DNA from: Antedon bifida
Lineage: Eukaryota > Echinodermata > Crinoidea > Comatulida > Antedonidae
Direction of reading: 5' to 3'
Length of the DNA: 64,000 nucleotides
Assembly (NCBI GenBank): GCA_963402885.1
Contig: OY727093.1
Coordinates: forward strand, 28,209,409-28,273,408
The position numbers were made by a program, and so were the translations under genes. The notes under the pieces are model-generated. The model was not told where the DNA came from. It saw nothing but the letters and a program-made list of their open reading frames with translations, and did no database searches. Shown here in pieces: positions 1 to 64,000 of the stretch (the first letter of the stretch is position 1; each line of letters begins with the position of its first letter).

Positions 1-1646
1 GTTCACTCTGCTGACCACCCCCTTACCCCATGACCTATTGTTATCAATAAACGTTCTGTTGGTGTATACTGCCGCATAATAAAATGCATTCGCAATATTG
101 TTATTAAGCTCTGTCTACACATCAAACTTTATGTGATAAAAAATGTGATGATGATATTTGGGCATGTCACTACCATTTCCTTTTTGTTCAAACTAGTTTG
201 GTATATAGAGCTTCAGTGAAATATTTTAAATTATCAAATTAAAGTACTCAAAACTGATAAAGCTAATAATAGACGAACTTGTACAAACAAAAATACAACC
301 TCAGTTAATCATGGCTAGTAAGAATTGGTGTACAGCACACACGACGAGATCAATTGATTTACAATATTAATATATAATATATAAATATATTTTTTCTGTC
401 AACCCATTCGAAGAATACCTCGTACGTATCTAATTTGTATCTTCAATCGTATCTTCATAAGTTGTGGCACGTTCCGCGCGTCCTAAACATAATCGCTTAC
501 AATTTGGTTAGACATGCAGTATTGGTTCCTCACGTTCTCAAAAACTGGGTTGACATTTATCAATATTTGCTTATATTTTTGCTAAAGCTATACTAAAACA
601 TTTAAGAATAATAATAACTTAGCTTATTTATGAAACCGTCTTAGTAACAAAATTGTCTTTATTTAAATTATTTTTTTAAATTTTACGTTGCGCGTGCGTA
701 ATATTAAACTCTAGAGGGCAGCAATTTATGTCTTAAGACGAAAAATCATTGTTTGAGCGTTCGCATTAGCTTTTTTCTCTTAGCGATGGCGGCGCTATAA
801 CAGTTTATCTCCACATTTTTAACAGCTCAACAGCTCACTATGTCGGTCGGTTGGTCGGATGGTCGGTCGGTCAGTAAACACTAACTCAAATTTGAGCACC
901 CATGTATATGGCCTTGTTCACGCCCAACAAGGTTACCATGCTTTTATTACATGAAATAGAGAAAGAGCACAAATTCGGAAATACATACGAAAATCATTAG
1001 CTCTAAACTTAAATCAAATCAACATTTATTTATTTTTATCAATGACAGCGACCCTTTTGTTGCTATGCAAGGTTGATAAATCCGACCCCTGGTGTATTAT
1101 TTATTATACAGCAAAATACTAAACATATTGATAAATCAGATATATAATAATATAAAAACAATTAGCAGATAAATTAAGAAAGAATTTATTTAAGAAAACA
1201 TCTTTAAATTACATTTCAATGCTTTGGAAAACATATACAGTATTTTACAATCTGTCGATATATTCGATCTATTTATATTATTATAGTAGCGTGAGAGTGT
1301 ACACTCTTCCCTCTGGCGTGACTAAAGGCGTAGTAAAACCCCAGCCGTGTATGCTGCTATAATTGACGTAGGTGACATTTCTAGACGACAAATCATCATG
1401 ATATACAATCAGATAATACGGCTTGTTTATTTTTTACTCTATTTACTATGATCACTTGAATTATTTTTTAATTATAGTTTGTATTATATCTGTTTCTGTT
1501 TACCAGTAGTGTGGCATAGAATTACGGTAACCATATACGCCTAGACCAACGTGAACTAGACATTTAATTTGAAGATGTAACTCAACATAGTCATTTCGAT
1601 CCTCTGTTTTGTCATCGTTTGACACCCTGTTAGGTCAGCTCTCATA
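1..1646. other. Spacer with repeat fragments, no gene seen
   Basis: I see no convincing coding exon. Positions 108-200 resemble the hairpin MITE better preserved at 5328-5575. A GGTCGGTCGG-type run lies at 841-873, preceded by the same 'cactatgtcggtcggt' that precedes the run at 22890. From about 780 onward the sequence is homologous to 7010-7200, and from about 1136 to 13930-14350, so it is the 3' flank of a duplicated Ig-gene unit. The stretch 1561-1646 encodes the decayed remnant of a receptor tail (see copy 1). Confidence 0.6.
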
Positions 1647-3060
1647 TTAAACTTCATCATTTTTAATGTCTTCTGCGTTGACATCATTTTGATTTGGCAC
1701 TGAAGAATAATAAACAGCATTATTACAAGGTCCTCTATCTTCGTCTACGTTAGTTGTCATTCTTATTCTCTTATTAACTACCGAGTCTAATTTGTTGTCA
1801 TTATCCTGTGTTTCTGATTTTAAAGATTTTTTGTTGAACAGGATTCGGCGTAATGTTTGGCGATTAAGAATAACTATTAACAATATTGCAGCGATAACAA
1901 CGACGCCCCTTCCTATAACCACTCCCACTATTACTAGTTCAGATGTTTTGTTATCAAGTTTAGATATAGGGCCATCAATACTACTATTAAAGTCCTGATC
2001 ATCGTTAAGAAGGGTCGTTGGTAGATTCATATGGATCTTTCGTGTTATGGTCAAAGTAGTGGATGAATTCCAAACCATCCCATCTTCTGTTACAAAACAT
2101 GTAATGATAAATAGTTTACTAGTATCGACTAAAGTATTATAAAGCTTAAGATCTGTAATGTTCAAAAGTGACGTCATGAAATTAACAATGTCTCCAGGAA
2201 CATATGGTGATACCTGCCATTCATACGTAAGATTGTTCGTCTTGAAGTCTCTTGCAAAACACTGGAAATGAACAGCATCTGTCTCTTGCACTGATAGTAA
2301 TTTAGGTTTAATTTCCACATCAGGTAATAATACATTAAGTCTGATTGTACAGTTTCTTGTCTCATCCAAAGCTTCACTGTCAAGATAGCATGTCAATTCA
2401 GTATCATTCCTTTCAATTGTAATGTTATCATATTTTACCAATTTATAATCAAGTATATCACTTACAATATTCTCAGCAACAATTATATTAGATACCGTGA
2501 TGATAAGATTTGGTGATGTACTTCCATGACCTTGTGAATCACAACCAAATATGATTGACTCACCAATATAAAATGGTGTTTTAGGTAAAATCAACCTTCC
2601 ATTTTGATTTAAATAACACACAGGAGAGGTTTCAGATGGTGGCTGGTATACTGTCAGTGTAGCAGTAGCAGGATTTGGCTTGAAGGAGTTGCCAATGTTA
2701 TTATAAACATGCCCGCACTCATATAATCCAGCATCAGAAAGTTGTACGTTTGAAATCGTTAAACGGTAAAATGAATTGTCAAACGAAACTGAGTATTTGC
2801 TTGGAGATACAAATTGAAAAAAATCGTAATTCCGGGTGAGATACTGAGTTTCATGTTTCCAAAGCAATGCATAATAATGTGTTGCTTTACAGTTAAAGAC
2901 AACATCTGAGCCGATCCTTACTCGAGCGTCCTTAGGACCAGAAATTAAAGTCTGACTGTTAACAGTAGATATTACAATATTACTTATTATGCAAGTATAT
3001 AGTCCTATTCCAAATAGTTTGTCAAACTTCATTTTTGATTGAACATAAATCAATGATTTC
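776..3060 (-). repeat. Segmental duplication unit A (Ig receptor copy 1 plus flank)
   Basis: The flank at about 780-1090 matches 7010-7200: both contain 'ggcgctataaca', 'gaaatagaaaaagagcacaaa'-like text and 'taaacttaaatcaaatcaac'. The flank from 1136 and the gene itself match 13930-15720. Unit B is therefore a diverged tandem copy, now split by the BEL/Pao insertion at 7250-13750. Confidence 0.7.
1647..3032 (-). CDS. Ig-domain type I membrane receptor, copy 1 (open frame)
   Basis: A single exon of 461 residues. I chose the ATG at 3032 (MKFDKLF...) because the frame upstream opens only with a TTG. A hydrophobic signal peptide ends near STVNSQ. The first Ig domain is V-like, with Cys in VVFNCKA, Trp in LLWKH and the terminal motif DAGLYEC. 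Two further Ig-like regions follow, around residues 140-240 and 240-345, with several N-glycosylation sequons. A membrane segment at about 366-390 is followed by a cytoplasmic tail of roughly 70 residues with AVYYSSVP. It closely resembles the two downstream copies, forming a tandem family on one strand. Its stop falls where copy 3 continues into an ITIM-like module, so the tail appears secondarily shortened. The likely role is a cell-surface recognition or adhesion receptor, possibly immune. The ligand and exact family are unknown. Flanking exons cannot be excluded. Confidence 0.75.
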   Translation of the reverse strand: MKFDKLFGIGLYTCIISNIVISTVNSQTLISGPKDARVRIGSDVVFNCKATHYYALLWKHETQYLTRNYDFFQFVSPSKYSVSFDNSFYRLTISNVQLSDAGLYECGHVYNNIGNSFKPNPATATLTVYQPPSETSPVCYLNQNGRLILPKTPFYIGESIIFGCDSQGHGSTSPNLIITVSNIIVAENIVSDILDYKLVKYDNITIERNDTELTCYLDSEALDETRNCTIRLNVLLPDVEIKPKLLSVQETDAVHFQCFARDFKTNNLTYEWQVSPYVPGDIVNFMTSLLNITDLKLYNTLVDTSKLFIITCFVTEDGMVWNSSTTLTITRKIHMNLPTTLLNDDQDFNSSIDGPISKLDNKTSELVIVGVVIGRGVVVIAAILLIVILNRQTLRRILFNKKSLKSETQDNDNKLDSVVNKRIRMTTNVDEDRGPCNNAVYYSSVPNQNDVNAEDIKNDEV

Positions 3061-3061
3061 G

Positions 3062-6000
3062 TTTTAGTTTCTAATCGGCTTCACTACGATGAGCTATAAT
3101 GCTTAGAATTTCAACTTGAATTATTTCCTTCCTCGAACACTTTCGGGAAAAATCTGGAGGAAATGGATTTTCCTAAACCGTACCATTCAGGATGTGTATG
3201 GCCACTTGATACTATCTTGATCCAATCTATGGTATTATATTATTTTTTAAGGTATAACATTTATAGTATAGTAGTACATAAATTAAGAAATACTGCTCTT
3301 CCAAATTGTTATGCTGCCTAATTATATTAAATTTAAACAAACATCCGTTTAAACGTCACTGAATTATTTCTGGTAATTTTCTTGAATAATAAATTCTTTT
3401 AAATATTTACTGCATATAATTTTAAGTCGAGGACCGCTGTGTAGTTCAATTTGAATGTTGAATCGACTTTCACAAAAAAAGAAAATCCAAATTCATTTTT
3501 TCTAAATTTATATTTATTTCACTAAGACTACACGTTTTATTATACGGAAGACCGGTTTTCTAAATATATTATTAATATTATGTATTCATAGGCCTATCAT
3601 TCTAAGAGAATCTGTATTAAGATATTGAACTTGCAATTAATAAACATTTATCCGTATATTGTTATCGATAAATTTTATCTGATATTTCCAGTATGTAAAT
3701 CGTCCATTTTTTCGCCTAATGTAAGAAAGCGACAACTGATTTTTTTTTACCCGACGACATGGCGAACAATTTTACAACCCAGTATATGTTAAGGAACAAC
3801 ATAATTGGAGACGGCTTTTCTAGCTATTTATGAGACTAATCCTCGTAATGATAATACGCGTTTCATTAATACAGTGCATCTTAAATGTCTCCTTTTTTAA
3901 TCGGTGATCTAATTTTTCTAGTCATCTCGGCATTCTGTTTACCGTCTTCTTGCACTTTCAACGGATTTGCTGCAGCAGCAACTAAAATAAAGACAATAAT
4001 AATAATAATTATGTGTATGATAATATTAATTCAAAATAACGTAGTTGCAATTATAGAAATGAAACTACAAACACATTCGAGGCCCAAAAGTGTCTTCTTG
4101 ATGTCCACTAACCAGAAATCTATTGACCTCTTAATATGGGTTTGCAGCAGAAAAACAAAACAAATATACCAAAATGAAAAATAATTGACCTGGACTCAAG
4201 AAATTGAGAAGAAATGAAAATTTAGCAGCCAACGTTTTATTAATGAAAACTATGTTGTCCCATTAAGGGGTTGCATCAACAATTTGGTGTTGGCTATAGT
4301 GTAAAAACATATACTGCCTCTCGTATTGCCGTAAGATGTCCCTTAATAGGGGTGTTCCAAAGAATTTTCAACGATAGAAAACACAACTAAACGACAAAAT
4401 TTGGCCTATAATCATTTTATCTTAATAATAACTTGAGATGATCTATCGGCAATTTTGATTATTTATCCAAATAATATAAGGGAAAAGCTATATCAAATGA
4501 AAACAACAGTCAGAAAGACCAAACTGTCGAAAAACACTATCATATAAATATATAATATAAATGTTACCTTGAATATTGATGATTATCTGCTTTGAAATAA
4601 TACTTGCTTTCCGCCTTGTTGCCTAGAATTGATAGTGTCTTGTAGTATACCTTGTTGATCTCTGACTGATATTTTCAGGGAAAGTTGCTTTTATAGACGA
4701 ATGCCTTTAGCCCGTTGTTGTTTTACCCATTATTTGCACCCTGTTACCCAATACCTGCTTTCCGTCTTGTCAAGTTGTTTATAATAAATAATACCATGTC
4801 AATATGTGTACTTTATATCGGCTTAGTTTTAAAATCGTCAAGTGGTTGATGTTTTCTGGGAAAATTACTTTTATACATGTCATTAACTCGCCGTTATTTT
4901 TATCAGATTGAATATTTTTAAGAAATGGAGTCGACGACCTCACCTAATACTTGCTTTCTGTATTATATATCAAAAGTTGTTTATAATAATGTAACAATAA
5001 TAATGACGATGTTTTCGCTGAAAGTTCTTTCTACACGGATGCACGGATGTTGTTTTTATCGTTATTTGTTGAGTCGATGACCTCACCACCACCTATTCCA
5101 CATTATATAGCAAACTTAAGAAAAAAACAAATTTCCAACATTTTTCCAGTTGAAAACTTCTGCAAATAGCAGAAAACTGAACTTCAGCAATGTCTGCATT
5201 TAGCACACTTTACCTTTCATTCACTTTAAATTCATGTCTGCAAAGTTTGCTAGTGCAGCTCACTTCTGCAAACTTGTTTTCTGCAATTGTTCAACTGATC
5301 TGCACAAGTAAAACTTGTTTTGACTAAAGCTCTGTCTACACTGTCAAACTAGTTTGATAAAAAAAAGTGTGATGTGCCCAAATATGGTAGTATACTGATA
5401 TGCCCAAATATGGTAGTGATATGACATCATCATGCCCATATATGGGCATATCACATTTTTTCATATAAAGTTTGATAATGTAAATAGGGCCTAACTCGGA
5501 GTTTGCTCAAGTTTGCTAACACAAGTTTTTTTGACAAACTAGTTTGCTGATGTGTGTGAACACAGCCAATCAAATCATTTTCGGTGTAGTCATTGTAATA
5601 CTGCTGCAGATGGACAAAAAGTCGGCCTCCAGTAAGAGAAGGTAGTTTTAAGCTTCCCAAGTTTGTCAAAGAAAGGTTCTCCAAAGCCAGTGTAGTCGTG
5701 TCGACAAACTTCCACAGACTGCAGAAAACGTTTGCAGAAATCTACGCTAGCACACCTTAGTTTACCAGCTTCTCTAGTTATTATTATAGGCAGTTTATCC
5801 TTGTTTAAACCAAAATGGCTTCGATACTGTTGACTCGAGTTTTAAATTAAATTAAATTTATATTTATTTCACCAAGAATATTTGTTTTTATTACACCCGT
5901 TAATATAAATAATATATATTTTCTTATAACAATCACTATACGATAAACCTACAACAATTACCGGTTGATTGTTGTATATAGATTGCATCTAATATTTCCT

Positions 6001-7249
6001 AATTGGTATAATAGCATAATATATTATTAGATCAGGGAAGAGTAAAATTACACTCTTCCTGGTTGGTGCTGCAATAAAATCACTTGAAAATATTTTATTA
6101 AAATAGATGAAATAATTAGTTTAAATATTAATTAAATGTAAGAACAATATGCATTAGGTCTACATATTGTTCTTTATTTCAAGCACATCAAACAGCGATA
6201 TTGATAATTGAATGGTCAATTCTTTGGACTCCTGAAAATATCGCTTAAATTTAGTTCGGAAATAATGAGAAAAAGTATATAATTTTCTTCTTAATTCTTT
6301 TTTTTTTATTTTGGCAAACTACCGAGATGGTAATAAAAGTGAAATCATTCACTGTCCTCCTTAAAGGAGGAAGTCCGGTTCACAGACAAACATATACAAG
6401 ATATGCTCTACATAAACAAGTCTTTGAGAGTTAGATAACTACATTTTCATGCATGTCCTTAACATTATCGCATTATTATTAACACGATCTGATTTGATTT
6501 ATTTTGAAGAATCTTCCTCCTCGTATAGGCCTATGTACACGCAAGTATTTCCACCCAATCACAAGCAACAGTTTAGATGACCCATCGTTTGGTAGATTTT
6601 CTGTACGTTACTTGTATTTGTTTTTTTCTCTCCAGGAGTATGACATTTTTATTTTTCAATTTTAACTTCAATTTTGTTTTAAAACATCAGTTAGTTTCGT
6701 AATCATTATTAATGGATAATTCATGGCAATTATATACAATATTTTCAATAAATAATTTAAAGTTTTCCTGAGGTTTTAAATGCGGCCTAGACACTTTAGG
6801 GGACGTGTACCGACCAATTACATTGGCCTAGACACTTTAGAGGTACCAAACCTTTTCCTTGCCTTTAAAGCGTCATCCAAAACCATGTGCCTGTTGATTG
6901 CCCTCAGATTACCTAATAAACAAGTCCTCAATTCTATGATGACATTAGTTTTGACTTATTCAGAGTTTCCGAAGTCACAATTAATCTAGATGTTCCATAC
7001 CATTTAGTTTTACCGATGGCGCTATAACATTCTCCGCACTTTCACTCCCAACAAGAGAGGGCGCATTCTGGTTTCTATGCTTTTGTTATTTGAAATAGAA
7101 AAGAGCACAAAAGTTGGAAAATCAATCGCCCTAAACTTAAATCAAATCAACATTTATTTATTTGTACCAATGGCAGCTACCCTTGGCAGCCGATACAGTT
7201 TTCTAAAAGTAACTGTTGGTTAGACAAATGGGTCGTACCTATGTACCTA
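3062..7249. other. 4.2-kb spacer between Ig receptor unit A and the retrotransposon
   Basis: AT-rich, with no exon I can support; the short frames here lack domain content. It contains the hairpin MITE at 5328-5575. Shared words such as 'tttatatttatttcac' occur near 3505 and 5855. A small hairpin built on 'ggaagagt' and 'actcttcc' lies at 6036-6061. The last 240 bases, from about 7010, belong to duplication unit B. Confidence 0.5.
5328..5575. mobile_element. Hairpin MITE (family with copies near 108 and 38716)
   Basis: The left end reads 'ctctgtctacactgtcaaac', followed by 'tagtttgataaaa'. The right end carries 'gacaaactagtttgctg' and 'gtgtgaacacag', giving imperfect inverted ends. The interior repeats 'gcccaaatatggtagt' and contains 'gcccatatatgggcat', a palindrome. 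Very similar text occurs at 38716-38868, and a diverged copy lies near 108-200. It is noncoding, so the class of its mobilising transposase is unknown. Confidence 0.6.
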
Positions 7250-7537
7250 TGTAACTGCGGCCTCACTGGCCACTTCTTTGAGTTGAGAATAATACGTAAT
7301 AAAGAACACGGAAGGCTTGTATCATGCAACAATCGAAATATTTTATTGTGTACTTCATATAGTGTAACTTCTTTATACTAATAACTAAGACCTCCGGTCT
7401 ATACGCTGGCATCATCTCAACTAGCCACACTAGCCATTGAGATTCTTTTATACGTCGCCTGGTCTGGCATTTATGCAAATTAACCCAGATACAACAATTA
7501 CGTAATTGTTTGCTAGTCTACACATACTGCCGTTACA
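7250..7537 (-). repeat. 3' LTR of the BEL/Pao element
   Basis: 288 bp, identical to 13463-13750. The ends are TGTAAC...GTTACA, the usual TG...CA form with short inverted termini. In element sense it is the downstream LTR. A 142-bp tract (7538-7679) separates it from the pol stop. Confidence 0.95.
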
Positions 7538-7679
7538 TGGCTCCCTGCAAAGTTTTCACAATCTTTGCATATTAGATTACAATTTTTATCATTTATTTAT
7601 ATATACTTTTTATACGCCTATCTAAATATTATGCTTGGCTCCCTGACGGGGAATGAACATTCAATACAGTTTGTATGAT

Positions 7680-10600
7680 TTAGAGTTCCATTTTATCCGT
7701 TGCAACCAATAAAATTAATTTGTGTACAGGTCGATCAAGTGTCTTGTCTTTTCCAATTTTGAGTTGTACTTTCCGCACAAGTCCATCTTCACTGGCATAC
7801 ACATTTTTTATTATTCCAAGTTTCCACTGGTTTCTAGCAGCATTATCGTCCTTTATCAAAACAACATCTCCAATTTCCATATTACGTTTTTGGTAAGTCC
7901 ATTTCTGACGAGTCTGAAGAGTTGTAATGTACTCCTTTTTCCAGCGTTGCCAGAACTGCTCCGCAACATACTGCACTCTTCGCCATCGTCGACGACAATA
8001 CACATCTGTATTCTGGAACGTACCTGGGGGAGGAAGAATAACTTTCGCCTTCATGGTTAATAAATGGTTTGGAGTAAGAGGTTCGGGTGAATCAACCTCG
8101 GATAAAGTATTTATAGTTAAAGGGCGAGAGTTCACAATATTTTGAACTTCGGCTAATAATGTTCTGAAAGATTCGTCATCAAGTTGCTCGCCACAACGTT
8201 GTAGTAGAGGTTCAAGCGCACTTCTTACTGTACGTATCATGCGTTCCCATATGCCACCCATGTGGCTAGCTGACGGGACGTTGAACTTAAACGAAATCCA
8301 GTCGCAGTTTTCATCTAACAGATATTGTCTAATTTTCTCTTCTTCAAATTCGTTGCGTGCGCCAACAAAATTCGTACCTTGGTCTGACCGAATTTGACGA
8401 ACCGGCCCACGAATACTGATAAATCGTCTTAGCGAGTTGATGAAAGAATCGGTCTCTAATGAGTTCACAGATTCTAGATGTACAGCCCTAGATGCAAGAC
8501 ATGTATACAATACACCGTACCGCTTCACCTTACTTCGTCTATCTTTAATAAGAAAAGGTCCAAAAATGTCAACAGCACAATAAGTAAATGGAGGATGTTG
8601 TTCTAGTCTATCCAAAGGAAGGTCAGCCATTTTTTGGGTTGATAATGGTCCCCTTAGTTTTCGGCAAGTTACACACTTATAAATGTATTGTGATGTAGCT
8701 GAATTACCACCCACGATCCAGTATCCATTCTGCCTTATGCTATTATGTGTTGTACTTCTGCCCATATGATTAACATTCTTGTGGTAATAATCTATTAATA
8801 AATTGGTAATTGTGGATTTTCTTGGGATTACGATGGGATGTTTTACCTCATTTGGAGCTACCGCATTTCTCATTCTCCCACCGACTCTAATAAGTTCATC
8901 TTCGTCTAGGAAGGGATCCAGACGATATATTCCATTGGTTCGTTTCAAATTACGATTTCTTTTCTTAGTCCCTTTGTTTTGTATTTCGTCATTTCTTCGA
9001 ATACCACATAATACAGATTTTTCGCTAGAGAAATATTCAGATTGAATATATTTTAAGATAATTGTTTCGCTAACTTGTAAGTCTTGAACATTAAGTCGTA
9101 TGTCTGTGGATATTCTATCCATTACTCCACCTTTCTTGATTGGAACATTTGCTGCCAGCATCAGTTTCTTTTTGAAAGTAAGAAGTTGTGCTACGACTTT
9201 CTTAAGTAACATCCAATTTGAAAACTGGCTGCAAATACGTTTGAGTAGATCATCATTCTGAAAGACAACTTTATCAACATTAGTGTGGAATGAATGCATA
9301 CGTTTTAGTTCCGAAGCAACAGTTTTACGAGATTCTTCATCGATTTCGGCCAACCGCCTTTGTTTAGTAGGACCTGGTTGGTGAAGAAATGTAGGACCAC
9401 TCACCCATCCGGTATCCGAGATCAATTGCTTAGCACGTACACCTCTACTGACTTTATCACTCGGATTGGAAGATGATTCTATGTAATTCCAATTTCCTAT
9501 TGAAGTTGCATCGTTGATTTGTTGAACTCGGTTCGCTACATAAACTTGATATCTTTTGGATTCGTTTTGCAAATATCCAAGGACTACCATACTGTCCGTC
9601 CAGAAGTATTCTCTCAAATCATACGGCAACTCTTGCTTTACAAATTCACTGACACGAGCAGATAGCACCGCTGCAGTTAGTTCTAGTTTCGGTATAGAGA
9701 TCTTCCTCTTAGCTGGCGTCACTCTGGCTTTAGCTAATAGTAGAGAAATAGAGGGAATGTTATCATGATTTATCAATCTTAAATACGTGCATTGGCCATA
9801 TGCTACTTCACTGGCATCTGAGAAATAGTGAATTTCTGCCTGCTTGACTTCTCCGAACCCTTGTGGTTTGTAGCATCGACTAACTTGTAGTTTTCCAAGA
9901 TGAACAATATCTTCATACCACTGTAACCAACTGGTCCGTAATTCAGATGTTAACGGTTCATCCCAGTCTAAATTCTGCTTACACATAGCCTGTAAAATCA
10001 ACTTTCCTGTAATTAGTACGGGAGCTGCAAATCCGAATGGATCATAAATAGAACAAATAGTACCTAAAATAGTCCTTCTGGTCGGAGGACGATCGTTCAG
10101 TTCAATTCGGAAATTAAAAGAATCACTTTCCACACACCATGATACCCCAAGCACTCGTTCCAGCGGTAATGGGTCAGATTTAGGGTTTATTTCTTTAATT
10201 AGTTTACCTCGCTCATCTTGAGGAATCGTCTCTAACACTTCTCTGTCATTCGTAACCCACTTGTGTAAGCGTAAACCAGCCTTAGCACACATGGCTGTAC
10301 TGCTAGCAATCAGATTAATAGCTTCATCCGGTGATGATACAGATATCAGCCCATCATCTACATAGAAATTGTTACGAATGAAGTTAGCGGCATTCTTACC
10401 GAATTCCTTCTCGCCGTCGCTCGCTGCCCGTTTTAGTCCATAATTTGCACATGCTGGTGAACTGGCTGCACCAAATAAGTGCACTTTCATTCGATATTCT
10501 TGAATTTCCTCCGAAGTATCACTATTCTTCCACCACAGGAATCTAAGAAAGTCTCGGTGCCTATCAGCCACAACAAACTGATGAAACATTCCTTGTATAT

Positions 10601-13397
10601 CGGACATTAGAGCCACTCTTTCAAGTCTGAAACGAAGCAATACACCTAAAAGGTGGTTAAGTAAGTTAGGTCCTGGTAATAAACAATCATTAATAGATAC
10701 ACCTTTAAATCTAGCTGAACAGTCAAACACTACCCGTATTTGGTCAGGTTTTTTCGAGTGATACACACCTGTATGTGGCACGTAGTTTACTTTACCCTTT
10801 ACCACAATGCTATCAACAGGAACTGGTTCTGCACATTGATTAATTATTTGGTTCATAAATTGAATGTAGTCACTTTTGAATTGAGGTTTGTAGTTAAAGC
10901 GTCGCTTTAAATTGTCCAATCTGCTCTTAGCTAATGATACGTTATTTGGAAGAGAGGCATCACTGTTTCTAAATGGAAGAGGCATTTCATAGTGTCCATC
11001 AGTACGTTGTTTGATGTTCTCATCCATTATCTGAAGAAATCGTTTCTCTTCCAATGACAAAGGTTTCATCTTTTGATCTGCAAAGTCAAGCTCAAACATT
11101 TGATTAATTTGTGAAGGTGTTATAATTTCCTTACAGGATGAGGGTAACACGAGATTTCGATGAGATATTGATGAATCCTCATCTTTACACACAGTTCCTA
11201 CAATACCCCATCCCAGTAGCGACTTTTGACCATACGGTTGACTATCACCACCAGCTTTAATGTCCCTTGGACGTATGACATTAGGTACGTTATTACCAAT
11301 CAACAGAGATACTGGTATATCCGGCATATGCGGAATAATATAGTCGGCAATACATTTTAGATGTTCCCATTTACGAGCTACTTCAGGACAAGGTATTTGA
11401 CTTCTTTCGGCCGGGATTTTTGGTCTACTAAATACAGGTGGTAGGGTAACAGTCTCTCTTCTATTAAAACTTATAATTTGAAGACCATTTACCTTTTGAC
11501 AGTCCACTACAGTATCAGCTGAATGCATCGTAGATAATTTCAACTGAGTTTGTGTACCCTTGACTTTCAGCCTTTTTATCAAGTCTTCGTCTATGAAGCA
11601 TGAATTACTTTGAGCATCGAGAATCCCGTATACAAGATGCTCTGAATGATTTTGCAAGTTACGTACCCATACTGGAACAATCATCGAATTGTCATTACAT
11701 TTTCCGATCGATCCGCACACCATAGTACATTTGTTATCCACCACTTCTGGTTTCTTTTCAAAATGTAAGCACGTCATGTGTTCTTTGGAGCAAGTCCTAC
11801 ACTTAGATTTGTTCCTGCATTCCTGTTTCCTGTGATTTGCCTTTCCACAACCAAAACACAAGTTGGCTTCAAATAAAAACTGTTTTCTAGCGTTTCTTTG
11901 GATATCAAGAAAAGTGTTACAATTATCAATATCATGTTTTACATCATTACAATAATAACATTTCTTTTGGTAACGACTTTTGTCTATGTTTGTCGAAAGG
12001 GAATTGATTGGTTTATTTGCATATTTCCTGGTAGCACTTCCATCTGGAGTAGTGTTGATTTTAGTTTGAAACATGGGAATATTCGCCTCTTTTGCCTTCG
12101 ATCTTAAGAAATTCGAAAACTGCATTAAACTAGGAAAACTTTGTTTGTTATTTAAATGCGTCTGCACTACTGTTCTCCATTTGTTTTCAATATAATAAGG
12201 TAATTTACATACCAATTTATAGTTCTCCTGAGGATAGTCAAGAATTCCCAAGTCTTCTACCTTCTGTCTTGCGACTGCCATCTCACACACGAAATCTGAA
12301 AATTGTCTCAAACCTATGTTATCCCGTGGCGACACTTTAGGCCAGGAAGATAATTTAGAAAGAAAGGCATTCGCTATCACTGAACTATGGCCATACCGAT
12401 CCTTCAACTCGTTTCTAGCTAAGTAGTATGCATCCTCGGATTGTAAGAGTAAATAATTATTCACCAGCACTTTTGGTTGCCCTATGAGGTGTTGGCTTAA
12501 TAGATTTAGCTTCTCATATGTTGACGCAGCTTTCGATGCCAACAACGAATCAAATGCAGTTTCCCACATAGGAAATGCTAACGGATCACCGTCAAATTTA
12601 TCCACCTTAACTGGTGGAAGTCTAAAAGAATCAACTAAACGGTTCATCATAGCTTCTGAATGGAGGATATAACTTGGTTCGCTATTAGGCATAAACGAAT
12701 TAAGTTTACCTTGATCATATTTTGGAGTAGAATTATGTACTTGAACATCAACCTTATCCACATGATTCTTTACTTTCTTATCCAGAAATCTCTCAAGTTG
12801 TGTTATTCTGTCTCCATAACTAGTATCTTTAGGAGTTGCAATATCAGAAGTGTATCCTGTTTTATCAATCGTAACGAAATCGTTATTTAAGTCTCTAAAT
12901 GATTCAAGTTGAGCCTCACTCTTTGCTAATTTCTTTGCAATGCGAAGTCGATTGAGCTCGCTAGTTAGACGATTCTCCTCAGCACTAAACTCTAAGTCTA
13001 CCTTCAGGGAAGCTTTACTTTCAGCCAGCTTTATTTTCCTATCCATTATAGAACTAGTAGTACTAACTGCAACACTAGCAGCAAATCCGACACTCGGATC
13101 TGACCGTAGAGACGCCGTTTCCAATAGCCTGTTCTCAGCTTTAATAAGACAAGTCTCAATCCTATTGCATAAACTGTCGTAATCCCTGCCATGATCAATC
13201 ATTCGAGGTGAATCCAAAATAAACGACAATAAATTAGCATGACTTCGAAATAATCTCTGCTCATAAGACCTCAGCCGATTTATATTTTCTTGAAGGGTCT
13301 TAAGCGACACGCATGTATTTATTTCTTCTATCAAATAATAAGCTTCGGCCTCACTGGCCTTATACACCCGCTCAGCACTAACCTTACTGGTCGTCAT
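7680..13397 (-). CDS. BEL/Pao gag-pol polyprotein
   Basis: One uninterrupted frame of 1,905 residues from the ATG at 13397. The frame extends to 13454 but opens there with GTG, so the ATG is the better eukaryotic start. In order it has: a gag-like N-terminal half with a coiled-coil stretch; two CCHC zinc knuckles at 480-493 and 514-527, with a further Cys/His cluster after them; an aspartic-protease motif LDAQSN with D near 594, where LDSGS or DTGS is more usual; reverse transcriptase with YVDD at 1012-1015; RNase H (YFSDASE, D near 1194; FWTDS); an integrase HHCC zinc region at about 1540-1580; integrase core D1610, D1672, E1718; and a C-terminal DUF5641-like region (GDVVLIKDDNAARNQWKLG). 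There are no internal stops or frameshifts, so the copy may be active. The protein would act in cytoplasmic particles and then integrate cDNA. Confidence 0.96.
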   Translation of the reverse strand: MTTSKVSAERVYKASEAEAYYLIEEINTCVSLKTLQENINRLRSYEQRLFRSHANLLSFILDSPRMIDHGRDYDSLCNRIETCLIKAENRLLETASLRSDPSVGFAASVAVSTTSSIMDRKIKLAESKASLKVDLEFSAEENRLTSELNRLRIAKKLAKSEAQLESFRDLNNDFVTIDKTGYTSDIATPKDTSYGDRITQLERFLDKKVKNHVDKVDVQVHNSTPKYDQGKLNSFMPNSEPSYILHSEAMMNRLVDSFRLPPVKVDKFDGDPLAFPMWETAFDSLLASKAASTYEKLNLLSQHLIGQPKVLVNNYLLLQSEDAYYLARNELKDRYGHSSVIANAFLSKLSSWPKVSPRDNIGLRQFSDFVCEMAVARQKVEDLGILDYPQENYKLVCKLPYYIENKWRTVVQTHLNNKQSFPSLMQFSNFLRSKAKEANIPMFQTKINTTPDGSATRKYANKPINSLSTNIDKSRYQKKCYYCNDVKHDIDNCNTFLDIQRNARKQFLFEANLCFGCGKANHRKQECRNKSKCRTCSKEHMTCLHFEKKPEVVDNKCTMVCGSIGKCNDNSMIVPVWVRNLQNHSEHLVYGILDAQSNSCFIDEDLIKRLKVKGTQTQLKLSTMHSADTVVDCQKVNGLQIISFNRRETVTLPPVFSRPKIPAERSQIPCPEVARKWEHLKCIADYIIPHMPDIPVSLLIGNNVPNVIRPRDIKAGGDSQPYGQKSLLGWGIVGTVCKDEDSSISHRNLVLPSSCKEIITPSQINQMFELDFADQKMKPLSLEEKRFLQIMDENIKQRTDGHYEMPLPFRNSDASLPNNVSLAKSRLDNLKRRFNYKPQFKSDYIQFMNQIINQCAEPVPVDSIVVKGKVNYVPHTGVYHSKKPDQIRVVFDCSARFKGVSINDCLLPGPNLLNHLLGVLLRFRLERVALMSDIQGMFHQFVVADRHRDFLRFLWWKNSDTSEEIQEYRMKVHLFGAASSPACANYGLKRAASDGEKEFGKNAANFIRNNFYVDDGLISVSSPDEAINLIASSTAMCAKAGLRLHKWVTNDREVLETIPQDERGKLIKEINPKSDPLPLERVLGVSWCVESDSFNFRIELNDRPPTRRTILGTICSIYDPFGFAAPVLITGKLILQAMCKQNLDWDEPLTSELRTSWLQWYEDIVHLGKLQVSRCYKPQGFGEVKQAEIHYFSDASEVAYGQCTYLRLINHDNIPSISLLLAKARVTPAKRKISIPKLELTAAVLSARVSEFVKQELPYDLREYFWTDSMVVLGYLQNESKRYQVYVANRVQQINDATSIGNWNYIESSSNPSDKVSRGVRAKQLISDTGWVSGPTFLHQPGPTKQRRLAEIDEESRKTVASELKRMHSFHTNVDKVVFQNDDLLKRICSQFSNWMLLKKVVAQLLTFKKKLMLAANVPIKKGGVMDRISTDIRLNVQDLQVSETIILKYIQSEYFSSEKSVLCGIRRNDEIQNKGTKKRNRNLKRTNGIYRLDPFLDEDELIRVGGRMRNAVAPNEVKHPIVIPRKSTITNLLIDYYHKNVNHMGRSTTHNSIRQNGYWIVGGNSATSQYIYKCVTCRKLRGPLSTQKMADLPLDRLEQHPPFTYCAVDIFGPFLIKDRRSKVKRYGVLYTCLASRAVHLESVNSLETDSFINSLRRFISIRGPVRQIRSDQGTNFVGARNEFEEEKIRQYLLDENCDWISFKFNVPSASHMGGIWERMIRTVRSALEPLLQRCGEQLDDESFRTLLAEVQNIVNSRPLTINTLSEVDSPEPLTPNHLLTMKAKVILPPPGTFQNTDVYCRRRWRRVQYVAEQFWQRWKKEYITTLQTRQKWTYQKRNMEIGDVVLIKDDNAARNQWKLGIIKNVYASEDGLVRKVQLKIGKDKTLDRPVHKLILLVATDKMEL

Positions 13398-13462
13398 CGT
13401 ATTATCGTTCAACCAACACAAAATGGCTGACAAAGCTTTATTATCGATGGTCACGTATAGAC

Positions 13463-13750
13463 TGTAACTGCGGCCTCACTGGCCACTTCTTTGAGTTGAG
13501 AATAATACGTAATAAAGAACACGGAAGGCTTGTATCATGCAACAATCGAAATATTTTATTGTGTACTTCATATAGTGTAACTTCTTTATACTAATAACTA
13601 AGACCTCCGGTCTATACGCTGGCATCATCTCAACTAGCCACACTAGCCATTGAGATTCTTTTATACGTCGCCTGGTCTGGCATTTATGCAAATTAACCCA
13701 GATACAACAATTACGTAATTGTTTGCTAGTCTACACATACTGCCGTTACA
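13463..13750 (-). repeat. 5' LTR of the BEL/Pao element
   Basis: 288 bp, identical to the 3' LTR at 7250-7537. In element sense it would carry the promoter. The pol ATG lies 65 bp downstream of its inner edge, so the leader is very short. Confidence 0.95.
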
Positions 13751-14359
13751 CCCGGAATATTAGTTTTGCCATCTTACTGAAGGTCGATATTAATATTTAG
13801 CGTCGCGGAAAACGCACTAGCGCGCTCGCGTTGTCAAATTTATTATTTCTATACTAAAGCAGAAATGAGATAAAACGAACTTTTCATCTTAAAGCAGAGT
13901 GTTGTTCGTCTTAGAGTTCATCGATACATCAGATATATAATAATATTGAAACAATTAGCAGTTAAATAAAAAAAGAATATACTTAAGAAAACATGTTTAA
14001 ATTACATTTTAATGCTTTGGAAAACATATGCAGTATTTTACAAAAGCGTAACAAAAGGCGTACATGTAAAACCCCAGCCGTGTATGCAGCTATAATTGAC
14101 GTAGGTGACAAATCAACCTGGTATGCAGTCGATAGTAAATTTCAGATTATATGGCTTGTTTATCCTAGACTATTACTATTGTATGTGATCACTTGAATAA
14201 TTGTATTTATAGTTTGTATTATATGTGTGGCATAGAATTAAGGTGACCATATATGTCTAGGTCTAGAACATGAACTAGACATTTGAAGATGTAGCTCAAC
14301 ATAGTTATGTAGGTTCCCGTTTTGTCATCGTTTGACACCCTGTTAAGTCAGCTCTCATA
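13751..14359. other. Remainder of duplication unit B 3' flank
   Basis: From about 13925 this stretch is homologous to 1136-1640, the flank of Ig receptor copy 1. For example, it shares 'atatataataatat', 'aatgctttggaaaacatat' and 'aaaccccagccgtgtatg'. Positions 14280-14355 hold a decayed tail sequence with an ITIM-like remnant. The first 170 bases after the LTR are GC-richer and have no match I can see in unit A. Confidence 0.6.
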
Positions 14360-15664
14360 TTAAACTTCATCATTTTTAACGTCTTCTGCGTTGACATCAT
14401 TTTGATTTGGCACTGAAGAATAATACACAGCATTATCACAAGGTCCTCTATCTTCGTCTACGTTAGTTGTCATTCTTATTCTCTTATTAACTACCGAGTC
14501 TAATTTGTTGTCATTATCCTGTGTTTTTGATTTTATAGATTTATTGCTGAACAGGATTCGGATTCGGCTTCGGCGTAATGTTTGGCGATTAAGAATAACT
14601 ATTAACAATATCACAGCGATAACAACGGCGGCCCTTCCTATAACCACTCCCACTATTACTAGTTCAGATTTGTTATCAAGTTTAGATATAGGTCCATCAA
14701 TTGTCTCTCGTGTTATGGTCAAAGTAGTGGATGAATTCCAAACCATTCCATCTTCTCTTACAAAACATGTAATGATAAATAGGTGATTTTCAAGCAAAGT
14801 ATTATTAATCTTAATGTTTGTGATGTTCAAAATTGACATCGTGACATTAAAGATGTCTCCAGGAACATATGGTGAAATATGCCATTCATACTGGAGATTG
14901 TTTGTCTTAAATTGTCTTGCAAAACATATACATCATCTGTCTCTTGCACTGATAGTAATTTAGGTTTAATATTCACATCAGGTAATAATACATTAAGTCT
15001 GAATGTACAGTTTCTTGTCTCTTCCAAAGCTTCACTGTCGAGATAGCATGTTAATTCAGTATCAATCCTTTCAATTGTAATGTTATCAAATCTTATCACT
15101 TTGTCATCAATTACATCACTTACAATATGCTCAGCAACACTGATGTCAGATACCCTGATGGTAAGTTTCGGTGATGTACTTCCATGGTCTCTTGATTCAC
15201 AATGAAATGTTATTGACTCCCCAATGTGTTGTTGTGAGAACATTTCTTTTTAACCAACACAGAGGAGAGGCTACAGACGGAGGCTGGTAGACTGTTAGTG
15301 TAGCAGTAGCAGGAGTTGGTTGGAAAGAATAGATAGCGTCACGTAAATTATACCCGCATTCGTATAATCCAGCATCAGAAAGCTGTACGTTTAAAATCGT
15401 TATACGGGAAATTGAATTGCCAAACGAAACTGAGTATTTGCTTGGAGATTTCAACATCACGTTACCCCATGCAAGATACCGTGTTTTGTATTTCCAAAAC
15501 AACATATTATGATGATAATCAGTTGCTTTACAGTTAAAGACAACGTCTGATCCGATTCTTACTTGAGCGTCTCCTGGACCAGAAATTAAAGTCTGGCTGT
15601 CGACAGTAGAAATTAAAATAATTATTATGTAAGCATATACTCCAAATAGTCTGTCAAACGTCAT
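14360..15664 (-). pseudogene. Ig-domain receptor, copy 2 (frameshifted)
   Basis: The reading runs in three overlapping frames (15664 to about 15222, about 15222 to 14925, then 14925 to 14360). Together these cover the same signal peptide, three Ig regions, membrane segment and tail as copy 1. The breaks match small deletions relative to the other copies. Near 15222, about 8 bases seen in copy 3 between 'ccaatgt' and 'gttgttgtg' are missing. Near 14925, about 7 bases are missing after 'cttgcaaaacat'. The start is the ATG at 15664 (MTFDRLF). The tail stops at the same NDEV position as copy 1. Without an assembly check a sequencing error cannot be excluded, but multi-base deletions argue against simple miscalls. 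Alternative splicing around the breaks seems unlikely because no splice sites fit. Confidence 0.75.
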
Positions 15665-16285
15665 TGTAGATTGAAAAAAAATAAATGACTGCGTTTCAGT
15701 TCTACTCAGCTTCACTGTAAGCTATGCGTTTTTAAAATTAAAATTTCCTGATATCCAAAACTTAGGAGCCAAAATGGAGGAAATGGGATTGTTATACACA
15801 TCATGACACATACCATTTTAATACAAACATTCTTTCTTTCAGGGTAGGTATGGCGACTTACTATCTGTGGCATCCATTATTTTAGGCTGCTTCCTGTCAA
15901 AAGGAAGTTACTTCCATAACACATACTATAATATAGAAGGTAAAAGGTAAAGTTGTTAATAAAATAGACCTGTAAGTTTATACAGTTGTATTTTTATGAA
16001 CAACTTCACCGAATACACTGTGCATTTAATTTGACTTTATTTGACTTTTAATTTGATTTTGACTTTAAAATGTACAAAAAGACATTTAGCTGATTCACTT
16101 GTATATCCCATTGTTTGTATTGTCACGTGGTATAAGGCCACAAAAAGTTGGTTAAATTTACAGGGTGACCCAGTGACTACCCTGGCCTATTTAACATGAA
16201 AAATGAATTAAAATGTGAGGAGTGTTTAATGGTCTACATTAAACACATGTGACATATGATGTATACGACGTTGTATAAGATGGTA
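15665..16285. other. Spacer between Ig copies 2 and 3
   Basis: About 620 bp with no coding exon seen. A short run of near-repeats of 'tttgactttatttgactttt' type lies at 16030-16065. Confidence 0.5.
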
Positions 16286-17741
16286 CTATAGGCTGGGCAG
16301 GCAGTTTTGTTCTGTGTCTATTATGTCACCTGAAGTGAATTTTGTAAGATCCAACTCAGCATAGTTTAGTCCCTCTGCATTTAGCATGTCCTCAACATCT
16401 CGTGTAAATGTTCTGTTTTCATATAGAACTTCATCATTGCTCTGTGTATTGTTAATAATATCACATTTATTGACATCATTTTGATTCGGTACTGATGAAT
16501 AATAAACAGCATCACAAGGATCTTTACCATCATCTACGTTAGTTGTCATTCTATGTCTCATTTCAACAACAACTGCATATAATTGTTTGTCATTAACTTC
16601 TGTTTCTGAGGTTATAGTTTTATTTCCGAGTCTGCGTAATTTTTGACGATTAAGAAAAATAATTATTAACAATATCACAGCTATTGCAGCAGAGACTGTT
16701 CCTGTAATCACTGTAACTATGTATGATTCTGAATCTCTGTTGTTAAGAAGTGTCGGTAGAATAATTTGGATCTCTTGTGTTATGTTCAACGTAGTAGATG
16801 ATTTCCAAACCATTCCATTTTCTCTTACAAAACATGTAATGATAAATAGTTGATGTCCAAGTAAAGTATTATTAAGCATAAGGTCTGTGATGTTCAAAAT
16901 TGACGTTGTGAAATTAAAAATGTCACCAGGAACATATGGTGAGACCTGCCATTCATACTGGAGATTATTTGTCTTAAAATTTGTCGCAAAACACTGGAAA
17001 TGAACATCATCCGCTTCTTGCACTGATAGTAATTTAGGTTTAATTTTCAGGTGATAATACATTAAGTCTTATTGTACAGTTTCTTGTCTCATCCAAAGCT
17101 TTACTGTCAAGATAGCATGTTAATTTAGTATCAATCTTTTCAATTGTAATATCAGATCTTACCTCTTTGTAATTAATTATATCACTTACAATATACTCCG
17201 CAACACTAATGTAAGATACCGTGATGTTAAGTTTTGGTGATGTACTTCCATGATCTCTTGATTCACAATGAAATGTTATTGACTCCCCAATGTACAACTG
17301 TGTTGTTGTGAGAGAATTTCTCTTTAAACAACACAGAGGAGAGACTGCAGACGGAGGCTGGTAGACTGTTAGTGTAGCAGTAGCAGGATTTGGCCAGAAA
17401 GAGTAGCCATTGCCATTATAAACATACACGCACTCATATAATCCAGCATCAGAAAGTTGTACATTTGAAATCGTTAAACGGTAAAATGATTTGCCAAAAG
17501 AAACTGAGTATTTTCTTGGAGAATACACCGTGTTAACCCATGTAAGTAACCGAGTTCTGGATTTCCAAGCCAATGTATAATACTTATCATAAGTTGCTTT
17601 ACAGTTGAAGACAACATCTGAGCCAATTCTTACTTGAGCGTCTTCTGGACCAGAAATTAAAGTCTGACTGTTGACAGTAGAAATTAAAATAATTATTAGG
17701 TATTGTCCTATACCTATACCAAATACTCTGACAAACTTCAT
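16286..17741 (-). pseudogene. Ig-domain receptor, copy 3, ITIM-bearing tail (one frameshift)
   Basis: The upper frame (from the ATG at 17741) encodes a signal peptide, a V-like Ig domain (VVFNCKA ... DAGLYEC) and the second Ig region, ending shortly after RNCTIRLNVL. The lower frame to 16286 encodes the third Ig region, a membrane segment (about 25 hydrophobic residues before LNRQKLRR) and the longest tail of the family. A deletion of about 5 bases near 17045, relative to copy 1, causes the shift. The tail contains AVYYSSVP, VLYENRTF and LNYAEL. The last fits the ITIM consensus (I/V/L/S)xYxx(L/I/V), which in vertebrate receptors recruits SH2 phosphatases. If the frameshift is an assembly error, this would be the most complete receptor of the array. 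Confidence 0.75.
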
Positions 17742-18779
17742 TGTTGATTGAACACAAATAAATGAATGCGTTTCATACTCAGCTATTTTTATTTCCTGAT
17801 ATTCAACATTTCCAGTAAAAAGCACATAATCCTTTCAGGTTGGTTATGACTACTCGATACGATCTCTGGTATCGATTACTTAATTTATCGTAATACAAAG
17901 TGTCAGTTAAACAATAAGTAAATATATTATTATAATTCTTCAATACGATAGTTTGTTAGTGTAAATTATATTTTTTAAAATATATTATTAATAATGTATC
18001 GATACTAACATTGGGTATCGGTTATAAAAATATTGTCATAAATATATCATTGAAACCAGGAAATAAGCATTATGTCGCCGTATGGTTCATGGGGTATCTT
18101 ACTAACCATACACATAATGTAGGTAAAGTATGAAAGATGGAAAAATTGCCGCATAGATATTAATTGTCTCTAATATATTATTAAAAGAATGATAAGTAGG
18201 CCTAAATTAATTTTCATCGGGATTAAACAAAGAATGAAAATCTGCAGTTATCCGGCAAATTAGCCCACCCTCTTTCTCATTATCAAATCTATGGTAGGCC
18301 TTGCAACTCTCATTGAAAGTTTATAGAAAATAGTAGATTGATACGAGATTGAGAAGAAGCATTGTACTGTGGCTGTTTCAACAAACACATATTTTTTGTT
18401 GCAACAAACATAATTTAAAATGTTTTAGTAAGCCAACATTCACAGGAGGCAATTGCAATTTTTGCTGGTTGAATTGTCGTTAATGATGCTTCGATCATCA
18501 TCCTATGTTATTTGTTTTTGAGTTACTAAGTCAATGTGTTTAATTCATTTTAATTGTTTGGTTATTATTCAGATATTAAATTAAAATAACCTATAAAGAC
18601 AATAAACATGACATTAAAATGTTTTGTATTAAAAATAGAAGCTTCTTTTATTATATCAGAGTTGAAATACATCCAGCACATTTATATCCGTTAATAAGCT
18701 GATCAATAAATAATGAAGTAGACTGCATTGTAAACATGATTCCATAACTAATGTTTTTGTTTTTGTAATTGTGTCGTAT
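17742..18779. other. Spacer, no gene seen
   Basis: AT-rich, about 1 kb, between Ig copy 3 and the terminal exon of the repeat-protein gene. I see neither exon nor repeat that I can name. Confidence 0.5.
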
Positions 18780-21700
18780 CTATCCAGTGTATTGGGATTT
18801 TTCAACCGTTTGTACTGCTTCTGCTACTACTGCCTTTTCTATTAAGTTCTCTACATGTTCTACTACTGCGTCCTCCACTTCTCTTTCTGCTACTGTTCCT
18901 ACATCTTCTGCTACTGTTTCGACACCATCTGCTACTGTCTCCTCTGTTTCTCTTTCTACAACTTCAGCTGCTACTGCCTTTTCTATTAAGTTCTGTACAT
19001 ACTCTACTACTGCTTCATCCACTTCTTTTTCTGCTACTATTTCGATATTTTCTGCTACTGTCTCCTCTTCTGTTTCTCTTTCTACAACTTCAGCTGCTAC
19101 TGCCTTTTCTATTAAATTCTGTACATACTCTACTACTGCTTCATCCACTTCTTTTTCTGCTACTATTTGGATATTTTCTGCTACTGCCTCGTATTCTGTT
19201 TCTCTTTCTACAACTTCAGCTTCTACTGCCTTTTCTATTAAGTTTTGTACATACTCTACTACTGCTTCATCCACTTCTTTTTCTGCTACTATTTCGACAT
19301 CTTCTGCTACTGTCTCCTCTTCTGTTTCTCTTTCTACAACTTCAGCTGCTACTGCCTTTTCTATTAAGTTCTTTACATACTCTACTACTGCTTCATCCAC
19401 TTCTTTTTCTGCTACTATTTCGACATCTTCTGCTACTGCCTCCTTTTCTGTTTTTCTTTCTATAACTTCAGGTAATACTGCCTTTTCTATTACGTTTTGT
19501 ACATACTCTACTACTGCTTCCTCTACTTCTCTTTCTGCTACCTTTTCTACATCTTCTATTACGTCTGCTTTCTTTACTTCTCGTTCTGCTTCCACTGGTA
19601 ATACTTCTGGTTCTACATTTTCCAACTCTTCATTTTCTGAAAATTACAATGAATATTACAGTTATATATGGTAATAATATTTACTACCTTTATAATGCGT
19701 TAAATGAATAAATCATTTGACTAGGCCTGCATGTTCATTTATTACTTTTCATTTCTAGTTTAAACGGTTAAGAATTTGTCTTACCATACAAACCAGGAAT
19801 GATGTTTACTTCCTTATTATGTGTTGCCAGAATTTTGGCTAGTGTGTTCTCCACATGGATTGTTGCTATTTGTTCAATTTCTGATTCCAATACATCTGTA
19901 GCGACTTCATTGCATTCTGGAGTGAGGATGTCAACTTCTGCTGTAGTTTCAGTGAGTGTTGCAACTCCAGTGTTCTCTTCTACTGCTACTACTGGAGTAA
20001 GGTCATCTTGGGAGATTTGGTCTGCTGCAATTTCATTGAGATCATCGTTGGCTGGTTTATCTGCTGTGTTATCTGCTGTGTTAATTGCTGAGCTAACTGG
20101 TGAAATAATGATGGCGCCCTTTTCTCTAACAATCACTACGTTTTTACAACTACCAAGACGTTTATTCTTTGATGAGGTGTCAATGTCAATATTTGTCTTG
20201 CCGTTAGTTACTGTAATGTATAAAGTGTTACACAGTATTTAGAGGCTGATTTAATCATTCTTTAAAAGAACTTGGGTGTGTCTGAGGAGGTATAAACTGT
20301 GTGCATGGAAACAACCATCCCACCAATTTTTATGCAAGCACTCCAGGAACAAAATTGATTTTCAACCATACTACATTTATATTACATTCAAACACTATTG
20401 TTTCGGATTCTTCTATTTTAACCAATGGAGTTGATATTACAGTTTTTTATATTTATTTACTTTCAAAAATATAAAACTATAATTCCCTTTATTTCTTAAA
20501 AAACAACTTTTAACTCATATTTAAATAAAATAAATTAATAAAAAAACGCAAATTAATTATTTTAACCGATTTCATACAAAACCTTTTACTAACCTGTGGG
20601 GTCCGTTACAGCTGATTTGTCTATCTGAATTGATGAGTTGACTGGAGAAATAATGATAGCACCCTTTTCTCTGACAATAACTACGTTTTTACAACTACCA
20701 AGGCGTTTAGGTTTTGGTCTTGCTGACGTTTTGTCATTTTTGTTGGTTGTTGTGGAGTTAGATACTGTAATAATTAAACAAGTAAAGCAACAATATAAAT
20801 AGAATATACACTGTGTGTTGAATTTAGTTATGTATAAAGAGTCCAGTTATTAATCAGTATCTGTAGCTATTAAACATTTCAGAAAAAGAATTACCGTATA
20901 TTATTTTAAGCTTAAGCTTAGCTAGCGAGTAGGCCTAGTCCAAAATTGGCAAAATACCGTAAAAAGAATTTTGATTTACCTGATGCAAAGGTGAGACCAG
21001 CAAAAGATTCAATGTTACCGTGAGGAACTCCAAACATCTCCTATGTAAGAAAATTGTAATGAGTCAAAACAAGTTAAAGATTTAAATGATATGATAGAAA
21101 TATGCTCTTCCAATAGCCTAAACTAGGCTTACGGTGTAAGCCAGCTAGCTAGCTTCACTACCCTTGGTAGCCCTATAGCTATTCCAGCGCCGCACACTCA
21201 TCCTTCCTAAATGCCTGGCCTAAAAATATAATAATTAATATTCATTATGTGCGGATAAACTCACATCCAGTCTTCGTTTTTCTTCAGTTGTTTGAGCGGC
21301 CAATACATGTTGTACTGATTCATATTCACCATCTTTCTTTGGGAATGGTGAGACTAAAAATATACAACAAATATGTTGTTGTTATTATTATCATTATTAT
21401 TAATATCGTAAATATACATACTGTATACTATGGCTGTGTATGTATATTTTACGTCTATCATCATTGGCTACAAGTTATGTGTTTCAAACGGTTCCGCCAA
21501 TCATAAATGTCATGTTTGCTTATAATCGTTCCGATTCGTCGATTTTAACCAATAGAATTTCAGAATTCCATGACAATTGTTTCAGGTATCATCGTGTCGT
21601 TACCGCTCCAGCGCGCACCTGCAATTTGTCCGCGTAGTAAAGTAACTAGGCAGATTTAAATCTCTATAGTAACATATCAAAACAATTCCCTCCTAGGAGC

Positions 21701-22142
21701 CTAGTTTCGTTCCAAATAATTCATTGAAAACTCCTTATATAAAAATACCTTCTTTAATATTTCAATCATTCCTAAATTAGTAATTAAATGAAATGAACAA
21801 AACTTGTTATATATATAATCGGATATCTAAAAATATATGTGTCTAGGCATAAGCCATATAGGTGGTAGGGTTGTGTAGGCCTATCTTTAATTTAATTATT
21901 TTTGTTCTAAATACTACAAAATATTATTAATTATAATTACTCCTACTTTCTTTAATATTAAAAATGTTATTTTATTATTCAATTTTATGTCCAAGCCTGC
22001 ATCCATATTATGACTTTACTTGGAATCTACCAAGTTTATTGCCTTACTGTTCAATTTGAAATATCATCCTATTCTTACCTTTGTTATTTATTCGTGGAAA
22101 CTTAGGCAGTCGTATTGTTGCACCACAAAATAAGAGAGGCAT
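18780..22142 (-). CDS. Six-exon gene with 42-residue Glu/Val/Ala repeats, unrecognised; possible kinase-anchoring protein
   Basis: Exons 22142-22079, 21353-21265, 21040-20980, 20764-20594, 20210-19785 and 19636-18780 join in phase at GT/AG sites to give 555 residues. The N-terminus (MPLLFCGATIRLPKFPRI) and the following charged segment (GVPHGNIESFAGLTFAS) belong to no family I recognise. Exons 4 and 5 each start with a variable stretch and then share KRLGSCKNVVIVREKGAIII, so one is a duplicate of the other. Exon 6 encodes six tandem 42-residue repeats. Each has an amphipathic helix of the form AVVEYVQNLIEKAV, whose hydrophobic spacing fits AKAP helices that bind the PKA RII dimerisation/docking domain. 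EQIATIHVENTLAKIL in exon 5 is of the same style. No membrane segment is seen. Anchoring of PKA or of DPY-30-like docking domains is inference; the alternative is a structural coiled-coil protein. Confidence 0.8.
18848..19600 (-). repeat. 126-bp coding tandem repeat (six units)
   Basis: The word 'actgccttttctatta' recurs at about 18973, 19099, 19225, 19351 and 19477, exactly 126 bp apart, so the period is 42 codons and the frame is kept. A more diverged unit lies at each end. The strong codon-level periodicity also creates an open plus-strand frame, which is a shadow. Confidence 0.9.
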
Positions 22143-22884
22143 AATGCGTTATTTTATGATATATATAGTAAATATAACACTAATACTGTTTGATAAATTC
22201 AATCGAAATATTTTGGAAAGAAACTATGCACAGGAAAACTAAGTAAGGTGATGATGTCTCTTCACCGTGTTGTCGGAGCTAGCGCTTGTTGTATACTGAA
22301 GTTTATTAGTTGCGTACACAAACTTTATTCCGCGCAACAATTGTGACGTCATACGTGTCATTAGGACAATCAAATATGAATTATATATTTTGCGTCATTT
22401 ACTCACAGGTATCCTCTTTCTAGAAGATTGTTTTACTTAAAAAAATTAAAATTAATTTACCGATCATTATAAATATATTTGTATAAAATATGAATAAATA
22501 TCAGATAAACATATTATTTAAATCACAGAACAAAGCAAAAACACAAATTAAGAAAAGTGTTTGTTTCTTGCAGTTTCCAAGAAAACACACAAAAGGATTA
22601 ATGCTCACGTTGGTAACCTAAACAACACATGACATTTAAAAATAAAACACGAAATTGAAAGACATTTTCTCAAAAATGATAACATGTTGTTGTGTATTTA
22701 GTTCTCTGTTAGTCTTGTTTTTCATAATTGTCACATAACAGTTATTTACTTTTACCAAAAATTAGATCGAATAAAAAAAACCAGTTACCTGATAAAGTTG
22801 CACTATGAAAAAAAAGTAAGTCATGCAATTAGTTTCCAACTTGTATGTTGATCTATGAATTTTTAGTCGCGTGGAAGCGACTCT

Positions 22885-22945
22885 ATAGTTCACTATGTCG
22901 GTCGGTCGGTCGGTCTGTCGGTCTGTCTGTCGGTCCGGTATCAAT
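22885..22945. repeat. GGTC/TGTC simple repeat
   Basis: A run of GGTCGGTCGGTC changing to TGTCGGTCTGTC. The preceding 'cactatgtcggtcggt' is shared with 839-854, and 'ttggccttgtt' follows both. The run may therefore be part of a dispersed repeat rather than an independent microsatellite. Confidence 0.7.
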
Positions 22946-23759
22946 ATGCGTTTTAGCACGCGACTTATGGCTGTTGGCCTTGTTTTAAACCGCTTTGATC
23001 AAATTGGAAATAATTAAGATCTAAGATCAATTTGAAAAGTCTGTGTAGTAAGCTTCTCTGTCTGTAGATGGATATTACCAAAGTGGTTTTAAAAGGTAAA
23101 AACAAACAACAAACACTACATGAACAAAATAAAGGACAAACAAAATATCAAAAAAACTTAAAATGAAACGTGTTTTTTAAGCGATCGTATTCAAAGCACA
23201 AAGTGCTTTATGGTTCAGAAATGCAGACTAGTGTTGAGATGCATCTCAACTCTCCTTCTTAGCTAGGTATTTGAAGTGAATATGTAATTGAAACCAAATT
23301 AATAACAACAAAAATTACCGAAGACAATGTTGTCGCATAAAAAAAATGGCTGTAAATGATTGACTCTGGAGATTAAACTTTTAAAATAATATAGTTTTTA
23401 TTCACGGGAAAAGCAATTTATAAATAAATACTAGAGCAAAACTGAAAACGGTGAAAGTTTTTTTTCCTAAAAATAAAGTTTAGTTATAATACCGTATTCT
23501 AAATGTTGTGTTGAGCGCCCTATACGCGATAAACAGTTTAAACGTATAGAACTCCAGAATAAGTTAAATTTCCTTAGTACTTTATAAATCAATACTAGAA
23601 GAAAACTAAAAACGGTGAAAGTTTTAGATTTCCTAAAAGTTTAGTTATAACATGGATGGTTTTATACCTCCATGGTTAGTATATCGTATTCTAAAAGATG
23701 TGTTGTAGCGCCCTCTACACGATAAACATTTTACGGTTGAATCGCTCGCTCGAGCTAAC

Positions 23760-23899
23760 TTGTTTTGTTGTTGTTTGATGTCAAAAGTACGTAAACACGG
23801 TTCTCTAGTAGTATTTCTTTAATTTGCTTGCTGATAAACATTGTCATCTCATTTAATCGGTATCGTTTGCTAGCTTCCTTCATCGTAATCACGTGCAGG
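23760..23899 (+). promoter_or_regulatory. Candidate 5' untranslated exon and promoter of RAB3IP
   Basis: The stretch ends in CACGTGCAG|GTAAGT, a near-perfect splice donor right after an E-box-like CACGTG. Downstream, at 24016, 'ccatccag|gtatcac' and '|gtgaga' at 24061 could bound a second small untranslated exon. No recognised coding exon lies between here and 38502 on this strand, so a first intron of about 14 kb is possible. This is weak evidence: transcript data alone could link it to RAB3IP. Confidence 0.2.
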
Positions 23900-25740
23900 T
23901 AAGTTTATACATCTCTATTTTGGAATTATTATGGTTTAAGTTCCTGTACTGTACTTTTTCACTTTTTAGCTGGTGGTTGCTGTGACTTTTTGTTTACCTC
24001 GTACGATCCATCCAGGTATCACATTGCATCTGCTGTACGCTGCTGAGACGGGAGATCCGGTGAGACTACTGCTTTCGACGAGTTTACTACTATTAGTGTT
24101 ATTACTATAGCCTAGTTGTGGGTGGTCGGTTTATAGTTCATGGTATTCTGTAGATATTCAAAGATAAGAATTGAAAAAAAAATGTTTGCCCCAGTGCTTT
24201 ATTATGCCCCTACTTTAAAGTTGATGAATGATCTGAGTACAATTCCCACCCTGCACCCGGCCCCCCCTCCCCTCTTCCTTCTCATTTCCTCCTCTCTTGC
24301 CTTCCCCTCAACAAAGTCTATATTGCTAAGACAATTAGCTTGACTGGAGAGGGAAAGCATAGTATAGCGATCATTATGTGTCAAGGCAAGACAAAGTTCT
24401 TTCATTTTTTTGTATCTTGAAAGTTGGATGATGCGTACGTATGATTCTCGAAATCGATGAGTTTGATATGTCAATTATATATAACATAAATAATTGGTAA
24501 GTAAATAAGTGTATCGCCTGAGTTTAGGTGTCATAATTGGTGTTAAAACCAAACAAATTTGTTGAATGATATTATTTATTCTTTACACATGCTAATATAA
24601 GAATTAAACAAAAAGGAGATTAGACTGAGAAATTAGACAAACAATGAGCTCTGGTAAAAGTACTTTAGTATGACCTTAGACTAAACTTAAACCTTTCTTT
24701 TAAATTTGAAATAAATAAATGCCAATACAAGGTCAAGGAACTAATGTTTATATTTAATAGTTAGATTTTCTGGCCTGTGATTGAAAATTACATTGAAATG
24801 ACCAGGGAGCTTTAATATAATAATAATAGATAGATTGATATAGCGCAAATGTTGAAACGATGTCTCTATGTCATCGACAATAAAGAGAAAGAGTGGGAAT
24901 CAAAAGGAAGAGAACAAAAAGACAAAAACACCAAGCTAGCACCCAAACCGGAGTATGGGGATACACCATCACTGCTAACTAGAGATCAGTGTGCATGGAA
25001 GTCCAAACCTCAATCTAGTCTGAGCTTCTAAGTTTAAACCGGGCTCACAGATACTGTATATCATAGCTGTCCTGGTTTTGATATACACAATTCAGCATTT
25101 TGTTGATTAATTTCATTTAATAAGAAAATAATATAGTATACTGTACAAATAAGGAATGTTAATGAGTGCGATGGTACAAATAATGTCATGAGGTGAAAGA
25201 TTAAATTTCTACTTTCGCTGCGTTGGGTCTTCTGCCGACGAAAATACAAATACGGAGATAAATTGAGAATAGAAATAGTGCACTTATTTGTATCATGTGA
25301 CCCACAATCGTCCAATCAAATTACAGGAATCTATTTAATAATTAAGTAATTAAATTTGTATAAAATGTATTGTAATATTCGATTTATCTATAGTCATCAA
25401 TAAGAAATATTTTTGTAACAAATTCTAAACATCACAACTTAATTATGAATGCCGTAGTGGTAAGAATCAAAATTAAATTCTAAAGGTGTCATCTACTGTA
25501 TTGAGGTTATATTTGATTGATTTTAACCTCCTAATCAATATCGAAATTAAATCATTGCTGCGACAACCGTGACGCTATAGATCGCGAAATATCTTATTTC
25601 GAAGTTGATAGTTGGTCAATATTGAAATGGGACCTTTGTGCTGCAAATTATGGAGATATTTACAATGGAATGAAAATAACGGTAAAATTGTGATTTCAGA
25701 AAATTTACTATGGTTGTGTTGCACACTAAATAGCTGTTAC

Positions 25741-26078
25741 TTAAAGATGTATTGTCCCCCTGAAAAAATAATTCTTAACAAAATTTTTGTTGAATATGCC
25801 ATTTTAATGTAACATAATAGTTATCCACTTTGACCAAAAATTGGATCGAAAAAAAATGTATTTACCTGAAAAACTAATTTATAACAAAAAATGGTCAAAT
25901 TGGCTACCAGCCAATGGGTTTTTGGTTCAATTTAACCATTTACTTTGTCATTTTATAAGTGAAAGCATTTTTTTTCTACTGAAGTGATTAACTTTATTAA
26001 AACTACAAGATAACATATTAAAAGTCGGATTTAATTAATCTTCATTTTTCATGTTTTTGGGGAACAATACATCTTTAA
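25741..26078. mobile_element. TTAA-type MITE, best copy
   Basis: The element reads TTAAAGATGTATTGTCCCCC at the left and ends GGGGAACAATACATCTTTAA at the right, so the ends are inverted and include TTAA on both sides, the target of piggyBac/Kolobok-type transposases. The interior is noncoding and contains 'tttataagtgaaa' and 'gaagtgattaacttt'. A diverged copy lies at about 31604-31890 and an end fragment at 53448-53480. Confidence 0.75.
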
Positions 26079-29000
26079 GGTTTTAGGTAAGTTAGTTAAT
26101 TAAAAATAATTGATTCATTAGAAAATTAATGACATTTTCTTAATATTTGGTGGGGTCTTTATTTCAAATTGTCCACAAAAGTTTATGGTGTGGAAAGGGT
26201 ACAACTAAATATTAAATTTTCCAATAGACAGATCTTAACTGTATAAGTAATAGGTTTACAAAATAGCCCAAATATGCTCATTGGCACAAAATTACTGTAT
26301 CATCATGACAATAGCAAAAATAAAAGCTAACCCTTTTATTATAATTTAATATAAATTTTCCTCTAAATATAGCAATTTAATTGAGTGGGATTTTTGGTTT
26401 ATATTCTTTTTTCATTGTATTTAAATTGGCTTTTTGATGACAGGTTGGATAACAATTTGATATAAAGCTTCTGTTTTGATTTCATGCATGAACGATTTAA
26501 GAATTGTGGTTCGAGTATGGAGTGACTACTGTCGGTTGAAAGAGCATTGTAACGAATGTTGACTGTTTGTGAAAGCCAAATAATAAGTATTTACAGGGTT
26601 GTTGAATGTACTTCCCCTTTGAATTGTGTTCTACTTTTCATGTTTGAACTGTCAGAAGATCATGTGTAGTATGTTCCTTTTCAGGGGAATTGTTTTTTCT
26701 AAGTTCCTGATTTCCTCATGTGCATTTTATGCCTACAAAACTAACTTTGAAACCTCATTTCTTAAGCACTTTTTAAAATTTGATTTGGCCCATAAATAAC
26801 AATTAATCACTAAAATAATCAACCTAACCACTTAATACTGTTCTGAACCTAACCATAATTAATCTCTTCCACCCAGCAAAATCTGTGCGCCCGGCTATAA
26901 TAACGAATAGCATACTATTAACAGGAAAAATCAATGATTTCTGTTGAAATATGATAGCAAACATTCCATTAAAAATAAATTTATAAGATAAGAAATAGAT
27001 AATAATTTTCGTATAAACACATTCTAAACCACCCAGTGACATACTAAAAAATAATTTAAAACGATTAAGATGAAGAAATCTATGAGAATGAGAAAAAGCC
27101 ACCCCAACAGAGGTTAAAACTCAGCGTTTTATTTTAAATCACTATAAAGCCTGATTCCCACTAACAACGCAACGCAACCTACGCAACATAAGAAAATGCC
27201 CTTCCCATAATTGTTTTTGCCAACGCCAACCTACACGCCCCTCATTCCTCCCCCCCCCCCCCCTGCGTGAAATCAATCCTCGTTAGATACTGTAGATTTT
27301 GACCTGGTTCACCCCACCCAAGTACTATAAACCAGTGTTCTTGCACTGATTTGATTTCCCGTACGTAGCAATGTTTGCAGCACTGTTTTGTCATCGGTTC
27401 CCACTTGTTGATACGTCACTGCGCTGCGTTCTAGTGGGAACCATGCTTAGTGATAAGACACCATCAACAGGGTTGAAAGACATAAATCTAAATAAGTAAT
27501 TTAAAACCAAACCAAAGAAATTTAAAGTTTAAATATTGGTAATTTTAACCTGAAAAATGAATGAAAAAATGGTTGATTAAATAGAGATGGTCCTTATGAC
27601 AGTTTTGAGTTAGCGCAGTATTATACTGGCATATTTCCGCTATCAAAGTGTGTCCTGATCAAATATTGCATCTTATCATATGGCATTATCACCTGGTACC
27701 AATAGTTCCTAATCTTTTGGGTTCATAATAATAGTTGAGGTCAACGGTACAGTATATTTGATATATAATCTGGTTATACTTTTTGTTAAAAACCTATGTG
27801 TCATTTGATTGGTTGATTTGTGTCATGTGATGTGTATTATTTTCTCCATTTCAATGGTTGGAAGTACTGTATATTATTGCATGCTTCTGCTTTTTGTAAA
27901 CATTGTGCTAGGAAATAATATGCGGCCAAACTCCGACATGTAGTGGGCATTGTTTGTTGACAAAATGCGAGTGGGAAAATAATCATGATGATGATATCTA
28001 TGATTTTATTTAAATTATCTAATATAATAATAATAATAATAACTGGTACTTGATAGAGTGCATTATGCTGAAAGCCTCAATGTGCTTTACAAAGACAGAA
28101 AAATTAAAAATTCAAAAGGTAGGTTTTGAGGAGAGATTTGAAGACACTGGTGGAAGTTGCCTGACGGATGTCAATAGGAACGCATTCCAAAGAGAAACGG
28201 ATGCAGAAGAAAAAGAACGATTTCCATAAAACTGCTTAATAAAGTAGTTCAGCGTTCTTGTGTTGTTTTTTTAACATAGAATAGGTTGTTTATTGTAAAA
28301 CCATTGAATAGTAAAATTACTCTTCCCTGGTCACACTGCTTTCCTATGTTGTCTATAACAAAATTAAATGTGTTTGTTATTTTTATCCAATGTTTGCCAT
28401 TTTTTTATTTCAAGTCGTCATTAGCAACCCGATATTTGATTTCAGGTACTGTAAATAGTTTGACAATAAATGACTTATGTCAGCACAGTAGGAGAAAACA
28501 ACTAGATTTAAATTTTCTGAAAAATTGTAAAATGTTCGTTCACAGAATTAAAAATTTGAACTTTTAAAACGATTAACATGGGAGTATTAAAGTTATTTAT
28601 TATTATTATATTATTTTATTAAACATGTGATAAATGTCAGATGTTTTTGACATATACAAACAATTCAATATAAAATCCTAGATCTATTGTGCACTAATAC
28701 CTTTAGTATATGATCTTTGACGCATTTGTTTGTATATGGGTGTTTTTCAATGACCGTATTAGGAGTTTTGATATGATGTCAATCACCTACCCCTTGTCAA
28801 ACTTTCCACATGAGAAAGTGCCTGTTCATAGGTAATTTCACACAAAAGTCAATCAGGTGTTGAAATGAGTCATGGTTGAATTATACCTAAATGTATTGTT
28901 GCTTAGAAGAGGGATAACCTAATTCTGGTGGAAAAGTTCAACTAATTGTGCTTTGTACAATTAGTACCCAGTCATGTTAAATTATACAGATGGTGAAAAA

Positions 29001-31603
29001 TTCATGGAGCATAGCATTCAATAAATGAGATGTCTTCCTGAACATGACATTGGGAGAAAGAAGTCTTGGCAAACCAGAATTGGAAGACTAAAAGGCCTAA
29101 AACAAAAATTAAAAACCAAATGATATTGAGGTTAATCCATAAATATATTCCAAAAAACTTTATTTTGAAATTTAACTTGCTTATTTTGAAGAAAAAATTG
29201 CCTAGGACTGCACATCATTTAATTAATTCGATCATAATTTATTAGCCTAGGCCTATGTTTGTATTTTATGGCTGATGTAGTACAGGAAAGTCAACTCAAT
29301 TCGTTGAAAAATTAAACATAGAGGATGTATTTCGCGATTATTTTGAGTTAAAATAACATAGAGGGCACTATATACAATTTTAATATAATGTCTCATGCGT
29401 TGGACACTGAAAAAGTTGGCAGGTATACTAAACTAAATTTTAAAATATTCAGACCCTTAGACCCCTATTATAAAATACTGGATCCTCCAATGGAGATCTT
29501 CACTGCTTGGACAGTATGTTTACAGGGCTAGCCCAATTCTGGTAGCAAAGTACAGTGTTATATTACCAGTCATATCTTTCAGATCAAATGTTAAATAATG
29601 GTCTTGTTGAGGTCATTGGCCCTATTATTTACTGGGTACTAAGTTCAAACCTTGTATAACCCTAATAAAGGTTCCCTCTCTAAAATCTTTATAGTTTCAT
29701 GTTTGCAATGAGAATAATAACCAAGCAATAGCAATTTCCTAAATCGAGAGAAGGGAAGTACGCAATATGTAATATCAACCCTTTTAATAGAATTTAATAT
29801 GTATTGATCTTTCCATTTGAGCTACTTTATTTAATTGAATAATAAAATTAGAAATGTACCGATACAAATGCTACTGAACTAAAGTAATTGAATTTTTAAA
29901 ATATACTTACTGACGCGAAGAATTTATATCATTTTTTGCCACCTATTTTAAACATTTTTATGCTTGGGATTTTTTTTTTAACCTTACAAAGTTTAAGTAA
30001 TCATTTAAAACTTAGTAAATTTTTATTTCTTTTTATACTGGGTAAGCTCTTCAGTACAAGACTGTTGTCCGGGAGGAGCTGAGACTGGACCATTATTCTT
30101 TTACTCTTTTCGATTATTGTTCTTAATTGTACTGTTCAAACAAACAGCGTTCGAAGGACGATGTAATGCGAGCAAAGGCAATATGGCACACAAACAGCAT
30201 GTCTCGAACCCATGCCTCTCACACGCTAGTCCTTGTTCCATTCCCATTACGCCAAACTAATACATTGAAATATTGATTTCTTTGTTTAAAATATGAAATC
30301 TTTCATTGATCTCCAATAAAAATGTGTTCTTTTATTATTTGTATATGTAGTCTATGTTCTTGGATGTGTTTAGATTTATTGTCAAAAAAGATAATATTTT
30401 GACACACAAGACGTTTCATACTTATAATTCTTGAGCTTTTCAGACAAAAATTGACGATGGACTACTGTATAACTATAAGACAATAAAAAACAGACTTATT
30501 AGGGCAAGTCTACAGTATATGAAGCAGTGCATAAAATAGAACTATAAATATGAATTAGTCAGATGAATTATGTCTTTGAATGAGCATAGAAATTGACCTT
30601 CTGCATCTGTCTATATAATTCAACACAAAGTTTGCTTGCTTGGTATCATTTACATAGTACATTAGCTTTAAATAATGTTAAAGTTTTTGCCTCTGTCTAG
30701 TTGAGATGTCCTAGTTTACCTTCCAGTCTCCTGGGCGGTTATTATGTTTTCACCCCTGTGTATTTGTTTGTTTGTGAACAGCATAGAGGTCACAGTTTTT
30801 ATCCAAATTTTGCTAAAAGACCAGATATGATCTATAGCAATACAGTGAAAACATTCTGACCAAAATAATAATATATTTTTTAATAATATTTTTAATTAAC
30901 AACCATTTTTATATTATTTGGTTCTTATATTGTAATATATAGTTTCTGTTGAAAAATTCCTTAAGAAGAGAGGAAACTTTAAAACTGGTTTTATAAAAAG
31001 ATTGCAAACAATTGGGGAAAAAAAGTTATTTGATGATGATGATGAAGACCTGAACCAATTGCGATTTTTAAAAACTTAAATAAAACTTAAAAGAAAATAA
31101 CCATTCTTCCAAAATACGGTATTTAAATAAAAGTCTGATATTTTACATACATGTTATAATAAGTAATTATTTATATGCATTTAATTTGAAAAATAAAAGT
31201 TGATATTATAATAAAATGTATTAAATTATTAAGTTTGTTTGACAAAGACAGTTTTATATTTATATTCCATTTCAATAGTTTGAATAAATTAACTGTGGCA
31301 TTTAGCAAAGAGAAAGTTGGTTATTGTCGTTCCTATGATAATTTGAAATACAAGGAATGTTATGCTAATGTATGATATTGTTGCATATTAAATGATCATA
31401 GTCCTAGCAGGAATTCCCCCGGGGGTGCCTATTAGTGGAGCGATTGGCAAGTGTATTACGCTACTGGAATGCTAATGGCTGGTAAACAGAAATGACAACA
31501 TTCTATAGTCTGTAGAGTTTTGATAGATTCTGTAACAATAAAAAGTGTACTATAAATAATAATGTATGGAAAAAATAGAACACTATCCCTTTTGTATTTT
31601 TGC
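26079..31603. other. Noncoding stretch with scattered repeats
   Basis: No exon supported on either strand. A probable MITE occupies about 27150-27450. It is followed at 28020-28045 by an ATA/TAA microsatellite and at 28046-28230 by repeat-like text ('gtgctttacaaagacagaaa', 'gaacgcattccaaagaga'). The remainder is AT-rich and unassigned; it may be intron of RAB3IP if the 5' exon near 23.9 kb is real. Confidence 0.5.
27150..27450. mobile_element. Probable MITE with 'TTCCCACTA' inverted ends
   Basis: The left end 'tgattcccactaacaacgca' and the right end 'tgcgttctagtgggaacca' are imperfect inverted repeats. A second inward 'ggttcccacttgttgatacg' strengthens the symmetry. A 14-base C run lies at 27249-27263. 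The ends are not sharply defined. Confidence 0.45.
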
Positions 31604-31897
31604 CTTTAAAAATATCCTGAAAAATAATTTTTCAATTACTTTCTTGTTGTTTTTTGTTGACTATGCCATTTTAATGTCACATAGTTATTCACCAAAAATG
31701 TGATTGAAAAAAAAAAAATTTACCCATTGGTTTTTGGTTGCATTTAATTACTTATTTTTTCATTTTATAAGTGAAAATATTATTTTTTTCATTATGTTTT
31801 TCTACAGAAGTGATTAACTTTGTTAAAACTACAAAATGGCCTATTCAAAGTGTGATTTTATTTTTCGTTTTTTATGGAAGACAGTACATCTTTAAAA
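31604..31897. mobile_element. Diverged TTAA-type MITE copy
   Basis: It aligns with 25741-26078 through 'tgccattttaatgt', 'ttttggttgcatttaa', 'cattttataagtgaaa' and 'agaagtgattaactttgtta', and ends 'cagtacatctttaaaa'. The left end is degraded to 'tttaaaaatatcctgaaaaa'. Confidence 0.65.
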
Positions 31898-33129
31898 TCA
31901 CATAAAAATGCTACTGTATATCTCTTGTTTTCATCTTGTGCATATTTTACAATAGTTTATTTTTCTTATGTCAAAATTGTATTTCCTTAATTTTCTTCTG
32001 GGCCTTATCATGGGCATTGACTTCATGAACAATTTCCTTCCAGTCTCAGTGGCCATCTGTAAAATAAAATAATATTGTAACCTCTTTGGAGATACCATCT
32101 TGTGAATATTCTATACAATAAGATAGAGTATGAGTAATTTACTTTATTTGTCTATTGAATTTATTACAGAAAATTTAATTTTTTTTTTTGGCATTGTCAC
32201 CTTCTGTCTTAATATCATAATAGACATTGGCCCATGAACAAATTCTCTCCACTTTAAATCTGTCCGTGGTCATTCTTGTGTAATTTCTATTCTGGAAAAA
32301 AAGATAAACATTTCAACTGTCACAAACAACAACATAGTAAATTAATGTTTGCAAATAAAATGAAAGAAAGAAATCAGAATGAAATTGAATGTGTACAATT
32401 AATCACAACTGATATACTGATATTACATTAAAAAAAATTAAGATGGTGTTTATTTTTCATTAACTTTCAACTGTATTTGACGATGAATGTGTATCAATCT
32501 CTGTTGCACATGCAGTCAATCATGACTGACATTCAGGGACTTGACCTATGACATGATAACCCCAGTAAATTTCAAAGCAGTATTAAATTATTATTCTATT
32601 ACCAATTCTTATCAAGTTGTTCAAATATAACTAAATTTATTCTTTTAATCAAAATGTCAGACAATTTAAATGTTGATTCTCAACTTTTACCTTGAAGCTG
32701 TAAATTTCTGTAATGAGAAGAAAATTGAAATGATAACAGTTTTGGCCTTGTGGAGAATGCTTGCTTTATTTTCAACAAGGTAATTTTTAATCTTGGATAG
32801 TATGAGGAAATTGCTGGTAAATTGTCAATATCGAGGGTCTAATTGTTTCTAACGCAAAGAAAATAAAGTTAAATAGTGTGTGAATAAATTGTATTTTCAT
32901 TGGTAGTAGAAATAGGACCAATGTCAAGTAATACCATAAAGTGATATAGTGATATACCGCGTATAGTGGTTTAACAAAGCATTTCGCTAAAAATGCAGTT
33001 AAGTAGAGAGATTCACAAAACACATTTAATTTCAGCTTTAATAAGAAATGTTCATTTGGATTTTTTATTAACATGCATATAATGATCGCAACACAATGAC
33101 GAGGTGGGATGCAAGTGAGTTAACCAATC

Positions 33130-33320
33130 ACAAGCAGTGCTGTAACCACGAGAAATAAAGTGGTTCGATGATCGCACGAAAGGAGAACAAACTCTGTTCA
33201 AGCCACAGGCTTGTCAAAGGCCTCTATGAAAAGTGGTCAGGTTGAAACCTTACCAACCATATTGGTAGACTACAGCCACGACAAGCTACCCTTCGACGGG
33301 TCCATGACGTCGTGATTGAT
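33130..33320 (-). repeat. Dispersed repeat, inverted relative to 36309-36465
   Basis: The reverse complement aligns with 36309-36465 through 'tttcaacctgaccactttt', 'gaggcctttgacaa', 'tggcttgaa' and 'ctttatttct'. The copies differ at many sites, so the pair is old. Confidence 0.7.
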
Positions 33321-36308
33321 TAAATAACCCTAACGTTAATGCATTGTTTTGAGTACATGGTATCAAACCTTTTTGAAAGTAGGTAAAAATCACAGCTGAA
33401 GTTTCACTCAAGTGATGTTGTTTACATACTGTAGGTTGCACAATACCATTGTTTTGCAGATGTTTTACAAATTAAATGCAGTAATATAATTTTTAAATGA
33501 TCCTTAAATTTATGTTTACTGGCCTTTTAACTGCAAACGGAAGAGATCTGGATTAAGCCCTCTTTGAACACAACCACAATTAGTCTCCAGTCTATGCTGG
33601 TCGATCTGCATGTCAGGACCCTTCCGCTGTGGTTTTCAGATGGTAACAGGTCTTGGACCCATATCTTCTCACCATGTTAGTCAAATTCCTTTCATTATTG
33701 TACCATATCATCATATCTATCAAAGTTAAATAGCCCAATAAAGCATACCAAATAGCCCACTGTGGTACAAGGCTTTGATAAAGCCTTTAACACTGATAAA
33801 ACTCCTTGACCAATGAGATGACCATTGAGTTTGACCCCTAGAATGTCCAAGGTTATGAGATTTACATCACAAACTTGCAAGTTGCAGACCACAATTAGTC
33901 AAATTTCAACAACAAGTTCAGTAAATAATGTGCTATGTACTGCAATTAAAGGTAATATAATATTTTACATGTGTTTGTCATTGTTGTTTATGTTTGTAAT
34001 TTCCTGTGGTTGAGTGAATGTTTATGGTTTTCCAATCTTCAACACCAAGGTTATAAATCAGTAGTTGGTTTAAACTTGTATTCCACTGCTGGCAATAGGA
34101 TAGGGTACTTCTGTATAATCAGTATAACTAATAACCCATTCTGTATTAGCCTAGATAAAAGATTTGATAATGATATTAACAAATTTGTTTTAGAAAGTAT
34201 TTCAGGTCATCAGCTTACAAGAATTGAAAAAAAAAAACATAAACATTCATTTACAATTTTTAAAATAAATTTTTGACTAAATAAATTAGAGCATGGTTCA
34301 GACCATTTTAAGTATTTCATAAATTCCCACGTACGCTCATAATTTTGCGTGCCCACTGCGAAAGGTACGTGTATATAGACCCAATGAACATTTGAAAGAT
34401 TGTTTATCATGATTCCGGATCCTTTTTCACTTTTTACCCCGGGCAGAGATCGCAACTTCTGAATTCCTTGTTTTGTTAATGTTTTGTTGAAACTGAAAGG
34501 AATAAAATAGATAAAATGTATTGAAAAGTTAAACAGCTAAATTATTGTGTTTAATTTATTTCTATTGAAATTTTTAAATAACCGTGTGAACAATTTGAAT
34601 CTTTACAATTACTATAATAATGACCAGATAATAACAAATAATCTTCGTTCTTGTTTGATAAGTGTTATTCAACATGTACAATGACACATTATGCTTTACA
34701 GGACAATCCTCTATTCTTTTGAACAGTAATATATTTTATATATTATAGGGTTTTGCCCTTTTTGCCTCCACAGAAATGCAAAGATGGCAATTGCACACAG
34801 TAGATCTTATTTACAGTATTTAATCGGTTTTACTTTGTAGTATAACTATGTACTGTAGTTGTTAACAAACGTAAATAATCCTTACCATTTGATTGGTTTA
34901 TTTTGTGATGTGCTGTTGGTTATTTCGTCCTAAGCACAGGTTAATTGAATATTCAATGGTACTAATAAATGGCCAGCTTTTAACAAAAAATTCCCCCATA
35001 TTTTGATTCATACATTTTAACAGTTTTAAATTTATTTGATATACAAGATATGGTTTATGTAATTTTTTTCAATTTTTTATCTAGATAGTAGGCCTACTTT
35101 ATACAAAGTTAATATTGCATCATATTTTTAAATTCTGGGAATTAATAAACTGCTTTTTCTTGTTTCATATACCTTGACATTTGACCTTCGTTGGTATTAC
35201 AATCTTAGGAAACTTGTTCACTTCCTTTCGTACATTGCAGCTGCGTTAGGAAGCTTAGTAAAAGTCGCTATAGTTGTGACCATTGGTAACTGTTGTTAAC
35301 TTCAGTAAGTATTTTAGTAGTTTTGTTTATACATTGATTATGATATACAAGACCCCTTATTAAAGGGACAATTCGGGACTAAACACAAACGTTAATAGGA
35401 GTTTCCCTTGATGTGTTGGATGTCGATAGTATTATAATTTAACTGTCTATGTCGTTGTATTAAATTTGATTTGTTATTAGATTTTTCTTTTTGTTTTTAG
35501 TTAATAAGAATAATGTAAATATTTCAGGGTATATTTAAGTACAATATTGATCTTGGATATCTAAGAAAAAAAGATAATTACTTTTGGTTAACCATGATTG
35601 ATAGATTGCCATCTATATAATTACGAAGTTTTGAGTAAGTGCTGAATCTGTATATTTAAAAATCTTGGTATATTTTATTGTTAAATATTTTGTACATAAA
35701 CAGGTTGAAACAGAATCTAGTTACTGCAGTAACTACAGTATAATACTGTGGTATTTGAAAATGTTATTCAACTTAGTATAATGTCTAATAACAAAACTAA
35801 ACTTTTTATATTAATACAAACATGTATTACAATGGTATCATCAATGGTGTCTATAATTCAATAATCATACTATTTCACTTAAGTCAATTAGACAGAATTA
35901 CAATTTTACTTAAGTTGTATTCACTTTGGAGTTTTTGAATTTTAAAATGGTGAATAATATGTGGCCATTGGTTGGATACATTTTCTATATTTTCGTAATT
36001 GAAAAAACTAGACCCATTTATTGATATCAACATGTAAGACTATAAAGAGTGTAAAGTCTACCAACTGATAAAGCACCTAATTGTCACTATAAATAAGCAC
36101 ATAACAATGTGTACATAAATCAATATAATCCATGGCATAAGCTTGACATTTGTGTAGTATTTTCTAGGTTATACAGTATCACTAATTGTGTCAACCATTG
36201 TTTACTGTACCAGGATATATGTAGTATATTGGATTGTTTTATTTTTCAACAAACCTAAAGTGAAGCTGTAACTGGCACTTAACTAAAAGTAATGAAGGAT
36301 CTAGTCGC

Positions 36309-36608
36309 AGGGCCGTAGCCACCAGTATAGTTGGTATGTTTTCAACCTGACCACTTTTTCACAGAGGCCTTTGACAACCCAGTGGCTTGAATAGCGATTG
36401 TTCCCATTTCTTGCAAATCCTGCACTACTTTATTTCTTGAGGCTACATCACTGAGTCGACATATTATCTGTAAAATTGTTGAGTGTTATACTATGCTGCA
36501 TTGAAACACTGGTAGGCCTACTCATCATATCATCAAAGTTAAGCAACGTTGGGCCCGGTTGGTTGCGTTATTTGATTGGCAACCATCTGAGAAGATCTGG
36601 TTTGAGAG
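36309..36608 (+). repeat. Dispersed repeat with a 5S-rRNA-derived segment (SINE-like)
   Basis: Positions 36523-36566 read 'aaagttaagcaacgttgggcccggtt', the conserved core of metazoan 5S rRNA. Upstream 'tatactatgctgcattgaa' fits the 5S stem after 'cataccacgctgaa', and downstream 'ttgattggcaaccatctgagaagat' fits 'ttggatgggtgaccgcctgggaa'. Substitutions and a small indel at 36567-36577 make it a derived copy, not a gene. 5S-headed SINEs (SINE3 class) are known in animals. The preceding 36309-36465 is the dispersed repeat also found inverted at 33130-33320. Confidence 0.55.
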
Positions 36609-38501
36609 AGTGTGCAATGATAAGGGAATTGGACTTGGGTCAGTGTTTCATACAATAATTGAAGGTGCTGGAGAAGCTTTTTGGATTCAGGACTTGGGCC
36701 CATCTTTTATATATATTTTTACTCCATATTGTTCACAGTAACTTGCTGGTCTGAACTCAATGTGGCCACAATGGTGGTCCTTATCAACCTCAATCAGATA
36801 TTAAACTGTCTCTTGGTTCCTCTCGTGATTTGTCTATTCTTTTAAATCATTACGATATTTGAGTTCTTTCTTTCTTCTCTACTGAAAGTGTCTTGTACAA
36901 AATATGGTGTGTCAGTTAATCAGGTTTTCACTTATTAGTTTTATCTTCGTGTGGTATTTTAGTTTTAAAACTTTAAAAATTGACAAAAACCAAAGGAAAA
37001 AATAATTTTTTAGAATTAGATATGAAGTTAAAATACAACATGGTTTATTTTTGTATGAGTGTTAACTTTCTTAACTTACAATATTGTATGTGTTTCTTAT
37101 ATATGTTTGTTAAACAAACATTGTCAGACTTAAAGTGCTGCTGTTTTGTATGTTGTTTATATATACCAAAATAAATAAATAAATTACTCATTACATATTC
37201 GTAATCCATGTACTGAATCGTCGCCAAAATAACTATGAAATTATGCATGCGCATTCCATGAGATGAGCATGTGAAAATGTGCATTTTCCTTGCGTTTTCA
37301 ACTAAATTCAATTCAACTTTTATTTCATTTATATCCATATGGTACATATTATAAATATAACTGTGCCTGATTTGTTTATATTTTTTTAAAGAAATACAAA
37401 GTATTATGTAACAACCATAACAAAAATGTTTACGTTTATTTACTTCAACTTTGTGTTGTACATGTGGTCAATAGCTTTAGCCTTATTCTAGGAACAACTA
37501 TGGCATTTGATGTTTATCAATAAAACAGAACTTAATGTTGTAAACAGTAAATGTAATACCGCATATCCTGAAATTGCACAACTTGCTATACAATCGTTGC
37601 CTTCAGCTATGTATTAGACCAAAGGAGACTTAATTGGTGTAATGTCAGGGTTATTTGTATACAAAATGGAAATTTATATAATCATGAGTGGATACCATGT
37701 GAACTTACTTCAAAATGAATGTAATTTTGCTTCTTTTTTTTTTTCCAATATGGAGTTTTCAATCATGTTACTACATATTCAGAATAAAGATAGCAGTTGC
37801 CAGAGTGAGATTAGTTTGCTACTTACCTGGATAAACTGGCATAGGCCTATCACACATCAACAAGGAGCGATTGAAGCGTGTAATTGTAATCATAGCTGTT
37901 ATTTTCCATTGATTAGCTTGACATTTAAACTTGTGCTTTGTTACTGCTTTGGCCAAGATAGTTTTCTCAGTTTTGAGGGTTAGCTCAGTATCAAAATGCA
38001 ATTTATTGCATTGAATCTTTTCAGTGATAAAATAAAGAGGATTATCATATACTCTATATCCACTATCAAACTGAACTTTTTATACTGAGCAACATTTAAA
38101 GTTTCCCCAAAAACAATAAAACATAAGGAGTGATGCAATGAAGCTTAAGAAATTTAAGCAATGAAATAATTTTGAATCTATGTTTCCTACATACCATTAA
38201 AATAGGAAGCTTTTGATTTGGGATGATCTAGGTCAAGTCAATCAATGTGTCATCGTCTGGACCTAGAAACCATCAAACCTGTGTCGAGGTGGGGAGCGAG
38301 GACACATGCCCCTATATTCGCGCACAAAATGTCCTAATATCACATAGTTTGATTGTTATTCTTGGCTTGGCTCCCCAATTGTAAAGCGAAAGCATTATAA
38401 ATAGTTCGCATCATTTTTATTATCGGTTTGTTATATTTTATAGGTGAATGAAGACATAGTTGCAGGTTTCAACCTTGCTGGTTGTCAATAGTTTTATCAC
38501 C

Positions 38502-41500
38502 ATGGTGGACACGTCACCAGTTGTGCTTCAACTCCAGGCTTCATTTTCAAATAGTCATAGTGACTCGATTACAACGGTGAAAAACATTACAGATGAGTCA
38601 TATGTAGATAAAAACTGTAACGACACAACGGAAGAACAAGAGAAAACAGAAAGGTATTATTATTTTAACATGAATAAAAGAAATATTGTTTAAAGATGCA
38701 CTGTACGATTTCTCTTTGTGTCTACACTACCAAACTAGTTTGACAAAAAGTGTGTTGTGCCCAAATATGGTAGTTATATGGGCACATCATGTCCATATGG
38801 GCACATCATGTCCATATGGGCACATCACATTATAGTTTGATAGTTTTGAAAGCAAACTGATTTGCTTTTCTGTAGATTGTCACAATTGACAACACTTTTA
38901 TGTTAACACTACTGTGTGCTTCTGTATATTGTCGGTTCACACTTGAGAAACACAAAGTTATTTTTATCTTCATCGTTGCGTTGCGTCCAAATGGGAACCA
39001 ATCGAATGTCTCAACCATAGCGCTTGGTGAAACTCTTGTGACTGTATTGATAAGCATACATACCTTATTTGTAAATCTTCTTTTGAGTTGTAAGATAAGA
39101 AAAGTTTCATTTTCAATATTATAACAATTGTTTAGTCTTTACAAAATTATTATGAAATTCTACCATATGATTTCAGTGATCAAGATTATGAAAATTATGA
39201 AATGGAAAATCGCTTTCGCCAAAGATTAGGTAGCGCCGCGTCGGTAATGGATGCCAAGAACCATGCTTTTGAACGTGTAAAAGAGGAACTCCGCAGTGCA
39301 CAACAGGTAACGTATACGAATCAATGAAATCCGCATAAATTATTAATAAGTGTATTATTTGATATTTTCTTATTGTTTTATAATAATAGATAAATATTTA
39401 TTTATTTTATTTATTTCAATTCTTCATACCAACAGCGAGTTATCGCCACTTACAGATAGATTTAATTTATTATTTTTCAAAACTACTATTTTTACTAATT
39501 ACAAAATATTTTTTTAGTGAGAGAGTATATCAGTTTTTAATGAACATATTGACCACATTTGGTTAACTGTAGATTGAATGATGTTTTTTTATGATGTTGA
39601 TATTTTTGTCATACAGTTTAACAATATATAGATTTTTTTTATGAAGGATATAACAAATTACAAAAATGATGACCTAGCTACAATATGAGCATAAACCTAA
39701 AGCACAATTTATTGTTGTTACTTACTATTTATTGTTGAAGTATTATTAGCTAAGTTTATTGAAGTTCTTTCCACGGGAAATATTTGGGAAATTTATTTAC
39801 AATGAAACTAAAACCAAATGATTCAATTGTTTACAAGTATAGTATATATAGACCAATTTGTTAGTTTACTTTAGATATTAATAGACATATTAAATGCATA
39901 GATTTTTAAAATGAGATACTGACATTGATATAAATTAATTATTAAATCAAATTTTTAATATTTGGCAGAAAAAGTTCTTAATTTTTACTGCTTTTCAGGT
40001 ATACATTAGAACCCCTCCTTTGGAACACCTATTCAGAGGACACTAATTATTAAAAGGACACTTTTCTGTGGACGTACAAACAACAATAACTGTATATGTT
40101 TTAACACAAGGCCAACCCCATTAAGGGTCCCAAAAGTGTCTCCTTAATAGGAGTTTTACTGTGATAAACTTTATCTTTAAGAAAAAATCATGACAACATA
40201 ACAGTTATATAATAATGAAATTGTTGCTACACAGATGTTAGTATAACCTTTCTGACCATCTTATCATAGTGTTTTAAATGATTGTGGAAACTATGTATGA
40301 TTGTTTTAACGGCTATTTCCGTTGTCATTTCCTTTATTACCCTTTACGTCCTGGAAGGAAATGAATTACGAACATCTATCTGCAACAGTATATACTTTAA
40401 TACACCAATCTTTCAAAAGTTTGTTTACTAAAAATTATTATCGCCCACACGATGGATTGATATAATAAAATAAATGAATACTGTATATTCTCAGGTATAA
40501 TCCCAATTCGGATCTAATCCCACCTCCTACTTTAAATGTCTGATTCCCGGGTATAGTCCCAGTATTAACTTTTGATCTGGATGTAGGTTTTTCAGATTTG
40601 TTTTTTTTTTTATTTATTTGCTGGTTTGGAAATAAAATAAACAAACTTTTACCAATCATTTTTTTCCTGAATCATGGTTTCTCTGGGTATAGTCCTAATT
40701 TTGTGTTCTAGGGGGTGGGATTATACCAAAGGATATACGGTACAATATCACACATACTGTATGACTTTTCCTTTATAGACACCCCCTTTAAGTCCTGTCG
40801 TGTGAAACAAACAAGGGACAACATGTTGTAACACTACAGCTATCCAAGGGACATACTGTACCTAGCGGACACTTTGTTGGATTCTGATAGTGTCCCCTTA
40901 ATATTGCCTTTATATAATATGTTCAACATAAACTCTTCACTTATAGAATGGTTGTAGAGTTCCTAACCTTACAGTTTGTCTCCAAACTTATTTTGGCCTC
41001 CTTCTGCACACTTTTTATTTACTAGTGTAAGTTTGTTCTGTAAATGTAAATGTTATTTGGGTGTGCACAGAAAAAAATAAAAACAACAACCCATTGTTTG
41101 TGCATTTTAAACATAGACACAATTCTACTTAATTTAATACTTATGTAAATTTTATTTTTACAGTACCTGAGTGGTCTTTCATAAATATACGTTTCATAGG
41201 TTGCGTGATATTTAAAAATGTTTTTTCTGATAAATCTTTAATGTAATGCACACTTCATCTTTCCACTTAAGTAGGAGTTACTGTAGCAGAAAGAAATATC
41301 CAATGCTAATGGTATATGTATTATTTGTATCCTCCTGAGATCTGCATCATACATATTAATGATAAGACCATATGAACATATTCATATTACGTTGACTCGG
41401 TTTTAAAACGTGGATACAATATTTTGAGCCGCAAATTGAACTTTGGCATTTCGTGTTTGAGTCTTCATTTTAAATTTTAATTTTTGTACTAAAAAGTAAT

Positions 41501-44500
41501 TTAAAGTGGGGAGATTTTTAATATTTATAACCTAAAATATATTTTGTTACTATTTATTTATTTATTTATTAAACTTTGTTTAATCAGGGTGACTCAAAAC
41601 AGCCGGGGCTGACATGCATGAGGCCCTCAACATTTAAAAAACGGGAACGATACAAACACTATACTAGCGAACTAAGATAAAATGTCTTTGTCGACCTTTC
41701 ATATTTTGTCTTATTTTACCGTAATAGTGTTTTCCCTATGTGGTTGATTTTCTCTTTTTAAAAAAATATAATAAATTCATAAAGCAGAACACTATTAAAA
41801 ATAATAATAGTTTGTCAAAAAGTAGTTCGTACAGAGATGTCATTTTAGCACTTTGAGTACTTAATTCAAACCCTTAAATTTGTATCAAATAACATTTTCA
41901 CTATTAAAAGTAAATAAAAGTAGCACTGTTTATTACCAACAAAGAGTGTTAATTTTAATTTTTCAGTCCTTGAATAGTTATCTATTTTAGCGATCAATAT
42001 CGTAGATATAACAATCTTTAGAGCACCATCAGCATTATAAATATAAAGCTCTATAGATGTAATCTTACAACAAAAGGTGGTTGAACCAAAGAGTATAATA
42101 TATACATAGTACCTCACTGTTTATATTTGTTACTGTTTATTTATCAGAAAAATTTAACGTCCATCGTAATTTCTATTGAAGTGTATACAATAGCATCTTT
42201 GTAAGTGTTACCTTAAAGAAGTACATAATTCTAATAAAATTTGATAGAATGAAATATTGAATAAATCAAATATAGACTACTGAAATCTAGAGAGAGTGTG
42301 TAGCCTACTCTCCAGACTACTGAAATCTAGAGAGAGTGTGTAGCCTACTCTCCAGACTACTGAAATCTACAGAGAGTGTGTAGCCTACTCTCCAGACTAC
42401 TGAAATCTAGAGAGAGTGTGTAGCCTACTCTCCAGACTACTGAAATCTAGAGAGAGTGTGTAGCCTACTCTCCAGACTACTGAAATCTAGAGAGAGTGTG
42501 TAGCCTACTCTCCAGATTACTGAAATCTAGAGAGAGTGTGTAGCCTACTCTCCAGACTACTGAAATCTAGAGAGAGTGTGTAGCCTACTCTCCAGACTAC
42601 TGAAATCTAGAGAGAGTGTGTAGCCTACTCCCTAGACTACTGAAATCTAGAGAGAGTGTGTAGCCTACTCTCCAGACTACTGAAATCTAGAGAGAGTGTG
42701 TAGCCTACTCTCCAGACTACTGAAATCTAGAGAGAGTGTGTAGCCTACTCTCCAGACTACTGAAATCTAGAGAGAGTGTGTAGCCTACTCCCTAGACTAC
42801 TAAAATCTAGAGAGAGTGTGTAGCCTACTCCCTAGACTACTAAAATCTAGAGAGTGTGTAGCTTACTCTCCAGACTACTAAAATCTAGAGAGTGTGTGTA
42901 GCCTACTCTCCAGACTACTGAAATCTAGAGAGAGTGTGTAGCCTACTCTCCAGACTACTGAAATCTAGAGAGAGTGTGTAGCCTACTCTCCAGATTACTA
43001 AAATCTAGAGAGTGTGTGTAGCCTACTCCCCAGACTACTGAAATCTAGAGAGAGTGTGTAGCCTACTCTCCAGATTACTAAAATCTAGAGAGTGTGTGTA
43101 GCCTACTCCCCAGACTACTGAAATCTAGAGAGTGTGTGTAGCCTACTCCCCAGACTACTGAAATCTAGAGAGAGTGTGTAGCTTACTCCCCAGACTACTA
43201 AAATCTAGAGAGTGTGTGTAGCCTACTCTCCAGACTACTGAAATCTAGAGAGAGTGTGTAGCCTACTCTCCAGACTACTAAAATCTAGAGAGTGTGTAGC
43301 CTACTCTCCAGACTACTGAAATCTAGAGAGAGTGTGTAGCCTACTCTCCAGACTACTGAAATCTAGAGAGTGTGTAGCCTACTCTCCAGACTACTGAAAT
43401 CTAGAGAGAGTGTGTAGCCTACTCTCCAGACTACTGAAATCTAGAGAGAGTGTGTAGCCTACTCTCCAGACTACTGAAATCTAGAGAGAGTGTGTAGCCT
43501 ACTCCCTAGACTGCTGAGTACCTTCAATTTCTGAATACCAGGTATTACCCGATATCTATTAAGAAAGTATCTTCACCTATTATGTTATACCCAAGTTTAA
43601 TATAAAACGACAAGTATCTTTCTGTCTCTTTTGTTATTCCAGGGGCCGGATTTAGAGTAAATGGAAATAAATGCTTTTGTAGATAATAAAAGAAAGAAAG
43701 TATTAAGCTTTAATTTAACATAAAAAATACAGATAGCCCCTAAATAGTGAATAACACAAACACTATAATTAAATAAATAAGTTTGTAACCTTTGTAATAT
43801 TTATATTGTACATAAAACATAATTCAGCATAAATGTACTGTACTGTAATTGACATTTGTCACAAGATGCATTCACTCACCAGCATCGGGGTTGAGAATCT
43901 CGATTTTACAATATTACACAACAAATATAACTATTTTGATGACACGCATTCTCTTACAGGCACTGGAGTTAAAAGATGAGGAAGTTGCTCTTATACGGGA
44001 AAAAATGGATCACGAAATTGAAGAGTTAACTGCCAGTTTGTTTGTGGTAGGGATTTCTTTAAGTGCTGTAATATCGTATTTGAATTACTGTAGTTTAATC
44101 GTGCATAGACTTTATTTCTTCGATATTTTATTTTGCAGGAAGCCCATGCTATGGTAAGAGAAGCCAATCTAAAGCAAGCTGAGGCAGAGAAGATTTTAAA
44201 GGAAGCCCAGGGAAAGGTAATTAAATTATGACATTCTAAAAAATCTGGTAGCTTAGAAAACAATTCCAGTAAGCGGACAGTTTAATATAAAGAGCTATTT
44301 AAACAGCTTCAAAGCGTGAAGTCTATTGGCTACACCTGAAAGCTGGAGAAAGTAGAACATCATTCTAGCTTCTCTGCCCTTTATTTATTTTATGTCTTTA
44401 GGCACATGTGGCCAAGGATTACCAATAGTAAATAAATCAGATCAGATAGGTAGTAATACCCTTGATGCAGGGGCTATTTTGTGAACCAGTTCACCAGGGT

Positions 44501-47500
44501 AACCCCCTACTCATATCGATTAATGAACTGGGTTCTTTAATGTGCACACAGGTTATAACTGTGTACAGAACTAGGAGCGAGTTGGCCTCGACCCATGCCG
44601 ATATTATTAGCTCCTTGGGTATGGTAAATGGCACACCTGCCTTAACTGCTCGGCCATTTGACTCGCTCGACAGAACTGGAGACTAAAACAATCATATTAC
44701 CAGTTTTCTGACATGACAGTACAATAGAGATTTTAATTTTTAACAATATTTTGTATCAGCCTAGGCCTGATAGAATCATGTGCTAAAATCGCATTACTCA
44801 GGCAAGTCATTTCTAACGGCACACTCTTTACAGATTGATGTATTGCAAGCAGAGGTTACTGCCCTCAAAGCAATGGTCCTAACATCAACACCCAGTATGC
44901 CGTTACCTCCGACACAATCACCGAAGAAATCGATAAGCATATTGAAACGACACAAGCCACAGAATCAAATTATCAGTCAACAGATGAGTATGTATAGTCA
45001 CCATTGGAGGAATCCAGCATTGCTTGATACACCACTGGAACGAAGTAACAGCAGTCCAGCAGCTATTAATAACTCAACAGTACAGGAGCTAAAAGAGGTG
45101 ACACGAATGCTTTGATATAATCATTATATAGTCTATATCGTGCCTACTTACCTGGATGAACCGACATAGGCCTTTTCCCCATCGAATTGAAAACATAACT
45201 CTAAAAGAATTAACACTGTATCGCCAAGACAGTGGTATCATATCGGAACGTGTTAACCATCGGAAATGGTGAGGTATACGGCTCATGGAATATACCACTG
45301 TCTTGGAGGGGTGTTAATTCTTTTCAAGTTATTTTCTCCCTATTCTCTCAGAAGGGAAAAAGACCTATGACGGTTTATCCAGGTAAGTAGCATTCATAAA
45401 AGACTACCAAAACCACCTTTCGGCAAAAAAGTTTTGGTTAAAAAAAATTTCTTTTTGGTGCAATTCAAGTTGTCTAGGATAAATTAATACTAGTATTAGT
45501 TATTATCTTATCCATTACAAAATAATTCATATTATTAGGGCTCCCCGCTGGAAAAAAGCTCGACGTCGAACTTGCAGTTAGTTACCGACAGTAATTCAAT
45601 AGTATTTAGACAATGCGTCGATACTAAATCGACAGTATTTTGAGGATCTTTAAACAATAGAAGCAAGCAAAAACTAATTGGATTTACTATAAATAAACAG
45701 TTGACACGCGCTATCCTAATTAAGGCGGTTTATTCAAAAGCAGCGTTTTCTTTGAAGAATGACAATTCGCCGTCACATCGGTGACTTCCCTTACCCGCCT
45801 GATAAGGTGATCCGCCCACACCATGTGCCGCGTGTTGACCGACTATTAGTGTCTGATGTTTACAATTACAATCTTTGCCCGAGAAAAAAAAAACTTGACG
45901 TCTTTTTTTGTATATACAATACACGTAGGCCTAGCTTGCCGAGTGCCTAGCCTAGCCTACACTAGTATTAATAATATATTGATAATAATGTATATTAATA
46001 AAAAATAAAAATTATATCAAATACTGTATATCACATGACGTACAGAATTCCATTACGTTCTGTATAACTCTCTACCCAACACGTTTTATTAGCGAGGTCA
46101 TGTCACGTTCGCATTAGCCTATCTATTTGCATGTTTTCCTCGAGTTTCAACTTAACCACCGGCAATTACAGTATTGTGAAAAAATAAATATACCCGATAA
46201 CGTACACATAGTCTTACGGTTTTTTAAAAATGTATTCATAAACACGCCCCATATCATAACAACCCATCCTATGTTTATAGATTCGTAAAATGGTAAAATA
46301 GTATAGTCCATTTTTATAGACCTAACATGTTCCCAGCGCATAAGAGCCATTAGCAGCACATGGTTTAACAGCGACGCAGACTTCTCCCTTGTTAGCGGCG
46401 GCGTGTTAAAGACATTTTTGGCATTCCATTTCTCTTTGAAATACTACTTAGCACCCACTCCACTACTGCAACGTCATACTTGTTAACAACAAACAGTAAC
46501 CTATGTATGATTATGAAAACTAATTTGAAAGACATTTTGGTAATTAAACATTTATTAATTAAGTCATAAATATACATTCAAGCATGATTTAAAATTTAAT
46601 TTTAAAATGTATTTTCGTTAGCCAAGGAAGTAAATTATACAACAATAGGTCCAATACACTACCAACAAAATTAATCACATAAACATTTCGCAAACTTCAC
46701 GCATCGTTAAGCTCTTCATAAATCCAAATTGTATTTTAGGATGTCACAATCAAAGTGTTAAAATGATAACATTGTTGCTCGCTCAAGTGGATTGCCTGCA
46801 GATTACTGAAGCCGGCTCGGGATCGTTATATATAATTATATAGAAAAGGTTTCGCAAAAAATGTGTATCAAATACAGTGGTAAATGTTTCGATTCAAGAT
46901 TATAGGGTGGTGCGCGGATCGATGATTAGCCTTCAAAAGATTTTGAAGTATTGCACACTATATATTAATAGTGTGCAATCGGACCACAAGACCCCGACCA
47001 AGCGCAAACGTCTATTGTGATTCACCGATTAATTCCACCCAGTATTACAAATGATCAAATTAATATAGGCCTACAGATTATTGTATAGTTTATTATTTAC
47101 GGTTTACTAAAACATTAAGACTCTATTAAAACAAAATTTCAATAAATTCTTTTATTTAAAAACTTAATTATTTACAAACATTGCTGATAAAAGTTTGCGG
47201 TACACCACGTGTATTAGTTCTGAAAAGAAATGTTGAGTTTCTCGACGTTTCGATCAATATGCTTTGATCGTCCTCACTCTTCTCACGTCGAGAAACTCAA
47301 CAGTTCTCCAGAACTAATACACGTGTTGTACCGCAAACTTTTATCAACATTTGATTTCGCCATGCAAATCTTCAAACAATATTTACAAACAGTAATTTCT
47401 TTACGCTATTTGATTTTTTTTTTTTCTATATTGAATTTCTCTGAATTTTTTTCCAATGATACTTCTGGTATCTGCATATTCTGAATTTGGAAATCGGTCG

Positions 47501-50500
47501 GCAACGTAATCTGAAAAATGCACATAAATAAATATAGATAAATAATATTGACATTGGAGTTATAAACTTATAATTTTAGTTATCACATGTTTTAATTCGC
47601 CATCCTATTTAACATTTCTTTGAGCCTGACCAACTACACTATGGTATTAAATATGAATCACATTGTTTTTTAAAACAAACTTTCATAGTAAAATAAAATT
47701 GTTATCATGGTACCTTCAATCATTGTCATTTTGGTTTTGTCTATGGCATCTCGCCCATTCTTTCCAGAATAGTTGGAATTTTGTAATTCGTCTCTGCTAA
47801 ACAAATTCTCAACCAGAAAACGAACCGCCAGTGATTTCTTGTTTATTCGGTCAGCCCGTCTTTTTATATTTCCAGGCAGTTTCTATACGAAAAATGTAGT
47901 TACAATACTCTTATAAAAGCCATATTGATAAATAAATACGTTAAAACATTCATTATAGGCCCACGAATTCCGTTCCCATGAACGGCGCAAAATTACAGAA
48001 CAGCTATATTAAGGTTTTTCCAACCAAACAAATTGTAGTGTCGGACATTATAGAAACATTATTTATTATACTGTATATATATCTTTAACAGTACTTACAT
48101 CTTCGGAAACATTATCTTCATTCCCCAGTGGTTGCATAGGCTGGTTTGGTGCTGCTACAGGAAATCCATTTTGCTAAAAGAATAATAAAATAATAATAAT
48201 AATAATAATAATAATACGTCGGATTAATTTTTCAGTTAACCTGTAATTAAACAAAATAGTGATTCAATGGTAAATAATAAACATAAATAATCAAATGGCA
48301 CATATACTTACTTGCAATCTTGACATGGCCTTCTCCACTGCAGCCGTGATCTTTTCTTCCATTTCTATACTCTTTCTCCGTTCCCGCTCTCTGACTTCGC
48401 TCTCTCTCTTTTCATTTCTCTCTCTTTCTTCTCTCAGTTCTCTTTCAACCCTCTCTCTTGCTTCTTTCTCCATCGTCATCTCTCTCTCTATTCTTTCTGT
48501 CTCTCCCTCATTCGCTGTCTCTCCCTCATTCGCTCTGCCATTCCTTTCATCAACAAACACTGCCATTGCCCTTGCGTATTCTTTTTGTTGCATTTCTGTG
48601 TATAAGAAAGAAAGATTAATGCTTGTATATGATTACTCTAAAATTTATAAGGCGGCACGGGACGAGTTTATAATCCCGTCATGGACCTATAAATTCTAAT
48701 TTATAGATCCCACATTAAACACATGTGTTCATTTAGAACAGGTAAACGTTTCAGGATAACCAACGTTAATAATACATCTTACTTACCAATCCTTAATTGT
48801 TTTTCTGATTTTTCTGAAATGAATATTGTAAAATAACATGTTAATATTGACATCTATTCTTTATATTTACATTACAATATCCGTAGTTTCGAATCATTGT
48901 CATAAACCGTAGGTTTTACTCGCACAGTTTGGACACCATTTAAATAGTTTACAATTGAGTGTAGTTGGAAAGACACATTCAAGCTTGAACTGTAGCTGAA
49001 AATCCCACACATCCCAAAAAATTGTAGACTTTATATTTCAACCAATTATATATAACAGTATGGGCGCCGCTGATTATGAGTATATCATAGAAATGTGCGA
49101 TATGTGTGTCAATGTTCGAACGACATAAATAAAACCTCTTCTAAATAGAATATATATTTCTTATTACCTTTCTTTTTCCGTTTTCCGTCCTGTCGTTTCT
49201 TATTAGCTATAATGAAATAAATTTCAATTATTGATTAACAATTTAAACAAATGCCGCCAGTAATTTTCATTTTAATTTTTTTTTTTTCAATCTTTATTAT
49301 TTTTATATTTTTTTGTTAACTGATTAAGTAGTAGTTATAGTTTAGTCTAAAGCATTGGATTTTCAAGAGATTGGTATAAATGGAAACATTACTTTATACC
49401 TTTTGGACCTTGTTTCTTTCTTTTCCTTCTTCCATTCTGCTCTACGTTCTCTTTATCATTCTCTTCCACTTCATTGTCATCCATTTCTGCATCTTCTAAC
49501 ATCACGACTTCATCTTCCACTGCTCCATCTTCTGCTTCAATTTCTGTTTCCTCATTCTCTAGTACTTCTTCATTATCTGCTTCTACAGCCTCCTCATCTA
49601 TTCCTGCATCTACTACCTCGTCATCATCCAGCCTATCTTTTGGCACTTCCAATGCCTTCTTAGTGGCTTTATTAAGAAAAGTTTTTTTTTTATTTAACTA
49701 CGATCATAATCGTAAACATTCTTCTTGGATCAACAATACATTTAAAAACTTACATACATTTTTAAATTGTGTTTAATCGTTTTGATAGCAAAGTACAATG
49801 ATCGTAGATTTTTTTATTTAGTTTTTATTGTTTTGTTAGTCTTCATAAAACGAATCTGATGATAAATAATAACAATAATAATAATAAATAAAACTAACCT
49901 GCCATTGAAAATAGTTTACCGTGAAAGCCTTTCACCATTACTCTGGCACCAATAATAAGTTTGCCATTGACAGACAGTTTCGACCCGGGGCTTAAGTCGG
50001 CATATGAGTGGTCGACGTCAAATATGACACGACCCCATGCTATAAAATAAAATTAACAGATCGTTAAGCTTCTGTTCAGTTACATTTTTAATTTACAAAA
50101 ACTATTAAAAAACCTGATCAGAAAACTAAAACCCACTCCTTTACCTATACATCCATGAAAAACCTCTCAACTGACATCTCAAATGACATATAGGCCTATT
50201 ATATATTAGATGCCTTTATATTATGACGATACATTGGGTCCTCCCAAATATTTTAATTGATAGGGCTTGGTATTTAGGAGGACCCGAGACATTGTATCAA
50301 CTAATGGCTTACCATGGAGCTTATAGCTGATAATGGTATTCGGATCCGGCTACAGTACCTGATTAATCTTAAAATTGTACATATCGTAGCATAACGTTAC
50401 TAATTAAGAGTAGGGTAAAACATCTAATTACTCAACTCCCTGACGCAAAACTACAATTACAATAATAACGTTACTTTATGTATTAGAAACAATATTTAAT

Positions 50501-53500
50501 ATAATATATAGCCTACTCACATTTAATCTGCAAAACATTCATTGTCGCTTTATATTTATAATGCAAACGTTTGAAGAAATACTGGAAAAGGTTGATGATT
50601 ACCATACGTTCTAAAAAAAGCTGTGTGCCACGCTTTCATACGCCACAAAATGGGCGGGCATAAAATGCTTGGGCACGCTATTAAGTTATTTATGAAGGTT
50701 ACATAATAGTTATTTCGAACTCTGTATGTCGATTGTCCTTTTCGGGCGTGTCTCTTAAAAGTGAAATAACAGTTATTACAAAGAACGACGATTGTTTTCG
50801 CGTGGTTCATTACAACGAATAAAATATTTTTACCAGCACGTACGAACTTTCATTCGAACACAACGAATACGTTTAAGCTTACTTTTGGATTATTTAAACC
50901 CTAAGTTCATTTTCTTAAACATTCGTTATTTACTTTGCGGTTTTGTCTCTGTATCGCTTTTAAAATGAGTGCTGTCGAAGACGATTTTCTATTCGGAATC
51001 ACGAATGTGAATGATGAATTGAATGATTCTGCATGGATTGATCTTGTTCAGGATTCGCTCCATAACAAACCTCTATACGAAGGATGTACTATAACTGATC
51101 TTGACAGTGTGGCCCTTCTGATGTCCCTTTACATTGAGCACCAGGCAACTAACCGGCTGATTGAAGATATCCTAAATTTATTGAGGATGCATATGCCAAG
51201 AAATCTAGAATTTCCTAAACATATAAAGTCGACATATCACCTCAAGAAGCTATTTTTACAGGGAAAGGCCGATAAAATTCACCAACACAAGATGTGCCAT
51301 TTCTGTAGTAAATTGTTGACTGAAGCTGACGCGGTTGCCTGCACAACTTGTAAAAAAAAGACAATGAAAACACCTCCGTTTTTCATTACAATTGATGTTG
51401 CAAGCCAGTTGAATGAATTGTACAAAGGTAATGATTTTATGTCACTCAAAATTATACTTAATTACAAACATTTGATGTATCCATTGATATTATTAGGTTA
51501 CAGTACAGTAGCTTGTATGCCTATTTTGTTATCATTAATTTCATTATGGTGTACCGTTAACGGTTTAAACAATATAATAAAACAATTAAAGTATGTCTTC
51601 ATTTAGTTATCATTTTATTAATAGATCCTTATATTTTATTATTAGATCCCAGCTTTAGAGATAATCTAAATTATAAAAAGACAAGGAAGCAGCCAGAGAA
51701 CGGAACGATTTCCGATATATATGACGGAGAATTATACAAAGAAAGAGCTGTTACTGGTGGATTTTTGAGTAATGAGGACAATTTGAGCGTTGTATGGAGT
51801 ACGGACGGTGCCGCAGTAAGCAAAAGCTCACACGTGTCAATTTGGCCTGTTCAAGCTGTCATTAACGAATTACCACCAAGATTGAGGTAAAACACACACT
51901 ATTGGTATTTATTTGTTAGATAATATTTAAATCCAAAGGCAAATTAAAAAATAAGCAAAAAGCTAAATCAAAACGATAAAGCATAACAGACATAAAAATT
52001 AGCAGAGTAATATATTTATTATTCTGTGTCGGGCGTTCATTTACATTTGAAGGAGGCACATTTATTTCATTAGATTATTTCAAAGATAATATGCAAATTA
52101 TATATATATATATTTTATTTTCCAATAATTGTATTTTCTTGTAGATTTACCAAAGAACGAGCTCTTGTGTTTGGACTGTGGTTTGGTAAAGACAAACCAT
52201 TGTTATCAAGCTACTTTAAGGTTATAGCAGAAGTATGGAACAACTTACAAAAAAAAGGTGAGATATTCGGAATCACATATTAATTCAATTAATAATGTTA
52301 GAACACTTTTGAATACATCGAAAAAAATCATGCTAGCATGGAGCTATTAGTATAAAATTTGTTATAGCTCCATGATGCTAGCGTTTTATTATTTACATTT
52401 CGATCGCGTACCTCCCGCCGGATTGTCGAGTGCTAATGAACGTTTACAATTAAAATCGCAGTACAGTAGTAAGAAAAAGTAATTACAACTAACATTAACA
52501 CAATCGTATGCACCGGACATGACGTTTAGTTAGTAGTTTTTTACCGTTCTTAAAATAGCAATTTCAGTCGCGTGTATTATTGCGCTGTGAGCCGCAACAG
52601 GTGAAAAAATATTAGGCCTATATATTGTAGAATGTATTTTATTTAGTCTTTTTAAGTAACCAATATTCAATAATTCACGAACTCATTTTCATTGCGGTTC
52701 AAGCCTTGATATCTGGGCTGTATCAAGTTACAGTGACAAGGCGTGTACAGTATTTACTAGCAACTCATGCCGGGTACGCGCTTGTCTGGTTGCGGTGTTC
52801 CTTTGTACGAATTATAACTCTAAATTTAGAATTGGTTAGCTAGCGGGCGTCGATATCTGGGCCATACTACATCCAGGGACCAATATAGTTACGACGCGCC
52901 AATTATTTCGCAACTCGCCTACATTTACAAGTCCGTGTGTGGGGTCGCTTTATTACGATCGCGATTCGCCTATAGTAGATCATAGACTAAAATTGTATTA
53001 ATTAGGAACCACTTTAGGAAGTTAACAGCAAGACTTCTGTATGCCTAAATTGCTCTAAAAGACCTTCGTCCCCTGGAACGCAACCAAAACAAATCCTGAA
53101 CACATCCCTAATTTTTTTTTTTAAATGTCTTTTATACTAATAAAGGTGTAATTGTGAACTGTGGTCCGACAAAAAAAAGAGTGAAAATAAAGTTTCTGGC
53201 AGGAACTATGGACCTACCAGCAATGGCCATGGTAAAAGAGATCAAACAGTTTAATGGGTTCTTTGGCTGTGGAATATGTGAGGAAACGGGCGTCCGTGCG
53301 AAGCAAGGGAAAGGAAGCGTTCAAGCGTACCCACAAAACGCCGAGCCAGCGCAATTAAGGACAAATGACAGGATGAAACGTCAAGCTATTCAAGCTGTGG
53401 CTTCCGGAAAACCTGTAAGTGTAACCTGCATTAGCCTTTGTTTATTTTGTAAAGATGTATTGTCCCCCAAAAACATGAAAAATGAAGATTAATAAAATTA

Positions 53501-56500
53501 TTCTTTGGATAGTCCATTTTGCATCTTTAATATTTACAGCTTTAAATTACAGGGTTAATATATTGTGGCTATATACACAGGGCTATTATATGCAACATTA
53601 AAATTGCATATCAAAAAACTTTATTGCCATATTGTGATAATTTTTCTTTATTGGGGAAACCATTTTTGTCATTCTAAATTAATTTTATTTGATCAGGTTT
53701 GTGGCGTTAAACAAATGTCGGCCTTAACATTCATCGAAGATTTCGACCCAGCAGTCCAGATCATGATTGATTATCTTCATGGTATCTGTATAGGCGTCAC
53801 AAAAGCCCTTGTCAAGCTTTGGTTGAAAAGCAGTGTTAAGGAGCCATACTATATCGGAGACAAGCTTGATCAAATCGATGGAAGACTTGCAAACATAAAA
53901 CCACCAGACAATCTCACAAGAAATCCCCGCTCATTAGCTGCTGAACTGCCAAATTTCAAAGGTACCGTAGTTAAGTACAGTACATATTTAAATATCGACC
54001 ATGTTATTTCGACTAGTGTGTTAAGTACATTATACAATATACTGTTTGAAGGTTTGCATGGCGAAATCCAATGTTGATATAAAGTTTGCAGTACACCACG
54101 TATATTAGTTCTGAAAACAACTGTTGAGTTTCTCGAATATGCTTTGATCGTCCGCAGTACATTATACAAAATAGGCCATACATGAAAGGACATTTAAAAC
54201 CAAAGAAGATCGTCCAAAATTATTTTACACACAGAAACTTCTATTTAGATTTTTCTTTCAATCGTTTTAGTACATATAAAACATATTTAAAAGTTGTGTC
54301 TAATTTACTAGTAATTATCAATTATTATTATATTAACATATATTAACATGTTTTCTCTCCATACAGCCTCTGAATATCGAGCATTGCTACTGTATTATGG
54401 CCTGGTGGCGTTCAAAGGAGTTTTACCTGACAAGTACTTTAGGCATTTTGCAATGCTGTCAACGGCCATTTATTTGCTCCTTCAGGATGAAGTGACTTTG
54501 AACGACAGAACGACGGCGTCCAGTTTGCTCAGGGAATTTCACAGACTATATTCAGATTATTACGGTAATTAATTCATTTTAAATTTTGTTAGTAGGGCTA
54601 CTGGGCTTGAAAAAATAGGTAAATTTAACCAATGTAAATGTGTCTTTAACAGCACTGGAAAGTTCACGGGGTCAGTTTTACCACAGGTTTTACACATAAA
54701 AAATAACTGAAAATTACTATACTACCTTTTTTGCCATTCATTAAATTTTCATTATTAATATATAGGAATTCAGAATTGCACTGTGAACTTGCACAATGCA
54801 TGTGCACACATAATCCGGTGCGTTGAATTGGCAGGACCTCTTTGGGCTTTTGGTTGCTTCGCCTTTGAAGGAAACAATAGCACAATGGTGCGATTTGTTC
54901 ATGGAACGAGATACGTTGGAATGCAGGTACAGTACACTAATTTTAATTTTTCCAGATCGTTTTATCAATATTTATTTAGAAAATCCGATAATAAGAGTTG
55001 TATGCATTCAAGGACGAATATTAATAATGTGCTTCGTAATGTAATGCATATTCCATTAAAGTGTGAGAAAAAAAATATATCATGATTTACTTCTATATAC
55101 TGACAATGATTTTGACAGAATGAAAATATTAAACAACAAATTGTCTGTTTTAGGTAGCAAATGGATACCACATGCTTCAACGTATACGTTCTTTAAGTCA
55201 AGTAATCACTTGTCCCGAAGTTAATGACTACCTACGACGAGCAGCCAACAAGAGAAAAGGGTAAATGAGGAAATATAATTTTATAAAAAAAATATATATT
55301 TTTCTTTCGTTAACATTAATGTGTGTATTTGACACACGCTAATCAATACATTTGAGTAGAGGCCACACTTGTGTAAACTGAATTGTATAATACAGTATTT
55401 ACTGTATATTAATATTATGATACACTTTTTTTTTTCATTTTAATTACCCTCCTAATTTACCTTTGTATCAATTTTTGTATATATCCCATGCGATTTTTGG
55501 GTATTTTTTCAATGAAACTTTTATAAATAGAAATTTATATTTTGTAAAAAAAATGTTTTTATATAGATACCAACTGTCGCCTGAATTAGGGCGGATGAAA
55601 CGTTTACCGGATGACAACGGTGTTACCATGACGTTGAAAAGAAAGTTTGGATGTGACGCGGTTGTGCGACAATTTTCAAGATATGTAAACGGGTGGGATA
55701 TTTTGATATCTGAAAACTGGCTCAGGCAAAAAACAAAGGATTCAACGGTTGTCGCCTACATGGATGGGAATGTTCAACGTTACGGGAGGATACTGGCGTT
55801 TTACAACATCTTGACTAATACCGAACAATTTAATGTGGCTGGCATCATCCCCGCCAATATTGTTTATGAGAATGGAATCGTCGGAGACGGATTGCCACTT
55901 ATACATGGGCTCAATGCCGGTGGCCACACAAAAACCATTCAATTTGACAGGTAAGTTTATATTTTATATAAACTTTTTTTATTTAAATAAAATTACTAAG
56001 TGGACAATGATTTATTAAAGCGTTATTAATTAATAATAAGAATTAGTTATTATGAAATTTGTTTTTATTTACTTCTTAGATCACAGACACACTACGTTGA
56101 TATCAAAGACATCGTGATGCGCATGGTGATGCTTAACGAAGGTGCTGAGACTGGCCTTATAATATCCATTGCGAATAAATCAGACCACGACTAAACTTCA
56201 CCAATCAAACCATGGAGGATTTCAATTCAAACAAAACTGCTCTTTTCAGAGCAACTTATATTAAGACAAAGAGATTTGATAATGCATTTGTTTGTTTGTT
56301 TATTCATTTCCACTGAGCATTAGCGAATTTACACAAATTTCACACATCGTTAAGCTTACACCATTCATACAATTATTTCACTAAAAAGCTGATTATTTTA
56401 TAAATATTGGAATTAAATTATATAGGCCTATATTTCAACAAATTATTCTAAATTTGGACAAATTGTTTTAATTTTCTGTTTAAAACAAATATTAAGTATG

Positions 56501-59500
56501 AGTAAATTTATTTTGACCCCCAAAAACCTGTTTGCGCTATGCATTAAGTCACACAGTGTTACGTCACATTACAACCGAGGGAGGGCAAACAACGATCGGA
56601 AATCCATTCAAATTTCTTATTCGCCTTCCTACCAGTACCAGCAACATTTGTAAATACAATTAATTGAATCACATAAACATTTTGCAAATGTCACGCATCG
56701 TTAAGCTCATTCATAAAACGAATGCAGTGTTTTATTTCAATCACTAAAAAGCTAATTCAACATTAAAGTTGGTTTTCAATTTTCACTGCAGTAATGACTA
56801 TTAAGTATTAATTATTGATTTTTATATCGGTTTTTTTTTAAAGTATTTTATAAATATTGGAATTAAATTATATAGGCCTATATTTCAACAAATTATTCTA
56901 AATTTGGACAAATTGTTTTAATTTTCTGTTTAAAACAAATATTAAGTATGAGTAAATTTATTTTGACCCCCAAAACCTGTTTGCGCTATGCATTAAGTCA
57001 CACAGTGTTACGTCACATTACAACCGAGGGAGGACAAACAGTGATCGGAAATCTATTCACATTTCTTATTCGCTTTCCTACCAGTACCAGCAACATTTGT
57101 AAATACAATTAATTGAATCACATAAACATTTTGCAAACGTCACGCATCGTTAAGCTCATTCATAAAACGAATGCAGTGTTTTATTTCAATCACTAAAAAG
57201 CTAATTCAACATTAAAGTTGGTTTTCAATTTTCACTGCAGTAATGACTATTAATTATTGATTTTTATATCGGTTTTTTTTTAAAAGTATTTTATAAATAT
57301 TGAAATTAAATTATATAGGCCTATATTTCAACAAATTATTCTAAATTCGGACAAATTGTTTTAATTTCCTGTTTAAAAAAAATATTAAGTATGAGTAAAT
57401 TTATTTTGACCCCCCAAAACCTGTTTGCGCTATGCATTAAGTCACACAGTGTTACGTCACATTACAACCGAGGGAGGGCAAACAACGATCGGAAATCCAT
57501 TCAAATTTCTTATTCGCCTTCCTACCAGTACCAGCAACATTTGTAAATACAATTAATTGAATCACATAAACATTTTGCAAATGTCACGCATCGTTAAGCT
57601 CATTCATAAAACGAATGCAGTGTTTTATTTCAATCACTAAAAAGCTAATTCAACATTAAAGTTGGTTTTCAATTTTCACTGCAGTAATGACTATTAATTA
57701 TTGATTTTTATATCGTTTTTTTTTTCGAAAAAGTATTTTTTAAATATTGGAATTAAATTATATCTATTTGAACAAATTCTTCTAAATTTTTGTAATTTTC
57801 TGTTTAAAAAATATTAACGCGAGACCAATCGGTTAAATTGATTGTATTGGTTTTATTATTGCTATTAATTATTAATTTTTATATCGGTTTTTTTTAAAGT
57901 ATTTTATAAATATTGGAATAAAATTATATATGCCTATATTTCAACAAATTATTCTAAATTTGTACAAATTGTTTTAATTTTCTGTTTAAAACAAATATTA
58001 AGTATGAGTAAATTTATTTTGACCCCCAAAACCTGTTTGCGCTATGCATTAAGTCACACAGTGTTACGTCACATTACAACCGAGGGAGGGCAAACAACGA
58101 TCGGAAATCTATTCACATTTCTTATTCGCTTTCCTACCAGTACCAGCAACATTTGTAAATACAATTAATTGAATCACATAAACATTTTGCAAACGTCACG
58201 CATCGTTAAGCTCATTCATAAAACGAATGCAGTGTTTAATTTCAATCACTAAAAAGCTAATTCAATATTTCAATTTTCACTGCAGTAATGGCTATTAATT
58301 ATTGATTTTTATATCGGGTTTTTTTTCGAAAAAGTATTTTTTAAATATTGGAATTAAATTATAAATATTTGAACAAATTCTTTCTAAATTTTATTTTATT
58401 AAGTTAAGACCTATCGGTTAAATTGATTGTATTGGTTTTATTGTGTGTTAGCGTGTTTTATAACATTGTTTTTAATTTTTCACATTGACAACATGGTATT
58501 TTTTAGGTGGTCATGTTTTAACATGACAAAAAGTATTTGATAAGTTAGAAATAAAGAAACATTCAAAATGACTTAAAATAACAATTTTGAAACAACGTTA
58601 ACAAGTAATTTCCTTAGAAAGGAAGTTATACAATAGACCCATCTACCAGCAAAATGTGCAAATACAATGAATCACATAAACATTTTGCAAATGCCACGCA
58701 TCGTTAAGCTCAAGGCAGTTACGATACCCTTTCATGGTGACTTCATTAAAATATTTTCTTTTCACTATTCCAATTTTGTATTATGTATTCATGTGAATAA
58801 ATCGATTGGTCAAACTTGCTTGATCAATATAATATAGCATCATGAACGTTTTATTTCACTGAAAAGTTAGATTTATAAACACGAATAGTCAATAATTCAA
58901 AGTGAAATTTTTAAAAAGCAAAATAAATTCTTTTCAAGCTCGGTAAAGGTTAACGTTAACGTCATGGGGTTGTGTTTAAAATGTATTTAAAACATGTTTT
59001 AACATGACCAAAAAAATGTAAAAAATAAAACAACATTCAAAATGAATTAAAATGATAATTTGAAAACAACATTAAAAAGAAAATTGAAAAAAATGTGAAA
59101 CAAATTAATTAAGATTATTATCACATCGTACATGTGCCCCTACCATGGAGCAATCACTCCATGGTAGAACACAATGTCGATAACATTTCGACATCGAATT
59201 GCTATCGTCTGGCTTACGTAGCAGAATTAGCGATACACGTGTACAATACAAAAATAAGATCACTTGAATTTATTACCTAGGATGTCCACATTTCCTCAAA
59301 ATACGTGTGGTGTAAAATTTTATAACCAAAAAAAATGAAACAACAAGATTAATAACATTTAGTTAAAACTGTGGCCCTGTTCTGCCATGGAGTAATCACT
59401 CCATGGTAGAACACAATGTCGATAACATTTCGACATCGAAATGCTATCGTCTGGCTTACGTAACAGAATCCACGACGCTCATTCAGGGTACAATAAAAAT

Positions 59501-62500
59501 AAAAATGAGATCGCTTGCTTTTAATTAACTATCCTCGAAATGCGTGCCGTGTATAAAAAAAAACAATTATTAAGATTAATAATAATCTTCAGTTAACTTG
59601 TCGTCGAACTGTGACCTGTTCTACCATGGAGTAATCACTCCATGGTAGAACACAATGTCGATAACATTTCGACATCGAATTGCTATCGTCTGGCTTACGT
59701 AACAGAATTAGCGATAGGCCTACACGTGTACAATACAAAAATAAGATCACTTGAATTTATTACCCAGGATGTCCACATTTCCTCAAAATACGTGTGGTGT
59801 AAAATTTTATAACCAAAAAAAATGAAACAACAATATTAATAATATTTAGTTAAAACTGTGGCCCTGTTCTACCATGGAGTAATCACTCCATGGTAGAACA
59901 CGATGTCGATAACATTTCGACATCGAAATGCTATCGTCTGGCTTACGTAACAGAATCCACGACGCTCATTCAGGGTACAATAAAAATAAAAATGAGATCG
60001 CTTGCTTTTAATTAACTATCCTCGAAATGCGTGCCGTGTATAAAAAAAATAAAAACAATAATTAAGAATAATAACCTTCAGTTAACTCGTAGTTATCGGA
60101 AAAAAAAAAAGAATCTTCAGTTAACTCGTCGTAGAACTGTGACCCTGTTCTACCATATAAGTATAATCATTCTATGGTAGAACACAATGTCGATAACTTT
60201 TCGACATCGAACTGCTATCTGAATCCTTATAGTACAATACAGAAATCAAAATTAATGAGATCGCTTGCTTTTATTATACCCAACTATCCTCGAAATACGT
60301 GGTGTATACATCGGAACAAAATGAAACAATCAGATTAATAATATTCAGTTCACTTGTACAACTGCGACCGTGTTCTTCAATAATAAAGTCATCACTCCAT
60401 TGTAGAACACATTGTCGATAACTTTTCGACATCGAACTGTTATCGTCTAAGGGTAAGGCCTACATAGGACTACACGTCAATAAGAGCGCATGTTTTATCA
60501 CCATACTAGAAATGGATATGGGGTAAACTATACAAAAAAACTATTACAATACATTTTAGGTTAACTCATCATGTTAGTTGCCATTAATAACTCAACAGTT
60601 CAACAACATTCAATTTCCGACATCGAATTGCTATCGTTTATTAAATGGAGTAACAAATAATATGGAAGGAGCTAATTTCGTATGTGTTTGTTATCGAAAT
60701 GTGTAGTAATAGTATGTAATACACAAAATTAAATTTTATTCAGGCTGTTTCAGTGTGCGGTTAGGCCTACATTAAAAATTGTACTCATTTTCGGGGTACT
60801 GTAGGCGCGCCTATGTTACAGCAGCAGGTATGTCACTAAACACCACCACCACGCGTCGATACGTACTTCGTAGACTACACTACGGACTGCACTCTGGCCG
60901 CCGCCGTGGCGACATCGAACTGTCATCGTTTTGATAACGAATCTGCTTACCAGTAAAATACTGTTTGTTTTCATTATTAAATTAACTATTTTGAACCAAA
61001 AACATTTAAATAGCTAAAATCTAGTCTTAGGCCATGGTCAGGTTTATAATACACACAGACCTAGGCCTAGCCTTGATTAAGTTTTCTTCCAAGCCTAACG
61101 TGGGCCTGTGGAGGAGGCCTAAAGGATAGCCTGATATTATTTGCGTAGCCTATAATTTTCGTTGTTAAACAAATATAGGGGGCACAATTGATGGAAAATA
61201 ACTATGTTTAAGTCTTGTAAATGCAAATCTGTCAATCAAAACATAACACACCCAACAATTCGAAGGGAGATAAACAACTTATCAGCTCTTATCGGGTGTG
61301 AAGTGTGCCTGTATCGGAGCTTCCTGGCAACATATATTTGGTGATTTCCCTAATCTACAAATAGACGTCGACGCGGTAGCGCGTTTGTGTCTAAACTGTC
61401 GAACTTTTTTCCAGCGGGTCTCCCAAATCCTGATTCCGCCGTTAAATATATCAAGTATTTAGTTATGAACAATAATACTATGTTTGTGGTATGAAATGGA
61501 GGCTTAGTTGGATGCCATCTTGATTTGACGATTACTGCAGCATATTTGCTGTGAATTATTTTTAGTAGGCTATGTAGGCTAACAAAAATGAAAAAATGAA
61601 AATGGAAAAACAAGCACTTCCTCATCTTGTTTATGAATACTAGCTAATTAATAATTAATAAATTAATTAATAATTGTTATCATTTTTTAAAGGCGGATCC
61701 AGTAACATTACATGAGTTTGAAACATGGAAGAAATCACCGTCATTGTCCATGGAAAGTGCGTTCATGAAACGTATACAGCTAGAAGATGTGCAACCGTGT
61801 TTGACATTCCCGAACAACGCCCTCACTGAAATGGTCCAAAAATGTGTCCTAAACAACTCATTATGTATAGAACCAATTCATGGTTCACAAAACACAAAAA
61901 AGTAAGCAATGATACATTAAAAATTATTTGGAATAAAGTAGAACTCATCATTTGGGAAAACATTTTTCAGGGGACAACTTTATTAACTTTACTATGAAAC
62001 AGATGAGGGTCAATGTATGAACACTCTAACCAATTCATCGTATTCATTTATTCATCAGTGGAAAATTACTTCCATTTATTGTCATTTGCATATAAAATAT
62101 ACATAGAAATTATCTTTGCTCTGAGATACAAACACAGATAAAAGAAAAACTAACAAAACAAACAATTACAAAGTGTTATATCGCTCTCATACGGTTTACT
62201 GACAAGAATTTAGTGCCAGAATGGCAGCTGGATAAAAGCTGTTTTAAACCTATTTGTACGAGAGATGATAGACCGGTAACTCCTATGACACACTTTGTTG
62301 TGTCTATGAATAGGAGTTCTACTGTAGTATGTTGCCATGTCTATATAATGTATTCTTCGTCTTCATCATTGTAAGTTCCACAATAAAAATATTATTACAG
62401 AACTAGAAGGCCTACCAGAAGTAGTGGCTGTGTGTGACAGTGGCTGTGTGAACTAGTACACCAGGGTAACCCCCTACTCGTCTCAAAAGATGTACTAGGT

Positions 62501-63898
62501 TCTTTAAAGTGCACATCAGCCTGCGTCGGGCTGGTTAGATCGAAGAGAACGCAAGAAGGATTTCAAGTTGAAAATAAACGACTGTGGACTACTTTACCAA
62601 ATGATCTTAAGGATGAGTTTATTTTCAACTTGAAATCCTTTTTGCGTTGTCTTCGATCTAATCTGCCCAACTATTAACTTTTTTCTTTCTTTTTTATTTT
62701 TACTTATTTTATTTGTAGACTAATTTTATTTTATTGACAAATTTTTATGAAATTTTTAAAATGAGGGGTAGCTGACTCATTTGAGTTACAGCAATGTATT
62801 TTGCTTAAGTTGCCCCTGCCCAGCATTTTTCATCTCTTTTTTTTTTATTATATACATATACATTTATATTGTATATTGTATTGATTTTATGCTGGTCGAA
62901 TAAATCAACCAAACGAAATGAAAGAAGCAAAAAGGGGACATTTTGTGTACATTGGACCTATGATTTATAGTCCTTATCCGAGAAGACTTGTTCTACCACC
63001 ATTCATCCATGTTACTCTTTTATTAATTTATTCACAGGATGTGTGCTTTGACCTCCGAGAATCGTGTTTGTAAATATCGTTTAAAGTTGGAAGATTCTGA
63101 TAAATGGTGTGATGTTTCTACGTCAGCAAGAAATAGAGTGAGTAATTCTAATACACCTTTTTTCATTTAAAGTACTAATTTCACTTCAGTTTATGTTCTG
63201 TATAAACTATTCACTATACAGCATATACTATTTCATTGTATGTACTATTGCACTTTCATTACATGCAGTACGATTTCACTATATGAACTATTTTGCTTTA
63301 TATACTATTCACTATACAGTATATACTATTTCATTGTATGTACTATTGCACTTTCATTACATACAGTACTATTTCACTATGTATTTTTTCATGGTATGTA
63401 TTTCATTATTGTACTATACCCCTTTCACACCAAAAGCAAAACTCCGGTCACACAAAACATTAAATGACTTCTGAGACTTTTGAAAATAATTATTAAATTA
63501 AAAGTATTAAGTAAAATGATTCTAATGATCGTCGCTATGTAAACAAACAAAATAGAGGGTGACATTTACAATTTTATTTTATAAACCCCAGTGTTGCTAG
63601 GTTGGTTTGAAAGGGGTATCTCCGAAGTTTCTCAACATTTTGAATGGTCATAAACCCAGAGGTGTTTCTGGAGATCACTCCGGAGTTTTGGTGTGAAAGG
63701 GGTAGTATTTAACAATATTATTTCACATGTTCAGCCAATCAATTACCAATGCTTTAGTTGAAAAATTGAAATAAAAAAATACAGAAGATACAAAAGCTTT
63801 TTTTAAATACATATTTAAATTTGTTTTTCAGATTACTGCCGTATGCAATTGTTTCACATATTTACGCTACATACAACAAGGTCTTGTTAAAAGTGAAA
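38502..63898 (+). CDS. RAB3IP: Rabin8 / RAB3IP-like guanine nucleotide exchange factor (3' end outside window)
   Basis: Eight coding exons in phase: 38502-38653, 39177-39306, 43960-44046, 44139-44216, 44834-45097, 61693-61901, 63038-63137 and 63832-63898, giving 362 residues before the window ends. The N-terminal 50 residues are lineage-specific. Residues about 60-160 form the SEC2 coiled coil, with diagnostic strings AKNHAFERVKEELRSAQQ, EELTASLF, EAHAMVREANLKQAEAEK and KIDVLQAEVTALKAMVL. A Ser/Pro-rich linker follows. The C-terminal region has LEDVQPCLTFPNNAL, CIEPI, KKMCALTS and CNCFTYLRYIQQGLVK, all matching vertebrate RAB3IP/RAB3IL1. Known role of the family: exchange factor for Rab8 (and Rab3A binding) in exocytosis and ciliogenesis. 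The ATG has ACCATGG context. The fifth coding intron is 16,595 bp because it contains the large transposon at 45544-61418. Only the last coding part, following VKSE, is missing. Confidence 0.93.
38716..38868. mobile_element. Hairpin MITE copy (same family as 5328-5575)
   Basis: Begins 'tgtctacactaccaaactag', contains 'tgcccaaatatggtagt' and then three near-repeats of 'atgggcacatcatgtccat'. It lies in RAB3IP intron 1. Confidence 0.6.
42274..43516. repeat. 40-bp satellite, about 31 units, in RAB3IP intron 2
   Basis: The unit is 'agactactgaaatctagaga' followed by 'gagtgtgtagcctactctcc'. Most units from 42274 to about 42840 are exactly 40 bp and nearly identical. Later units vary by 2-base loss or gain in the GA/GT run and by G/A and C/T changes ('ctactaaaatc', 'tccctag'). 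Each unit contains GTAGcCTAC flanked by GAGAG-like and CTCTC-like text, able to form a hairpin. The tract ends about 440 bp upstream of coding exon 3. Confidence 0.97.
44395..44690 (+). repeat. Dispersed repeat with 'ccagggtaaccccctactc' core
   Basis: The core at 44491-44510 and its following 'gggttctttaatgtgcacac' recur at 62461-62515 ('ccagggtaaccccctactcg', 'aggttctttaaagtgcacat'). The rest is noncoding; the family is not recognised. Confidence 0.6.
45144..45390. mobile_element. Hairpin MITE in RAB3IP intron 5
   Basis: The left arm 'ctacttacctggatgaaccg' and the right arm, whose reverse complement is 'ctacttacctggataaaccg', begin inverted repeats that extend through most of the 247 bp. 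The inner arms share 'aaaagaattaacac' and 'ccaagacagtggtat'. It starts 47 bp after coding exon 5. Its outer ends read CCAGGTAAGT outward, a consensus splice donor on each strand. A single end of the family occurs at 37818-37857. Confidence 0.8.
45544..45564 (+). repeat. Left terminal inverted repeat
   Basis: CCCGCTGGAAAAAAGCTCGA followed by C. It pairs with 61398-61418 with one C/T difference. It runs straight into a palindrome, TCGACGTCGA (45560-45569). Confidence 0.85.
45565..47185. other. Left subterminal region of the transposon
   Basis: No exon supported. It has several GTCGA or TCGAC words near the end (for example 'gcgtcgatac' and 'aatcgacag' at 45617-45641). Positions about 46618-46730 resemble a segment repeated in the right arm ('aatcacataaacatt', 'cacgcatcgttaagctc'). 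A palindrome TTGCACACTAT...ATAGTGTGCAA lies at 46953-46980. Confidence 0.6.
46618..46730 (+). repeat. Subterminal repeat shared with the right arm
   Basis: The core 'aatcacataaacatttcgca' then 'cttcacgcatcgttaagctc' matches, in the same orientation, 58670-58711 and the units around 56670, 57118, 57563 and 58170. The upstream 'ggaagtaaattatacaacaa' also matches 58620-58634, so this is a real shared segment and not a chance word. Confidence 0.75.
47186..47350. mobile_element. Nested hairpin MITE near the 3' end of the BEN-like gene
   Basis: The arms are inverted copies: 'gataaaagtttgcggtacac' on the left, and 'gataaaagtttgcggtacaa' as the reverse complement of the right end. Each continues through 'cacgtgtattagttctg' and 'tgttgagtttctcgacg'. 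A partial copy is in the transposase gene at 54073-54156. It lies 50 bp beyond the BEN-gene stop and could supply that gene's 3' untranslated region or terminator. Confidence 0.8.
47401..50542 (-). CDS. BEN-like domain protein with acidic region and coiled coil, transposon partner protein
   Basis: Nine exons join in phase at GT/AG sites: 50542-50521, 50039-49899, 49666-49400, 49206-49168, 48813-48787, 48595-48312, 48173-48099, 47882-47714 and 47510-47401, giving 377 residues with a TAA stop. Residues 1-54 form a small N-terminal segment (SWGRVIFDVDHSYADL). Residues about 60-125 are strongly Asp/Glu-rich. Residues about 127-165 are Lys/Arg-rich and could be a nuclear signal. Residues about 175-260 are an Arg/Glu-rich coiled coil. 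Residues about 286-370 resemble a BEN domain: AVRFLVENLFSRDEL, NYSGKNGRDAIDK, MIEDYVADRFPNSEY. BEN domains bind DNA or mediate protein contact in chromatin and some viral and transposon proteins. Divergent position next to the transposase suggests it binds the element's subterminal repeats, as TNPA does in En/Spm; that role is inference. Confidence 0.85.
50543..50964. promoter_or_regulatory. Divergent promoter between the BEN-like and transposase genes
   Basis: 422 bp separate the two ATGs, so both core promoters must be here. Visible elements are a GC-box-like GGGCGGG at 50652-50658 and similar words 'ataatagttatttc' (50704) and 'aataacagttatta' (50765), roughly symmetrically placed. An AT-rich 'ttatttaaacc' lies at 50890. 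No classic TATA box at a proper distance is evident for either gene. Confidence 0.5.
50965..56194 (+). CDS. tnp2/DUF4218-type (EnSpm/CACTA-like) transposase
   Basis: Ten exons: 50965-51427, 51646-51886, 52145-52257, 53146-53414, 53697-53961, 54367-54564, 54766-54926, 55154-55260, 55567-55950 and 56080-56194. All have GT/AG borders and the frame is open for 771 residues. A Cys4 zinc motif lies at 111-129 (CHFC...CTTC). The transposase core begins with VWSTDGAAVSKSSHVSIWPV, followed by FGLWFGKDKP, AGTMDLPAMAMVKE and FNGFFGCGIC. Then come DYLHGICIGV and the signature NLHNACAHIIRC...GPLWAFGCFAFEGNN, which fits the DUF4218 motif. Candidate catalytic acids are D208, D387 and E551. The C-terminal 170 residues form an extra conserved-looking region (MDGNVQRYGRI). 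I chose the ATG at 50965 because the upstream frame opens only with TTG. Expected role: cut-and-paste transposition in the nucleus. A domesticated host gene is the alternative, but the flanking TIRs favour a transposon. Confidence 0.88.
52325..52390. repeat. Stem-loop in transposase intron 3
   Basis: 'atgctagcatggagctatta' and 'atagctccatgatgctagc' form a nearly perfect hairpin with a loop of about 15 bases. It may be the tip of a small MITE; the ends are not clear. Confidence 0.5.
53448..53535. mobile_element. TTAA-type MITE end fragment in transposase intron 4
   Basis: 'taaagatgtattgtccccca' then 'aaaacatgaaaaatgaagat' matches the terminus of the element at 25741-26078. A second outward 'catctttaatatt' at 53522 may be the other end after internal deletion. 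Confidence 0.65.
54073..54156. mobile_element. Partial hairpin MITE in transposase intron 5
   Basis: 'gttgatataaagtttgcagt' onward matches the arm of 47186-47350 through 'attagttctgaaaac' and 'tgttgagtttctcga'. The second arm is missing. Confidence 0.7.
56282..58712 (+). repeat. Right-arm tandem array A, units of about 445 bp
   Basis: The word 'gcgctatgcattaagtcaca' occurs at about 56534, 56983, 57427 and 58039. The first two spacings are 449 and 444 bp; the third, 612 bp, contains an extra degraded partial unit. Each unit also carries 'acataaacattttgcaaa' and 'cacgcatcgttaagctcatt'. Partial units lie at both edges (56325-56360 and 58670-58711). Units are very similar, so the array expanded recently or is being homogenised. 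Confidence 0.9.
58713..59139. other. Spacer between right-arm arrays
   Basis: AT-rich with no exon seen. It contains two related 'ttttaacatgac' stretches (58515 and 58994), each followed by 'aaaa' and 'acattcaaaatga' text, suggesting an old duplication. Confidence 0.5.
59140..60450 (+). repeat. Right-arm tandem array B, units of about 240 bp alternating in two types
   Basis: Every unit starts with the hairpin 'ctaccatggagt' - 'aatc' - 'actccatggtag' or a variant (59142, 59382, 59622, 59870; degraded at 60150 and 60387). It is followed by 'aacacaatgtcgataac' and 'atttcgacatcgaa'. After that the units alternate: type 1 has 'aatttattacc(t/c)aggatgtc', type 2 has 'ccacgacgctcattcagggt', in the order 1-2-1-2. 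The array is therefore a higher-order repeat of about 485 bp. Four units are well preserved, two are decayed toward the terminus. Confidence 0.9.
60451..61397. other. Distal right arm of the transposon
   Basis: No exon supported. Further 'ttccgacatcgaattgctatcg' and 'gcgacatcgaactgtcatcg' words occur at 60615 and 60910, so decayed array units extend this far. A GC-rich patch lies at 60830-60915. Close to the end are 'agacgtcgacgcg' (61362) and the right TIR. Confidence 0.55.
61398..61418 (-). repeat. Right terminal inverted repeat
   Basis: Reads GTCGAACTTTTTTCCAGCGG followed by G on the plus strand. Its reverse complement matches 45544-45564 at 20 of 21 positions. It lies 274 bp upstream of RAB3IP coding exon 6. 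Confidence 0.85.
62448..62520 (+). repeat. Second copy of the 'ccagggtaaccccctactc' repeat
   Basis: Matches 44480-44552 over about 70 bp, in RAB3IP intron 6. Confidence 0.65.
62531..62665. repeat. Inverted repeat with 45-base arms
   Basis: 'ttagatcgaagagaacgcaa' ... 'ggatttcaagttgaaaataaac' on the left and 'gtttattttcaacttgaaatcc' ... 'gcgttgtcttcgatctaa' on the right are almost perfect complements around a loop of about 40 bases. Probably a small MITE core or the end of a longer element. Confidence 0.7.
63200..63400 (+). repeat. Two-unit tandem duplication, about 98 bp
   Basis: 'ctattcactatacag' recurs at about 63207 and 63305 and the text between is nearly the same. The short open frames here come from this repeat and are not genes. 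Confidence 0.7.
63411..63708. mobile_element. MITE with 'TACCCCTTTCACACCAAAA' ends
   Basis: The left end 'tatacccctttcacaccaaa' and the reverse complement of the right end, 'tactacccctttcacaccaa', match. Inner 'aaaactccgg' and 'ccggagtttt' extend the symmetry. It is noncoding, about 300 bp, in RAB3IP intron 7. Confidence 0.75.
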
Positions 63899-64000
63899 GT
63901 AAGTGTTATCAATTTGAAACTACATTATGGTTTTAGTAAGAACATTTTTTTGATGTGTTGTTACCGCATGATTTGTGACTTCGGCTTTGTATATTTGAAC

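Follow-up and report, generated by a model that had tools for sequence, protein, structure and literature searches.

Is the segment 45544-61418 of the window (the whole stretch of 64,000 nucleotides analysed here, from the crinoid Antedon bifida) a genuine transposon, as an earlier note had claimed, and if so, to what kind does it belong and what could its second gene contribute? The segment measures 15,875 bp (about 15.9 kb), and its borders are the following:

45542..45543, no strand: left copy of the target-site duplication, TC
45544..45564, + strand: left terminal inverted repeat, CCCGCTGGAAAAAAGCTCGAC
61398..61418, - strand: right terminal inverted repeat, CCCGCTGGAAAAAAGTTCGAC as read on the - strand
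61419..61420, no strand: right copy of the target-site duplication, TC

The 21-bp inverted ends of the earlier note were confirmed, with 20 of 21 positions identical when 45544-45564 and 61398-61418 are compared as inverted repeats. The host gene had been named as RAB3IP, and the open frame 61648-61905 beyond the right end of the element indeed matches the RAB3A-interacting protein (PDB 4uj3, E 5e-10). An Rfam search of the window gave no match at the gathering score.

Between these ends lie two divergent multi-exon genes with open frames, just as the earlier note described them; their start codons lie 422 bp apart:

50965..56194, + strand: gene 1, transposase, 771 aa, 10 exons (gene model, open frame, GT-AG introns as modelled)
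50965-51427, 51646-51886, 52145-52257, 53146-53414, 53697-53961, + strand: gene 1, exons 1-5
54367-54564, 54766-54926, 55154-55260, 55567-55950, 56080-56194, + strand: gene 1, exons 6-10
47401..50542, - strand: gene 2, BEN-domain protein, 377 aa, 9 exons (gene model, open frame, GT-AG introns as modelled)
50542-50521, 50039-49899, 49666-49400, 49206-49168, 48813-48787, - strand: gene 2, exons 1-5
48595-48312, 48173-48099, 47882-47714, 47510-47401, - strand: gene 2, exons 6-9
47401..47882, - strand: gene 2, exons 8 and 9, BEN domain split by a phase-1 intron

The gene 1 product was expected to be a tnp2/DUF4218 transposase. A tnp2 match (PF02992) is present at 25.2 bits (E 1.1e-5) but below the Pfam cut-off of 28.6, and a Plavaka transposase match (PF18759) reaches 21.3 bits, below its cut-off of 26.3. 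DUF4218 had to be rejected for this protein, as the Pfam search reported neither it nor DUF1258; two more distant paralogues show DUF4218 just below the cut-off. The catalytic and zinc residues are intact (D208, D295, E551, C314-x2-C317 and H526-x4-H531), forming the motif described in the available text of PMC12730594. Predicted models, made for the homologues P0014 and P0001 rather than for the window protein itself, have a RAG1/Transib-like catalytic fold and a C-terminal BAH-like domain, with which residues about 608-765 of the transposase align. The best homologue, with 60% identity across 70% of the query, comes from another crinoid, Anneissia japonica, and tnp2 relatives, many of them carrying DUF1258, are on record for sea cucumber, thrips, clam, coral, fish and spider. 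A PDB sequence search with gene 1 returned a single match, at E 0.28, and an IMG/VR scan with the transposase homologue P0002 returned none.

The BEN-like partner proposed for the element was borne out by Pfam, since gene 2 carries a BEN domain (PF10523) at 28.7 bits, above the cut-off of 23.2, preceded by acidic and charged stretches. In the protein database no homologues at E<=10 were found for the whole protein (5,418 candidates) or for residues 284-377 (16 candidates), and a PDB sequence search with gene 2 gave no match.

To learn whether these ends delimit a mobile unit, the genome was scanned for copies (315.6 Mb in 27 contigs). The 21-bp end with up to three mismatches gave 18 matches (16 exact, one with one mismatch and one with three) against 6 for the reversed control. 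When the pattern was cut to its first 15 bp and one mismatch was allowed, 22 matches (18 exact, four with one mismatch) stood against a total of 25 for the reversed control; this count by itself proves nothing, and it is the identity of the 18 exact places that tells. Twelve of them are the ends of six complete copies, another five are single ends sitting on copies or fragments of the window family (the one on C13 is rearranged just inside the end), and the last is the right end of a second family, B. Thus, the further copies with the same ends that the earlier note had proposed as a check do exist: besides the window copy of 15,875 bp, there are five complete ones, on C7 (6,617, 8,389 and 12,383 bp) and C8 (6,637 and 6,637 bp).

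The dinucleotides flanking the element match in all six complete copies (TC for the window, then TA, TA, TG, TA, TA), and a 3-bp match was seen in none; the scoring covers these six, single ends giving no flank pair. The TC seen on both sides of the element therefore holds for the window copy and not as a fixed target of the family. A wider palindromic target was also considered and rejected: the window flanks are quasi-palindromic (ATTAGGG/ATTTGGG), and those of the other five copies, judged by eye, are not. An empty site restoring one target, also proposed as a check, was found for the 12.4-kb C7 copy, where a related site without the element (L016:1023-1317, 89% identical) runs straight through with one TG. 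One C8 copy lies in a tandem array whose adjoining units are empty, with a few-base variation at the junction, which is supportive only. For the 6.6-kb C7 copy the candidate comparisons were too diverged for use, and for the other three joined flanks, including those of the window, no site crossing the junction was present in the DNA searched (the same genome).

The five shorter copies have one identical internal deletion junction, running from near 47216 to the ninth transposase exon, which removes the BEN gene and all of the transposase except about its last 80 codons. The deletion starts within a repeat:

47182..47349, no strand: hairpin repeat with the start of the deletion common to the five shorter copies (junction near 47216)

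Since exactly the same junction recurs in five copies, it points to one deletion that then spread, presumably in trans. Furthermore, two C8 copies, 165 kb apart and with unlike flanks, show zero differences over 6,637 bp, thus indicating recent movement of the family; the recent activity suggested by the earlier note holds at this level, through the deleted copies. The six copies differ pairwise by 0-1.3% in the left 1.65 kb and by 0-0.8% in the right 1.5 kb, except for the 12.4-kb copy at about 5% in the latter, and older left-end relatives were found at 82-95%. Of the copies found, only that of the window has both of its genes intact, and it may well be autonomous. Compared with it, the transposase of the C9 copy has 1 synonymous and 2 nonsynonymous changes over 495 codons, that of the older C8 copy (about 20.946-20.947 Mb) gives dS 0.10 and dN 0.037 (ratio 0.37, 359 codons, with gaps), and that of a short C7 copy has 0 synonymous and 2 nonsynonymous changes over 77 codons; these figures are small and come from pieces of dead copies, so that little is drawn from them. 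Taken together, the results support the conclusion that 45544-61418 is a genuine and complete DNA transposon with two genes, one of which encodes a BEN-domain partner.

The subterminal repeats reported in the earlier note are likewise present, as two tandem arrays in the right third of the element and a 52-bp motif on both sides (one copy on the left, five on the right):

46664..46715, + strand: 52-bp subterminal motif, left-side copy, about 1.1 kb from the left end
56394..58405, + strand: right subterminal array 1, unit about 444 bp
59118..60444, + strand: right subterminal array 2, repeating at about 240/487 bp and containing CCATGG palindromes and TCGA motifs

Array 2 contains eight CCATGG (0.1 expected) and 22 TCGA (6.5 expected) and no CGCG; no such CCATGG/TCGA enrichment was seen in the left 2 kb of the element or at the family B right end. 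The copies of both motifs in array 2 stem from its tandem repeats. BEN domains are described, in the available literature, as binding specific DNA, e.g., CATG or unmethylated CpG motifs. The array 2 motifs suggest themselves as candidate BEN sites, which is a testable idea and not evidence of binding.

What kind of transposon is this? All six complete copies have the ends CCCGC..GCGGG. By its catalytic motif and the predicted fold of its homologues, the element appears to fall in the CMCT clade (CACTA/EnSpm-Mirage-Chapaev-Transib). It is not a canonical EnSpm, as it has neither CAC ends nor a 3-bp duplication, the canonical definition in the available text of PMC12730594 being CAC..GTG ends and 3-bp duplications; the plain EnSpm/CACTA membership assumed in the earlier note cannot be kept. 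With the plant CACTA/EnSpm elements (En/Spm, Tam1 and the 20.5-kb soybean Tgmt*), as presented in the available text of PMC2613891, it shares its large size, the asymmetry of its subterminal repeats, a transposase of tnp2 type (here by a match below the cut-off), a second product that binds DNA (putatively so here) and deleted derivatives moved in trans (presumably so here), and with Tgmt* also the insertion in an intron. It differs from them in having CCCGC and not CACTA ends, a 2-bp and not a 3-bp duplication, no DUF4218 match, and a second product encoded by a separate divergent BEN gene, whereas theirs comes from an alternative transcript. Plavaka resembles it in its 2-bp duplications (PlavakaA and some PlavakaB) and in the motifs C(2)C and H(3-4)H. 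The duplication of ESTA is TA, which is seen here in four of six copies, with TC and TG in the others; Plavaka ends, however, are TGT or CATCA, and the extra gene studied in Plavaka/ESTA is a TET/JBP dioxygenase, not BEN (PMC12730594, available text). A BEN-like fold that recognises transposon ends is described for DBD1 of the Tn3-family TnpA (PMC9579193, available text), a likeness by description only, to a bacterial domain that is part of the transposase itself. Unlike in Transib, ProtoRAG and RAG1-RAG2, the partner here is BEN and not RAG2, and the duplication is 2 bp. In Transib and ProtoRAG, the target duplication is 5 bp.

These comparisons bear on a first alternative, namely, that the element is of an already catalogued animal EnSpm/CACTA type (e.g., in Repbase), for which only the BEN annotation of the second gene is missing. 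The wide occurrence of related tnp2 proteins, many with DUF1258, speaks for it, as does the second, DNA-binding product known from CACTA elements (PMC2613891, available text), while the CCCGC ends and 2-bp duplications do not fit the canonical type and no literature was found that joins EnSpm with a BEN domain. Nor does the available text of the literature on BEN domains with a transposase describe a BEN gene inside a DNA transposon, so that the pairing, which the earlier note did not recognise as described, was found nowhere in the literature searched. We consider this alternative rather unlikely.

Is the BEN gene, then, a regular component of such elements? The transposase gene of family B lies on C8 (20998638-21006258) and is paralogous to that of the window, with six exon matches at 46-55% identity and three at 28-32%. 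The right end of the family, at 21026372, starts with the same 15 bp as the window element, followed by TA; no left end was found for it. On the - strand, between the family B transposase gene and this right end, there is a BEN gene (33.2 bits), and its intron is at the same place and in the same phase as that of the window gene (by eye, from translations). A cyclin-like ORF was also tried as the family B partner and rejected: it lies upstream of the transposase and, with the left end missing, has no placement in or out of the element. The C8 cluster (20.94-21.03 Mb) contains two more split BEN genes, D (19.5 bits, below the cut-off), with transposase fragments 7 kb away, and E (24.3 bits), which cannot be attributed to any one element; the cluster is dense with transposons and holds several elements, so its members are not independent trials. 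In another BEN-like gene, L052 (20.3 bits, below the cut-off), the domain is in one exon. The surroundings of the C12 relative (14 kb) and the available flanks of ten more distant tnp2 loci yielded no BEN, and none was seen at the C9 copies or the older C8 copy in a search of the same genome, one that likewise failed to pick up those of B, D and E. Judging from these sequences, a BEN gene accompanies at least two families with these ends. The N-terminal part of gene 2 looks homologous by eye to its family B counterpart, which is suggestive and not established.

These data could also be read in another way: BEN would be a captured host gene, a passenger with no role in transposition, and the family B BEN gene a separate capture or a chance neighbour. 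Such a reading would account for the relatives lacking BEN, the unlike gene order of the window family and family B, and the crowding of several elements and unassignable BEN genes in the C8 cluster. Of the gene 2 fragments found in three older copies, two have decayed, with 4.5 synonymous and 4.5 nonsynonymous changes over 20 codons in L018 and 11 and 14 over 65 codons, with gaps, in L019. The third, however, the last exon in L015 (98% DNA identity), shows two synonymous changes and no nonsynonymous one in 36 codons, a tiny sample, and the very persistence of BEN exons in three older copies argues against a passenger. So do the position of the family B BEN gene, between the transposase and the right end of that family, and the phase-1 intron splitting the domain in the window family, B, D and E, a split that L052 does not have. 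We therefore hold a passenger to be unlikely. As for two host-type genes enclosed by chance within chance inverted repeats, the 15-bp end is indeed no commoner than its reversed control, but this idea can be dismissed, being refuted by the six complete copies, whose target duplications match and whose similarity continues inward from the ends, and by the excess of full 21-bp ends over the control.

The whole is thus probably best explained by a CMCT cut-and-paste transposon with CCCGC ends and 2-bp duplications, which encodes a RAG1-like transposase and a BEN protein in the part of TNPA. The RNase-H-type (RAG1-like) transposase from gene 1 would cut at the CCCGCTGG ends and insert mostly at TA, and its C-terminal BAH-like domain probably reads chromatin. 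By analogy with TNPA in En/Spm, the gene 2 BEN protein most likely binds the subterminal repeats and helps to assemble or regulate the end complex; in En/Spm, the TNPD (tnp2) transposase needs TNPA, which recognises subterminal repeats, and both are required for transposition (PMC2613891, available text). Both proteins would also serve, in trans, internally deleted copies with preserved ends, as the shorter copies suggest.

Here a BEN domain travels in a transposon beside a RAG1-like transposase, which, if this explanation is right, offers an animal counterpart to plant TNPA/TNPD. The subterminal arrays are candidate binding sites, and the role of the second gene is directly testable on the short deleted copies. 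RAG2's PHD finger reads histone marks for RAG, and the BAH-like tail, as seen in the models, suggests that these transposases read histone marks in a somewhat similar way. One may tentatively envisage, as a possibility that we hold at less than even, a separate animal lineage of RAG1-like transposons that combines a BAH-bearing transposase for chromatin reading with a BEN protein for subterminal repeat recognition, as an independent counterpart of TNPD/TNPA and RAG1/RAG2. BEN domains are DNA-binding modules of chromatin factors, and, provided that BEN is ancestral to this lineage, BEN chromatin factors of hosts could derive in part from transposon BEN proteins.

Two of the five shorter copies that retain both ends and share a common internal deletion, C8:20821347-20827983 and C8:20985936-20992572, showed 0 differences over 6,637 bp each, while the flanks of the two sites differ. 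Judged from sequence identity, the jump was very recent and possibly a local one. At C9:12.95-13.00 Mb, two right ends of the element lie about 41 kb apart and the copy holds transposase exons 4-10. Since the flanks of these right ends are identical, the pair is evidently a segmental duplication that took the element copy along.

The C13 locus (C13:5127369-5133205) gave six matches in succession, each covering roughly residues 282-359 of the transposase, a pattern resembling tandem multiplication of that exon. The transposase exons of the C12 relative are adjoined, within C12:18138001-18144000, by a Harbinger-like transposase reading frame, recognized by eye, and by a Myb/SANT gene (Pfam).

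Other features were observed beside the element and its relatives:

Window 42274-43517, some 2 kb ahead of the element, tandem repeat with a 40-bp unit present 31 times (95% matches).
C8:20996038-20996790 (L050:3166-3918, minus strand), on the upstream side of the transposase gene of the paralogous family B, a cyclin-like reading frame that is open without interruption and scores 118 bits for Cyclin_N.

The cyclin-like frame is perhaps a retrocopy or a captured gene. A further BEN-like gene, whose domain lies within one exon and which scores 20.3 bits (below the cut-off) equally at three C7 places (L052:2932-3441, 14496075 and 17060489), is perhaps part of another mobile element.
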